This document shows positions 1 to 64,000 of a stretch of 64,000 nt of DNA, one piece after another. Source of the stretch: Kluyveromyces lactis (taxonomy: Eukaryota > Ascomycota > Saccharomycetes > Saccharomycetales > Saccharomycetaceae); assembly GCF_000002515.2 (NCBI RefSeq), contig NC_006042.1:1860001-1924000 (forward strand), read 5' to 3'. Both the position numbers and the translations under genes were made by a program. The notes beneath the pieces were generated by a model that saw nothing but the letters and a program-made list of their open reading frames with translations, made no database searches and was not told the origin of the DNA. Within the stretch, counting starts at the first letter, position 1; each line of letters starts with the position of its first letter.

Positions 1-752
1 AATAGTTTCATCCCCGTTCTTCTGAGATGCTGTAATTTCATAGTGATCTCCTCTCTTTTGCAAAATGGATTACTAGTGATCTTATGAGGAAGGAGTCTCT
101 GTTGTAAATTAAGCAAGCAGTAAAACTTACACTCTCTTAAAAGATTATTGATAGAGATATGACCAGGTACAACGTAGTCGTCATCCGTTAAGAGATTTAG
201 GATTTCTTGAAACAATTCACTGGATCTAGTAACGAATGGGATGAAATGAGATGGGGGTCTGATCATTTTTTTATCGTGGAACAAGTTCTCCACATCGACC
301 AACATCGAGTCGATCAAAAGATTAAAATAATTAGGGGAGTCTCCGGGTCTATCGAAGACACTTTTTGAGAATTTGAAATGCTTACCGCCGATGTTAATGA
401 AATAATAGTCGTATTTTTGCAACATTCTCTTTAACCTAGGTAATCTATAGTACAACGAATCCAAAAATAAGGTAATGAATTCTTTCTCATCCAATATTGA
501 TAGAGGATATCCTTGTAAATGGGCCATAATAGTCTCGAAAACAACATCCGATCTATCGATGGTCAAAACGTGAGATGCATCTGCATTCTCTTGAGAATTG
601 AAATAGTCAGTGAAAAAAGAGGGACCATCGCTGCTTAGCGATGCACCACTAACTTTAAACAATTTCGATCCCACCTGGATCTGATAAATATTTTCATGGG
701 CCAAAAGTTCTGGTATATTGATCAAAGCTTCACTAGTATCGACAATATCCAT
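1..752 (-). CDS. BTB/POZ-domain protein, YLR108C/YDR132C type, 3' end cut by window edge
   Basis: A minus-strand reading frame starts at the ATG at 750-752 (MDIVDTSEALIN...) and stays open for about 250 codons to the window edge, so the C-terminus is missing. Two BTB-like segments can be read: IYQIQVGSKLFKVSGASL near residue 22, and YYFINIGGKHFKFSKSVF near residue 117. Each is followed by a helical stretch, as in the potassium-channel T1-like BTB proteins encoded by the S. cerevisiae pair YLR108C/YDR132C. Those proteins have no firmly established role; BTB folds mediate protein-protein contacts. The position next to AHP1, with the same divergent orientation as in S. cerevisiae, supports orthology. 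The function is unknown and I do not assign one. Confidence 0.85.
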   Translation of the reverse strand, partial: MDIVDTSEALINIPELLAHENIYQIQVGSKLFKVSGASLSSDGPSFFTDYFNSQENADASHVLTIDRSDVVFETIMAHLQGYPLSILDEKEFITLFLDSLYYRLPRLKRMLQKYDYYFINIGGKHFKFSKSVFDRPGDSPNYFNLLIDSMLVDVENLFHDKKMIRPPSHFIPFVTRSSELFQEILNLLTDDDYVVPGHISINNLLRECKFYCLLNLQQRLLPHKITSNPFCKREEITMKLQHLRRTGMKL

Positions 753-1636
753 CTTCTACAAAGTAATTCGAGTCTTTAATATCTAACACTCAGGCTCTGG
801 AATCTAGTAATCTTGATCCAAATTTAATTTTTTCACTGCCACCAAAGCAACTGTATGAAATGCACAGTTTCAATAAAGAATCAACAAAATACAAGTTGAA
901 CCGTAAACTTAGTAGACTTAGAGTTCTACAAGCATCCCAAAATATTAAATACAGTAGACATCTGAAAAAAAAACAGAACACACGAAGAATCAAACTATAA
1001 AACCTACAAGTACCGTATATATCTAAAACCCTTCTGTCTTTGAAATACTCAAAATGTGTTTCCATTTGTAATACAAGTTTAAATTTCAAATCCCAAAATT
1101 TCATGCATACATTTTTTTTTCTATATGACAAACGGAAAATCTGAATAATAATGTGATATATACGCATCTATATGTTGCCATGAGCCTCTTGGTGTTAATA
1201 TCTTGTAATCGCCGTCATGAACGGATAGTTATCTGGGATTCACTAGAATTGATACTATGTTGTATCCTTAGTTTCTACTACTCTCGTTAATTCCCAAGTT
1301 TATGCTATAAATTTGACATTTGTCAGATCTACGAATATCTCCGTCACACACAACCAATAGTAACATGAAAAGATATCTAAGTTTGAATTACACTCCAGAC
1401 GTATTACCACGGATTTCGAGTTGTCCTCAAAGAATGTTAACAATCGCAGCAATAGAGCAAGCATTGAAGTATTACTGTATTTGCTTCTATCATTTGAAGA
1501 AGAGAACGGTTTTTAAAATAAAGGGTCCATCCGTCTGTAATAGCCGTAAATTTCGGATCAGATGTTTCTTTTTTTCCCTTCCGTTAACTACTCATCGGGT
1601 AACGGAAAGAACACTATTGCATATTCATATTCTATA

Positions 1637-1710
1637 GCTCGCTGAGGCTCGCTGAGGCTCACTACCGCATCTATCCCGGTATTCGGATAAACTTAACAGC
1701 AGGAGGCTCA
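1637..1710 (+). promoter_or_regulatory. Cluster of GAGGCTC motifs (calcineurin/Crz1 CDRE-like) upstream of AHP1
   Basis: A 10-bp unit, GCTCGCTGAG, is repeated in tandem at 1637-1656. It creates GAGGCTCG at 1644-1651 and GAGGCTCA at 1654-1661, and a further GAGGCTCA lies at 1703-1710. The published Crz1 response-element consensus is GNGGC(G/T)CA, so two copies match fully and one matches 7 of 8. The cluster is about 600-665 bp from AHP1 and about 890 bp from the BTB gene. The motif matches are direct observation; Crz1 control is inference. Confidence 0.4.
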
Positions 1711-2167
1711 TCCTAGGAGCTTTGCAGTTGATGGCATGACCTAGTTAGAATCAGCCAATGATATCTATGAGAAATACGACGAAAACATTAAAAATATTTT
1801 ATTTTTCATGAGTTCGAGGAACGAAACAGAATCCGCTTATACGTCGTTCTCGCCTCTTCTTCATTTCCATGTGTCAGCATCTACTTGAAGCAAAAAAAAA
1901 AGAAGATGCTGAGTGAATTTCGCCGTATTCTGCCTCTTTCTGCACCAAGTATATCTCATTAAATAATCAGGCTCTGTTGTCATGGCCCATATGCTTTAGC
2001 AAAGACGGTGATGGAAAAAAAGAACAAAATAAAAAAACAGGAAGCGTAACATTGCTATGGCCAAGGCAAGTCAGTTTGGTTCCTAGAGGTGCTACGTAAT
2101 ATATGTATCTACTTTGAGCTCGCACCTTGTTATGGGATGAAAAAAAGGGTACAGGCCAAGCCATAGT

Positions 2168-2203
2168 AGGGGTGTGGGAGTTTATAAGAATCATATATAA
2201 AGA
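2168..2203 (+). promoter_or_regulatory. AHP1 core promoter: STRE-type AGGGG and TATA box
   Basis: AGGGG at 2168-2172 matches the Msn2/Msn4 stress-response element core, and TATATAAAG at 2195-2203 is a strong TATA box about 110 bp upstream of the AHP1 ATG. A TATA box with a stress element is typical of strongly inducible oxidative-stress genes. Confidence 0.5.
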
Positions 2204-2309
2204 ACAGCTTTCAATTGCACATCTTGTCTTGTGAAATCCTCTGAAATATCTTCTGCCGGTGTTAGTGTTTATACGTAGGATTGGGAATACCTAAGAAAAT
2301 ACAGCAAAT

Positions 2310-2825
2310 ATGTCCTCTGATACTCTACCAAACACAAGATTCCAATACATCAGAATTATTCCATCTCAGGAAGGTACTGAAGCATGCTCTGCTCCAGTTG
2401 AGACCTCATTCACTGAATATAAGGGTACTGTTGTGATTACTGGTGCTCCAGCAGCCTTTTCTCCAACCTGTTCTGTTTCTCACATTCCAGGTTACGTTCA
2501 AAAGTTGAACCAATTGGTCGATGCCGGTGCATCTCAAGTCTTCGTTGTTACTGCTGACAATCCATTTGCTAACCAACAATGGGCCAAGACTCTAGGTGTC
2601 AAGGATACCGACAAGATCAAGTTCATCACTGATGCCGGTGCCAAGTTTTCCCAATCTTTGGGCTTTGCCTTGCCAATTGAGTCCGGCGTTTTCTGGGCCA
2701 GCAGATACTTGGTAATTGCCAAGGATGGGAAGATTGTTTACCAAGCCGTTGAAGAAAACCCAGCTACTGATGTTACAGTTTCTTCCGTTGATAATGCCTT
2801 GGAACAATTGAACAAGATTAAATAG
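2310..2825 (+). CDS. AHP1: Thiol-specific peroxiredoxin Ahp1 (Prx5-like alkyl hydroperoxide reductase)
   Basis: A 171-residue cytosolic thioredoxin peroxidase that reduces alkyl hydroperoxides. The block ITGAPAAFSPTCSVSHIPGY (residues 43-62) is nearly identical to S. cerevisiae Ahp1 and contains the peroxidatic Cys54. A second cysteine, Cys26 in the N-terminal ACSAP segment, is in the place of the resolving Cys31 of S. cerevisiae. DNPFANQQWAKTLGVKDT and the C-terminal NPATDVTVSSV are also conserved. The third cysteine of S. cerevisiae Ahp1 (Cys120, DPGCAF) is alanine here (DAGAKF). Codons such as GGT, TTG and AAG dominate, as expected of a highly expressed gene. It sits beside the BTB gene and CCW12 in the conserved order and orientation. 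Confidence 0.96.
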   Translation: MSSDTLPNTRFQYIRIIPSQEGTEACSAPVETSFTEYKGTVVITGAPAAFSPTCSVSHIPGYVQKLNQLVDAGASQVFVVTADNPFANQQWAKTLGVKDTDKIKFITDAGAKFSQSLGFALPIESGVFWASRYLVIAKDGKIVYQAVEENPATDVTVSSVDNALEQLNKIK

Positions 2826-3883
2826 AGAGAAAAATAACTATAATACTATTAAGTAGTCAATATTAACGTACATTACTTCCTTCTACCTTTAACCCTTAGC
2901 TTCACTTTGAGTAGGGAGGTTCAAAACGGAAACGGCATTTTTTTATTTCAGTCAACAATTTAGAAGGATAGATCAATATATAAATGTACATACATATGGA
3001 AACATAAATGTGCAATGATGAGAAATACATTTGAACAACAGAAATTTCAACAAAACCAATTGTCTAATCTGTAGCATAGAAAGCAAAACGCTTTGTTGAA
3101 ATAGAAATCATTCAAAGTCTCAACAGTTTATAATATCTCTTTAATCCCTCCTGATCGTGAAACTAGATCCATTCAAAAACGGAAAAAGTAGAAATAAAAA
3201 TAAAAAGGAAAAGGAAAAAAAAATAACGAGTTTCGTTGGGAAAACCCTCGAGTCTGTAGTTGAAAGTTGTAATGGTAACGTGACGATCGAAGGAATTCAA
3301 TCTCTCTCGTGTGTTAGCCCACCAACAAAAAACATGTTTACACGTGTGGTTTGGAAACTCAAAAAAAAAAACTTACCAAAAGGTTGTATTTCCAAAACCC
3401 AATAGAAAACAATGCGAAAACTGAATCGGCTTAAAATTGCCCTAATTTTTCAACTATTTCATTTTCGTTTCAATTGTTTACCTTAAAAAATTATTAGGGC
3501 AAAAAGAATAAAACAAAAACAAATTATTTTCTGATATTCCGATTGTAAAATTGATTTGAAGGAAAAAGGGGGATAATTTAACCGAGTTAGCATTTAGCAT
3601 TGTAGATATGTGCTTGTTGTTTAAATGTAAATTAGAATAAGTATTATTAAAGATGAGAAAAAAAATAAAAACTAAAGGTAAAAAAATCAAAGGTGCACTT
3701 TCCGTGTTTTTCCTTTGAATCAACTAAAAACTAATATGGTCTTTGCATTTGCATCACTCATGTAATGAAAGAAAACCTATTGTAAAAGCATTTGAACAAA
3801 AGAAGAACTCAGAAAAGATGTTTTCCTAAGATTTTATTCCTGAATTTTTTGTTTTATAGATTTGATATCATTAATAAGTTAAC
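2826..3883. other. Intergenic region between convergent AHP1 and CCW12
   Basis: About 1.06 kb of AT-rich sequence holding the 3' ends of two convergent genes. It has many poly-A and poly-T runs. Two short frames (82 and 81 residues) are lysine- or phenylalanine-rich low-complexity translations that do not look like proteins. No RNA gene was recognised. Confidence 0.6.
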
Positions 3884-4258
3884 TTACAACAACAAAGCGG
3901 CAGCACCGGCGACCAAAGCACCAGCAGCTGGCAAAGCCTTAGCAGCTGCACCAGTGTAATCTGGTTGAGTGTGAGAAGTGGATGGAGCTGGAGCAGCAGT
4001 AGAAGTGGTGTTCTTTTCAACTGGAGCTTCAGTGGTTGGTAGTGGACACCAGGTGGTGTATTCGGTGATGACGTCGTTGACGGTGACGGTAGCAGTAGAG
4101 ACCAAAGCTTCAGAAACGGATTCGCTACATTTGTTTTCTTCACAAGAAGTGATGGTAACCAAAGTAGTTTGGGATTCGGTAGCGGTTTCAGTGGTGATGT
4201 TTTGAGCGGAGGCAACGGCGGCAACGGCGGCGAAAGCGGCGACAGTAGAGAATTGCAT
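3884..4258 (-). CDS. CCW12: GPI-anchored cell-wall mannoprotein Ccw12
   Basis: A 124-residue secreted wall protein. MQFSTVAAFAAVAAVASAQ is a signal peptide with likely cleavage near residue 18-19. The mature part keeps the Ccw12 core: TTLVTITSCEENKC, VSTATVTVNDVITEYTTWCPL, then a Thr/Ser/Pro-rich stretch. It ends in TGAAAKALPAAGALVAGAAALLL, a GPI-attachment signal with a hydrophobic tail, almost identical to S. cerevisiae Ccw12. An N-glycosylation sequon (NTT) lies near residue 83, besides NIT near residue 20. Ccw12 is a major structural mannoprotein needed for wall stability at growth sites. S. cerevisiae also has a Ccw12-like locus (YDR134C) beside YCF1, consistent with the ancestral position seen here. 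Confidence 0.96.
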   Translation of the reverse strand: MQFSTVAAFAAVAAVASAQNITTETATESQTTLVTITSCEENKCSESVSEALVSTATVTVNDVITEYTTWCPLPTTEAPVEKNTTSTAAPAPSTSHTQPDYTGAAAKALPAAGALVAGAAALLL

Positions 4259-4546
4259 TTTTGATAAGTATTTAAGCGAGTGACTGAAGAATAATATTCT
4301 ATGAGGTTTTAAGCTAAAAATGAATATAGTAAAATTATTATAATAATAGTGTAGAAGAAGAGAAAAGAATATATTAAAATCTGAATGGTACCTGCTGTAT
4401 ATATACTCTTTTTTTTGCCTCCTCCTTGGGTAAGTTTCTCTATTTCAGTAGATAAAAAAAAAACAATAAAGCAGTAATATTTTTTATCATATCTCCTCAT
4501 AACAGGAAAAATCAGAAACTAAGGTTTCTAAATTTGTCATTTTTTT

Positions 4547-4586
4547 GGCCACGCCCCAGTGGCCGCAGTACAAATCGCGAGATTTG
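4547..4586. promoter_or_regulatory. Two adjacent short inverted repeats in the CCW12 promoter
   Basis: GGCCAC and GTGGCC flank GCCCCA at 4547-4564. CAAATC and GATTTG flank GCGA at 4571-4586. Both arms are perfect, and the pair lies about 290-330 bp upstream of the CCW12 ATG. They look like sites for dimeric regulators; the binding factors are unknown to me. Confidence 0.4.
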
Positions 4587-6645
4587 TTTGTTTTTGGTCA
4601 TGAAAGAAAAAAATGAAAAATAAGAAACTAAACCAAAAAAAAAAAAACGCCAACAGTGAGAACGGGCTTTACAACGGACTTTTACAGTGGGTTCTAAAAG
4701 AGGTAAAAACTAGCCCGTAGCCAGCAGACTGGTATTTTGATTACCTGTCTTAGCGTTGACTGGTTGCTTATTCTACTAGACCGCGTGGTAGCAGACAATA
4801 ATGGGAGAATACGACTCGTTTTTGCCCCTTTCGTAGTCAATCCTCTCAGTTCCTCTTCCTCGAAAGTAGAAACGCAGCAACTTTCTCATTGGCGAGTATT
4901 TTGGTTTTTGTTTTTTTGTTTCGGTTTCCACGTATAATGAGTGGAGTTTTCGGTTTGTTGAACCGTGTTTGCTTTGCTAGTAGAAACTTACCAAATTTTG
5001 AAAAAAATTTGACAGGCTAAGGCTAGCTTACCTGAGGCTAGCTAGGGTAAGCAAGATTTTGCTAGGATTTCCACCTATGGCGGATTTCTCGTTCTACTCC
5101 GTAGTGCTTACATTTCTGAGTCGTTAACAGCGCTTGCCCTCAAATCTAAAAAATCTAGAAAAAGAGTTCCTAGACTAATTTGGATAAATAGTAGGATTCG
5201 TTGCTCTACCTACTCCTCTGCCTCCCCGCCACATGGGGGTGACCGCAAAAAAAGAAAAAGACAATGCAAGAAACACCGCAGTTACGAAAATCTCAGGTTC
5301 ACGAATGTGTGCTTATGCCCGTATTGCGGTGTTTTCTACGTAGCGGAAATAAATCTTGGCAAATTTATGTTCCCGTTTTACAAAGCAACGAGAATTTTAT
5401 TTCACACTCTTTCTCGACTATGTTTCCAGTTTCCTATTCTAGTATATACCAGCTTACTCACCAATTATTGCTTGGTATTTTTGCCATATTTGGCGTCGGC
5501 TGGAGGCAATATTTTACTCTCGGTTTGGTTGGTTTAAGAATATACCAAGAAGTTGGCCTTTCGAAGGGATAGCTTGGGATGGCCAAGATCGCCCGTAATA
5601 ACCCTTATAGTGCTCAAAGTTCAGTAATAGGCAAATAACGCACGCCCGCATCGAAGATAGCTAGCAACGCATATCTATAGTAACATAGGCAAGATATTAA
5701 AAAAATCCCACTCCAGATGAGAAAAAATAAAAGATGGTCTCATTCAAGATATCAGATAGCGAGCGATATGAACTCGAAATTTTTCAGGTAGAACTGAGGG
5801 GGAGATTATTTTCTACGAGCAATTTTCTACGCAATACTACAAGGCAATAGAATCCACGAAAAAATTACGTAGTTGCTGCGGACTCTTTTTGTTTTGATTT
5901 CCGTTGTTTTGGTTTTATAGTTTTGCGTAATCTTCTATATTTGGTACCCTGTAAAAAGGTTCTAGACTTTGGGCATTTCACTCTTTAATCAGATTCGTTC
6001 CCCTTTGTCTGCTTGCTTCTGCAAGATGGTGTGCTTTGTTTACCCTGTGCGATCGCGTTTCAAGGGTTCCATGATAGGGCTTTAAAGGCGCTAATCACAA
6101 ATCTCAAGTATATCGTCGTATTCCAGAGTCGCGGGTTCGACTCATGTTGAGTGTAAGTCAGATCAGTCACCAGTAGAGAAGGATGTCATGGCTTGATTTG
6201 TAAATAGACCCTGGAAACGCCGATAGTAGGTTACAAACTACGACAGAGCGTCAAGGGCGCGGCCGGTGGGTTTTACCTACTGCAAATCATCTCACGGTTC
6301 GTCCATTTTTTCTATTCCATGCCTAGAAAACCAAGAGGTGTGATTTCCCGGGTAACATCAAGTTACTAATCCGTTTCTATGCATCTATTACCCTGTCTCG
6401 TAAGTTTTCTTATCAGATCACGTTGTATGTAAGTAGGCGGTTTCAAACCATACTTTATTCAAATTGATGTCTGTCCAAAAACTGTCATTTCGACTTACAA
6501 AGAAACTTTAAATGAGGAAATGTATAATTATTGATCAAGAAGTACCTTTAACGTTTATGGTCACCAGTATTAATATGTAACGTCACGGTATTCACAGGTG
6601 TGCAATAATTGGGTGGTCTTCTCAAGGGTTTCTTACTTGGTTTAT

Positions 6646-6676
6646 CACGTGATATCAGTAGAAGTATTACCCGGAT
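6646..6676 (+). promoter_or_regulatory. Composite Cbf1-type (CACGTGATAT) plus Reb1-type (ATTACCCGGAT) element, HOG1 side
   Basis: CACGTGATAT at 6646-6655 is followed after 10 bp by ATTACCCGGAT at 6666-6676. CACGTG with flanking A/T matches the Cbf1 (E-box/CDEI) site and TTACCCGG the Reb1 site. The CACGTG lies inside the 12-bp palindrome TATCACGTGATA. It is about 530 bp upstream of the HOG1 ATG. An element with the same two halves and the same spacing occurs at 45175-45205. Confidence 0.55.
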
Positions 6677-7208
6677 GTCATGTATCATAATCCGCCACTG
6701 CCCCTCCTGTTCGCAAATCTTACTCTACATACATACATGCATACACATATAATAACCCAATCTATCAAGCCGACGTCGATCCTATCTGTCAGAGCTGTTG
6801 TTACGTCTTAAATAGGAAACAAGTACACAGGCAGTATTTCAGGGTTAATCACAGAACCAAACGGTGATAAAATCTTCGAAACAGTGTTTTATATAATTCC
6901 CACTGTGACACTTTCCCCTCCATTATCGGTGAATGGACATCGTTTTTTGCCAGGCCCTTCCTTTTTTTTTTAGTGAATTAGAACCGTTGAATTTCATATT
7001 CAAGTCGTTAAATTTAAAAAATTGAAAATTAAAGAAAACTTGATAGAAACAAAACTAGGAGACCCTTCGACAACAATTGCTATAACGTTGCTTAAGTTAT
7101 CTGCCAGTTCGAGCGATCTCCCAAAGAATTAGATTCATATACGTATCCTTCGTTGAACCAAAAACTCGAGGATATCGAAGCTGGACACGTTTTTCCAATT
7201 GAAATAAA

Positions 7209-8543
7209 ATGTCGAATGAGGAATTTATTAGGACTCAAATTTTTGGTACAGTTTTCGAAATTACCAATCGGTATACTAATTTGAACCCGGTTGGTATGGG
7301 TGCCTTCGGGTTGGTTTGTTCTGCTACAGATACGCTAACAAGCCAGCCTGTAGCGATTAAGAAGATTATGAAACCGTTTTCTACTTCCGTACTGGCAAAA
7401 AGAACGTATAGGGAACTCAAATTGTTAAAGCATCTAAGGCATGAGAATTTGATTTGTCTCGAAGATATCTTCTTGTCACCATTAGAAGATATTTATTTCG
7501 TCACTGAATTGCAAGGGACGGATCTACATAGATTGTTGCAGACAAGGCCTTTGGAAAAACAATTCGTTCAATATTTCTTATACCAGATCTTGAGGGGGCT
7601 TAAATACGTTCATTCCGCAGGTGTGATCCATAGAGATTTGAAACCTTCCAATATCTTGATCAATGAGAACTGTGATTTAAAGATCTGCGATTTCGGACTT
7701 GCTAGGATTCAAGATCCTCAAATGACTGGTTACGTGTCAACCCGTTACTATAGAGCCCCAGAAATCATGTTGACCTGGCAAAAATATAATGTTGAAGTAG
7801 ACATCTGGTCTGCTGGTTGTATCTTTGCCGAAATGATCGAGGGTAAGCCTTTGTTCCCAGGTAAAGATCACGTGCATCAATTTTCTATCATCACTGATCT
7901 ATTAGGATCGCCTCCAAAAGATGTCATAGACACTATTTGCTCAGAGAACACTCTCAAATTTGTTACTTCATTACCTCATAGAGATCCTGTACCATTCAGT
8001 TCGAGGTTCCAGAACTTGGAACCAGATGCTATAGATCTTCTAGAAAAAATGCTTGTGTTCGATCCAAAGAAGAGAATTACAGCAGCTGATGCCTTGGCCC
8101 ATCCTTACCTTTCCCCATATCATGACCCAACCGACGAACCTATCGCAGAAGCTAAGTTTGATTGGAATTTCAACGATGCTGACTTACCTGTTGACACCTG
8201 GCGTGTAATGATGTATTCCGAGATCTTGGATTTCCATCAAATCGGTGACCCACAAATCAATACAAATGCTACTTTCGACGACCAAGTAGCCGCTGCCACT
8301 GTCGCCGCCGCGGAGGCTGCCTCTAAGCAACAGCAGCAGCAACAACACCAAACTGAAGAGCAAACTCAACAGACAATCGCCTCTACTCCTCCCCAGGCTC
8401 AAGTGACCCCACAACAACTTGAAAGTGGCGCTAACTCTAATTCCAATTCTAACCCTTCTTTCTCTATTGGCCCTGATCCAGCAAACGAAACATTGACGAA
8501 TTTTGCTAATCAAGCAGACCAATACGTCTCCAAATTCAAATAA
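7209..8543 (+). CDS. HOG1: Stress-activated MAP kinase Hog1 (p38 family)
   Basis: A 444-residue serine/threonine kinase at the end of the high-osmolarity glycerol cascade. The glycine loop GMGAFG is near residue 29, the VAIKK lysine near residue 50, the catalytic loop HRDLKPSN is followed by DFGLAR, and the activation lip T173-G174-Y175 marks the p38/Hog1 class (TGY rather than TEY). The common-docking region and the Pbs2-binding segment after the kinase fold (about residues 300-350) are conserved ([22 protein letters not shown]). The tail after residue 355 is low complexity, with an alanine-rich stretch, a short glutamine tract near residue 377 and an Asn/Ser repeat, as in orthologues. It is divergent from CCW12 and convergent with YCF1, as in the ancestral order. 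Very high confidence. Confidence 0.98.
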
Positions 8544-8785
8544 GTTCAATGTAATGAAATCTGCTTGACAGAAGTATATTCTTTTTTTGTTTTTATTTCG
8601 TATTATATAAAGCATCTTTTAATCACAGCAGAAATGTAACTATTTACACGTTTCTTACGATAAACCGAATATTATTTATAATTCTGATAGGGCATCTCAA
8701 CTAGGAAACAATTGCTTAACAAAATTATTACAAAAGTACTTAAATAAACAAAATCTCTGTTATGATAATACAACTTGAGGGGGTT

Positions 8786-11700
8786 TCACTCCGTTAAGCC
8801 GGCTTCAAGACATAACGAATAGAAAATAGAATCCTTCTTCTGTAACAAATTCTGAGGAGTGTCGAACTCTGTTACTCTACCTTTATCCAACACTATAATT
8901 CTATCACTGTCCATAATTGTGTTAATCCTGTGAGCAATTGTTAAGATTGTTCTTTCCTTAAATGCGTTTCTAATCGTCTTTTGGATCAATTGATCCGTTT
9001 CAACATCAACAGCTGCAGTTGCTTCATCCAAAATCAAGATATTACTTGAAATCAACAAGGCACGAGCCAAGCACATCAATTGCCTTTGGCCTACACTTAA
9101 ATTACTACCACCTTCAGTAAGCATGGTCTCCAAACCATTAGATCCCATACCCAGTATGTGATCCTTCAAGTGTGATAAAGCCAATGCATTCCAAATTTCT
9201 TCATCGGTATACCGATTAGTAGGATCGATGTTTTCTCTCACTGTGCCTTCAAAGATTTGAGAATCCTGCGGGATAATCGACAATCCATGTCTCAAATCAG
9301 CCAAACCTATAGAATCAATTGGGATACCATCGATCACAATATGACCAGAAGCTGCCTCGATAATTCTGAAAAGGGCAAGTGTCAAAGATGACTTTCCAGC
9401 ACCTGTTCTACCAACAATACCAATTTTCTCCTTTGGGTGAATATGTAAATCAATGTCCTTCAAAATCAATTCTAGTTCTGGTCTGTAACGGGTACTGTAG
9501 TTCACAAACTTTATTTCACCTGATTCTGGCCATGATGCTGGTGGCCTATGGTCTTTAATAATATATGGTGCTTCGCTCTTCAATTCTGCATACTCTTTGA
9601 TTCTTTCAACACTAACAATATTAGTTTCTACTTCCACAGTCATTCTGACAATCCAATTCAACGATTGAGTGATTTGCAAAGCAAAACTCAATGATAGACC
9701 AATCATACCAGCAGTTAGAGTTCCATTACCAAGTCTAATAACAGCCAACATAGATGCAGCCAATATGATCACGGATCCGATAAATTCAAGTCTAAATGCC
9801 AACCAACGGTTAGCATTGACACTAGGATAGAATGCGCTCATATTATTGTCAACTCTGGTTTGGTTGATATGTACAAAGCGGTTCTGTTGAGAATACCCAC
9901 GGATGGTAGTCAACCCCCCTAAGGTCTCTTGGAAGTGCGCATAAATGGGTGACCTAGTAACAGAATCCAACCGACGCAATTCTCTTGAGGTTCTCAAGTA
10001 GTACTGTTGATAATAGATGTACAATACACTCAATGGTAACACAATAAAGATAAATTGCCAAGTTGCCATGCAAATAACAACGATGGTGAAAGAGACCTTA
10101 ACAACATTTGCAAAGAATTGAGCAAACGTTCTACCCAAAATTTCATCTACCTTATAAATATCATTCGAAAACCTGTTTAGAATTCTTCCAATAGGAGTTG
10201 TTTCAAAGAAAGACATAGGTGCCTTTAAAACACTTGAAGCCATTGCATCATGTAAATACTTGGAGCCATGGATAGTACAGAATACCCATAGAACAATAGT
10301 CTGTATTAATGTTGCCAGAGCGGAACCAACACCTAAAGCTAAGTAAATCATCAAATATCTTGTGGCATGGGGGTTATAGCCTTTCTCAGTATTGACTTCT
10401 GACCAGTGTTTGAGCCAGAAATTACCAATGACGGCCAACAGCATCGAGAGGATTAGGAAACCCAAAAACACACACACGTTGCGGGGGTTACACGCACGGG
10501 CGTACTCCATATAAATATCCCATTTGACTTTACCTTGTTCCCTGTGTTCTCTTCTGGCGCTATTTTCATTGTCATCAAAACCAATTGAGCCTAAGGTTGC
10601 CAAAGAAGCTCTTCTTAGAGATTTTAGGTCTTCAGCTTCAGATAAGTTTTCGGTGTCCAACTGATTTATATCTACGGTAATTTCAGAGATCTTTGAGTCT
10701 GAATAAGATTCAATTCCTTCCGACGCTAATTTTGCCAAGGAAGTAGTAGATTGGGAAGGAGTTGGTTTACCCTTCTTCCCAAACTCGGCAATAAGCTTCG
10801 ATAGTGGAGAGTTTGTTGACTCATTAACTTGATCATAACTTCCCTGCTGAATGATTTCGCCGTTTTCCATGAGAGTAATGGAGTCCGCAATGGAGAGAAC
10901 AGTAATTTTATTTGTTGCTAACACCTTTGTTTTGGAATGCAACAAACCGTGTGGACCCAAAACGTGTTCAATCAAATGTTTAGCGACATGCTCATCTACA
11001 GCAGCGAGAGGATCGTCCAATAAGTAAGTATCAGCACGAGAATAAACGGCACGGGCTAACGATAGTCTTGCTTTTTGGCCACCAGATAAAGAAATACCTT
11101 TTTCACCAACTAAAGTCTGGTCACCATCTGGCAACATAGAGAGATCAATACTCAAAGCACACGCTTTTATAGTCAGCTGGTAAAATTCTGGATCATACTT
11201 GTGACCAAACAAGATATTATCTTTAACAGTACCATTCATAATCCATGGAACCTGTGAAACGTTGGCGACGTCACCGTGAACAGTTGCGAAACCCTTCACT
11301 CTAATCAAATCTCCTAGTAGACTTTGAATAAGTGCACTCTTACCACTACCCACTTTCCCCACGATACATGTTAGTTCACCTTTCTTGGCAACAAAATTTA
11401 TGTTTTTCAAGGCAACTTTATATTCAGGTTTGCGTTGCCATAAGAAAGTTGCATCGTTGACTTTAACACCTTCGTCACCAATATTCTTTACTTTTGGTTC
11501 ACGTAAAACGGCATCATTTTGCAACTCTTCGTTAGTCAAAAATGCAAAGAGTCTATTTATGGACACAGATGCTTCAATAAATGAAGAGATTGCATTAGGA
11601 ACAACAGCAAGAGGGAATGACAATAAATTGAAAAGAGTTAATGCAGGGAAGACTAGATCAGTGGATAATGGTCTTTCCTCCGTGTATACGAAAACAGCAA

Positions 11701-13336
11701 AGGTAGAACATGACACAAGGAAAGGCACGATATTGAACTGGAAATTAGCCAATGCTAATGTACATCCCATTTTCTTCAAGTTCTTCAATTCTTTCTCGTT
11801 CCTGACATGATCCAATTTGGCCTTGTATGGGATTTCCCACCCGTAAACTTTCAAGGACTTAATATTGTTCAAGATTTCGGAAGTGACTCTAGTTCTTTCA
11901 TCTTTGTTCTTCATTTGAATTTTCTGCAATTTTTTTTGTATCCTCACAATAACAGAATTTATAGGGATCATGACAATCATAATGATAACACCAACCCACA
12001 TGCATGGACCTAAAAGCTTGTATAGAGAAACCAAACACAACACAATTTGGAATGGGCCGGACCAAATAATTTGGCCCCATTGAGTTAAATCCTGTAATCT
12101 TTGAACATCAACACTCATTAAATTAACAATATCACCGGTAGATGAAGAAGCCGATGCTTCATTTGATAGAACAAGGGCCTTTTGATAGATTACAGATGTC
12201 AAACCACTCTTGATATTCATCCCCGTATCGAAAGCGTTCAAGAAGTATTGATGCAAAATGGACGTTTGAACTACACTTACAAAGAACATAGCCAAAGATA
12301 ACATGACACCTTTGACTAAAGGAAGTTCTGGCTCAGGTGTGGAAGTATAATCTGAAACGAACTTGATCAAAATTCTTAACAATTGAGGTTGGGTGAATTG
12401 TAAAATATCATAAGCAACTTTGAAAGTACCACCTAAGAGTAATTTACCACCAAACGTAGTTAACATCGCCCAAGATAAAGATGGATTGGCCTTGTGTTTC
12501 AATTGATACTGCCAGCGCTCGCCGAATTTCTCGGAGATTTCTTTTGAGCCGAAACTTTTTGGCAACTTGTATAAATCCTTCTCAGTCAAATATTTCTTGT
12601 AACCTGTTTTCATCAATTCTGTCATCCAACTGAAACTTAATCTTTGGAATATATGGGCTGAGTCCACTGGATTACGTTTTTGCTTAGAATAGGATTCTAT
12701 GACTCTCTGATAAGAAGGCAATGGCTTTTCGAATAATGATTCCAATAGTAAAATCATCACAGCAGAGATGGTCTGGAACACAGTTAAAATGTACACGGAA
12801 TATGACACGGGCAATTCATGTTCATCACCGTAAGCATGTCTGATACTGAAGTTAATCCATTTGGATCCTTGAAATAAACTTTCGAACAACCAATAGAAGA
12901 GAACTACCCCGTTAGAAATCCTTGATCTGTGGTACTCCACCCAATGTAACATTAACGCTACAAATATGGATAAGAGAGTTAATGTATATTGGGAAGTTAG
13001 TGTTACACTTTCATGTTTTTCGCTAGAATAGTAAGCGGACATTGAAGTGAATAACAAGAAACACCCAACTAACCCGATTCTTGAGAGCAACAACCAATCA
13101 TGTTTGTATTTCACCCCTGGATGCTCAGCTTTACTCAATTTAACTAACTGATAGGTACCAAATATTAGCATGAACAACGCTGCAAAATTCAATAGTACAC
13201 CGTCAATAAAGCAAATGGTAAAGTCTCCGAAGTACGATATAGGACCGAACCCCTCATCATCACGGCATAACCAGCATGCGGTGCTATTTCCAGAAACAGC
13301 TGAAATCATTTCTGAAACCGAAACCGTTTGAAACAT
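8786..13336 (-). CDS. YCF1: Vacuolar glutathione S-conjugate ABC transporter Ycf1
   Basis: A 1516-residue full-length ABCC/MRP transporter (S. cerevisiae Ycf1 is 1515). It pumps glutathione conjugates and metal-thiol complexes, such as bis(glutathionato)cadmium, into the vacuole. The order is TMD0 with several helices (about 1-200), TMD1, NBD1 with Walker A GKVGSGKSAL near residue 660 and signature LSGGQKARL near 749, a linker, TMD2, and NBD2 with Walker A GRTGAGKSSL near 1308 and signature LSVGQRQL near 1410. Walker B motifs are YLLDDPLAAVD and LILDEATAAVD. As in other MRPs, NBD1 has the degenerate aspartate after Walker B. The regulatory linker keeps LRRASLATLGSIGF, which matches the phosphorylated segment around S908 of S. 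cerevisiae Ycf1. Bpt1 is the alternative, but the linker and the synteny (YDR135C next to the YDR132/134 block) favour YCF1. Confidence 0.97.
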   Translation of the reverse strand: MFQTVSVSEMISAVSGNSTACWLCRDDEGFGPISYFGDFTICFIDGVLLNFAALFMLIFGTYQLVKLSKAEHPGVKYKHDWLLLSRIGLVGCFLLFTSMSAYYSSEKHESVTLTSQYTLTLLSIFVALMLHWVEYHRSRISNGVVLFYWLFESLFQGSKWINFSIRHAYGDEHELPVSYSVYILTVFQTISAVMILLLESLFEKPLPSYQRVIESYSKQKRNPVDSAHIFQRLSFSWMTELMKTGYKKYLTEKDLYKLPKSFGSKEISEKFGERWQYQLKHKANPSLSWAMLTTFGGKLLLGGTFKVAYDILQFTQPQLLRILIKFVSDYTSTPEPELPLVKGVMLSLAMFFVSVVQTSILHQYFLNAFDTGMNIKSGLTSVIYQKALVLSNEASASSSTGDIVNLMSVDVQRLQDLTQWGQIIWSGPFQIVLCLVSLYKLLGPCMWVGVIIMIVMIPINSVIVRIQKKLQKIQMKNKDERTRVTSEILNNIKSLKVYGWEIPYKAKLDHVRNEKELKNLKKMGCTLALANFQFNIVPFLVSCSTFAVFVYTEERPLSTDLVFPALTLFNLLSFPLAVVPNAISSFIEASVSINRLFAFLTNEELQNDAVLREPKVKNIGDEGVKVNDATFLWQRKPEYKVALKNINFVAKKGELTCIVGKVGSGKSALIQSLLGDLIRVKGFATVHGDVANVSQVPWIMNGTVKDNILFGHKYDPEFYQLTIKACALSIDLSMLPDGDQTLVGEKGISLSGGQKARLSLARAVYSRADTYLLDDPLAAVDEHVAKHLIEHVLGPHGLLHSKTKVLATNKITVLSIADSITLMENGEIIQQGSYDQVNESTNSPLSKLIAEFGKKGKPTPSQSTTSLAKLASEGIESYSDSKISEITVDINQLDTENLSEAEDLKSLRRASLATLGSIGFDDNENSARREHREQGKVKWDIYMEYARACNPRNVCVFLGFLILSMLLAVIGNFWLKHWSEVNTEKGYNPHATRYLMIYLALGVGSALATLIQTIVLWVFCTIHGSKYLHDAMASSVLKAPMSFFETTPIGRILNRFSNDIYKVDEILGRTFAQFFANVVKVSFTIVVICMATWQFIFIVLPLSVLYIYYQQYYLRTSRELRRLDSVTRSPIYAHFQETLGGLTTIRGYSQQNRFVHINQTRVDNNMSAFYPSVNANRWLAFRLEFIGSVIILAASMLAVIRLGNGTLTAGMIGLSLSFALQITQSLNWIVRMTVEVETNIVSVERIKEYAELKSEAPYIIKDHRPPASWPESGEIKFVNYSTRYRPELELILKDIDLHIHPKEKIGIVGRTGAGKSSLTLALFRIIEAASGHIVIDGIPIDSIGLADLRHGLSIIPQDSQIFEGTVRENIDPTNRYTDEEIWNALALSHLKDHILGMGSNGLETMLTEGGSNLSVGQRQLMCLARALLISSNILILDEATAAVDVETDQLIQKTIRNAFKERTILTIAHRINTIMDSDRIIVLDKGRVTEFDTPQNLLQKKDSIFYSLCLEAGLTE

Positions 13337-13729
13337 TTCGCAATCACCCGTGGGACCATAAATTGTTTTAATGAACGTACCAGTCTTCTTGTTTAACCTT
13401 TTTTTTTCGATTAAGTGGCATTTTATGCTTTGTCTTATATGCTGTTCTTTTTTTTTGGAATTTCTTGTATCTGCTTCGTAGTATTACAAATATAATAAAA
13501 CTGACTTCCAAACACTAGAAAATCTGTTCAAGTTCAGCTGCTTATTTCGGAGCTGAGCCATGTCAAGCTATTTACTTTCAAACGACTACTGAGCAATTGG
13601 CTTGTAGACGCACCAATGCGTAGATAACTACTCTTTGCAATATCTTTCCTCCGGTGAACAACTTGGCCTAGTGCATTTCAGCCCTAGACAAATATGGCTA
13701 CACTCATTTCGACATGTTTCCAATAAGGT
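13337..13729. other. Intergenic: YCF1 promoter and upstream flank of tRNA-Val
   Basis: About 390 bp with T-rich runs (13397-13405, 13448-13456), the promoter side of minus-strand YCF1. No further gene was seen. Confidence 0.6.
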
Positions 13730-13803
13730 GGTTTCGTGGTCTAGTCGGTTATGGCATCTGCTTAACACGCAGAACGTCCCCAGTTCGATCCTGGGCGAAA
13801 TCA
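13730..13803 (+). tRNA. tRNA-Val (anticodon AAC)
   Basis: A 74-nt cloverleaf without an intron. The acceptor strand GGTTTCG pairs with CGAAATC (one G-U), with discriminator A at 13803. The D arm is GGTCTAGTCGGTTATGGC, the anticodon loop contains CTTAACACG (AAC), and the T arm is CCCAGTTCGATCCTGGG. The A and B boxes are intact and T runs after the 3' end (13804-13828) act as the Pol III terminator. It lies exactly at the boundary between the YLR108-113/YDR132-135 block and the YLR272-260/YOR block. Confidence 0.96.
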
Positions 13804-14061
13804 TTTGTTTTTTTAATTTTTTTTGTTTTTTAAACATTAGCAGTTCCCGTGTTCTGCATTTGTTTACGTTTTCAGACTTGAATTTTAAAATCAACAGTAA
13901 CAATTGCAATTAATCACGTAGACCTTACAAATGAAGGTGCTCATCGGTAGTTTTTCTTACTCCCTTTAGATTCATTACCATCTGTTTTGATCTCCGAGAT
14001 ACTTAAAGAGAATCAACTAAATACTTCATGGTCTAAATCGTTCAAGTTGTATCCTCTAAAA

Positions 14062-17000
14062 ATGTCAAATTTTCAGCTCACGGAGTATCTTTCCTCGTTC
14101 CAATCCACAGATAAATCATCATACGGAGCCCTTGAAGCACCTGGTTCCACTCTCAATCAGGTAACGGATGTTTTAGCTTTAAATTCAGAGTATGAAATAG
14201 CAGATGAAATCTTTGAGACACTAACAGATTTGACTCACTCGTATCTACATTTGAACTATAATGTGAAACAACAACTGGTATATTTGGTGTCCTCGTGCCT
14301 ATCAAACTTATCAGCGCTGATCCAATCTAACTTTCAAGTCGATGAAGAGGTATTGCTCTCATGGAAGATCAACCTACAAAAACTTGGATACCTGGTACAT
14401 GTTTTGTTGATTTTCATTCAAGATGATTTGTTAAATCGAACTCAGCAACAGCAGCAACAGAAGAAAGAAGAAACAAAGCTATACTCCTCATTACTCGAAA
14501 TATTGCTACCTAGTATCATAAAACTTGCACAGATACCACAGCTACCGAAACTTTTCGGAACCTTGTTGGAAAGAGATCTATTCATTGGTCTTTTCTTGAA
14601 ACCGCTTTTCACGTTAGTCGAATGTGAATCGCTAATCAAGATAAATCAAATCACCACCATGATAATTAGAACCATAGCTATATTTGTGAAAAATGACAAC
14701 CAATCGCAACTAGTACAAAACTTCATTATGGCCAATCTAACTTATTTTCCTCAACTTACAAATTTTAACGCAGAACTATTGACCTATATCAATGATGAGT
14801 TCGACTATCCTCAACTTACCGAGGACATCTTGAGGAATATTAGTAACAAGGAGTTTAACGCGAAAGATTTGTCCGGACCAAAATCTATATCTAACTTTTT
14901 AATCAAGATATCTGAGTTATCCCCCAGAATTGTGCTGAGGCAAATGACGTCAATTATAAGATTGTTGAATAACTCGTCATTTACATTGCGTTGTTCAGTG
15001 GTCGAAGCATGCGGAAATATTGTTATAGACATTGCATCTGACCCTGATCTATACCAACATTATAAACAGCAAAATGACACTTTAATTGAACTGCTTGAAG
15101 AGAGATTCCAAGATTCGAACCCTTATGTCAGGTGTAAAGCTATTCAATCATGTGTGAAAATATGTGACCTCAAAATTAAATTTAACTACCATAGACTGTT
15201 AATTACTTCCTTGGCGGTACGATCTTTGCAAGATAAATCATCATTGGTGAGAAGAAATGCTGTGAAATTGTTATCACAGTTGTTATTAACACATCCATAT
15301 GATCAGATGCACGGGAGTCAATTAAAGTTACGTGATTGGAAGCAAAGACTGCAAGATCTAGAATCACAGAATTTCGACCCTGACGACGAAAAAGTGAAAC
15401 TAACTCGCCAATATTATAAAGATGCCATCTCTTTTATTGACTCGTTGCATAACGCTATCGAACTCTGTGTGCCTTTGCTATTTTCTCGGAATAAGTCTGA
15501 AGTACTAGAAACGATGGATTTTCTTGTATTATGTGATGCTTTCGACTTGGAATTGAGTTATATTGGTGTCAAGAAAATGTTACATTTGGTTTGGTTCAAA
15601 AACTCTAATGATGAAGGAACGAACATTGCGGATCATTTAGTTTCTTGTTATAAACAGCTATTTCTTACCACTCCTGACCATTTTAACTATAAAGAAAGGT
15701 CCGCATTCATAGCTAACAACTTAATTAAGTTGACACTCGATGCATCCATATCAGACCTTGCCTCACTAGAAAGACTAATAGGATTAATACATGACAGCAA
15801 ATTGATTGATTATAATGATATCAATGCGCTCTGGTTGATATTCCAAAGTCTGTTAACTGGAGGGCGGATCGGCACAACAGAATTTTCCTCTTCTCAAATC
15901 CATGGTGCAATAACTGTGCTAGGAATGTTGGCTCTTGCTGATAATGAAGTTGGATTACACGGCCTCCCTTTCATTTTAAAGGTTGGATTCGATCATGGCA
16001 ATCTACCAATAATCAAAATGACTTGCATCGTTCTGCAAAGAATGGTGGCACCTGATCACACTGAAATTCCACACCAGGAGGAAGTATTGAAGAACCTTCA
16101 CAATCTCGTCATTTCATCAACTGATGACCATGATTACTACTCAATGTGTGAGCATGCAATTAACGCAATTTTCGAAATTTCCGAAAGACCCGATATTATT
16201 TGCAATACCTTAATAAAGGAAAAGACTATGATAACTTTTGGCGAGCTTCGTAATAAGAATATTGAGCATTCAAGATCCCAAGCAATTGTTGAGTCTAGAC
16301 TTGCTTCTCTTTGTCAGTTATTATTCATTGTGGGACAAGTGTGCATTAAGGTAATAGTATTTCTAGAAAAGAGTGAAGCAAAATTCAAAAAATCCAAGAT
16401 ACAATTCGAAACACTGAAATCGGCAGCTAATGAAAACAATAATTCTGATCCTGATGCTTCTGTTGGAAATACCACAGAACAACAAAAGGAATTGGATCTC
16501 ATCGGAGGTACTAACGAAGATGATTTCTCAGATGCGATTCAATATATTAAGGAAAACGAGCTATTATTTGATCCCAATTCCTTACTCTCTAAATATGGTC
16601 CATTGGTGGAGGAGATTGTTACAAACTATGATAAATTTAATGATAAGTATCTCCAGAGAAATGCTGTTTTGTGTTTGACAAAAATGATGTGCGTCTCATC
16701 TAGGTTCTGCGAGAAATATTTATCGCTTCTAATTACAATTATGGAGAGATCACCCGATCCTATTATTAGATCAAATGCTGTTCTAGGGCTTGGTGATATG
16801 GCTGTTTGCTTCAATAATCTGGTTGATGAAAATACAGATTTTTTGTACCGCCGTTTACATGATGAAAACCTCATGGTTCAGAAAACTTGTTTGATGACTG
16901 TGACATTTTTAATTTTAGCTGGGCAAGTGAAGGTCAAAGGACAATTAGCCCAAATGGCTATTCTCTTGGACAACTCAGATCAAAGTATAAGTGATATGTG

Positions 17001-17319
17001 CAAACTCTTCTTCACAGAATTATCAACCAAGGATAATGCTATCTATAATGGATTTATTGATATTTTCAGTGGTCTATCCAACGACGAGAATTTGAACAAG
17101 GACTCCTTCAAAGTGATCATAAAATACCTTCTAACGTTTATTGACAAAGAGCGTCACCAAAAGCAACTCAGTGAGAAATTGCTGGGCAGGCTCACTAAAG
17201 CTGAAAACCAGAAACAATGGGATGATATTGCTTTCGTGTTAAACCAGCTACCGACAAAATCCGAGAAGGTTCAGGAAGTTCTGGAGGAAGGATTCAAACT
17301 CGTTAGTGCTAGGGAATGA
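14062..17319 (+). CDS. YCS4: Condensin subunit Ycs4 (CAP-D2/Cnd1 HEAT-repeat protein)
   Basis: A non-SMC subunit of condensin, needed for mitotic chromosome compaction and rDNA segregation. The frame is open upstream to 13987, but that codon is TTG; the first ATG is at 14062 (MSNFQLTEYLSSF), giving 1085 residues against 1176 in S. cerevisiae. The protein is helical HEAT/ARM repeat throughout. The C-terminal third carries the Cnd1 core: DKYLQRNAVLCLTKMM, SPDPIIRSNAVLGLGDMA, LMVQKTCLMTVTFLIL, then FFTELSTKDNAIYN and FIDKERHQKQLSEKLLGRL. An acidic, Asn-rich linker sits near residues 785-815. It is upstream of and convergent with HEM15. YLR272C is next to YLR271W (CMG1) in S. cerevisiae; here HEM15, ALE1 and MED4 are interleaved. 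Confidence 0.94.
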   Translation: MSNFQLTEYLSSFQSTDKSSYGALEAPGSTLNQVTDVLALNSEYEIADEIFETLTDLTHSYLHLNYNVKQQLVYLVSSCLSNLSALIQSNFQVDEEVLLSWKINLQKLGYLVHVLLIFIQDDLLNRTQQQQQQKKEETKLYSSLLEILLPSIIKLAQIPQLPKLFGTLLERDLFIGLFLKPLFTLVECESLIKINQITTMIIRTIAIFVKNDNQSQLVQNFIMANLTYFPQLTNFNAELLTYINDEFDYPQLTEDILRNISNKEFNAKDLSGPKSISNFLIKISELSPRIVLRQMTSIIRLLNNSSFTLRCSVVEACGNIVIDIASDPDLYQHYKQQNDTLIELLEERFQDSNPYVRCKAIQSCVKICDLKIKFNYHRLLITSLAVRSLQDKSSLVRRNAVKLLSQLLLTHPYDQMHGSQLKLRDWKQRLQDLESQNFDPDDEKVKLTRQYYKDAISFIDSLHNAIELCVPLLFSRNKSEVLETMDFLVLCDAFDLELSYIGVKKMLHLVWFKNSNDEGTNIADHLVSCYKQLFLTTPDHFNYKERSAFIANNLIKLTLDASISDLASLERLIGLIHDSKLIDYNDINALWLIFQSLLTGGRIGTTEFSSSQIHGAITVLGMLALADNEVGLHGLPFILKVGFDHGNLPIIKMTCIVLQRMVAPDHTEIPHQEEVLKNLHNLVISSTDDHDYYSMCEHAINAIFEISERPDIICNTLIKEKTMITFGELRNKNIEHSRSQAIVESRLASLCQLLFIVGQVCIKVIVFLEKSEAKFKKSKIQFETLKSAANENNNSDPDASVGNTTEQQKELDLIGGTNEDDFSDAIQYIKENELLFDPNSLLSKYGPLVEEIVTNYDKFNDKYLQRNAVLCLTKMMCVSSRFCEKYLSLLITIMERSPDPIIRSNAVLGLGDMAVCFNNLVDENTDFLYRRLHDENLMVQKTCLMTVTFLILAGQVKVKGQLAQMAILLDNSDQSISDMCKLFFTELSTKDNAIYNGFIDIFSGLSNDENLNKDSFKVIIKYLLTFIDKERHQKQLSEKLLGRLTKAENQKQWDDIAFVLNQLPTKSEKVQEVLEEGFKLVSARE

Positions 17320-17663
17320 GAAGTAGTCCGATACCAAGCTAGAACTGTGAATGCTTTGATGATACAATTAAATATAAACAGATTACGATACAAAAAATAA
17401 ATAATAGATAATATCTACATGAGAAGAATAGAATTAAATAGGAGGGCTCGCAAATGTTATTAACAAGGATGAAGCTGACAACGTCAATTTACTAATGGAA
17501 TGAACGATAGTAAAGGATGTTGATAAAATAATAATAATAGTAATAATAATAATAATCATAAAATGATAGTTCATAGTCGTAAGCAACGTGAAAAAAAAAA
17601 CATTGATGTAATGTTATAGTCCAATTTCTGGGAAAAAGTACACTCAGGATATAGCAGTTCTCA
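17320..17663. other. Short intergenic region between convergent YCS4 and HEM15, with AAT microsatellite
   Basis: About 340 bp shared as 3' regions by two convergent genes. It contains an imperfect AAT-trinucleotide run at about 17526-17557. Nothing else was recognised. Confidence 0.6.
17526..17557. repeat. AAT-type microsatellite
   Basis: Imperfect AAT/TAA trinucleotide repeat of about 32 bp between the 3' ends of YCS4 and HEM15, interrupted once by TAG. Confidence 0.7.
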
Positions 17664-20074
<2,411 letters not shown>

Positions 20075-21922
20075 ATGGTGTACAATCCTATTCATGCAAA
20101 GTTAGAACAGCTTTCTGCAAATTGTGGTATAGATGAAGTTACTTTGAAACTTGCGATCTGTTTGTTTGCATCTTTTCCATTGAATGGGATCTTGAAGAGA
20201 TTACCAGATAACAACATCCGGTTGAAATGTTATTTCATAGTTGCTATCTCAGCTTTCTACATCTTTGGGATATTAAACCTGTATGATGGATTCACGACAT
20301 TGTTCATTAGCACAATTTTCACATTCGTAGTGACTAGATATTACCAGTCCACATTCATGCCGTATGTGAATTTTGTTTTTATTATGGGCCATTTAGCTAT
20401 AAATCACATGTACGCCCAGTTTTATGCCACATACGATCCAACAAAGATCGATATCACTGGTGCGCAGATGGTTCTTGTCATGAAATTGACATCGTTCGCT
20501 TGGTCCTATTATGATGGGACTTTAGCTGATAAAAAGGATTTAACAGAATATCAACTGTCTAGATCTGTGTCAAGGCATCCAAGTCTTTTGAAATTTATGG
20601 CTTATGCCTTCTTTTATCCTTCTTTGTTAACAGGACCTAGCTTCGATTATGCCGATTTTGAATCGTGGTTGAATTGTGAGATCTTTAGAGACTTACCTGA
20701 ATCAAAGAAACCAAGACGTAAGTGGAACAAGGATCCTAACTTGAGAAGGCAGATTCCCAAGAGTGCTGGTGTAGCCCTTGTAAGAATCGCTCAAGGTATT
20801 TTCTGGTTGGTACTTACCTTTTTGATCAAGGATTACGTCTATACCGACTACATATTTACCGATGAGTTCATTAACGTGAGAAGCTTCTTCTACAGAATCC
20901 ACTATTTGTTCCTTCTAGGATTCTCTTATAGATTGAAATATTATGCTGCGTGGACCATCTCTGAAGCTTCTTGTATTGTATGTGGGTTAGGTTACAACGG
21001 TTATGACACAAAACTTAATAAGATCAAATGGAACCGTGTCCAAAACATTGACATTTGCAGATTGGAATTGGCTCAAAATACCCACGAATCCCTGGAGGCT
21101 TGGAATATGAATACCAACAAATGGTTAAAGAATTACGTCTATCTACGTGTGGCTAAAAAGGGATCTAAGCCGGGTTTCCGTTCAACATTATTCACATTCC
21201 TTACATCTGCATTCTGGCATGGGACCAGACCTGGTTACTATCTAACCTTCGCTACTGGGGCCCTGTTCCAGACATGCGGTAAGCTCTACAGAAGAAACTT
21301 CAGACCAATATTCTTAGCCAAAGACGGTAAAACTCCATTGAGATCGAAAATAATCTACGATGTAATCTCCTTTTATGTGACTAAAATTTCCTTTGGGTAT
21401 CTTGTTCAACCATTTGTCATTCTTGACTTTAAGAAATCATTATATGGATGGAAAACGGTCAATTTTTATATCCATATTGGAATACTAATAACTTTCTTTG
21501 CATTCAAGGGTCCATTCAGTAAACAGTTTACCAACTGGTTGAAGAGCTTCCAGCCAGTGCAAATAGAATTGAAGAGACAAAAGAAAATGGAGAAAGAAGT
21601 GGCAGCAACTTCGGGTACCCTTGGTTCAGTTATAGCCGATAAGCACGAATTTGAGCGCGATGAATTAGAAGGCGAGCTTGAGCATGCTATGGATCTAGGT
21701 ATTCCTTCTGTTAGCTTTGACAAAGAACAATTCGATAATGCAAGGGAAGACTTACATGAATTCAGACGTCAATATGAAGAGTGGAGAAACGAGAAGGGTT
21801 TGGAAGTTGAAGAAGCGAACTTGCGCAGAGCCTACGAAAATTTCACCAAACAACTCCAACCACAGCACAGAAGAATGAGTTTCAGCGATTATTCACCAAC
21901 ACCAATTAGAAAGAAAGAATAG
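20075..21922 (+). CDS. ALE1: Lysophospholipid acyltransferase Ale1 (MBOAT family)
   Basis: A broad-specificity lysophospholipid acyltransferase of the ER that reacylates lysophosphatidylcholine, lysophosphatidylethanolamine and lysophosphatidic acid in the Lands cycle. It has 615 residues (S. cerevisiae 619) and is multi-spanning from residue 20 onward. The MBOAT active-site segment is SAFWHGTRPGYYLTFATGA with the invariant His382 (the same number as in S. cerevisiae). The other MBOAT block is EAWNMNTNKWLKNYVYLR, and LLTGPSFDYADFESWLNCE is characteristic of the LPCAT3/Ale1 branch. The cytosolic tail is charged and ends KKE, suited to a dilysine-type ER retrieval signal. Gup1/Gup2 are other yeast MBOATs, but these motifs and the position between HEM15 and MED4 settle on ALE1. 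Confidence 0.97.
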   Translation: MVYNPIHAKLEQLSANCGIDEVTLKLAICLFASFPLNGILKRLPDNNIRLKCYFIVAISAFYIFGILNLYDGFTTLFISTIFTFVVTRYYQSTFMPYVNFVFIMGHLAINHMYAQFYATYDPTKIDITGAQMVLVMKLTSFAWSYYDGTLADKKDLTEYQLSRSVSRHPSLLKFMAYAFFYPSLLTGPSFDYADFESWLNCEIFRDLPESKKPRRKWNKDPNLRRQIPKSAGVALVRIAQGIFWLVLTFLIKDYVYTDYIFTDEFINVRSFFYRIHYLFLLGFSYRLKYYAAWTISEASCIVCGLGYNGYDTKLNKIKWNRVQNIDICRLELAQNTHESLEAWNMNTNKWLKNYVYLRVAKKGSKPGFRSTLFTFLTSAFWHGTRPGYYLTFATGALFQTCGKLYRRNFRPIFLAKDGKTPLRSKIIYDVISFYVTKISFGYLVQPFVILDFKKSLYGWKTVNFYIHIGILITFFAFKGPFSKQFTNWLKSFQPVQIELKRQKKMEKEVAATSGTLGSVIADKHEFERDELEGELEHAMDLGIPSVSFDKEQFDNAREDLHEFRRQYEEWRNEKGLEVEEANLRRAYENFTKQLQPQHRRMSFSDYSPTPIRKKE

Positions 21923-22093
21923 CTCCAGAAATCTTTATGACTGAATGAATATACGTTTGAAGAATTACAGTGTTAATCTATATTTTGGTAGCATCTTTAT
22001 AGTTAATTTCTTACACGAATAATAATAATTTTATGATATACCTTTATAAGCTCTCTCTTTGTATTACCGTTTATCGAAAACCAGTATCTTGCC

Positions 22094-22951
22094 CTAAAAT
22101 TCATCTGGGTTAAAAAGGTCCAAATCTAGATCCAGCTCCAAATCCGGGTTTTCTTCAGATTTCGTCTCTGAATCCTCTTTCCCATTTGCTGTGAACTCGA
22201 ACGAACCTCTTCTTTCAGTATCTTCAGTTGCATCCTGTACTTGTTCTTTGTTATTGAATCTATCATCAACAGAATCCTCATTGGTGTTGCGCATTTCATC
22301 AATTTTACTAGTATTATTATCATTATTAACATTATCCTCATCCAAAGCGTCAAGTAGTAATTCTTTCTTTTTGAGAGAAGCCATTGCCAACATACCTTTT
22401 CTCAAAGAATCCTCTGCTGGCCATATAAAGTTATTCGGTCCAATCATTGATTTATCAAAAGTGGGTGGGAATCGGGTGAACTTAGCCAATTTCATTGCGT
22501 AATCCAACACGACTTTGGAATGAATCTTCTCTCTCTGTTTTAACATGACTTTTTGTTCAAACTCAACTTGCTCCAACATGGGCAGTTCATTCAACGAATT
22601 ATAGCACGTATTCAAGGTCTCCAATATTTCTCGCGTTTTGTTGTCTATATTTTTCTGTTCCTTATCCAGCCTGCTCAACTCTTCCTCTATCTTGTAGTAT
22701 TCATCGAATTCCTCCAATGTTTCATAAAGTTTCTTATCACACTCTATTACTTTATCGATCAAACTGAGATCGGGCTTGAAAGTGTCCACACTTTTACTCA
22801 ATTGCTGTATCGTCTCTTCATATCGTTCTAAATCTTGGTATATTCCGACTGACTGCAGCTCTTCACTTACCTGTTCTTGGGTCTTGTCTTGAGCCGAAAA
22901 AGGTAGCGTGGCTACCGATGTCGACGAGGGTACTGGTCCAGGAGTACTCAT
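22094..22951 (-). CDS. MED4: Mediator subunit Med4
   Basis: A subunit of the Mediator middle module, bridging activators and RNA polymerase II in the nucleus; 285 residues (S. cerevisiae 284). A coiled-coil region spans about residues 35-140 (IQQLSKSVDTFKPDLSLIDKVIE, DEYYKIEEELSRLDKEQKNID). It is followed by the conserved Med4 block AMKLAKFTRFPPTFDKSM, then FIWPAEDSLRKGMLA. The C-terminus is acidic and Asn-rich and ends in a Leu/Asp repeat (DLELDLDLDLF). It is convergent with ALE1, matching YOR174W/YOR175C. Confidence 0.95.
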   Translation of the reverse strand: MSTPGPVPSSTSVATLPFSAQDKTQEQVSEELQSVGIYQDLERYEETIQQLSKSVDTFKPDLSLIDKVIECDKKLYETLEEFDEYYKIEEELSRLDKEQKNIDNKTREILETLNTCYNSLNELPMLEQVEFEQKVMLKQREKIHSKVVLDYAMKLAKFTRFPPTFDKSMIGPNNFIWPAEDSLRKGMLAMASLKKKELLLDALDEDNVNNDNNTSKIDEMRNTNEDSVDDRFNNKEQVQDATEDTERRGSFEFTANGKEDSETKSEENPDLELDLDLDLFNPDEF

Positions 22952-23229
22952 GATAACCCGGTACTTTTTACACTGTTTGTAAGATACACTAAGGGCTACC
23001 AGCTATGTCGTCTTCGGTTCGCAAGGCTTCCTTTGCTGATTCATGTCATTTAAGTGAATGCTTTAAATGTTCGAACTTTCTGAACAATGGAAAATGCCTG
23101 TTTACATGAAATTCATTTGGTAAGAATCAAGAAGACAACTAAATAAGATGCTATGTCACTGAATATCGCTTATGTGCTGTATGTACTGATCTAGTTATGG
23201 TGCTGCGTTTAAAATGTGGTATACTCTCT

Positions 23230-24093
23230 TCATTGATGGTCTTCTTCCGTGAAGCCAGGACAATGCGCAAAAAGGTCAGCATCGTCTTTGTACTTGTTAC
23301 CACAGTAGAAACAATACCTTAGTTCCGTTCTTAGAAATGTGTTTAATTTCTTGATCTTCTCATCTATGGTAAGTTGTTGAAGCATTTCCAACTCACCATC
23401 AACTGGAATCACATCGTTTGATGATTGTTCAGGGTGGTCATGGTTATGTCCATCATCTTCTGATTCATTTCCTAGACTTTTATGCGTTAAGTTCTGCAGT
23501 AATTCTATCACATAGCTTCGCCATAATACGTTGAAATCTCTTGGATCACTGGAAGAGTAGAAGTTATCAACGTCACCAGTCAATGTGAAAGCAAGTTTTT
23601 GCATGTGTTTTAATAAATGGAGTTTCCTTTCAGTATTTTTCTCGTTATTAATCCGTTCCCTAAAATCATCCACATTAGCGACGTCCTCAGTCTCAGATAA
23701 CGCTGGTTTAGTTCGGATACCAATTCTATCTAGTTTACGTTCTACAGGTACCATACCTACGGTACGCTTAGAGCCAGACTCTGCTGTTTCGTCAATGTTA
23801 TAGCCCATACTTTTCATCATCTTCAACGCTTTCGGCAGTCTTTTTGCCAATGGGATGTCAGATGCTCGCAGCAGAGGCCCTATTTTATCACCATGCAGGC
23901 CTTCTATTTCCATAGTCAAATAGTTTTCTTCCCAAGGTTCTTCATGAGTGTCCTCGACACTCGCTTGATCTCTCTCACTTGCAGTGCTCTTTGCATGACT
24001 TAATTTCCCTGATTTCTTCAATGGTCTTTGGAGTCTTTCTTCATCACTAGAATCATCACCATCACTCAGTTCCGCCAAACTACGTTTTATCAT
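23230..24093 (-). CDS. CMG1: Cmg1-like nuclear protein (YLR271W; DUF4187, degenerate G-patch)
   Basis: 287 residues. The C-terminus LRTELRYCFYCGNKYKDDADLFAHCPG is the DUF4187 cysteine motif found in S. cerevisiae YLR271W and in human GPATCH11. The middle part, LPKALKMMKSMGYNIDETAE followed by VPVERKLDRIGIRTKP, lines up with a G-patch (MMxxMGY...DRxGIG) whose glycines are mostly lost. The N-terminus is acidic and Ser-rich, with a basic patch that may be nuclear targeting. CMG1 was linked genetically to condensin in S. cerevisiae; a molecular role is not established. Its place between YCS4/MED4 and DCS1 matches YLR272-YLR271-YLR270. Confidence 0.85.
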   Translation of the reverse strand: MIKRSLAELSDGDDSSDEERLQRPLKKSGKLSHAKSTASERDQASVEDTHEEPWEENYLTMEIEGLHGDKIGPLLRASDIPLAKRLPKALKMMKSMGYNIDETAESGSKRTVGMVPVERKLDRIGIRTKPALSETEDVANVDDFRERINNEKNTERKLHLLKHMQKLAFTLTGDVDNFYSSSDPRDFNVLWRSYVIELLQNLTHKSLGNESEDDGHNHDHPEQSSNDVIPVDGELEMLQQLTIDEKIKKLNTFLRTELRYCFYCGNKYKDDADLFAHCPGFTEEDHQ

Positions 24094-24342
24094 AGTAAAT
24101 GTACCCCTAAAGTGGCTACAGCTCTTTAACGGGATGACACTCTTGAGATATGCAAGTTGTCATGTTGATGTTAAGAAATCCTGTCATAATGAAGTTCACA
24201 CTATATAAATCGATGTAGGTATAGAAAGTGAAATGTGTAAAGAAAATAAAACCGTTAAATAAACTCAGATCACGGGAAGTCCAGGTTAGATGTCTCTTTT
24301 AGATATATTTTGGTTATGTATAACTGGATCCCTTTTGTGTTA

Positions 24343-25727
<1,385 letters not shown>

Positions 25728-26372
25728 TCATCTTAAGAACATCCACCACAATAAGAATACGAAAAAGAATGCTATGATCGCAATTGGCGCGTACTGGCTA
25801 ATCAATAGGTCGAAGTTGATCTTTTGTGCGGAGGCTCTGTACTTTTTAGCGTCTTGTCTTAGGGACGCACTCATATCACTCATCTTATCCAAGGAATCAC
25901 CTCTGTACAATAGATCTTCGATGTTTTTTGTCATGATTTGTTTGACACCTTTTAGATCCTGATTCAATTGGTCCATGTTCCCCTGTACTCTTTTGTCGTT
26001 GTAAACTTTCTTGGTCTTTTGTAAGAAGTTGTCGAAGGATACGAACTCATACGGTCTAACGTTCGATTTCGAGAGTTGTCCCCCGTAACTGTGTTCGAAT
26101 TCTTGTTGTATATCTGCCAAGTATGAGAATGCCAAATTACGTGGATAGTTCCTTTCTGCGACCACAATATAGACCACGGTGTTCAATCTGATATAATGGA
26201 TCTCGAAATCACCACTTTCCACTGTAGCCTCGTTTGCTGACGTCGGAGTGAATCTTGATATTAGGATCTTCACCTTCTTCTTTTGCTCTTGTAAACTGGG
26301 ATCAGTGTCATCATCCACTGAGGCACACAATGGTAACCCATCTTCTCTGAAAATCAACGTAGAACGAATCAT
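25728..26372 (-). CDS. SEC22: R-SNARE Sec22 (ER-Golgi vesicle fusion)
   Basis: A vesicle SNARE cycling between ER and Golgi. The frame is open to 26399, but the codon there is GTG; the first ATG is at 26372 (MIRSTLIFREDGLPLC), giving 214 residues, exactly the S. cerevisiae length, so this start is preferred. The longin domain is at residues 1-120 (PRNLAFSYLADIQQEFEHSYGG) and the SNARE motif at about 128-185 (GVKQIMTKNIEDLLYRGDSLDKMSDMS, with the zero-layer arginine). A single C-terminal anchor follows (YAPIAIIAFFFVFLLWWMFL). The residues around the SNARE motif are nearly identical to S. cerevisiae. Confidence 0.97.
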   Translation of the reverse strand: MIRSTLIFREDGLPLCASVDDDTDPSLQEQKKKVKILISRFTPTSANEATVESGDFEIHYIRLNTVVYIVVAERNYPRNLAFSYLADIQQEFEHSYGGQLSKSNVRPYEFVSFDNFLQKTKKVYNDKRVQGNMDQLNQDLKGVKQIMTKNIEDLLYRGDSLDKMSDMSASLRQDAKKYRASAQKINFDLLISQYAPIAIIAFFFVFLLWWMFLR

Positions 26373-27453
<1,081 letters not shown>

Positions 27454-27495
27454 CATTATATATAACATAGAGTATGTTTATACCGAAGACTATTA

Positions 27496-28404
27496 TTATT
27501 TACCTCCAAAGAAACCAGACATCATATCTTGCAAGAAGTTGATTGGTTTCTCGACCTTGATACCGAAGTATTCTTGGCCCAAGAATTGTAGCTCAGAGTT
27601 GTATTTGTTGGCAAGAGTTGAGTATTGTGATTTTAGATTCTGGAAAAGAATAGTTTCTTGAGTTTGACATGCGATTATTAACAACTGTAAAAAGTTCAAC
27701 GATTCCCACGATGAGAAATAATCAATCTTATATGGGCCTTTCTCTGTTAACTCAAATTTTACATCTGTCTTGTGATTGGTAAACCGTTTTAAAAGTTCTT
27801 TAGATCCCTCCAATGCATATTCGATATTGAAGATGAACAAATAGTTGAATATCATTCTTGATATGAAATCGGGGAAACTGGAGTCCTCACCGGATTGCTG
27901 ATACCAGTCCCAAAGTAGATCCACATACCGCTTCATCGAGTCATGAGTACCTAGCACTAGATATCTTTCCGCTTCGTATGTATATCCACCTTCAAGTAAT
28001 TTTGTAGCGATCGCTGAATGTAAGTATGGGTCACCAAACTTATATTCACTATGTTTCACAGACCAATTGTTCATCCCTGTCACTACATCCTTTAAATTTG
28101 GTTCCTGGCCGTCAACGAGGACGAGTAATTGAATGAGTCTAGAGACCGAAGAGTCATTGCATGGAACCGATGCCAAATCGTAAACTTCAAGTAGATAGAA
28201 GATCAAATCTGAACCAGAACCACCTTGCTTGGACCTCAAAAACGCACCGGCTGCATGAGAAATCAAATCAATCGATTCATCATACTTTTTGGCCCGCACA
28301 TATCTATTAGCAATGGTTCTTAACGTCTGATGGGCTTCATAATAATCACCAGCTTCAATTCTCGCATTGAATCTCTGTAAGGTCTTCGTTAATTTATCAC
28401 TCAT
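27496..28404 (-). CDS. GET4: Get4, tail-anchored protein targeting factor
   Basis: A 302-residue all-helical solenoid protein (S. cerevisiae 312) that with Get5 and Sgt2 hands tail-anchored proteins to Get3 in the cytosol. Landmarks include [27 protein letters not shown] near residue 20, [32 protein letters not shown] mid-protein, and the C-terminal [15 protein letters not shown], typical of the family. The neighbours DDP1 and SEY1 are the same as in S. cerevisiae chromosome XV. Confidence 0.95.
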
Positions 28405-28802
28405 CTCTAAGTGTCTCGATCAAAAAACAATTAAGGTATGTAAAAACTCGCCTAACGGATTCAAAAGGCCTCTTGATAAGTACAAAATAACTTGATTCTG
28501 AGAAACACGAAAGCTGTGGTTCACTCGTTGGACCTTTACAATATGATCATGTTCTTTCTTTCTCTTCCTGGCGAAATTTCGGACCGTTAAAATATTGAAA
28601 CTCAACAAAACCAATATTGAAATTGACTCGTTCATTAACTATTCTGATGAAAGATAGGGTAAAGGACAATAACAGCTGGAGCAGCAGCTGAGCTATATTG
28701 CCAAGGGATTTAATTACAATTTAGAACCGAGTAATATCTGCTTAGTGAGGTGATACATTTCGTTTTTGTTACATTATTAAGGGAACGCTGTCAAACAGTA
28801 GC
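28405..28802. other. Divergent promoter region between GET4 and SEY1
   Basis: About 400 bp. A 71-codon ATG-initiated frame on the minus strand (28420-28635) fills the GET4 promoter but does not look like a protein. No motif stands out. Confidence 0.55.
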
Positions 28803-31163
28803 ATGAGTGATCTCAAAGAAGCTATTCAGCTCATCGATGAGAACAAACAATTCAATCCCTCGACATTGAACTATTTCACGAAGTGCCTTGGGGATAAAAA
28901 TGTTGGAGTAAAGTATCATGTCATATCTGTTTTTGGATCGCAATCAAGTGGTAAATCGACGTTATTGAATAAATTGTTCGATACAAAATTCGATACCATG
29001 GATGCACAGGTTAAACGACAACAGACTACTAGAGGTATTTGGTTATCCCATTCTGCCAATATATACAGCTCTGGAGCTGCCAACCAATCCATTCCTGATT
29101 TCTTTGTTTTGGATGTCGAAGGTTCGGATGGTGCGGAGAGAGGTGAGGATCAAGACTTTGAAAGGAAAGCTGCTCTATTTGCATTATCAGTGTCCGAGGT
29201 TCTAATCGTGAATATGTGGGAAAACCAGGTCGGGCTATACCAGGGGAATAACATGGGGTTGTTGAAAACGGTTTTCGAGGTGAATCTTTCGTTATTTGGC
29301 AAGAATGAAAATCGTCACAAGGTAGCATTGCTGTTTGTCATTAGAGATTTTACCGGCCAAACACCATTGGAAAGTTTAGAAGCCAGTCTTGTCCTGGAAT
29401 TAGAAAAAATGTGGTCACAGCTAAGTAAGCCTGAAGGTTGTGAAGATACATCTTTCCATGATTTTTTCGTTCCAAATTTCTTCGGTTTGGGCCACAAGGT
29501 CTTCCAACCTGAACAGTTTGATAATGATGTGAAGAGTTTGGGTGACTTGTTCGTTGACCAAGATGCCTCTTTCTTCAAAGATGAATACCATACTCACTTG
29601 CCATTGGATGGATGGTCTCTTTATGCAGAAAACTGCTGGGAACAAATTGAGAATAACAAAGATCTTGATTTGCCGACCCAGCAGATTCTCGTAGCTAGAT
29701 TCAAAACCGACGAGATTGCAGCAGCAGCATACAACAAATTTTTGAATGACTATCAATCACAGGTCACTGACTCCTTGGATGGGAAAGAACTTGCAACAGT
29801 ACTAAAAACATTACAATCAACCTGTATTGATGTCGACTATGACCCTTTCGCCTCACGTTACGCGAAGAAAGTGTATGAAGAACGTAGAGATGATTTGATC
29901 AAACAATTAAATACGATAATCGACGAAACGATAACGAATTTCGTTACAAGAACTACTTCATCCCTCATTGAAACTTTCCACAAGAATGCAAGAGATAGAA
30001 GTTTGAAGGGGCCATTCAAGCTGAAAATACAATCAGCTCTCGAGAAAGCATCAAGGACGTTCAAAACAAACCTTGCTCCATTTTCAGAACTTGAATTATT
30101 ATCTTCCATGGATGCATATATCTCTAAATTCGAAGCTCGCGTCAATACCGAGGTTGCTGATCTTCAGGAGCGTGAACTTAATGCGATAGTAGCGAGGTTC
30201 AATAAGGGTCTAACTATCAAACTCAAGGATACCATACTTCATCTACTTGCTAAACCTACTATCAATGTATGGGATGACGTTATGAAAGAATTCACTAGTT
30301 TCTTAGATGGTAGTTTGAAGAAGTACACTAATGAAGACGGTAAAATAGATTTCCAAACTGGAGCCACTACTGATGCGAATGACAAAACAGAGCACACATT
30401 AAAAAGAAATGCTTGGTCATTTTTAGATCATACGGTTCATGGGTATTTGACTGAAGATAATGTTGTTGATATCATGAGAAACGTTTTTAACGACAAATTC
30501 AGATACGATGATGACGGTATGCCGAAATTCTGGAAAAATGAAGCAGAAGTAGATGCTTCATATCGTTTGGCAAAAAGTCAGGCATTGAGTGTATTGGATG
30601 CCCTTGCAATTGTAAAGAACAAAGATAATGTGGAGATACTCATCCCTGAAGCTCTACTGGAATCAGATGGAGATGGATCCGATTACGAGGAGAACGGCGG
30701 CCAAGAAGAAGAAGAAGCAGGGCTATATCATCAACAAAGGTTTTCCCATGTCCTTTCTGCATTGCAAAAAGATAAAATTATTACAAAATTCAAGCAGTTC
30801 ACAGATTTGGTAATAATTGAAGCTAAAAGGTCTATCGTAAACACAACCGAACGTATCCCCTTGTATATGTATGCACTAGTGGTTGCATTGGGATGGGGTA
30901 GAATCATTACTATTCTCAGGAATCCCGCTACGATCATCTTATCGATCATTGTTCTTGCCGGAGCATATTTTGTTCACAAACTAAACTTATGGGGTCCATT
31001 ACTACAATTTGCCAACCAAGCCACAGGACAAGCAACTGCGGTATTGAAACAAACTGTTCGAAGCTTGGTAGTGGATGAGGAACCAAAGAGAAAGATACTC
31101 GTCGAACCACATGAGTCAGAAGGAGTAGACAAGGAACCTTCGAAAAATGACCAGCATTTATAA
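28803..31163 (+). CDS. SEY1: Sey1, atlastin-like dynamin GTPase for ER membrane fusion
   Basis: A 786-residue ER GTPase (S. cerevisiae 776) that mediates homotypic fusion of ER tubules, the fungal counterpart of atlastin and plant RHD3. The N-terminal GTPase domain has the P-loop GSQSSGKSTLLNKLF (about residues 41-55), switch residues RQQTTRGIW, G3 DVEGSDG and G4 VIRDF. A long helical bundle follows from about 300 to 680. The membrane hairpin is about 685-740 (YMYALVVALGWGRIITIL, then PATIILSIIVLAGAYFV). A cytosolic amphipathic tail follows, rich in charged residues at the end. An acidic Glu-rich loop sits near 620-640. The synteny with GET4 matches YOR164C-YOR165W. Confidence 0.97.
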   Translation: MSDLKEAIQLIDENKQFNPSTLNYFTKCLGDKNVGVKYHVISVFGSQSSGKSTLLNKLFDTKFDTMDAQVKRQQTTRGIWLSHSANIYSSGAANQSIPDFFVLDVEGSDGAERGEDQDFERKAALFALSVSEVLIVNMWENQVGLYQGNNMGLLKTVFEVNLSLFGKNENRHKVALLFVIRDFTGQTPLESLEASLVLELEKMWSQLSKPEGCEDTSFHDFFVPNFFGLGHKVFQPEQFDNDVKSLGDLFVDQDASFFKDEYHTHLPLDGWSLYAENCWEQIENNKDLDLPTQQILVARFKTDEIAAAAYNKFLNDYQSQVTDSLDGKELATVLKTLQSTCIDVDYDPFASRYAKKVYEERRDDLIKQLNTIIDETITNFVTRTTSSLIETFHKNARDRSLKGPFKLKIQSALEKASRTFKTNLAPFSELELLSSMDAYISKFEARVNTEVADLQERELNAIVARFNKGLTIKLKDTILHLLAKPTINVWDDVMKEFTSFLDGSLKKYTNEDGKIDFQTGATTDANDKTEHTLKRNAWSFLDHTVHGYLTEDNVVDIMRNVFNDKFRYDDDGMPKFWKNEAEVDASYRLAKSQALSVLDALAIVKNKDNVEILIPEALLESDGDGSDYEENGGQEEEEAGLYHQQRFSHVLSALQKDKIITKFKQFTDLVIIEAKRSIVNTTERIPLYMYALVVALGWGRIITILRNPATIILSIIVLAGAYFVHKLNLWGPLLQFANQATGQATAVLKQTVRSLVVDEEPKRKILVEPHESEGVDKEPSKNDQHL

Positions 31164-31434
31164 TTACAATATTATGTAGTAACACTTGCTGTATATAAAT
31201 ATTTTAATAGGATTCCGAGATAATATCATCGATATCCAAATAATGTTTTAGCTTCCATGGTTAACTTCCCTGTTGAACGGTGGTGAATAGAACCTTAAAA
31301 TACTATGAAAAAAACAGTCAAATGGCTTTAGCATTCTATTGAAGGGTTTAATGAACTTTTGAAAGTGCAGCCTCTAAAAGATAAAAGAATTGCACCGCAA
31401 GGTCCTTTACGGAGCTGTGTGGTCATCCATTATT

Positions 31435-32337
31435 ATGTCAAACCAAGAAGCCACCGGAAGTTGGCAGTTTTTACACATAAATAATGATATTTCGTTGGCT
31501 AAAATTACGAAAGAGTCATCGTCATCCATCATCGGTGTACTGAAGCTCTGCGAGGATGAGAAGTTCTTACGGTTTCGTGTAAGCTCAGAGCAGATTCCAA
31601 AGGAATTGGGCTGTTCGAATGGAGTAGATTCAATTAGCGAACTTTATAATATATTGACGAAAGGAGTGGAGGGTAGCTCAATTGTAGCCATGGATAAAAA
31701 GATCATAATATCCATCCAGAGAAAGAAGGCTTCTTCAGTGGAAATTGAAACGGCAATTATCGCGATTACCGGCGAACACTTAACGCAATTACTATTGGAA
31801 TGTAATACGTATCTTATGAGGAACGTGTTGGTTTTAAATTACGTTCAAAACTATACTTCTCACACTGCCTTGGAGAAAGACAGAGCAATAGAGTTCCTCG
31901 GGAATACAGCCAAGGACTATGGTGCTAATAATGCAATTTTGAGATGGGCTCCAGAAAACTCCCTCAACTACAGAGCGTTGATGAAATATAAACCAGAGCT
32001 AGTGCTTCAGGAGAGTGCTCCGGATAAAATAATTAATTCGGATGCAGTAAATCTTTTTGAATTAAATGATTCCATGAAGAATAACGGTACTATAACAATA
32101 AAAAGTTTTAAGAAAAGAGATGAGTTGAAGAATGAAAACAAGAGCACCTACGATACATGGGAATCCAACTTCAGTGAAGAAGAACTGGATGATGACAGTC
32201 TATTAGATAAATTCGATCTCAAAGATGATTTAAAAATGCAAGTTGCCAGGCTGAAGCCAGCCCAAAAAGATGCTGGTTCGGATTCAGACACTGATCTCGA
32301 ATACGAAAGTCCTACAAAACGGGCGCGAACCAAATAA
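31435..32337 (+). CDS. NEJ1: Nej1-like XLF-family factor for non-homologous end joining
   Basis: 300 residues. The open frame begins at a TTG (31390), but the first ATG is 31435 (MSNQEATGSWQFL). The predicted fold fits an XLF/XRCC4-like head (about 1-130) followed by a helical stalk, including LRWAPENSLNYRALMKYKP, then a disordered acidic tail ending in a basic cluster (PTKRARTK). Nej1 proteins use such a tail for nuclear import and DNA binding, and partner Lif1-Dnl4 in end joining. Sequence similarity in this family is weak, so the call leans on position: in S. cerevisiae YLR265C lies next to YLR264W (RPS28B) and YLR263W (RED1), and here RPS28 and RED1 follow within 3 kb in the expected orientation. 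In S. cerevisiae, NEJ1 is repressed in a/alpha cells; I did not find a clear a1-alpha2 site. Confidence 0.78.
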   Translation: MSNQEATGSWQFLHINNDISLAKITKESSSSIIGVLKLCEDEKFLRFRVSSEQIPKELGCSNGVDSISELYNILTKGVEGSSIVAMDKKIIISIQRKKASSVEIETAIIAITGEHLTQLLLECNTYLMRNVLVLNYVQNYTSHTALEKDRAIEFLGNTAKDYGANNAILRWAPENSLNYRALMKYKPELVLQESAPDKIINSDAVNLFELNDSMKNNGTITIKSFKKRDELKNENKSTYDTWESNFSEEELDDDSLLDKFDLKDDLKMQVARLKPAQKDAGSDSDTDLEYESPTKRARTK

Positions 32338-32425
32338 TAGAATAGAATAGTGAGCTAGATTAATGTATTATGATTTGTAAATAGAATAATGCCAATACCA
32401 TGCCAATGGCAGTCTTGAATCATCA

Positions 32426-33769
32426 CTACGGTAAATCAAAAGCGGAGCATTTAAGAATCCAGTCATTAATGAAACTTCTCGATGCTCTCCCCTCAACGCT
32501 AAATTCTTTGGGATAAAGATATTCTATAACGTTAGACCAAAAAGTGACAAAGGTTTTTAAATAGATCGGGTTCAGCGGAATGGCTGTCAGCTCATCAGGT
32601 AGATGTTTCCAATCATTTTTTTTGAATGGCGATCCTTTAAAAAACTCTGAGAAGACAGCCGTGTAATGATTATGAACTGTTTTCCCCACCGTAACGAAAT
32701 CAATCATTTCATCCTTATCATATGATGTAAAGCTCAAATCTTCACCATATATATCTATCATAGTATGGTCTACGGCCTTGATAACAGTGGCCAAAAACTC
32801 ATGGTATGCCTGAACGGCCAATTCTTGGAACATCTCACCGAATTTTTCATGATGTTGGATGTCTCTATCTGAAATAGAATATCCAATTTGTTGTGCATAC
32901 TGTGGATTAATATCACTGCCATTTTTCGCTACCTTCTCCTGATACACCTTAGAGGCAATTAGGTTAGCAGACATCCCTTTGCGATAAGAAACCGTCAATA
33001 TTTGCTCTGTTAATGCCCGAAGACAAAGATTCTTGTCATTGGACAATAATATCACAAAATTATGTAAAGTGTTTGCGAAATACAAGCAACACTCAAGTAT
33101 AGCGTCATCTTTCACTAAGTTATACTTATGCCGTTGATTCAGTTTCTGGACCGCCACTGATGACTCTAGATTGGCCAAATGTCCATAAATCCAATCATTA
33201 GCAGCCCTTGCCAACTTACCTAAATTTTGGTAATCACTGTTAGATGATCCTGAAGCTGCGGATTTTCCAGAGTTTTTCAACCCATCAAGCTCTTGGATAA
33301 CAGTGGTTGGTATAAGGATCTGATGGTTATACTGTGTGCTCAACAATCTTAATTGCTCTAGAGTATTCAAATGAGAAACGATAAAATTAGTATCCACGAC
33401 AAAGACACTTTTCTTTGTCGGATTTTGGGACATAGATATCTGATCCGTCGGTGCTAAATCCAAGTCCATAGGTTCGTTACCTCGATATTCGTGATGACTT
33501 CTATGATCTATAATCATATCAGAGACCAATGACACTTCCTTTTCATCATCCAAATCCATCATATCCTCATCATGATATTCGTTCTCATTGTATTTTACTG
33601 GCGTTGGCTCTCCACTAGGATTCTGGTAATGTGTATTAGGTTCATCTAACCCCAAGTTAGGTTCATCTAACCCCAAACTCTTATGCAAATCATTCAATGC
33701 ATACTTTTGTGCTCTTTCGGTACCCTTGGATTTTCCTCTATTTGCGCTAGCATACTTAGAGTTCAACAT
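32426..33769 (-). CDS. SWT1: Swt1, PIN-domain RNA endonuclease of nuclear mRNP surveillance
   Basis: 447 residues (S. cerevisiae 458). The PIN domain starts with FVVDTNFIVSHLNTLEQL (about residue 123), whose aspartate is the first metal ligand. TTVIQELDGLKNSGK and VKDDAILECCLYF carry further acidic residues, and VILLSNDKNLCLRA is the last conserved block. The C-terminal half (ELAVQAYHEFLATVIKAVDHTM) is the HEPN-like domain of this family. Swt1 cuts unspliced or defective transcripts near the nuclear pore. The N-terminal region contains the heptapeptide LGLDEPN twice, from a 21-bp tandem duplication. It is convergent with NEJ1 (88 bp between stops). YOR166C sits between SEY1 and RPS28A in S. 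cerevisiae. Confidence 0.93.
   Translation of the reverse strand: MLNSKYASANRGKSKGTERAQKYALNDLHKSLGLDEPNLGLDEPNTHYQNPSGEPTPVKYNENEYHDEDMMDLDDEKEVSLVSDMIIDHRSHHEYRGNEPMDLDLAPTDQISMSQNPTKKSVFVVDTNFIVSHLNTLEQLRLLSTQYNHQILIPTTVIQELDGLKNSGKSAASGSSNSDYQNLGKLARAANDWIYGHLANLESSVAVQKLNQRHKYNLVKDDAILECCLYFANTLHNFVILLSNDKNLCLRALTEQILTVSYRKGMSANLIASKVYQEKVAKNGSDINPQYAQQIGYSISDRDIQHHEKFGEMFQELAVQAYHEFLATVIKAVDHTMIDIYGEDLSFTSYDKDEMIDFVTVGKTVHNHYTAVFSEFFKGSPFKKNDWKHLPDELTAIPLNPIYLKTFVTFWSNVIEYLYPKEFSVEGRASRSFINDWILKCSAFDLP
33636..33677. repeat. 21-bp tandem duplication inside SWT1
   Basis: Two head-to-tail copies of a 21-bp unit keep the reading frame and encode LGLDEPN twice near the Swt1 N-terminus. The copies are identical over the unit, which suggests a recent duplication or ongoing length polymorphism. 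Confidence 0.85.
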
Positions 33770-34576
33770 GTGAAATCATTGAAAAGATCCAAATCTCAGT
33801 TGAGTGGTATCGAGTAACTGTTACAATGGGCCTCTAGAAGCACATAAACAGTAGCGTTCAGCAAGCAATTCACTTGCATTATTCTCGGCTGAATTCTACC
33901 TATCTCAGTTTTTTTTCAGATGGCGCAAGTAAGGTTTTTTGGTCGAGTTTTCTAGGAGAAAAAGTCTACCATTCCGCTGAGAAGAGCACAACTGCGAATA
34001 GAAGGATCAAAAGGTTTGTATATTGATATAAGTACATATATGTATATTTAAACCTCTATATATAATACTAGTTTAAACGAGATGTTGAAACAAAGTAGTG
34101 GACGTTGAAAATATTGTGTTTGAAAAGTGCATCACAAAGACCTTATATCCAGTGTGTGAATGTAGGAAAAAATGGCAATAACATCAGAATCAAATAAAAA
34201 TGAGACCTCAAAGTAAAAGCTCTCTTCGTGTAGCCCATAAACTAGCACGACAAGCAATCTTTACAATGACAAGCCTCATTCAAAAAAAATATTCTTCTCT
34301 TTAGTAAATGCTTCCTTCACCATGTTCTGTAATATATCGAGAAATAATAAAACCAAGAAAAACACACGACAAACGTACACTCACTGTTTGCATTTGGCCA
34401 GCGTCGTTAAAAACCTAGCAGTATGATAATTATTGATGGAGTGGAGTGTTAATAAAGAAACAGATAGAAAAAAATAGTGAACAGTAAAATCAATAGTACA
34501 AGCAAATCTGGTAGTGAGTTTAACCAACAGACAATACGAGACTATGATATTCAATTTTTTTGTAACATATTCCTCC
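33770..34576. other. Long 3' region of RPS28 / SWT1 promoter
   Basis: About 810 bp between the RPS28 stop and the SWT1 start, both on the minus strand. This is long for a tandem pair. It holds the hairpin at 34227-34249, A/T-rich runs and a TATATA-rich stretch at about 34020-34065. It probably consists of a long RPS28 3' UTR followed by the SWT1 promoter. Confidence 0.55.
34227..34249 (-). promoter_or_regulatory. Candidate RPS28 3'-UTR hairpin
   Basis: On the minus strand CGTGCTAG, loop TTTATGGG, CTACACG can fold as 7 base pairs with one bulged C. It lies about 330 nt after the RPS28 stop codon. In S. cerevisiae, RPS28B has an unusually long 3' UTR with a stem-loop that Rps28 protein uses with Edc3 to trigger decapping of its own mRNA. 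Equivalence is inference; the gene, strand and distance fit. Confidence 0.4.
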
Positions 34577-34780
34577 TTAACGCAAACGACGAGCTTCACG
34601 TTCGGATTCCATCAAGACCAAGATGTCACCTTCTCTGACTGGACCCTTGACGTTTCTGACAATGGTTCTAGTAGTGTCTTCCAAGAATTCAACACGAACT
34701 TGGGTGACACCACCACGAGAACCGGTACGGCCTAAGACCTTGATAACTTTAGCTAGAGTAACTGGGGTTTTGGTATCCAT
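34577..34780 (-). CDS. RPS28: 40S ribosomal protein eS28 (Rps28)
   Basis: A 67-residue small-subunit protein, the same length as S. cerevisiae Rps28A/B and nearly identical: [60 protein letters not shown]. There is no intron. One copy stands for both S. cerevisiae genes (YOR167C, YLR264W). Upstream, the promoter has long poly-A/T tracts (34889-34956), usual for ribosomal-protein genes. Confidence 0.98.
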
Positions 34781-35178
34781 TGTTGCTTGATGGTTCTTCC
34801 GGTAACAATACTAACACTAACTAAAACAATAAATATACTATTCAATTGTACAGAAGTGATGTTGAATGTGCTAAATATTTCATTGGAAGCTTTTTTTTCT
34901 TCATTGAAAAGTTTTCGATGAGACACATACAAAAAATGAAAAAAAAACTGAAAAAATGGAAATGTCGCTTGGGTAGGTTTGGACAAGGTCATATTATACG
35001 GAATTCCTAAAGCCACCGTCGCTCCAGTCTGACACTATGAAGGACAAAGCTAGGTGAGAGTTTATATACATGTAAAGACTTATTCATGGTCTGAACTATA
35101 TTTATTAGCTATTTAGGTGAATGTTGAAAGTGAGGAGAGACACATGTGAAATATATTTAAGGCCATTCTGCAAGGAGA
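34781..35178. other. RPS28 promoter and RED1 3' end
   Basis: About 400 bp. Poly-T and poly-A tracts lie at 34890-34900 and 34930-34956. AACCTACCCAAG (minus strand, near 34968-34979) loosely resembles a Rap1 site, the usual ribosomal-protein activator, but is not a full match. No gene was seen. Confidence 0.5.
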
Positions 35179-37830
35179 TTAAGAATGGAATTGTTTGTCT
35201 CTTATGAGTTTAACTAGTGCTTCTTCTGGAAGATGTAACATATCTTTGATTTCACCAACGAACCCAGTAATCTTTTCCACGTCGTTCTGGAAACTGGACT
35301 GAAGCTCTTTGAACATTGTTTTGTATTTCTCAGATAATTCGTTAATAATTTTTTTGTTCATCTCACCGTTAATTAACGAGATCTTTCTTGTCAATTCATT
35401 ACTGAAGTTCATCACGGAGTGATAAATCTGTTCCTGTAGTTGGTTTGTAAACGAGGTCTCAAACGATGGGAATTTATTGCTACCACCTGAAATAGTGGTG
35501 TTTTCTGCGGTAGCAGTAGCAGCTGCAAACATCGATATGTCAGTATGAGACGATTCTGTAATTATGGATTTGTCGTTACCGATTGTGATATCATCAGATC
35601 TTGTGTCATCTGCAGAATTAACTAATTCATTTTCTGCCGCTACAGTACTAACATTTGCACCGTTTTTCTTGTTAAAGCAGGGTTTTTGTTCGTTACTTGT
35701 CGTGGTGAGAGGCTTTTTCACATTTTCTTCCGCAGCGTAGACTTTTCTAGATGACCTTGTGATTCTCTTCACCGATGAAGTGGTGACTGGCTGTCTCTTT
35801 TCAACTTCCTTTATCCGTGGTTCTCCATGCTCCGAAAGGGCAAATATATCTTCTTTCTGATCTTGTACCTTCTGCCTCTTGTTCTTTTCTTCTGTACTCT
35901 GCAGCACGATGGCCTTTCTTTTGATTGATATTTTATTATTGTTGGCGGCTAACATTTTTGATTTTGCAGGCGGTACATCTTGAGAGGGCACATATACAAT
36001 TGGCTTGAAATTATTCAATACAGTTTGCTTGCTTTTATCTACCTTCTTTTTATTGCCCCTTGGCAATGGCAGGGCAAATATGTCATCTAGTATCGATACA
36101 TCTTTCTTCTTTGTTGTCGTCGCCTTGAACATATCTGTCACTTTTTTAATCTTACCGCTATTCCGGTCAACATTCCCAACCTTCTTATTGTGTACAGCCA
36201 TAGATGTGTCTTTTGAGATGTGTGGGATAGCACATAATCGAGCAAGAGACTCATTTACAGGTTCTTCAATATCTTCTTGGCAAGAAGATAATGGACCCAT
36301 TGGTGCCTTTTTGTTAAAATCTTCCTTTAAAACTTCCAACGTTTTCGACGTTGCCCTCACTATCTTTCGCTTCTGAGCTATAGCCAAAGGAGATTGTTGA
36401 TCATGTTCAATAGAATCATCAAATATAGAAAGTTTCAATTTCCTTGGGGTCTCGGGTTGTTGGGATGACGATGGTACCATTTCGGGTACTGGTGGTTTCT
36501 CTACTGTGTCGTCATGTGGTTTTTCGGGAGTATCATAGTGATCGGTAACTTGACCCATATGAAACGAACTATTAGTATTATCACCATTTTCTATCGTCAT
36601 CAAGTTATCACCGACACTTGGTTCTGGCTCTTGAATAGACGATTCAATGATTCCATCATCGTAGGACGATGGAAATCTTAATGAAATATAGGTCTGTACT
36701 TCACTGATCTTAGGTAATTTAGTAGCATTCCAAATCAATTCACTAACGGCGGGATCGTGGCTCTGAAATTGGAAAGACGTTGTCTTGTTAAGAGTTGCTA
36801 ACCATGCTGAATGAGGGGACAGGACACAGTGTGAAAACGTGTCAGTCAAAGTAATTTTCAATGTGTCCCTTAAATCTCTCACGATATCTACTTTCTTTGG
36901 ATTGATTTCGAAGAAAAGGCCTTCTCCATCCCAAAAGTATAATGAATGGTGTATCACCTGCATATATGATTGATGCTTGGATAACGTTTTTATTCCACTC
37001 GATTTTCCTGTGATATAAACGGCTTTCTTGATGGAACCGAAATTTGTGAAAAAGCTACCGTACCTTTTTAAAATTAACTGAATAATTGCATCTTCTCCAT
37101 GCTTAGCACGGTGAGGATAAAGTTCATCTGAAAAGAAAGATTTTGTTTTCTCAGGTTCTGTCCATAGTTTTGGCGCCGAGGATAAAGTTGCTCGTATATT
37201 ATGCTTCTTGGGGAAACAATTGATTATCAATTCAATTAAGTAATTTGCCAGTTGAAAACTGTTCAAGGAATCCAAAATTTCCCCTAAACGATAATTGTAC
37301 ACCTCCCGTAACTGTTTAATAATAAATCTCCGAATGTCTGATTGCTGATAAAACAACTCTAGGAGTAGCATTATTGCTTTCCAGTTATGAATATTATCTC
37401 TTGAAATTCCATAGTTCAACAAACTTCTGGTCAAACTTTCAAGCCCATCACTTTTCCTTGGAACTTTGATTTCCTTGGTTGTAGGTACCATACGATACAA
37501 AAATATGCTGTTAGTACATGAACTATCAGGGACAAACTAATGAACTTATTTCACGAAACATACTGCCAATTTGAACCACCATCTATCTGATATAAACGAT
37601 CTCTGATTTAGAATCTGTCCAATATGAAGAATTACTTCGAGAATACCATACTCTAATGAAAACCGTGGTCTGATTGCCACATCCACAATTTCTTCGAATA
37701 AAATACCACATTGCTTATCGACGGATAAACCACGATTCCTTGCATTGTTCCAACTGTCAACAACATCCGTTTGAGTTGTTCCTGGTTTCTCCTGTATATA
37801 ATCAACCAATAGGTTAATCACCTCCAGCAT
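35179..37830 (-). CDS. RED1: Red1, meiotic chromosome-axis protein; two exons (37830-37564, 37473-35179)
   Basis: Red1 organises the meiotic chromosome axis, binds Hop1 and activates Mek1. The long frame below 37500 has no ATG until 37491. The same reading frame is also open further upstream from an ATG at 37830, and is cut only by a stop inside a 90-nt segment that begins GTATGT (37563-37558) and contains TACTAAC (37516-37510). Splicing to the AAG ending at 37474 is in phase and gives an 853-residue protein (S. cerevisiae Red1 827). The N-terminal about 330 residues look like the helical ARM-type domain plus the following Spt16-like domain. The middle is disordered, with basic patches and TSSVKRITRSSRK. 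The C-terminus (last about 85 residues) is the coiled coil that oligomerises in the Red1/SYCP2 family. The position RPS28-RED1-YPT6 matches YLR264-263-262. The identity rests on synteny and layout more than on motifs. Confidence 0.82.
37474..37563 (-). other. Predicted spliceosomal intron in RED1 (90 nt)
   Basis: The 5' site GTATGT and branch point TACTAAC are perfect yeast consensus; the branch lies 47 nt from the 5' site start and 36 nt before the acceptor. The only in-phase acceptor close by is AAG, a rare but used alternative to CAG/TAG. The AG directly after the branch sequence is too close and out of phase. Retaining the intron adds a stop after 94 codons. No Mer1 enhancer (AYACCCTY) was found inside. 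Confidence 0.75.
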
Positions 37831-37943
37831 AGTTTTTCAACTCTGGATAGTTTACGTGACTCGATAAATGGCTATAGCTAATGTATCCAATAATGTTTTA
37901 CATCCATTATTCCTGTTGTTTACCTGCTAAGGGTAGAAACATT

Positions 37944-37953
37944 TAACCGCCGA
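37944..37953 (+). promoter_or_regulatory. URS1-like Ume6 site upstream of RED1
   Basis: TAACCGCCGA matches 9 of 10 bases of the URS1 consensus TAGCCGCCGA. It lies 114 bp upstream of the exon-1 ATG at 37830, the usual distance for early meiotic genes; S. cerevisiae RED1 is a known URS1-controlled gene. This supports both the identity of the gene and the upstream start. Confidence 0.6.
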
Positions 37954-38003
37954 CGTCTTTTTCTTTGGGGACCCATGCCGAAAGCGAAAGATAAATGTTT
38001 GAT

Positions 38004-38021
38004 CACGTGACGGTAGGGTAA
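38004..38021 (+). promoter_or_regulatory. CACGTG (Cbf1-type) with reverse Reb1-like GGGTAA
   Basis: CACGTG at 38004-38009, in the context ATCACGTGAC, is followed by GGGTAA at 38016-38021, the reverse complement of TTACCC. It sits between the divergent genes RED1 and GLN4, about 230 bp before the GLN4 ATG. The spacing and orientation differ from the composite elements at 6646 and 45175. Confidence 0.4.
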
Positions 38022-38252
38022 CAGTAAAGGATACTATCTTTCTCTTCATCCTCAGATTGTGACATTGTAACAGAAGAAAAAGTTTCGATATTGATAAAAC
38101 GAAACGATGAGATTACAATTGATAAAGTGGATTTCTTTCGATTGTTAATAAATCTTTTATCTGTCGATGTACTAACGTTTATTATTCATCATTTTAGAAT
38201 TGCTTGATAGGATTATTACATTACAGTAGTACATACCCTAGATACGAAAGAT

Positions 38253-40667
38253 ATGTCATCTGTAGACGAGTTGACCAATCTATTTTCCAAGATTGGGTTC
38301 GAAGAAGCTAAAGTAAAGGAAATCTTAAAGAATGCTAAAGTATCCAGCTCCCTAGAGTCCTTAGTAAACTTGGCATCTGATGATTTCCCATGGAACAAGA
38401 ATTCTAGAGCTTTAATTCACACGTTAGCAGCCTCTTTAAAGGGAGCTGAAGTTCCTCATTTGCAATATATCGTTGATGGTATTGGTAAGAATGATTTGAA
38501 GACTGCATTGCAGATAGATGCAGCTTTGAAGTACTTGAAGACCAAGGGTGAGGATGCCACTGTTGTGGACTTGAACAAAGAGTCCGGTGTCGGTATTGAA
38601 GTTACTGAAGATCAAGTTAGAAACCGTGTTGCTAAGTACGTTGAGGATAACAAAGATACCATTTTGAAGGAAAGATACAAGTTAGTGCCTGGTCTATTTG
38701 CCAAAATCAAAGCTCTCCCCGAATTAAAATGGGCTGAACCACGTTTGTTCAAACCAATCATTGACGAAGAAATCTTGAAGGTTTTGGGTCCAAAAGATGA
38801 AAGAGATATCGTAAAGAAGGAAAAGAAACCAAAGGCTGAAAAGAAGGCTAATGGCAAAGCAAGCAAGGACCAAACAGAAGAAGATGGTCCAAAGAGATCT
38901 ATGTTCACAGAAGGTTTCTTGGGTGACTTGCATAAGGTTGGAGAAAATGAGCAGGCCTACCCAGAACTAATGGCTGAGCATCTCAAGGCTACCGGTGGTA
39001 AAGTACACACTAGATTCCCACCAGAACCTAACGGATATTTACATATTGGTCATTCTAAGGCCATTATGGTTAACTTTGGCTTCGCTAAATACCATAACGG
39101 GGTATGTTATCTAAGATTTGATGATACCAACCCTGAAGCAGAAGCTCCGGAATATTTCGAGAGTATCAAAAGCATGGTATCATGGTTGGGGTTCAAACCA
39201 TGGAAAACTACCTATTCCTCTGATTACTTCGATGAGTTATACCAATTAGCTGAAACTTTGATTAAGAACGGAAAGGCTTATGTCTGTCACTGCTCTGCAG
39301 AAGAAATAAAACGTGGCCGTGGTATCAAAGAAGATGGTACACCTGGTGGTGAAAGAAAAGCTTGTGTCTCCAGAGAAAGACCTATTGAGGAAAGCTTAAC
39401 TGAGTTCAGAAAGATGAGAGACGGATTCTACAAACCAGGTGAAGCAATCTTAAGAATGAAACAAGATTTGAACTCTCCATCACCACAAATGTGGGATTTG
39501 ATTGCTTATAGGGTCTTGGATGCTCCACATCCAAGAACTGGTGACAAATGGAAAATTTACCCAACATACGACTTCACTCACTGTTTAGTCGATTCCTTAG
39601 AAAACATTACCCACTCCTTGTGTACCACAGAATTTTACTTGTCTAGAGAAAGTTACGAATGGCTATGTGACCAAGTGCACGTCTTCAGACCAGCTCAAAG
39701 AGAATATGGTAGATTGAACATCACCGGTACCGTTCTATCTAAGAGAAAAATTGCTAAACTTGTTACTGGTGGATACGTCAGCGGATGGAATGATCCTCGT
39801 TTATTCACATTGGAAGCTATCCGTAGACGTGGTGTTCCACCGGGAGCCATTCTATCTTTCATTAACACTTTGGGTGTGACCACCAGTACCACTAATATCC
39901 AAGTCGTAAGATTCGAAAGTGCTATTAGAAAGTACTTGGAAGACACTACACCCAGACTCATGTTCATTTTGGATCCAGTGGAAGTGGTTGTGGACAATGT
40001 CGATGAAGATTTCGTTGAGCTATGTAACATCCCATACAGGCCAAACACTCCAGAGTTCGGTGATAGAACCGTCCCATTCACCAAGAGATTCTACATCGAA
40101 AGAAGCGACTTCTCGGAAGACGTTGACAACAAGGAGTTCTTCAGATTAACACCTAACCAATCAGTTGGTTTAATCAAAGTACCATACACCGTATCCTACC
40201 AATCTTTAGAGAAGGATGCGAACGGGAAGATCACTAAAATTCATGTTAAATATGAGAACGAGGAAGCCAAACCAAAGAAACCAAAGACCTACATTCAATG
40301 GGTGCCAATCTCCGAAAAGCACGACTCCCCAGTAAGAATTGCGGAAACTAGAGTTTACAACCAATTGTTCAAGTCCGAAAACCCATCAGCGCACCCAGAT
40401 GGTTACTTATCTGATATTAACCCAGACAGCATTATCGTGTACAAGAGTTCTGTCGCTGAATACAACATCAACAGCATTATAAAGAACTCGCCATGGGTCG
40501 TGGACAGTGCAAAGAAGTCTGAATTCTATGTGGAAGAAGAAAAGGGAAGAAAGGAAGTCTGCAGATTCCAAGCCATGAGAGTTGGTTATTTCACCTTGGA
40601 CTCTGATAGCACAGATGAAAAGATCGTCTTGAACAGGATCGTTTCCTTGAAAGACGGTACTAAATGA
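38253..40667 (+). CDS. GLN4: Glutaminyl-tRNA synthetase Gln4
   Basis: A cytosolic class I aminoacyl-tRNA synthetase, 804 residues (S. cerevisiae 809). The eukaryote-specific appended domain covers about residues 1-190, followed by a lysine-rich hinge (KKEKKPKAEKKANGKAS, about 188-205). The catalytic core starts at TRFPPEPNGYLHIGHSKA with the HIGH motif near residue 264. The second signature VLSKRKIAKL (KMSKS equivalent) is near residue 495. The C-terminal beta-barrel anticodon-binding domains contain FTKRFYIERSDF. Codon use is strongly biased, as in highly expressed genes. YOR168W follows RPS28A in S. cerevisiae. Confidence 0.98.
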   Translation: MSSVDELTNLFSKIGFEEAKVKEILKNAKVSSSLESLVNLASDDFPWNKNSRALIHTLAASLKGAEVPHLQYIVDGIGKNDLKTALQIDAALKYLKTKGEDATVVDLNKESGVGIEVTEDQVRNRVAKYVEDNKDTILKERYKLVPGLFAKIKALPELKWAEPRLFKPIIDEEILKVLGPKDERDIVKKEKKPKAEKKANGKASKDQTEEDGPKRSMFTEGFLGDLHKVGENEQAYPELMAEHLKATGGKVHTRFPPEPNGYLHIGHSKAIMVNFGFAKYHNGVCYLRFDDTNPEAEAPEYFESIKSMVSWLGFKPWKTTYSSDYFDELYQLAETLIKNGKAYVCHCSAEEIKRGRGIKEDGTPGGERKACVSRERPIEESLTEFRKMRDGFYKPGEAILRMKQDLNSPSPQMWDLIAYRVLDAPHPRTGDKWKIYPTYDFTHCLVDSLENITHSLCTTEFYLSRESYEWLCDQVHVFRPAQREYGRLNITGTVLSKRKIAKLVTGGYVSGWNDPRLFTLEAIRRRGVPPGAILSFINTLGVTTSTTNIQVVRFESAIRKYLEDTTPRLMFILDPVEVVVDNVDEDFVELCNIPYRPNTPEFGDRTVPFTKRFYIERSDFSEDVDNKEFFRLTPNQSVGLIKVPYTVSYQSLEKDANGKITKIHVKYENEEAKPKKPKTYIQWVPISEKHDSPVRIAETRVYNQLFKSENPSAHPDGYLSDINPDSIIVYKSSVAEYNINSIIKNSPWVVDSAKKSEFYVEEEKGRKEVCRFQAMRVGYFTLDSDSTDEKIVLNRIVSLKDGTK

Positions 40668-40997
40668 AGAGATATCTAAATATCCGAGTTTGTCATAATG
40701 CACTTTTACTCCATACTCTATCTATCTCATCTATCTCACCTATATAAGAATATAAACGTAATAACAAGTTAATGTACCAGATTTACTTACTAGTCATTAC
40801 CACTTGTTGCCCTCTCTCTATGTCGATTGGAAATCTGCCTTGAAAATTGATAATTTTTGATACTGCAAAGATGACAAGGAGAATAAGATCAACGTTGAAC
40901 AATGTACACTTGAGTGTGGTATACAGGTTTTCGACTACTGTTTTCAGGAGGTTACTAAGATATCTGATATATCAAATACATCCCGAACGAAATAACA
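40668..40997. other. Intergenic region between GLN4 and TMA7
   Basis: About 330 bp, same-strand neighbours. An A/T-rich stretch holds the GLN4 3' end and the TMA7 promoter. Nothing else was recognised. Confidence 0.55.
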
Positions 40998-41189
40998 ATG
41001 TCGTCTCGTCAAGGTGGTAAATTAAAGCCTCTAAAGCAAAAGAAGAAGCAAAACCAAGATGTTGATCCAGAGGAAGAAGCCTACAAGGAAAAGCAAAAGG
41101 CCGATGCTGCTGCCAAGAAAGCCATGATGGCCAATATTAAAGCTGGTAAACCATTAGTCGGTGGTGGTATCAAAAAGTCCAAGAAATAG
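40998..41189 (+). CDS. TMA7: Tma7, small translation-machinery-associated protein
   Basis: 63 residues (S. cerevisiae 64), lysine-rich and easily missed by length filters. It reads MSSRQGGKLKPLKQKKKQ, a helical middle EEAYKEKQKADAAAKKAMM, and the conserved C-terminus GKPLVGGGIKKSKK. It is the orthologue of YLR262C-A and human TMA7/CCDC72, which co-purify with ribosomes; the molecular role is unclear. It lies next to YPT6 on the same strand, as in S. cerevisiae. Confidence 0.95.
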   Translation: MSSRQGGKLKPLKQKKKQNQDVDPEEEAYKEKQKADAAAKKAMMANIKAGKPLVGGGIKKSKK

Positions 41190-42387
<1,198 letters not shown>

Positions 42388-42725
42388 GGCATCGTATACA
42401 TAAAAAGATCAAGATCTTTAACAGTACATACCATGAATTTTAATGAATAGTCAGTCATTAATAACATAAGCAAAAAGGGTACAATTATGAAAGATCAAGC
42501 AGCATATAGGATACATTGGAATATAATAAAAATGGGGTTACTGTTATTTTCCTAACAGTAGCCAGTATTTTAATCTGCAGACGAAGGGAAAGATTGGAAA
42601 AATTCATTTGTTTTATTAAAAGTATCAGGAGTCAATCCAAGAAAAACCTCCTACTCTGCTGAAGTTGAAATTGAGATGAACCCAGTATCTTTTACTGAAA
42701 GTATTGAATTAATTTAGTCCGTTTA
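42388..42725. other. Intergenic region between convergent YPT6 and LCB4
   Basis: About 340 bp, the shared 3' region. Nothing was recognised beyond A/T-rich sequence. Confidence 0.55.
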
Positions 42726-44429
42726 TTACATGGACTCAAAGTCGGTTTCTACGTAACTACCGTTTTTCAACAAGGTTTTTACAAGTTTAGGAAGAACTTC
42801 TACTTGCAATGTCTCGTACGGGAAATTTTCTCCATCAACAGAAATAACGCTATTCTTTGCATATGGGACTAACCTGAAAGCCAAAATTTTAGAATGTTCC
42901 ACTTCAGGCTGTAAGACATGTGACCCTCTATTCAATGACATTAAAATTGGGGCAATTCTCGTTAATGGCGTACGTCCGTCTGTTAGAACGAAATCCATGG
43001 TACCGTCATCCGGCAAGGCAGCTGGGAAGAATTTTGTATCAGGCGCAATGTAAGGCATCTTACCAGTATAGAAAATCCCTGTGTTACGCGTTAGTTCAGG
43101 ATCAATTCTTTCCCAATCTGACGGTACGTCATCTTCAAACGGCCATCTGAGTTTGAAGGAGTCATCGGTAATTGTTATATCGTCCAAGTTTGACTCTTTA
43201 CCAGATCTAGGGATATCGAGTGTAAACGTAGAACTAGATTCTAAATCATTCCGTAGATTATTCAATCTATCCTTATGTTGCAAATAATGATCTTTTAGTT
43301 CATTTTTCGTCTTGGCAGCGTATTTGAAATATATGTCACACGGATATTTCTTTCTTTGTAAAACATTCATAGTGACACCAAGTTCAAACCTTGCTGGTCC
43401 AATAAATCTGATGAACTCCGTATCAATATCAGATTCTGCGATGATTCCATACGTTTGACTTAAGAATGACAATCTAGGTTGATTTTTATAGGACGGTTGA
43501 GTACAACACATGACATCTATTCTCGATTCGACAGATTTAAGGAGAGCCAATGCGGCATACGATGGATTACTGGTACCATGGCAAGATATACTCATTGCAT
43601 TACCTGAACCACAAGGTAATTGAGTAATGGCTAGCTTCTGGAATGCTTTAGCACGATCTGATCTTAAAAACAAACCATTCATAATTTCGTGGGGGATACC
43701 ATCACCAGAAGCACATGCAACTACGTCGTATTCATCTATATCCAAATTTTTTGCAATGTCGACAGCATGCAAATGATATGTTGTCTCTTTAACAACGATT
43801 TTGCAACCACTTGCTAATAATATTGGTTTGGCTTTGGACAAGAACAATTTATTGGCTTTACCCTTACCACCGTGTGGGTTGATAATGACTAGAATTGATT
43901 TGTTTCTCTTAGTGTTTTTATAACTTCTATTCAAGATCTCTTCTGCCACATCAGTTCCCATATTAGGAAACACTGAAGTATCGACGCTCAATTTTATTGT
44001 TTTTGGGACTAAATGGTTCCTCCTTGGCTTTGCAAAAGTGACTTCAATCAATGCAGTATGATCCGGCCATGGGGAACCATCATCTTCTGCTTCCATATTC
44101 GTGACATCAAGAATCTTTGCGTAAGGAATAACCGTATTTGAAGGTAGCAGCAGAGCTTCATTCTCATCTTTAGATTCCGTGTCGCTGAGACAAGTAACAC
44201 AACTGATTAACGAAGCTGTTTCAAAAACACTAGATTGGAAGCTCCCAGAAGCATCGCCGTCTTCGTCATCCTCGTCATCGCCGAAATCACCTCCATTACT
44301 TCTGCGTGCCAAAAGCGTCGATGAGCTTGTTGAAGGACCGGACGTAAATTGATCTTTAATCAATAAACCATTTTCGCCAATGATGGCTCTTGTATAGGGC
44401 AAATGATACTTCCTGCTCAGCTTACTCAT
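42726..44429 (-). CDS. LCB4: Sphingoid long-chain base kinase (Lcb4/Lcb5 ancestor)
   Basis: Phosphorylates phytosphingosine and dihydrosphingosine. The open frame extends to a TTG at 44522, but the first ATG is 44429 ([18 protein letters not shown]), giving 567 residues (S. cerevisiae Lcb4 624). The N-terminal variable region carries a cysteine cluster, [11 protein letters not shown], comparable to the palmitoylated Cys region of Lcb4. The diacylglycerol-kinase catalytic domain has [15 protein letters not shown] near residue 182, the substrate-site loop [17 protein letters not shown] near 237 and [10 protein letters not shown]. The C-terminal half includes [29 protein letters not shown] and [11 protein letters not shown]. 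One copy corresponds to both LCB4 (YOR171C) and LCB5 (YLR260W). Confidence 0.95.
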
Positions 44430-44851
44430 TATTCTTGCAGCCCTCTGTTTCCTTTTTCTCAGATGAAGGGAAATATCTGAATCAGACTCTGATCTCTGTT
44501 TGGACCACAACAGTTTTGGCAACTCAACAAGAATAATTAACTACCTCTTTTCCACCTTTACGTGAAAATAACGCAAAACAAAATCAAAAAAAAAGAGACT
44601 GATTCAAAATTGAGATACAGTCAAACAAGATCAATGACTATGTCTTCTGTTATTCTCTGATGAATCCTCTTATCAATACCTAGCTAATAAATCACAGGGG
44701 GTATGTTTTCGGGATGACGGATATATTACTGTTCCTTTCAGTTCAGTTCGATTTAATTTGATATATCTAACTTGAAAACGGAGAACACCAAATCGTTGTC
44801 ATAAATATGATAAATGGAAACGTTTCTTGGAAATGATAATAAAGTATAGTA
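44430..44851. other. LCB4 upstream region / 3' side of a possible small gene
   Basis: About 420 bp upstream of minus-strand LCB4. It includes a poly-A run near 44588-44596. The LCB4 frame stays open for 31 codons upstream of the chosen ATG, without another ATG. No other feature was seen. Confidence 0.5.
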
Positions 44852-45082
44852 CTATCCACCAGTTAAACTAGAATTCTCACAGACAAATTCTCTAAACAAA
44901 TTTCCTAGGTTCACGATGCTTATATAAGAACCGATGCGCAATGCTTTTTTTATCAGACTGTCTTCTTGTCTAGATAACAAACCACGAGAGTAGATCCTTA
45001 GAACAATTTTCTTAAATAGTAGAGGCTTGATTAACAATACTCTGGCTGATATTGGATGTGGACAGAACAGTTTCTTATTCAT
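44852..45082 (-). CDS. Possible small unknown protein (76 residues)
   Basis: An ATG-initiated frame with balanced composition: MNKKLFCPHPISARVLLIKP, a basic N-terminal half with Arg and Lys and no acidic residues before about residue 40, then SLIKKALRIGSYISIVNLGNLF. This composition would suit a mitochondrial targeting sequence or a small organellar protein, but I recognise no family. The Cbf1/Reb1 composite element at 45175-45205 is about 95-120 bp upstream, where a promoter for this frame would be expected, and it may instead, or also, serve PTI1. It might be spurious. Confidence 0.35.
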   Translation of the reverse strand: MNKKLFCPHPISARVLLIKPLLFKKIVLRIYSRGLLSRQEDSLIKKALRIGSYISIVNLGNLFREFVCENSSLTGG

Positions 45083-45476
45083 CAATCATATCTTTACGTT
45101 TTAACTTCGAAGGCTTCCTGATTTTCGATTTCATGTAAATCTAAGAAATACAAAACAAAAGAAACATCAGTTGGCACGTGATATATAATCAATTATTACC
45201 CGGATATTGTTCTTATATGAATGTTAACTTAAAAAGATTCTAAGCATCGTTAAAGACTAACGGCCATACTAATGAATTAAGAAATCTGCTGTCGACTAGA
45301 AAGAATGAATATGTAATTATGTATGTTCGTAACGATTCATTGTGAGGCAAAATAATACTAGTTACTAGACACCAGTCAGATATTTGCGATAACAAGTTTG
45401 CAATTTAGAGAATACATATATATATCGAAACGGTGAAATACTCTTAAGTTGGTTTCTAACTAAACACAGTCAAAGT
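45083..45476. other. PTI1 promoter region
   Basis: About 390 bp containing the composite element and a TATATATAT run at 45416-45424 near the PTI1 start. No other feature was seen. Confidence 0.55.
45175..45205 (+). promoter_or_regulatory. Composite Cbf1-type (CACGTGATAT) plus Reb1-type (ATTACCCGGAT) element, PTI1 side
   Basis: CACGTGATAT at 45175-45184, 10 bp of unrelated sequence, then ATTACCCGGAT at 45195-45205. It has the same halves, order, strand and spacing as at 6646-6676. It lies about 270 bp before the PTI1 ATG and about 95 bp upstream of the possible small minus-strand gene. Confidence 0.55.
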
Positions 45477-46721
45477 ATGCATGACCCACAGAAGGATCCT
45501 CGTACTAGGAAAAGCAGGCATGAACTGACCCCGCACAATCTTTCATCTACCATACGTTTTACTGACATACCTGCTCAGTGGAACAAGGATAACTTCACAT
45601 CTGTGATAACTGGTTCTGGATATATAGTTGACGTTAGAGAGAAATACGTGGATGAGGTCGAAGAAGCAGGAGAACGAGAAGGGGGAAAAGGAACTGGAGC
45701 TGGAGCTGGAGCTGGAAGTGAAAGAGGATGTCTTGAATGGGTAGATGTAGATTTCAGGGACTCTTCCTCCGCCAATAGGGCCCAAAATTCAATAAATAAG
45801 ATAAACCATTTCCCATGTAGGATGTCCATGGTGATTCCCAAAGATTGGAAAGAAAAGTTAGAGAAAATAGACCAACTGAAACCGTTAGAGTTCACAAGAG
45901 ACAATTTTCCCTGGGATTACAAATTAGAACTACCGTTTGAAATGGTAAGTGAGGTACCTTTACCAAGAAAGCCGTTGCCGGTGGTGCAACCAATAACAAG
46001 TGACGCAGGAAGCACACTATCCTCGGAGAATAACACTGCATCTACGAATGCTGCCTCGGATAACCTTGCCTCGAAGGCGAACGAGGCACCGGCACAGCAG
46101 ATAGAGATCCCAGAGATCTTAGCACGGGCATCAAAGCATCTACCAGCATACCAACCGGGCTCGATGACTGCACCGGATGTGGTATCTCAAAATCTATCGA
46201 AGATTCCTACGTTACAAATGATCGAGATTCTATCAAACTTGAAGATCTTAGCCAACCAGCATAACAAGAAGCCACAACTGGAACAATTCTTGAAGACTAA
46301 CATTGACTTAACGGTAGCTGTCACTCAGGCAATGCTAGAAATGGGGTTGATAAACTATCACGTGATATCAAATGTTCTAGGCCAAATGCAGGGCCAACAT
46401 TCTGTTGGACCCACGCCTGCCGCAGCCGCGCCTACAGTACCAACTCTGCCGCCAGTTCAACTACCTGAGCCGTCTGTACCCCAGACGGCTCAAGGCATTA
46501 ACAGCGGTGGTAACGGTACTGGTGGTGATATTACCACCACCGCTACAACCAACGCTGCCAACACCCCACAGCAGTTCAACGAGGCAAAACTTTCGCTACT
46601 GCCGCAAGATCAACAGAACATGATCAGAACTGCGCTTTCGATGCCCATAACGAACATAATGGCTCTTCCACCAGGCCAGCAACAACTAATACAGCAACTC
46701 AAAAACGACTACCTTCTATAG
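45477..46721 (+). CDS. PTI1: Pti1, cleavage and polyadenylation factor subunit (CstF-64 related)
   Basis: 414 residues (S. cerevisiae 425). Pti1 is a Rna15/CstF-64-like subunit of CPF acting in mRNA 3'-end formation and snoRNA termination. The N-terminus ELTPHNLSSTIRFTDIPAQWN is Pti1-specific and starts a diverged RRM (about 20-120) interrupted by a Glu/Gly/Ala-rich insertion (EEAGEREGGKGTGAGAGAG). The hinge domain is about 200-290 (ILARASKHLPAYQPGSM, NLSKIPTLQMIEILSNLKIL). A Pro/Ala/Thr linker leads to the C-terminal helical domain NEAKLSLLPQDQQNMIRTAL and LPPGQQQLIQQLK, the CstF-64/Rna15 C-terminal fold. A GAGCTG hexamer repeat encodes the GAGAGAG stretch. In S. cerevisiae it is YGR156W, so this is a junction relative to YLR260. 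Confidence 0.93.
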   Translation: MHDPQKDPRTRKSRHELTPHNLSSTIRFTDIPAQWNKDNFTSVITGSGYIVDVREKYVDEVEEAGEREGGKGTGAGAGAGSERGCLEWVDVDFRDSSSANRAQNSINKINHFPCRMSMVIPKDWKEKLEKIDQLKPLEFTRDNFPWDYKLELPFEMVSEVPLPRKPLPVVQPITSDAGSTLSSENNTASTNAASDNLASKANEAPAQQIEIPEILARASKHLPAYQPGSMTAPDVVSQNLSKIPTLQMIEILSNLKILANQHNKKPQLEQFLKTNIDLTVAVTQAMLEMGLINYHVISNVLGQMQGQHSVGPTPAAAAPTVPTLPPVQLPEPSVPQTAQGINSGGNGTGGDITTTATTNAANTPQQFNEAKLSLLPQDQQNMIRTALSMPITNIMALPPGQQQLIQQLKNDYLL

Positions 46722-47230
46722 ATAATAATAATAGCAATAACAAGAAAAATACATAGCACAATTCCTATCTCTTAGTCATCCATAATGGCTCGAAGGCTTT
46801 CTTTCTATCTATAGTGTATACCACCGTGTTTCCCAACCTAAAAGTTCCGCGCGCAAGTTTTCCTCTTTAACGACTTGGCTCATACAGGAAACTGAAAATG
46901 GAAAAAGCTGAAATAACCGACATTTCAAAACAGGAAGATGTCAAATGCATGCGGCGAAATGAAGGGAAACGAACGTCGAGGGAAATGTCTAAGGAAAGCG
47001 CAAAGGGAAAGAAATGCCGAAACGATTGGGCTACTATTCGAATGTTTTGGCGGTAGCTGCCGCCCTCCACAGCAACACGGAGCACTTTGTGTCAGGATCC
47101 TTTGGAGAGATTAGATAGATATTTGTTTATGTGCGTGTGTAAAAAGAAAAACTTGTCAAGTCCTCTCTTGCAGTAATCCGTTTCTGTTTTCAGTATGTTA
47201 TATCAGGTATCATCAGTGCCGATCTGAGCT

Positions 47231-47510
47231 GATAAGGAAGGAAGGAGGAAAGGAGGGAAGGAGGAAGAGAGGGCAGAAGAGGTTTCCGTCGCAGTTTCAC
47301 CGACCTATTCGTTAAAATACCTATTCGCTGCTCTTAATTTTTTGAATGGCGCGCGGATAATTACTACAGCGTAAAACACTGTGCTTATTGAGCTTAGAGA
47401 TCAATGAAAAAAAAGTGCTTATGAAATTAAAGCAAGGCGATTCTTAAAGGGAGCGCGGGACTATACAGATGAGGTGCACATGAATCATGGGAAAAAAAAT
47501 CGTATATAAA
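47231..47510 (+). promoter_or_regulatory. UGA1 promoter elements: GATA sites and TATA box
   Basis: GATAAG at 47231-47236 and GATAAT near 47356 fit GATA activators (Gln3/Gat1), which act on UGA genes in S. cerevisiae. TATATAAA at 47503-47510 is about 127 bp before the ATG. A clear Uga3 CCG/CGG dyad was not found. The control scheme is inferred from S. cerevisiae. Confidence 0.4.
47234..47273 (+). repeat. 40-nt polypurine (GGAA/GGA) tract
   Basis: An uninterrupted run of 40 purines built from AAGG and GGA units, overlapping the GATAAG site, about 360-400 bp upstream of UGA1. Such tracts can form triplex DNA and exclude nucleosomes. Confidence 0.8.
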
Positions 47511-47636
47511 TCCATGGGTAGATTGTTCTCTCTGAACTAGAGGAACCAGTTTCTATAATTTACATGTTGTTTGTAATTGTGTTTTTAGTTTACACCCAGT
47601 CCACAAGCACAGAGTAATCATTTGAATTAGGAAAAG

Positions 47637-49055
47637 ATGTCCGTTGCTGCTAAGTACTACCCAAACGAACCAACTGAACCAAAGGTCGTTACCTCAGAGA
47701 TTCCAGGTCCTGAGTCCAAGGCTAAGGTCGCTTCTCTAGGAGAAGTTTTCGATTCTAGACCAGCTTATTTCGTTGCTGATTATGCCAAGTCTTCTGGTAA
47801 CTACATCGTTGACGTTGACGGTAATAAATTCTTGGATGTTTACGCCCAAATTTCTTCCATTGCTCTAGGTTACAACAACCCAGCTTTGATTGAAGCTGCC
47901 AAGTCCGACAAAATGATTAGAGCTTTGGTTGACAGACCAGCTTTGGGTAACTTTCCAGGTGCTGATTTGGAAGATATCTTGAAGCAATTATTGAAATTTG
48001 CTCCAAAGGGTCAAAATAAAATTTGGTCCGGTCTTTCTGGTGCCGATGCCAATGAATTGGCATTCAAGGCCGCTTTCATGTACTACCGTCAACTACAAAG
48101 AGGTGGTCACGGTATTGACTTCTCTGAAGAAGAAAACAGCTCCGTTATGGAAAACACTTCTCCAGGTTCACCGCAATTGGCTGTCCTTTCTTTCAAGAAA
48201 GCTTTCCATGGTAGATTGTTTGCTTCTGGTTCATCTACTTGTTCCAAGCCAATCCACAAGTTGGATTTCCCAGCTTTCAACTGGCCTCATGGTGAATACC
48301 CAGTTTACAAATACCCATTGTCCGAAAATGAGGAAGAAAATAAGAAGGAAGATGACCGTTGTTTGGCCATCGTTGAAGATTTGATCAAGAGTTGGCCAAC
48401 TCCAGTCGCTGCTTTGATCATCGAACCTATTCAATCCGAAGGTGGTGACAACCACGCCTCCAAATACTTCTTGCAAAGCTTGAGAGATTTGACCTCCAAA
48501 TACAACGTCGTTTACATCATTGATGAAGTTCAAACTGGTGTCGGTGCTACTGGTAAGTTCTGGTGCCACGAATGGGCTGACATTCAACCACCAGTTGATT
48601 TGGTCACTTTCTCCAAGAAGTTCCAATCCGCTGGTTACTGGTTCCACGATGACAGATTCATTCCTAATAAGGCTTACAGACAATTCAACACCTGGTGTGG
48701 TGATCCAGCTAGAATGATTATTGCTGGTGCCATTGGTCAAGAAATCGTAGACAACAACTTGGTAGATCAATGTGCTCGTGTCGGTGATTACTTGTTCGAA
48801 AAGTTGGAAAAATTGCAAGCAAAATACCCAACCAGATTGATCAACTTGAGAGGTAAGAACCGTGGTACATTTATCGCTTTTGATTTGGAAACTTCGGCTG
48901 AAAGAGACCAGCTATTGAAGCTCTTGAAGAGCAATGGCTGCAACGTCGGTGGTTGTGCTGAAAAGTCTGTTAGACTAAGACCATCCTTAACTTTCGAAGA
49001 AAAGCATGCTGACATCTTTGTCGATGCTTTGGAAAAGTCTATTGGCCAACTATAA
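47637..49055 (+). CDS. UGA1: 4-aminobutyrate aminotransferase Uga1
   Basis: A PLP-dependent class III aminotransferase that converts GABA and 2-oxoglutarate to succinate semialdehyde and glutamate in GABA catabolism; 472 residues (S. cerevisiae 471). The cofactor-binding block IIDEVQTGVGATGKFW is near residues 296-311. The Schiff-base lysine is Lys327 in LVTFSKKFQSAGYWF. The substrate-side segment FNTWCGDPARM and the N-terminal YAQISSIALGYNNPAL are family-typical. Strong codon bias points to high expression. The Cys-rich ending NVGGCAEKSVRLRPSL is normal for the family. Confidence 0.97.
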   Translation: MSVAAKYYPNEPTEPKVVTSEIPGPESKAKVASLGEVFDSRPAYFVADYAKSSGNYIVDVDGNKFLDVYAQISSIALGYNNPALIEAAKSDKMIRALVDRPALGNFPGADLEDILKQLLKFAPKGQNKIWSGLSGADANELAFKAAFMYYRQLQRGGHGIDFSEEENSSVMENTSPGSPQLAVLSFKKAFHGRLFASGSSTCSKPIHKLDFPAFNWPHGEYPVYKYPLSENEEENKKEDDRCLAIVEDLIKSWPTPVAALIIEPIQSEGGDNHASKYFLQSLRDLTSKYNVVYIIDEVQTGVGATGKFWCHEWADIQPPVDLVTFSKKFQSAGYWFHDDRFIPNKAYRQFNTWCGDPARMIIAGAIGQEIVDNNLVDQCARVGDYLFEKLEKLQAKYPTRLINLRGKNRGTFIAFDLETSAERDQLLKLLKSNGCNVGGCAEKSVRLRPSLTFEEKHADIFVDALEKSIGQL

Positions 49056-49450
49056 AATACTGTTCTTTCAGTTCCTCATCAGAACATGTATCAAACCCCA
49101 CACGATTAGTGTATTCTTACGTAAATAGAAGTTATTTATAAGAACGCCTCATAATTATATAAAATGTGACTATAATTATTATGACAGAACGGATTTTGCT
49201 TCATACAAATACATGGCAGTTTTTCAACGAGCCAAAGCTTCTTTGACATTCAAGTATGCATGAACCTTATTTTTCTAATGGACAAGTTTTTCACTGATAA
49301 AGTCAAAGTGAAAAAATGAAAACCAATTATGATGGATCGTAAGCAGTTCCAACAACATGAAGAGAGGAAAGTTCAGTATGGCAATACGATAAAAATACAG
49401 CTCTTACTAATAGATAGATAAAAACGAGAATCATCAATTAGAAAACTAAT
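49056..49450. other. Intergenic region between UGA1 and the YER134C-type phosphatase
   Basis: About 395 bp between same-strand genes, A/T-rich. Nothing was recognised. Confidence 0.55.
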
Positions 49451-49990
49451 ATGACTGCATACCCTGATGTTGCGGCCTGGGATCTTGACTACACAGTCTG
49501 GCCTTGTTTTTGCGATACACATATCAGTCCTCCATTAAGGCCCGAAACAAATGTGGATGGCGAAGTGCTGGAGCTGGTCGATTCGCATGGCTATAAAGTG
49601 TCGTTATATAAGGAGATACCACGGATAATAAATGATTTAAAGGCGCATAATGTAAAACTGCTCAGTGCATCTCGTACGTGGGCTCCTGAAATTGCCATTG
49701 AGATGTTGAAGCTCTTCAAAATTAAGATGAACGGTGAAATAGTCAGTCTTTACTCCGTTTTTGACGACTTTAACTGGGGGGACCATCCAAAGATTAACCA
49801 TATTAGGAGTGGTATTAAGACCGTGTATGGCAAGGACAGTCTAAATCAACTGAAAGTATGTTTATTTGACGACGAGAGTCGCAATAGGGATGTCGAAAAA
49901 TATGGTATAAAATATCTACATGTTAAGGATCCTGTTGAAGGACCTTCTTGGAAGATGTATAAAAATTATCTAGAAAGTCTAGATAGCTGA
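49451..49990 (+). CDS. YER134C: Magnesium-dependent acid phosphatase (MDP-1 type, YER134C)
   Basis: 179 residues (S. cerevisiae YER134C 178). A HAD-superfamily phosphatase of the MDP-1 family. The nucleophile motif is DLDYT, with Asp11 and acid/base Asp13 (AAWDLDYTVWPCFCDTH). Motif II is LLSASRTWAPEIA and motif III/IV is VCLFDDESRNRDVEKYG. MDP-1 enzymes act on protein tyrosine phosphates or glycated and sugar phosphates in vitro; the natural substrate in yeast is uncertain. It is a YER gene next to a YGR gene, so a rearrangement relative to S. cerevisiae lies here, just before tRNA-His. Confidence 0.94.
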   Translation: MTAYPDVAAWDLDYTVWPCFCDTHISPPLRPETNVDGEVLELVDSHGYKVSLYKEIPRIINDLKAHNVKLLSASRTWAPEIAIEMLKLFKIKMNGEIVSLYSVFDDFNWGDHPKINHIRSGIKTVYGKDSLNQLKVCLFDDESRNRDVEKYGIKYLHVKDPVEGPSWKMYKNYLESLDS

Positions 49991-50095
49991 TAATATATTT
50001 AAGGTAAGGACGTTACATGTTATTACCGGCTTATTAAAGGCCAAGCATTTTGAAATCCAAGTTGCCGAATATAATAGTCGACAAGCAAAAAAGAA

Positions 50096-50167
50096 TGCCA
50101 CCTCCAGGAATCGAACCTGGGTTTCATCGGCCACAACGATGTGTAATAACCCCTATACTAAGATGGC
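50096..50167 (-). tRNA. tRNA-His (anticodon GTG)
   Basis: A 72-nt minus-strand cloverleaf without an intron. The acceptor strand GCCATCT pairs with AGGTGGC (one G-U) and the discriminator is A. The anticodon loop TTGTGGC has GTG, and the T arm is CCAGGTTCGATTCCTGG. The encoded 5' end begins at the normal +1 position; G-1 is added after transcription in eukaryotes. The minus-strand T run beyond the 3' end (TTTTTTGC, near 50087-50092) is the terminator. Confidence 0.96.
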
Positions 50168-53100
50168 CGAATTCATTGAAAGTTGAAGTTAGGTCGCCAT
50201 TATACTGTATAACTGTCATCAGCTATCTTAGTTACTATGCTCTTTGCGTAGCTTGTCTTTTATCATCATAACCAGAATAAGATCGTCGAATATGGACTTC
50301 TCCTCACCTATAGCAGTTGCACTCATGAAGTGAAAGTTACTCTTTCAAACGGCGCAGTCACGTGAAGGAGTGTCCTCAAAGAAGGGACGCAAAATTGCGG
50401 TACCTTCGTATTTACCGGCCGAGATGATCCTTTTTCATACGATTGCAAATATTCCAAAATAAATGCACAATTTCAGGAACGTGATAACCTGTTGAACGAT
50501 GTGATCGGTTGGTTTTCACGTTACTTTGGTACGTTGGATCAACGCTAAACCAAAAAGTAAACCTGGCCTGCTCGCTCCCTATGCAACAACAGCCTATTGC
50601 AAAGGTAAATCCTTAATGAAAGCAAGTTTTGAAACACTAGGCGCGATGCCTGGCATTTACAAGAATGAATTCTTTCCCTTATTTACTCTCTTACGTTGAG
50701 CGTTTTCGGATATTGTCTTCGAAACCATTGGTATGATTTTCATAACCTTGTTAAACTGCAGATCAAGCGAAAATCTCAAACAATGTACAAAAAATGTACA
50801 ACAATGAGGCAGCGAGATGAAAGGAAGTTTGACGAATATTCTTGGTGGAAAACTTCTTCCAGCATTTTACATCAAATCAATGACGGTTTCGATTCTCGCA
50901 TATGTTTCGTAAATTTTACTCCGTACTTTCTTTGGCAGTACCAAAGAGACGCGATGTTATGAAACTAAAACTTGAAAAAAAAAAAAAAGAAAGGATGCAT
51001 ACTTCATATTAAAGAAAACCATGAGCTTTGAGAATGTAGTTCAATGTACTGCAAGAGCTTTACATCATTGAAAAGGATTGTCATCAGTTGTCATAGGGGA
51101 AATGATAGCAAAAAATCCTAGTAACGAAGAGAGAAGCTTGTTTGGAGGTGCGAAAGGCGCCACTCGAGTGGGATGTAAGAGGGAACAACCCGAGTGTTTT
51201 ACATTAGAGAAAACAGTTTATACGCAGATGATGAATTTATGATGGATGGTAGTTGCTGTTATTGCAGAATTCGATCTTCGTGCCGCCTTTCATTTGGTCC
51301 GATGGCTACAACTAATTAAATTAAAACACAGCTCACACAGTTCTCTTTGTGGGAAGTTAATCCGAAACAGAGAATATTCCGTCGATTGCCCCTTTGGATT
51401 GTCGACTTAGGGTAACAAGGGAAGAACAATGGCATTCGGAATTTCGATAAAGATGCGGGTTCCGTTAATTCTTAATGCCGTTTGAAGCACACTACCTGAA
51501 TCTTCTTGAGAATATTGTATTATAATTAGAAGGAAAGAGAAATGCACGATTTCATCCCTCTTTGTTTCACTACAGAATTGTATAGAGCCAGCAACTGTTA
51601 AAAGTGGGAAGCAGGTTTGGAGTATATACAGAAAATGTTCGATAAAGAGCGGCCTTCTAACAATTTTATAACCTTTTCACTTCGTCACCGTACCGCCACG
51701 CAACCAGAAAAATTATGTAGTGAAAGAAAGGTCCAGCCCAAGGTTTCACTCCATTTTCTTCCCATTGGGAATGAGTCTCTGGTCAAGGCCACTTTGCATT
51801 CACAGTATTGATTCCCCCGCGATCTGACGGAGGAAAGATTGTCGAGAAACGTGGAACCTTCCAATTTTAAAAAAAACACTTCCGTTCACACGTTTCTCGT
51901 GCATTATGACACAGCTGCGGTCATTTCTGGGTGGCGCTGTTTTTGTTCACTACTTCGTGATTACCTTGTGCAATTTTACTATGCTCTAAGACCGGAATTG
52001 TGGAAATCTATCCATACCCGATTGTCCAATCCATTGACCATTGTTTTCTGAGCAAATCCGCAGCATTGTCGGTAATGGCTTAATTTGCCTGTTGCAGAAA
52101 TATTGTCTCAATTTTACTGGCCAATTTCTTGTGGGATCCCTAATCAAGTAATGGATTGTTAAGGTTGCGGTGTAAATGCGTGCCTTCATTTCTTGTTGCT
52201 TGTCTTGGTTTTTTTTTATTATTTGTTCGGATTCCAGCTGTACGAGTTCTCTTTGTTATGGAAAATAACAAAGTACATGTCCATAGGTACAGATAGAACC
52301 TAGATTTCGTGTCCAGTTTCAACTCTAACAGTGAAAAGTTCGTTCAAGAATTATGGAAGCGCGCCCCCTAGCTGAGGTACAAAAAAAGAAAAACATATTA
52401 GTGCCTTCAGTCAGAAAGGTGTGCAGCCAGACAATTAAATGTTTCAAGGAACAATGGTATCAATAAATACAATGCCATCCGCTTTCAGATTATTATGCAC
52501 AAATTCTTGTCATACGTATTTACCAGGCGCTTTTATTCTTATTTCACAGAATCGAATTTCAAACAACGCTAAGTTTCTGATTACGGATGCAAAGCTCTCC
52601 CTGCTGTACTGCACTTGTATCTAGACTATCTATTGATCTTGGACTTGTCACAAATGTTCTTCGGGATGCACGTACGGAATGGTTTCACGTTTGTGTTTTG
52701 AAGATTTTAATGCTTGTTATTCAGTGGATTTCTTTCACTGTGATGAATGTTTGATAAAGAAGACACGAGATAGAACACTTACAGCACTGCATAAGCATAC
52801 AAACAAAGTAGCAGACAGAACTTATGAATAGTGTTGGACTGTCTAGATGAGGCTGAAGATAATATATTTCTTTTCAGATATGAGACGTACTCATTTTTTT
52901 CCATGCTTAATGAAACCCACCATTAAAGTGGATTTCATGGGAAAGTTTCGACCTTGGCTTCTTGCTTGAAACGTAGTACGGTAAGGATCGAATCGTCTTT
53001 CACATTTGTGTGCTTTAATTATGAGAGATTTCTGGAAAAGGGTGGCATTCATCAATATGAAGTCCAATCAAGGATGAGAAAAATGTTGGCAAAAATAGAA

Positions 53101-54451
53101 TTTATTAGAAACGGTAACAGCAGTATCTAACGTGTACCTTTTGGTACTCAGGCTTCTTTTGTTGCTGGTGTCTATGGGCTTTCGCTTCAACCCTAATAAA
53201 CTTTTGCTAGTTTACAAGTCTATTTTCCTTCAACCTCACGTACAAGCAGCGTACACACATATTACTGTTTCTTTTCTAATCCGCTCTAGCGAGTGTTATG
53301 CACTGGATTATCAATTTTTCCGTCTATCATTTGCCAGTCTTTATCTAGCCAGTTGGCTATCCATTAATCCCTTCTACGTGCAACAGTTTAAAGTGGAGAG
53401 CATTTCCGCACTTTTTACCGGTTGTTCGTGTGATGGTGAAGTTTCTGTTGCCCTCTCTCCTTGCGAGAACACCTCAAAAAGCTCGAAGGCATATACATGT
53501 ATCGTAGATCGTTCTCATTCTGTTGTTTCTTCTCTTTCCAGGTTTTGGTACAGACTATTTGCAAACTAAATAAAATTCCAAGCCTTCTTGCAAGAAAGAT
53601 CTACCGGAGTTTACACAGTTGTTACTCTGTTATGAGTTTTGTTCTCTTGTTTCATTTCAAAAATGCAAACCGCTGCCGTACTGACCAACGGTTTATCAAT
53701 GCTATTGGGGGGGGACACTTTTTCAATTATCTTGATTTGCAACGGAAGATCCAACATCGTACAATCCGTGCGCACGGTACATGCAAAAAGAAAAAAAAGA
53801 AAGATAATTATAGCTAGAGAAAATCCAGACGAGGTATTCGTAATTTGCTAAATATCAGGTAGAATGTCTTTATTTAGTACACAGCAGCCAGAAATAAGAC
53901 ATCTGAAATCCGTTTTAACAGAATGGCTCTGCAGTTGCAACTTTTCTATATCGGGGTTTAAAAAATGGAGTTTGACTTGCAAAGGTAAAGTACTTTCCAA
54001 ATTACAGATGAACTCGATGCGTATTAGAGGAGCCTTATCAGTGTTGATCTTAAAATAATGTTGTCGAGCCGTTAAACTGTGGAAGTATTTTGTGAATTAA
54101 ACGATAATGATACATACCAACGGATGCATACCCCCGATATTTCAATTAATATCTTTTAGGTGATATGATCTCTTAGGTGGAAGCGGAGATATAAATCAAA
54201 AACTAATAACTAGGTAGAGAGCAAACGTAATTAGGCGAAGAAAACAGCCTGTATATGTTGAAGGAAAAGAAAAGAATTAATGCGGTTTCAATTTTGCCAT
54301 TAGTGCTTGCTGCAAAGATCGGAAGAGAATGATAACATGCTGGAGCCATAAACAAAGAAAACTGGTGAAGTGCACAGTTTGAATTTTGTAAGGGCTAGAA
54401 TTGAATTAGTGGGAGTCCGACTGAGGTGAACCCGTCAAACAGAGATGAGAA
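50168..54451. other. 4.3-kb gap without a recognisable gene
   Basis: No open frame here starts at an ATG and also looks like a protein; the longest (145 residues at 53132) begins at GTG and is Leu/Ser-rich. Features seen are CACGTG in GTCACGTGA near 50359-50367, an A14 run near 50975, STRE-like AGGGG near 51096 and CCCCT near 51389, and a G8 run at 53707-53714. I found no tRNA, snRNA or telomerase-RNA landmarks. It may be a long promoter or 3' region for the zinc-finger gene, may hold unannotated noncoding RNAs, or may be remains of lost genes. Confidence 0.5.
53707..53714 (+). repeat. G8 homopolymer
   Basis: Eight consecutive G residues in otherwise A/T-rich sequence. Such runs are rare in these genomes and prone to length error or polymorphism. 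Confidence 0.8.
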
Positions 54452-55309
54452 TTACTTGTGAAGCTTCAGATGCCTTATGAGATTACTCTTAACATTGAAT
54501 TTTTTGTTGCAGCCTTCCCATGTGCATTCGAAAGGCTTATCGCCAGAATGTACCAACATATGCGTACGCAGAGCGCTAGGTCTTGTGAATTGTTTCCCGC
54601 ACTGTGCGCAAATATCTGCCTTCCCATTAGCTTTACCCTTTACAACTGTGGTTGGACTATTGTGATGACGTTGAGCGTAGCTTATATGTTGTTTTCCACT
54701 TTTTTGGGAATGAGGACGTGATCGATTATCACATGTGTTACGATGATGCAGAGGTGGATGATAGTACGAGTTTGTAGATCCAACGGCAGGCCTTATCATA
54801 TTATTATTCGTAGCAACTGTAATTCCACTTTGGCTAAGCATAGAACTTGTACCTGTGGGTTGATGATAGATTTGAGGAGCAACATGCATCGAATTAGTGC
54901 CCAGGGAATGAACATGGCCAGCTGAAATTCCATTCATCTCAAGTCCCATTCCTGAAACGACATTACTTCCCCTCCGAGGTTTGCTTTGAGAACCGAATGA
55001 CAAGCCATCTAACGAGGAAGAGCTGCTCAAAGCGTAAACAACACTGCTGCTGCTGCTGCTGCTGCTACTACTACTGCTGCTGTCGACATTACTTTCAATG
55101 GAAAGACCCGTAGTGGTATATCTTTGTGATGAGCCAGAGTAACGTTCCGGAGAGCTTAATTGGTTGAATTTGGAGTAAGGCACCGATGCATTGGGATATG
55201 TGGTTGCAGTGAGCATATATGGATGGATTGTTTGGCTGTTGAAGTATTGCGGTGGTAACAGCGTTGATATTGGTGGTAAAACCAAATTAGATTGCCTTGT
55301 GTTAGTCAT
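54452..55309 (-). CDS. C2H2 zinc-finger transcription factor (two fingers at the C-terminus)
   Basis: 285 residues from the first ATG at 55309 (MTNTRQSNLVLPP); the frame upstream lacks an ATG and meets a stop. Two tandem C2H2 fingers end the protein. Finger 1 is CAQCGKQFTRPSALRTHMLVH from residue 234. The linker is SGDKPFE, and finger 2 is CTWEGCNKKFNVKSNLIRHLKLH to residue 284. Finger 2, with its CxxxxC spacing and FNVKSNLIRH helix, resembles the S. cerevisiae Cmr3/YPR015C/Com2 group. The rest is disordered and Ser/Asn-rich, including a run of 13 serines near residue 62 encoded by CAG/AGT-type triplets. It is probably a stress or nutrient regulator, but the target is unknown. Unusually long gaps flank it on both sides. 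Confidence 0.85.
   Translation of the reverse strand: MTNTRQSNLVLPPISTLLPPQYFNSQTIHPYMLTATTYPNASVPYSKFNQLSSPERYSGSSQRYTTTGLSIESNVDSSSSSSSSSSSSSVVYALSSSSSLDGLSFGSQSKPRRGSNVVSGMGLEMNGISAGHVHSLGTNSMHVAPQIYHQPTGTSSMLSQSGITVATNNNMIRPAVGSTNSYYHPPLHHRNTCDNRSRPHSQKSGKQHISYAQRHHNSPTTVVKGKANGKADICAQCGKQFTRPSALRTHMLVHSGDKPFECTWEGCNKKFNVKSNLIRHLKLHK
55040..55084. repeat. Trinucleotide repeat encoding polyserine
   Basis: CTG/CTA-type triplets on the plus strand (AGC/AGT on the coding strand) encode a 13-serine run in the zinc-finger gene. It is likely length-variable between strains. Confidence 0.75.
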
Positions 55310-57684
55310 TATTGGTTCTAAGGAATTGATCGAAGTCAAATTGAAGGACAATGAATTGAAGGGCAGAAATTAAAAGACGTGAAAAATGTAGCTAATGCGT
55401 AATTGAACTTTGCCTATCTGTAATTGAGATTAAATATCCGATGTTTATATTACTCTTCGCCCTTTTTTTATAGTGAATTGATCTAAATGCCAGGAGAAGT
55501 ATACTTGTTGGATATTGAGTTCAATCTGTGAAATGAAAAGATCTTAGTAAACAACAGTTTTCAACTTAATACATTCAATGTGAACCTTGGCGCTGTCCAA
55601 AAAAAGGATACTAACCGAAAAGTGATTTTGGAAATTGTTATAGTTAATGAAGCCTAAGATCTACCAAAAAATATTCAGCCTGTTTATATCGGAGAGTAAA
55701 GTGGATTAGATTAGCGACTGTATAAAGTTAACGAAAAATACTTCGTAGTAAGAAATGGAAATATTGACATCTCCCATACCTCAACTACTTAGAAAGCTTA
55801 TTAAGTCTTGTCAGGTTCTTTGATATATGATCGCTGATAAAGTTTGGTATTCACAGAGGAACGGAATACCCAAAAAAAACTGGTAGAAATCAATCGAGTA
55901 TATCGAGATTTCTTTTTTTGACATCTTCAATGTCTCCAATATAATAACAGATTCTTCAGTAAACTATGACAAAGCCAACCTGCGGAAGCGGAGCTTGATA
56001 GAGTTTCCTTTGATAAATGAAAAAGGAAAAAATTACTTTGACAAAGCAGTACAAAACCACGGGAAGCTTTTTGGCATGTACGGATCGTTAGCATCAAAGA
56101 TAACCCAGGAGTAGAAAGGTGCCTATAAGCTACCTAGAACTGGGTTCTCTTGAAGAGATAACGGAAACACTGGTTCTGCACTAAAATCTGCAGGGATGAA
56201 AAGGAGGACGGGAATTCTTGCATAATACAAACCCAGTTTGTCAAAAAAAAAATTAAGTGCTTTTTTCTTTTCGAGTGGGAAAATTTTCAGTGAGACTAGG
56301 AATGTTGTTTGTTGTATTGCAATGATCAAGAGAAAAATGACATTCTTTGTCGTATGTCATATAATTGGAATGGATGGAGAAAGGAAGGAAATACACCCAG
56401 TAGAATGACTGGCGCATAATTTCTATGAGCAATAGTACAAGATATTCTGTATATAGGTATGTAGATGACAAATGTTTTCCCGAAGCTGGAAGATAAGACG
56501 GAACAATAAATGCCATACAAGACAAAAAAATCACTGATGCGGAAGCATTAACTATCTGCACAGAATCAATGGTACTTGCATGAAGATAATAGTGCCATTA
56601 CGACGCATCCACGTAACTAAATCAGATATTCTGATCAGGTAAGGCCTAAAACCACCGATGATAAGTCCACCAAACACATTCAGTTTTCGGAATATTTGGG
56701 AAGTTTCGACCCTCTGTCATTATGTGTCTAGAAATAGAATCTCTTGTATCTCTGAGCCTACTTTGAATGACGACACGGAAAAATCGACTGAAGATGTTTC
56801 GTCATACGCAAACGAAAAACTGTAAAGTGGGTTTAACGCACCACGAATTCTCATATGAGGGACTGAAACCCTTTCCGTAGCGAATCACACTTTGTTCCTT
56901 TATTCCTAGTTAATCAATACCCCACCATAAACCAAATCCAAGAAATCTTATTCCTTTGTAATGTCTTTTTCAGTGTTAGTAAGAATTGCATCAACATGCT
57001 ATAGGGTATTTACTGTACAGAATACCGTGCTGGCACAAGCTGTCTCCATTACGAACTGTCGAAAGTAATATCTCCTTATCGGGGTTCCATTAGGACGCCA
57101 AAAATGAATGCAAGAAAAATTAGAATAGTGCCTGAAAACCAAAGGATGAATATTTGATTTTCTTGGTATCCAATCGCTTCAATAACAAGCTATTGATCTG
57201 CGAAGATATTTCCCACGGAATATCTAGGGTTGGATTATTGGTTTTTATCCGGAATAAAACCTTAGTTTGGCATTAACAGAATATTCAAAAAAATGAAACC
57301 AGGAAACATACACTACAAGGGGCAACATGGTTAACCATGATAACCAGGGCAACAATGGACTGGCAAAATTGTTGAATGCTGGCCAAACTTGTTCTTTACA
57401 TTCGAAGATCAACCTTGAATATGACTGCTCGGAAGGGGAGAATCGGATAATTATAAGAGTTAAATTGACATGATAGCAATGTTTTGAATGTGGAGAGAGT
57501 AAAACACGGGGCTGGATGAGTATATAACTTGGTAGATACCTTCTCTCTACGACTTTTACATAGGAGTCCTTCTTTTTGATAGTTCTTTACATATTCACGT
57601 AGAACATCTCGCAGCAATGCTCATTTTAATGAGTCAACTGCGGCTTTTAAGTCCTTATCCACCGCGAGAGCTTCATTCTAAAAT

Positions 57685-57703
57685 GTACCACCTGAAGTGG
57701 TAC
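57685..57703. promoter_or_regulatory. Perfect 7-bp inverted repeat GTACCAC-N5-GTGGTAC
   Basis: GTACCAC and GTGGTAC flank CTGAA. It could be a binding site for a dimer or a small hairpin. It lies about 2.15 kb upstream of ENA1 and 2.4 kb upstream of the zinc-finger gene. Factor unknown. Confidence 0.4.
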
Positions 57704-57985
57704 TAAAAGCTGACCTAAGGAATTACTACTGAAAGAAGTATAGGTTTTGAATCCAGCACGTGAGGAGGCTTTCCGCTTTTAGCTTGGTTAGCTTTACGGT
57801 TCATTTAAGCCTCCCACTTCCCTACATTCAAACATGCAATCTTACCGGAAAATCAGGTCCTATTCTCTAGGTGGGGTGAATTCGTCCAATCCTTATTTTT
57901 AACTTTCTTTTTCTTCCTCTCAATGCGGTCGAGCCACAATTAAAGTAAGTCACGAGTGTTGATATCTGACAGGACAGTATATCTC

Positions 57986-58011
57986 TTACCCGGAATTTGT
58001 TTTACCACGTG
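57986..58011 (+). promoter_or_regulatory. Reb1-type TTACCCGG followed by CACGTG
   Basis: TTACCCGG at 57986-57993 and CACGTG at 58006-58011, 12 bp apart. It uses the same two factors' sites as the composites at 6646 and 45175 but in the opposite order and with different spacing. Confidence 0.4.
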
Positions 58012-58331
58012 TTGTGGCTTTTTAATTACCCTGTGGCACTTTATCTTGTTACCCCAGCAACACGGGTTGATCTTCCCATCAACAATGAACTTTTTTGCCC
58101 CCAAGTTGGCTGCAATATTTGGCTTTTCCTCTTAGAAAATCAGGTACAACACTCGAGAACCTTTCGTAACGTGCCTTTTTTCCGGTTTTGAGATAACGCA
58201 TTGTCTACGTAATTCCATTAGAGTATAGATATCGCCATGTGTGTACTATTACCATATACTTAAAGGTACGTGGATCTCTAAACACATCATATTCTCTTAC
58301 CCCACTTTCGCTTCCAGTTTCTTATGATTTC

Positions 58332-58945
58332 GAGGCTGAGTCAAAAATTCTTCTGGAAAAAAAGAAACTGAGTCGTTAGTCAGCCCCTGTGATATGAAAT
58401 GTTTTCCTAGAAACCCCCGTTAATCACATGACGATCGTGGGCGGTGCTGTGTGGGTTACTTTTCTGCTCTGCCCTTCTACGCCCTTGTAACAGCCCATGC
58501 GGGATACCAGAGACGACCCTGTTCGAGTCCCAGTAAAGTGTCAACTTTGATAATTAGCAATCGTATGTAGTGCTGACCAAGAACAAAACGTGGGACCCTT
58601 TACAGATAAAAATAACCGTAGCCATATCATTATTCGCAAAGGAAAGAGGGAAGGTATTGTGCTGAGAACACCTTGTGGCCTGTGAGGCATCATTATCGCC
58701 GATTCTCGTCCAACTGACACTTATACTTCCTAGAAACGCCAGCAATTACTTGTAATTACATAGGTTATGGATAAATGTCTTTTCTCAGCCTTTTACAGCT
58801 GTAAAACCTTGATCACATTATCGTAATTATCGTCTCAGTAAAGTCAGTGGTCATTTTAGATACCATAGGCAATGCCTTTTCTTTTTCTGATAAGTGAATG
58901 ATATGATTAACCCGTTCTAATTTCCAGACACATATATATATAAGG
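58332..58945 (+). promoter_or_regulatory. Distal ENA1 promoter block: Crz1-like site, palindrome and TATA box
   Basis: GAGGCTGA at 58332-58339 contains the GAGGCTG core seen in calcineurin-dependent elements. CCCCT at 58384-58388 is an STRE core. TTTTACAGCTGTAAAA at 58791-58806 is a perfect 16-bp palindrome. TATATATATAAGG at 58933-58945 is the best TATA box of the region. Together they look like a promoter firing about 0.9 kb before the ENA1 ATG. Whether that transcript is ENA1 or a separate noncoding RNA cannot be told from sequence. Confidence 0.4.
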
Positions 58946-59850
58946 GTCCTTGATGGAATTGAGCATCCTTACACAACATCCTTTCTCAAACATATATGGT
59001 TTCAAGTCATAAAGAATACTAATACATTTCAATTTGAATGTTTGTTAATTTGTTTCGTATCTTACAGTACATATATCTTTAATACAAACTAAACACAAAG
59101 TTCAGTTATAAAGTTATTACTCTTGTTCAGCCTTGTTATAAAGAATACAATCGCTAAGCAAGGTGTTAAAGAAAAATACAGAAATTGTTCACATTACTAC
59201 CGCTGAAATTCAGATTGATATACGATCAAACTATCCATCTGATTACAAACACAGATAAAAACAAGTTTTTTGAAGCTGACCCAATTCCTTTTTTGCGTTA
59301 AAGTTAACAAGTTTAAAGGAATAACAGGACCCCTTCTTTACTCCCATTTTATTGATTTCCAGTTTATTTTTCCTTTGCTTCCTAGACAACAAAAATTGTG
59401 ACAAAGAGCAATTGAAAAAAAAAAAAAAAAGGCAGAACACTTTGACCAGAAGGCTATAAACGTATTTCTAAATTCTTACTCGAGAGCCTCTTTTTGCGAT
59501 ATATCTCAATAAGAATCTCAGATACAAAGTTAAGAATACTTGCCGTTTTATTGAGCAATACTGATTTCATTTAAACAGCTCACTTCTTGCTTTTTACTGT
59601 TCTTCTATTGCAAACAATTTCTCCCTAATTGTTAAGCAGGATAGAAATTTATCAATAGAATACAATCAAGAAATCATTCAGGCGCTAAAGTCAAGAAAAC
59701 AGAAACTTTTCACATTCTCCGTTAGTTTACGTTTTATTAGAACTGATAACTAAAATACAGTTCTGATAAGATAGAAGAAATTAAGCGTTGATACAACTAC
59801 TTTCAAAGTGATTACCTTACAAAGCATACTAAGTCACATACAAATACACG

Positions 59851-62800
59851 ATGGGAACAAAGATTAAGGAGATTCCAGCTGACTCTCCATACGCTAGAAA
59901 TGATTTCCACGTTTTAACCGCTCCTCAAGTGGAAAAACTATTATCCACACACATCAACCAGGGTTTAAACAACACGCAAATAGCTGAAAGACTGAGCCTT
60001 GTTGGTGAAAATACCCTTGGTGATGATACAAAAATCAATATTAAGGGTATTCTAATCAGTCAAATCTGTAATGCCATGATCATGGTGTTGATCATATCGA
60101 TGGTTATCACTCTCGCCATTAAAGACTGGATCTCTGGTGGTGTTCTTGCCTTTGTCGTTGGGATCAACGTCGTCATCGGTGCATATCAAGAATATAATGC
60201 TTCTAAGACAATGAACTCGTTGAAATCGCTATCCACTCCATCTGCTCACGTTATCAGAGATGGTAATGACATCACCATTCAATCAAAGGAATTAGTGCCG
60301 GGTGATATTTGTATCATTAAGGTCGGTGACACCGTGCCGGCAGATTTGAGACTCTTGGAATCAATTAATTTGGAAACAGATGAAGCCTTATTAACTGGTG
60401 AATCGCTTCCAGTCGCCAAGTCTCATTCTGAAGTTTACGAGAAAGATACCCCTGTTGGTGATCGTTTAAACCTTGCCTTTGCAGCATCTACTGTTACCAA
60501 GGGTAGAGCTACTGGTATTGTTATAAAGACCGCTTTGAACACTGAAATTGGTAAGATTGCAAAGTCATTGAAATCAGAAACTTCATTCATCTCAAAGGAT
60601 GAAAACAAATCATTTGGACAAAATTTGTGGATCACATTGAAAGAGACTATCGGTTCTTTCCTTGGTACTAATGTCGGAACTCCATTACACCGTAAATTGT
60701 CTCAATTGGCTATTTTATTGTTCGTCGTTGCCGTTATCTTCGCCATTGTCGTTATGGGTACTCAAAAATATAGGGTCAACAAGCAAGTTGCGATCTATGC
60801 CATTTGTGTTGCTATTTCTATGATTCCATCTTCGTTGGTTGTCGTCTTGACGATCACCATGTCAGCAGGTGCTAAAGTTATGGCTACGAGAAATGTTATT
60901 GTTCGTAAATTGGATTCTTTGGAAGCTTTAGGCGCTGTCAACGATATCTGTTCCGATAAGACAGGTACTTTGACACAAGGTAAAATGATCGCTAAACAAG
61001 TTTGGATTCCACAATTTGGTACTATTACTGTCCAAGAATCCAATGAGCCTTTCAATCCAACCATCGGCGAAATTCATTTAATTCCTAAATTCTCACCATA
61101 CCAATATAAACATGATGATGAAGAAGATGTTGGCATTATCCCAGACTTCAAATCCAAGTATTTGGCTGGTGAATTGGGTCCACTTAATGTTTCTCTATTT
61201 GACCAATGGCTCTACACTGCTACTTTAGCTAACATCGCCACAGTGTTCCAAGACTCTGAAACTCAAGATTGGAAGGCACACGGTGACCCTACTGAAATCG
61301 CTATCCAAGTCTTTGCAACTAGAATGGACTTACCTAGACATGTTTTAACCGGTGAGGACAAAGATGATGAAAAGGATGCCCGTGCTAACAGCTCCTTTGA
61401 ACATGTGGCTGAATTCCCATTCGATTCCAGTGTGAAGAGAATGTCTGCCATCTATAAGAATACCGAGGATCCAGCAACCCCAATTTATGAAGTGTTCACC
61501 AAAGGTGCATTTGAAAGAGTGTTGCAATGTTGTGACTCCTGGTATACCACACCTGATGGCAAACCATCGCCTTTGAGTAAGGAAGATTTGGAAACCATTC
61601 AAAAGAACGTTGACACCCTGTCTAGTGAAGGGTTAAGAGTGTTAGCCTTTGCTAAGAAAAGTTTTAACGAATCGGAATTCAACGCCAACAAGGATAAACT
61701 ATTGAAGGAACGTGACTTTGTCGAATGTAAATTAACATTTTTAGGGTTGATCGGTATTTATGATCCACCAAGACAAGAATCACTTGCCGCTGTTAAAAAA
61801 TGTCATCAAGCTGGAATCAATGTGCATATGTTAACAGGTGACTTCCCTGGTACTGCCAAGTCCATTGCTCAAGAAGTTGGTATCTTACCTCATAACTTAT
61901 ACCATTATCCAAAGGAAGTGGTAAATTTCATGGTTATGGCCGCAACTGATTTCGATGCTTTAAGTGATCAAGAAATTGATGATTTACGTGTTTTGCCTTT
62001 AGTCATTGCTCGTTGTGCCCCACAGACCAAGGTCCGTATGATTGAGGCATTACATCGTAGAAGCAAGTTCTGTGCCATGACAGGTGATGGTGTTAACGAT
62101 TCACCATCATTGAAAATTGCTAACGTTGGTATTGCTATGGGTATTAATGGTTCTGATGTTGCCAAGGATGCATCTGACATCGTTTTGAGTGACGATAACT
62201 TTGCATCTATTTTGAACGCTGTTGAAGAAGGTAGAAGAATGAGTGATAATATCCAAAAATTCGTCTTACAACTTTTGGCAGAGAATGTGGCACAAGCTTT
62301 ATACTTGATGGTTGGTTTATGTTTCGTTGATAAAGAAGGTTTCTCTGTGTTCCCATTGTCACCTGTCGAAGTGTTGTGGATTATTGTCGTTACCTCATGT
62401 TTCCCAGCTATGGGTCTTGGTTTAGAGAAGGCCAGTGTTGACGTTATGGAAAAGCCACCAAAGGATGCCAAGGCTGTTGTTTTCACCTGGGAAGTCATTA
62501 TTGATATGCTTGTATACGGTGTCATCATGGCAGCATGTTGTATGGCATGTTTCGTTACCGTGCTCTATGGTACCGGTGATGGTAACTTGGGTTCTGACTG
62601 TAACGATGCACTTGGTGAAACGTGTCACTTGGTTTTCAGAGGCCGTGCTGCAGCATTTGCAACAATGACTTGGTGTGCATTGATTTTAGCCTGGGAAGTT
62701 GTCGACATGAGAAGATCATTCTTCATGATGAACCCTGAAAGTGAAACACCATACACTCAAGTGTTCAAGGACATCTGGAGCAATCAATTCTTGTTTTGGT

Positions 62801-63099
62801 CCATTGTTGGTGGGTTCTGTTCCGTGTTCCCAGTGGTTTATATCCCAGTAATCAACGACAAAGTGTTCTTACATTACAATATCAGTTACGAATGGGGATT
62901 CGCAATCGGATTTAGTTTCGCATTCTGGGCAGGCGTTGAATTATACAAATATGGTAAGAGACATTACTTCGGCATCAAGGACAGAGTCGACAATCCAGAA
63001 AATGATTTAGAAAAGAGAGCAGTGCACGATCCGTTCGAACAATACACTACTTCCTTCTCCAGAATGAATACTTTTCACAACGACGAGAAGACTATCTGA
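59851..63099 (+). CDS. ENA1: P-type Na+/Li+ (K+) exporting ATPase, ENA family
   Basis: A 1082-residue plasma-membrane sodium pump of subfamily IID (S. cerevisiae Ena1 1091), extruding Na+ and Li+ at high salt or pH. The N-terminal cation-ATPase domain is followed by TM1-2 and the actuator loop LTGESLPVAK. The phosphorylated aspartate is Asp369 in ICSDKTGTLTQGKM. The nucleotide-binding part has FPFDSSVKRMSAIY and FTKGAFERVL. The hinge TGDGVNDSPSLKIANVGIAMG and the ENA-type C-terminal TM block with ENVAQALYLMVGLCFVDKEG follow. The TM4 motif IPSSLVVVLTITMSAG is characteristic of ENA pumps. A Ser/Thr-containing cytosolic tail follows. In S. cerevisiae ENA1 is induced by Hog1/Sko1, calcineurin/Crz1 and Rim101. 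Only one copy is in the window, unlike the S. cerevisiae tandem array. Confidence 0.97.
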   Translation: MGTKIKEIPADSPYARNDFHVLTAPQVEKLLSTHINQGLNNTQIAERLSLVGENTLGDDTKINIKGILISQICNAMIMVLIISMVITLAIKDWISGGVLAFVVGINVVIGAYQEYNASKTMNSLKSLSTPSAHVIRDGNDITIQSKELVPGDICIIKVGDTVPADLRLLESINLETDEALLTGESLPVAKSHSEVYEKDTPVGDRLNLAFAASTVTKGRATGIVIKTALNTEIGKIAKSLKSETSFISKDENKSFGQNLWITLKETIGSFLGTNVGTPLHRKLSQLAILLFVVAVIFAIVVMGTQKYRVNKQVAIYAICVAISMIPSSLVVVLTITMSAGAKVMATRNVIVRKLDSLEALGAVNDICSDKTGTLTQGKMIAKQVWIPQFGTITVQESNEPFNPTIGEIHLIPKFSPYQYKHDDEEDVGIIPDFKSKYLAGELGPLNVSLFDQWLYTATLANIATVFQDSETQDWKAHGDPTEIAIQVFATRMDLPRHVLTGEDKDDEKDARANSSFEHVAEFPFDSSVKRMSAIYKNTEDPATPIYEVFTKGAFERVLQCCDSWYTTPDGKPSPLSKEDLETIQKNVDTLSSEGLRVLAFAKKSFNESEFNANKDKLLKERDFVECKLTFLGLIGIYDPPRQESLAAVKKCHQAGINVHMLTGDFPGTAKSIAQEVGILPHNLYHYPKEVVNFMVMAATDFDALSDQEIDDLRVLPLVIARCAPQTKVRMIEALHRRSKFCAMTGDGVNDSPSLKIANVGIAMGINGSDVAKDASDIVLSDDNFASILNAVEEGRRMSDNIQKFVLQLLAENVAQALYLMVGLCFVDKEGFSVFPLSPVEVLWIIVVTSCFPAMGLGLEKASVDVMEKPPKDAKAVVFTWEVIIDMLVYGVIMAACCMACFVTVLYGTGDGNLGSDCNDALGETCHLVFRGRAAAFATMTWCALILAWEVVDMRRSFFMMNPESETPYTQVFKDIWSNQFLFWSIVGGFCSVFPVVYIPVINDKVFLHYNISYEWGFAIGFSFAFWAGVELYKYGKRHYFGIKDRVDNPENDLEKRAVHDPFEQYTTSFSRMNTFHNDEKTI

Positions 63100-64000
63100 A
63101 AGTTGAAAAGATGCAGGAATAAGCGGTGCTTTTTAATTATTTTTAATCTACAACTTATCTGGAACAAATGTATATTAGCAAATCCATATGATAAGTATCA
63201 TCAATAATTTAATTTTTATAAATACCATACTACATTAACAAAAGTAGTTTATCTCACTTTAGATCGATTTTACTCTAGTTTCCCGTCAAAACTCTTTATA
63301 TTTGGCCTGAATCGATTAAGACTTTGGGCCCAAAAGTTACTAAGCCGGAACAACTGATTATGACCGGGTAATACATGGTCTTTACTCTTTTCAAATCTTT
63401 TTCTCCCTTTCCAGCGTGTAAAATAGTTTCAAGACAATTTTCGTCAAGCGATACGCCCAATGGATAAGAAAAGTCAAAAACAGTCAAAAATTATTCCCAC
63501 GGGTAATTAAAGAAACCCACCATCTTAGCGGGCTACATATGTAATCAGCTACTGTATAACAGCAGTGCACCTTACAAACTTCAGATATCCTACTAAAAAC
63601 AAAAAACCGAGAAGCAAAGCAAGGTCAATGAGCTTGCTTAGATGGCTAGTACCATTGCCGTTCCCTTTTTTCTTCCCTTTTCTCCCTTCTGATTCGTTTT
63701 CTGCGCTTGTTTTCCTGTAGTTTTTCGCTCAAAAAAAGGCAAAAAAACGCCTAATTGAATCTCGTTCGAAAATCACATCCAAGGCGTTGTTTATTTATTT
63801 ATATAAATCGAATTTTACAAATGTTTGATTTCTCTTACTTGTTTTAGTTTATTGTAATATACTCTACTTTATTTTTTTATTCTTTATGAATGCTTACATT
63901 CATTGAAACCGCGATCCTCTATGAATTGACAGGCTTCTGGTTCAATCTCTCTTACTAATTACGAACCCGCTCATTCCGTAGCTCCTGGCTTAATACCTGA
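63100..64000. other. 3' flank of ENA1 to window edge, no gene seen
   Basis: About 900 bp. It has a 30-nt pyrimidine tract (63661-63690), poly-T/A stretches and a reverse Reb1-like CCGGGTAA near 63364-63371, which may mark the promoter of a gene beyond the edge. No open frame of interest. Confidence 0.55.
63661..63690 (+). repeat. 30-nt pyrimidine tract (CCCTTTT type)
   Basis: Uninterrupted run of C and T made of TTCCC/TTTTCT units. Such tracts are common in promoters as nucleosome-poor DNA; it may belong to a gene to the right of the window. Confidence 0.6.

Follow-up and report, generated by a model that had tools for sequence, protein, structure and literature searches.

The 64-kb window, the whole stretch of Kluyveromyces lactis DNA analysed here, contains the gene of the meiotic axis protein Red1 on its minus strand. 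RED1 is flanked on one side by a SWT1-like gene and the gene for ribosomal protein S28e, and on the other by a gene for glutaminyl-tRNA synthetase. The S28e gene (34577-34780, minus strand, 67 codons; Pfam PF01200, E 1.2e-31) is located between the SWT1-like gene and RED1. This neighbourhood presumably corresponds to the order of genes at the RED1 locus of the yeast ancestor.

RED1 is predicted to comprise two coding exons. Exon 1 (37830-37564, minus strand, 267 nt) starts with the ATG at 37830 and ends in phase 0 after 89 codons. Its ATG has an A at -3 and an in-frame stop codon three codons upstream. Exon 2 (37473-35179, minus strand, 2295 nt including the stop) encompasses 764 codons plus the stop codon. 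A predicted spliceosomal intron of 90 nt (37563-37474, minus strand), a length divisible by three, separates them. Splicing would yield a protein of 853 aa, while the intron-retaining frame encodes 94 aa. The two frames in the same phase and the truncation after 94 residues had already been described in a sequence-only reading of this DNA; the coordinates were reproduced, and translation of the frame gave the same truncation. That reading had counted one stop codon inside the 90-nt segment. There are two in frame, TAA at 37548-37546 and TAG at 37539-37537. Without splicing, the main frame has its first ATG (37491-37489, minus strand) within the predicted intron, as had been claimed. This ATG has a C at -3, opens an ORF of 770 aa and is probably a false start.

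The identity of the main frame is clear. The 770-aa ORF matches the Pfam family Red1 (PF07964) over the whole profile, positions 1-754, with an E value of 8.5e-250 and 831.5 bits (cut-off 25). A search of the genome (10,729,447 bases in 7 contigs) with the Red1 profile returned a single match, RED1 in the window, and no match was obtained in 14 control genomes. The PF07964 match begins 36 residues into exon 2. Exon 2 fits the whole profile as the Red1/Rec10 axis proteins do, whereas exon 1 is left uncovered by the Pfam model. Pfam searches with the four exon-1 ORFs, K. lactis included (see below), returned no match at E <= 1 for three and one chance-level match under the cut-off for the fourth (P0006). 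Since no Pfam family reaches its cut-off on exon 1, no curated model assigns exon 1 to Red1.

The 90-nt segment carries the hallmarks of a canonical yeast intron: a GTATGT donor, a TACTAAC branch site at the usual distances and an AG in frame. All three had been pointed out before and were found in place. The 5' splice site GTATGT (37563-37558, minus strand), which in frame encodes Val-Cys, is followed by the branch site TACTAAC (37516-37510, minus strand; branch A at 37511), with 47 nt from the start of one motif to the start of the other. The 3' splice site AAG (37476-37474, minus strand) lies 37 nt after the branch A. Both 47 nt and 37 nt are within the donor-branch-acceptor distances that are usual for yeast introns. 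As an acceptor, AAG is weaker than YAG, and just a third of the nucleotides that separate the branch motif from the acceptor are T. Counted from the branch motif, 150 nt hold 11 AGs, of which this AAG ending at 37474 is the only one to preserve the frame. No earlier AG lies at a plausible distance from the branch A; the CAG at 37508 is just 3 nt away. For K. lactis, long branch-to-acceptor distances have been reported (PMC4202332). Within the window, a GTATGT with a TACTAAC 30-70 nt later occurs once on both strands taken together, in RED1. Such a pair was also present in 12 of 200 windows simulated with a first-order Markov model. This means, the motif pair alone is just mildly unusual, and the case is carried by the framing and by conservation.

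Conservation was assessed at the protein level. A protein search with the 94-residue retained frame as query scored four candidates and gave four matches, one of them the window's own. The sequence-only reading had proposed looking for the exon-1 peptide in relatives. In one form this check turned out positive, as the three non-self relatives are 86, 75 and 67 % identical to it (E 1.1e-46 to 4.9e-34). In each relative, the peptide is a free-standing short ORF of 92-96 residues. Columns 1-88 of the alignment of the four sequences show 70.5 % pairwise identity, and 46 of these 88 columns are invariant. Column 89 varies. Columns 90-91 are Val-Cys in all four ORFs, the window's own included. Thereafter, identity falls to 7.7 % (1 of 13 comparisons in columns 92-96), and the ORFs stop within 1-5 residues. 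Because GTATGT reads Val-Cys in the phase of exon 1, the simplest reading of the invariant pair is the donor site itself.

The acceptor border can be read from the Red1 ORFs. Five were found in the protein database, one of which (P0001) is a copy of the K. lactis gene with a one-residue difference. All five lack exon 1, and none of the exon-1 ORFs found runs into exon 2; the two halves are therefore separate ORFs in the relatives, too. Three Red1 ORFs begin in the tail of the intron. With the slash denoting the junction, they read MVPTTK/EIKVPR (P0001, K. lactis), MYLLKQ/DIKVPR (P0002) and MIFVK/EIKVPR (P0008). Lys or Gln directly before the border suits an AAG or CAG acceptor in phase 0. The start Met is situated 6, 6 and 5 codons upstream of the junction, so that these ORFs have no common start. 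P0003 and P0009 begin only beyond the junction and are hence uninformative on the acceptor. Taken together, the intron position is conserved at the protein level, the donor border in three non-self relatives and the acceptor border in two, as read from protein letters of exon-1 and exon-2 ORFs that come from separate records.

In a profile search for Red1, scoring was confined to the 7994 candidates with most words in common. It listed eight proteins: five were the Red1 ORFs, all devoid of exon 1, and three were exon-1 ORFs, with no intronless outgroup Red1 among them. P0007, although part of the query profile, was not among these eight. A tblastn search with P0001 in genome contigs, covering 16 pattern-matched stretches, revealed no relative. 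P0008 is a deposited protein of Kluyveromyces dobzhanskii CBS 2104 ('unnamed protein product'). As it is devoid of exon 1, at least one public Red1 model misses this exon. P0008 has 447 residues only, and its end differs from that of the longer Red1 ORFs. This record may have a frame problem at the 3' end as well.

The best explanation, to which we assign a probability of about 0.93, is that a canonical spliceosomal intron of 90 nt, common to close relatives, divides the coding region of K. lactis RED1 into two exons and that its removal yields an 853-residue Red1. The spliceosome would use GTATGT, TACTAAC and AAG and join codon 89 to the main frame. Unspliced RED1 RNA would yield the 94-residue fragment and is expected to be a substrate of nonsense-mediated decay. 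Exon 1 would supply the start, about five helices, of a probable armadillo-type N-terminal part of the axis protein.

The proposed structural role was examined with predicted structures. Mean pLDDT was 40.9 for the model that includes exon 1 and the read-through intron versus 48.6 for the model without exon 1. Both values are poor, and confidence was no higher when exon 1 and the read-through intron were included. The models were therefore used for their secondary structure alone. The low-confidence model that includes exon 1 has five helices over residues 2-97, the last of which passes the exon border at residue 89 into the read-through intron. In both models, a beta-rich, PH-like part is located further on. 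Foldseek searches against the PDB returned no match at E <= 0.001 for either model (177 and 394 matches at E <= 10). Among the best 50 of the 177 and the best 50 of the 394, many weak PH- and FERM-type matches were present and SYCP2 was absent. A comparison of the first 366 residues with solved structures yielded a single chance-level match (E 0.34). Proteins of the Red1 type have an armadillo and a PH domain at the N-terminus (PMC8131943), and they have been described as having an ordered domain at the N-terminus, with the Hop1-binding motif behind it (PMC6349405). The modelled helices in exon 1 and the PH-like part agree with these published N-terminal domains but prove little.

Two explanations dispense with an intron. 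The two frames could encode separate products without splicing, a 94-residue small protein and a 770-residue Red1 starting at ATG 37491. Both frames are indeed open, and the protein database stores them as separate ORFs. Nevertheless, this is very improbable: The small ORFs are alike exactly until Val-Cys and then diverge and stop, and the Red1 ORFs do not share a start, which precedes the junction at different distances in three and follows it in two of the five. In addition, the C at -3 of ATG 37491 has to be compared with the A at -3 of ATG 37830. Alternatively, the break in the frame could stem from faulty sequencing or from a lesion peculiar to the strain, since the exons are in the same phase and separated by two stop codons alone. 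That such an error or lesion accounts for the break is scarcely conceivable, because three relatives have ORFs that stop at a matching position behind an identical Val-Cys and the 90-nt segment bears both splice motifs.

A third proposal is compatible with the two-exon gene and concerns the use of its intron. Splicing might be regulated: if vegetative cells kept the intron and meiotic cells removed it, splicing would gate Red1 and axis assembly. RED1 is a meiotic gene, and retention would truncate the protein at residue 94. Meiosis-specific splicing of some yeast genes via Mer1 is established (PMC10550323). Regulation of this type is nonetheless unlikely for RED1, as its donor and branch site match the consensus perfectly, its intron is devoid of a close Mer1 enhancer, and promoter control could suffice. 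Mer1 targets usually have a weak, non-consensus 5' splice site, and the Mer1 enhancer motif is AYACCCUY. This motif was not found in the RED1 intron, where the best match has mismatches at 3 of 8 positions. Thus, the weak donor and the enhancer known from Saccharomyces are both absent from the K. lactis intron. Control at the promoter is suggested by a URS1-like site, TCGGCGGTTA (37953-37944, minus strand), 113 nt upstream of the exon-1 ATG. It has one mismatch to TCGGCGGCTA, which we take to be the URS1 consensus, and the mismatch sits in what we assume to be the core. The window contains three such sites with at most one mismatch on both strands, this one included. It is tentatively regarded as a candidate meiotic promoter element, and meiotic control may accordingly sit at the promoter. 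Even less probable is a more specific scheme, in which Kluyveromyces Red1 would be gated post-transcriptionally by keeping the intron in vegetative or early meiotic cells and removing it on a meiotic cue through a route free of a Mer1 enhancer, with axis assembly depending on splicing. Most likely, RED1 splicing is plain and efficient and involves no dedicated switch. Of the sequence-only reading, the intron itself withstood scrutiny with respect to signals, frame and exon-1 peptides of the relatives; its regulated switch found no support, given the consensus donor and branch site and the poor enhancer match.

Short spliceosomal introns in meiotic yeast genes are a well-known kind of feature. 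In Saccharomyces, DMC1, HOP2, MER2, MER3, SPO22, AMA1, REC114 and other meiotic genes have introns. The predicted RED1 intron resembles them in being a short spliceosomal intron in a gene for meiotic recombination or axis formation. To our knowledge, S. cerevisiae RED1 has no intron. Literature searches for Red1 introns in Kluyveromyces, K. lactis included, and Lachancea gave no report of a RED1 intron. Introns in HOP2 and other genes of Saccharomycetaceae that had not been annotated were found by aligning relatives (Hooks et al., 2014; PMC4202332). HOP2 is a meiotic gene like RED1, and annotation had missed these introns, as it did the predicted RED1 intron at least in the deposited K. dobzhanskii protein. 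RED1 does not occur in the main text of that survey, which started from the introns of S. cerevisiae, S. uvarum and N. castellii. With the starting set given there, an intron of RED1 restricted to Kluyveromyces would fall outside the survey.

If the two-exon structure is correct, Red1 models of the Kluyveromyces clade that start at a Met within the intron or later miss at least 89 residues from the beginning of the N-terminal domain. Such truncated models could mislead the design of constructs, alignments and Pfam PF07964, which begins downstream of the junction. Furthermore, RED1 would be one more intron-bearing meiotic gene, a useful case for the question why yeasts poor in introns have kept them in meiotic genes.

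Two minor observations may be added. If the source sequences of PF07964 were truncated like the ORFs found here, the genuine N-terminus of the Red1 family may be absent from the model. Elsewhere in the window, a second pair of GTATGT and TACTAAC is present at 57311-56981 on the minus strand, 330 nt apart. The surrounding region, 55400-57600, has no listed ORF above 114 codons from stop to stop. This pair may be due to chance or belong to a gene whose first exon is very short.
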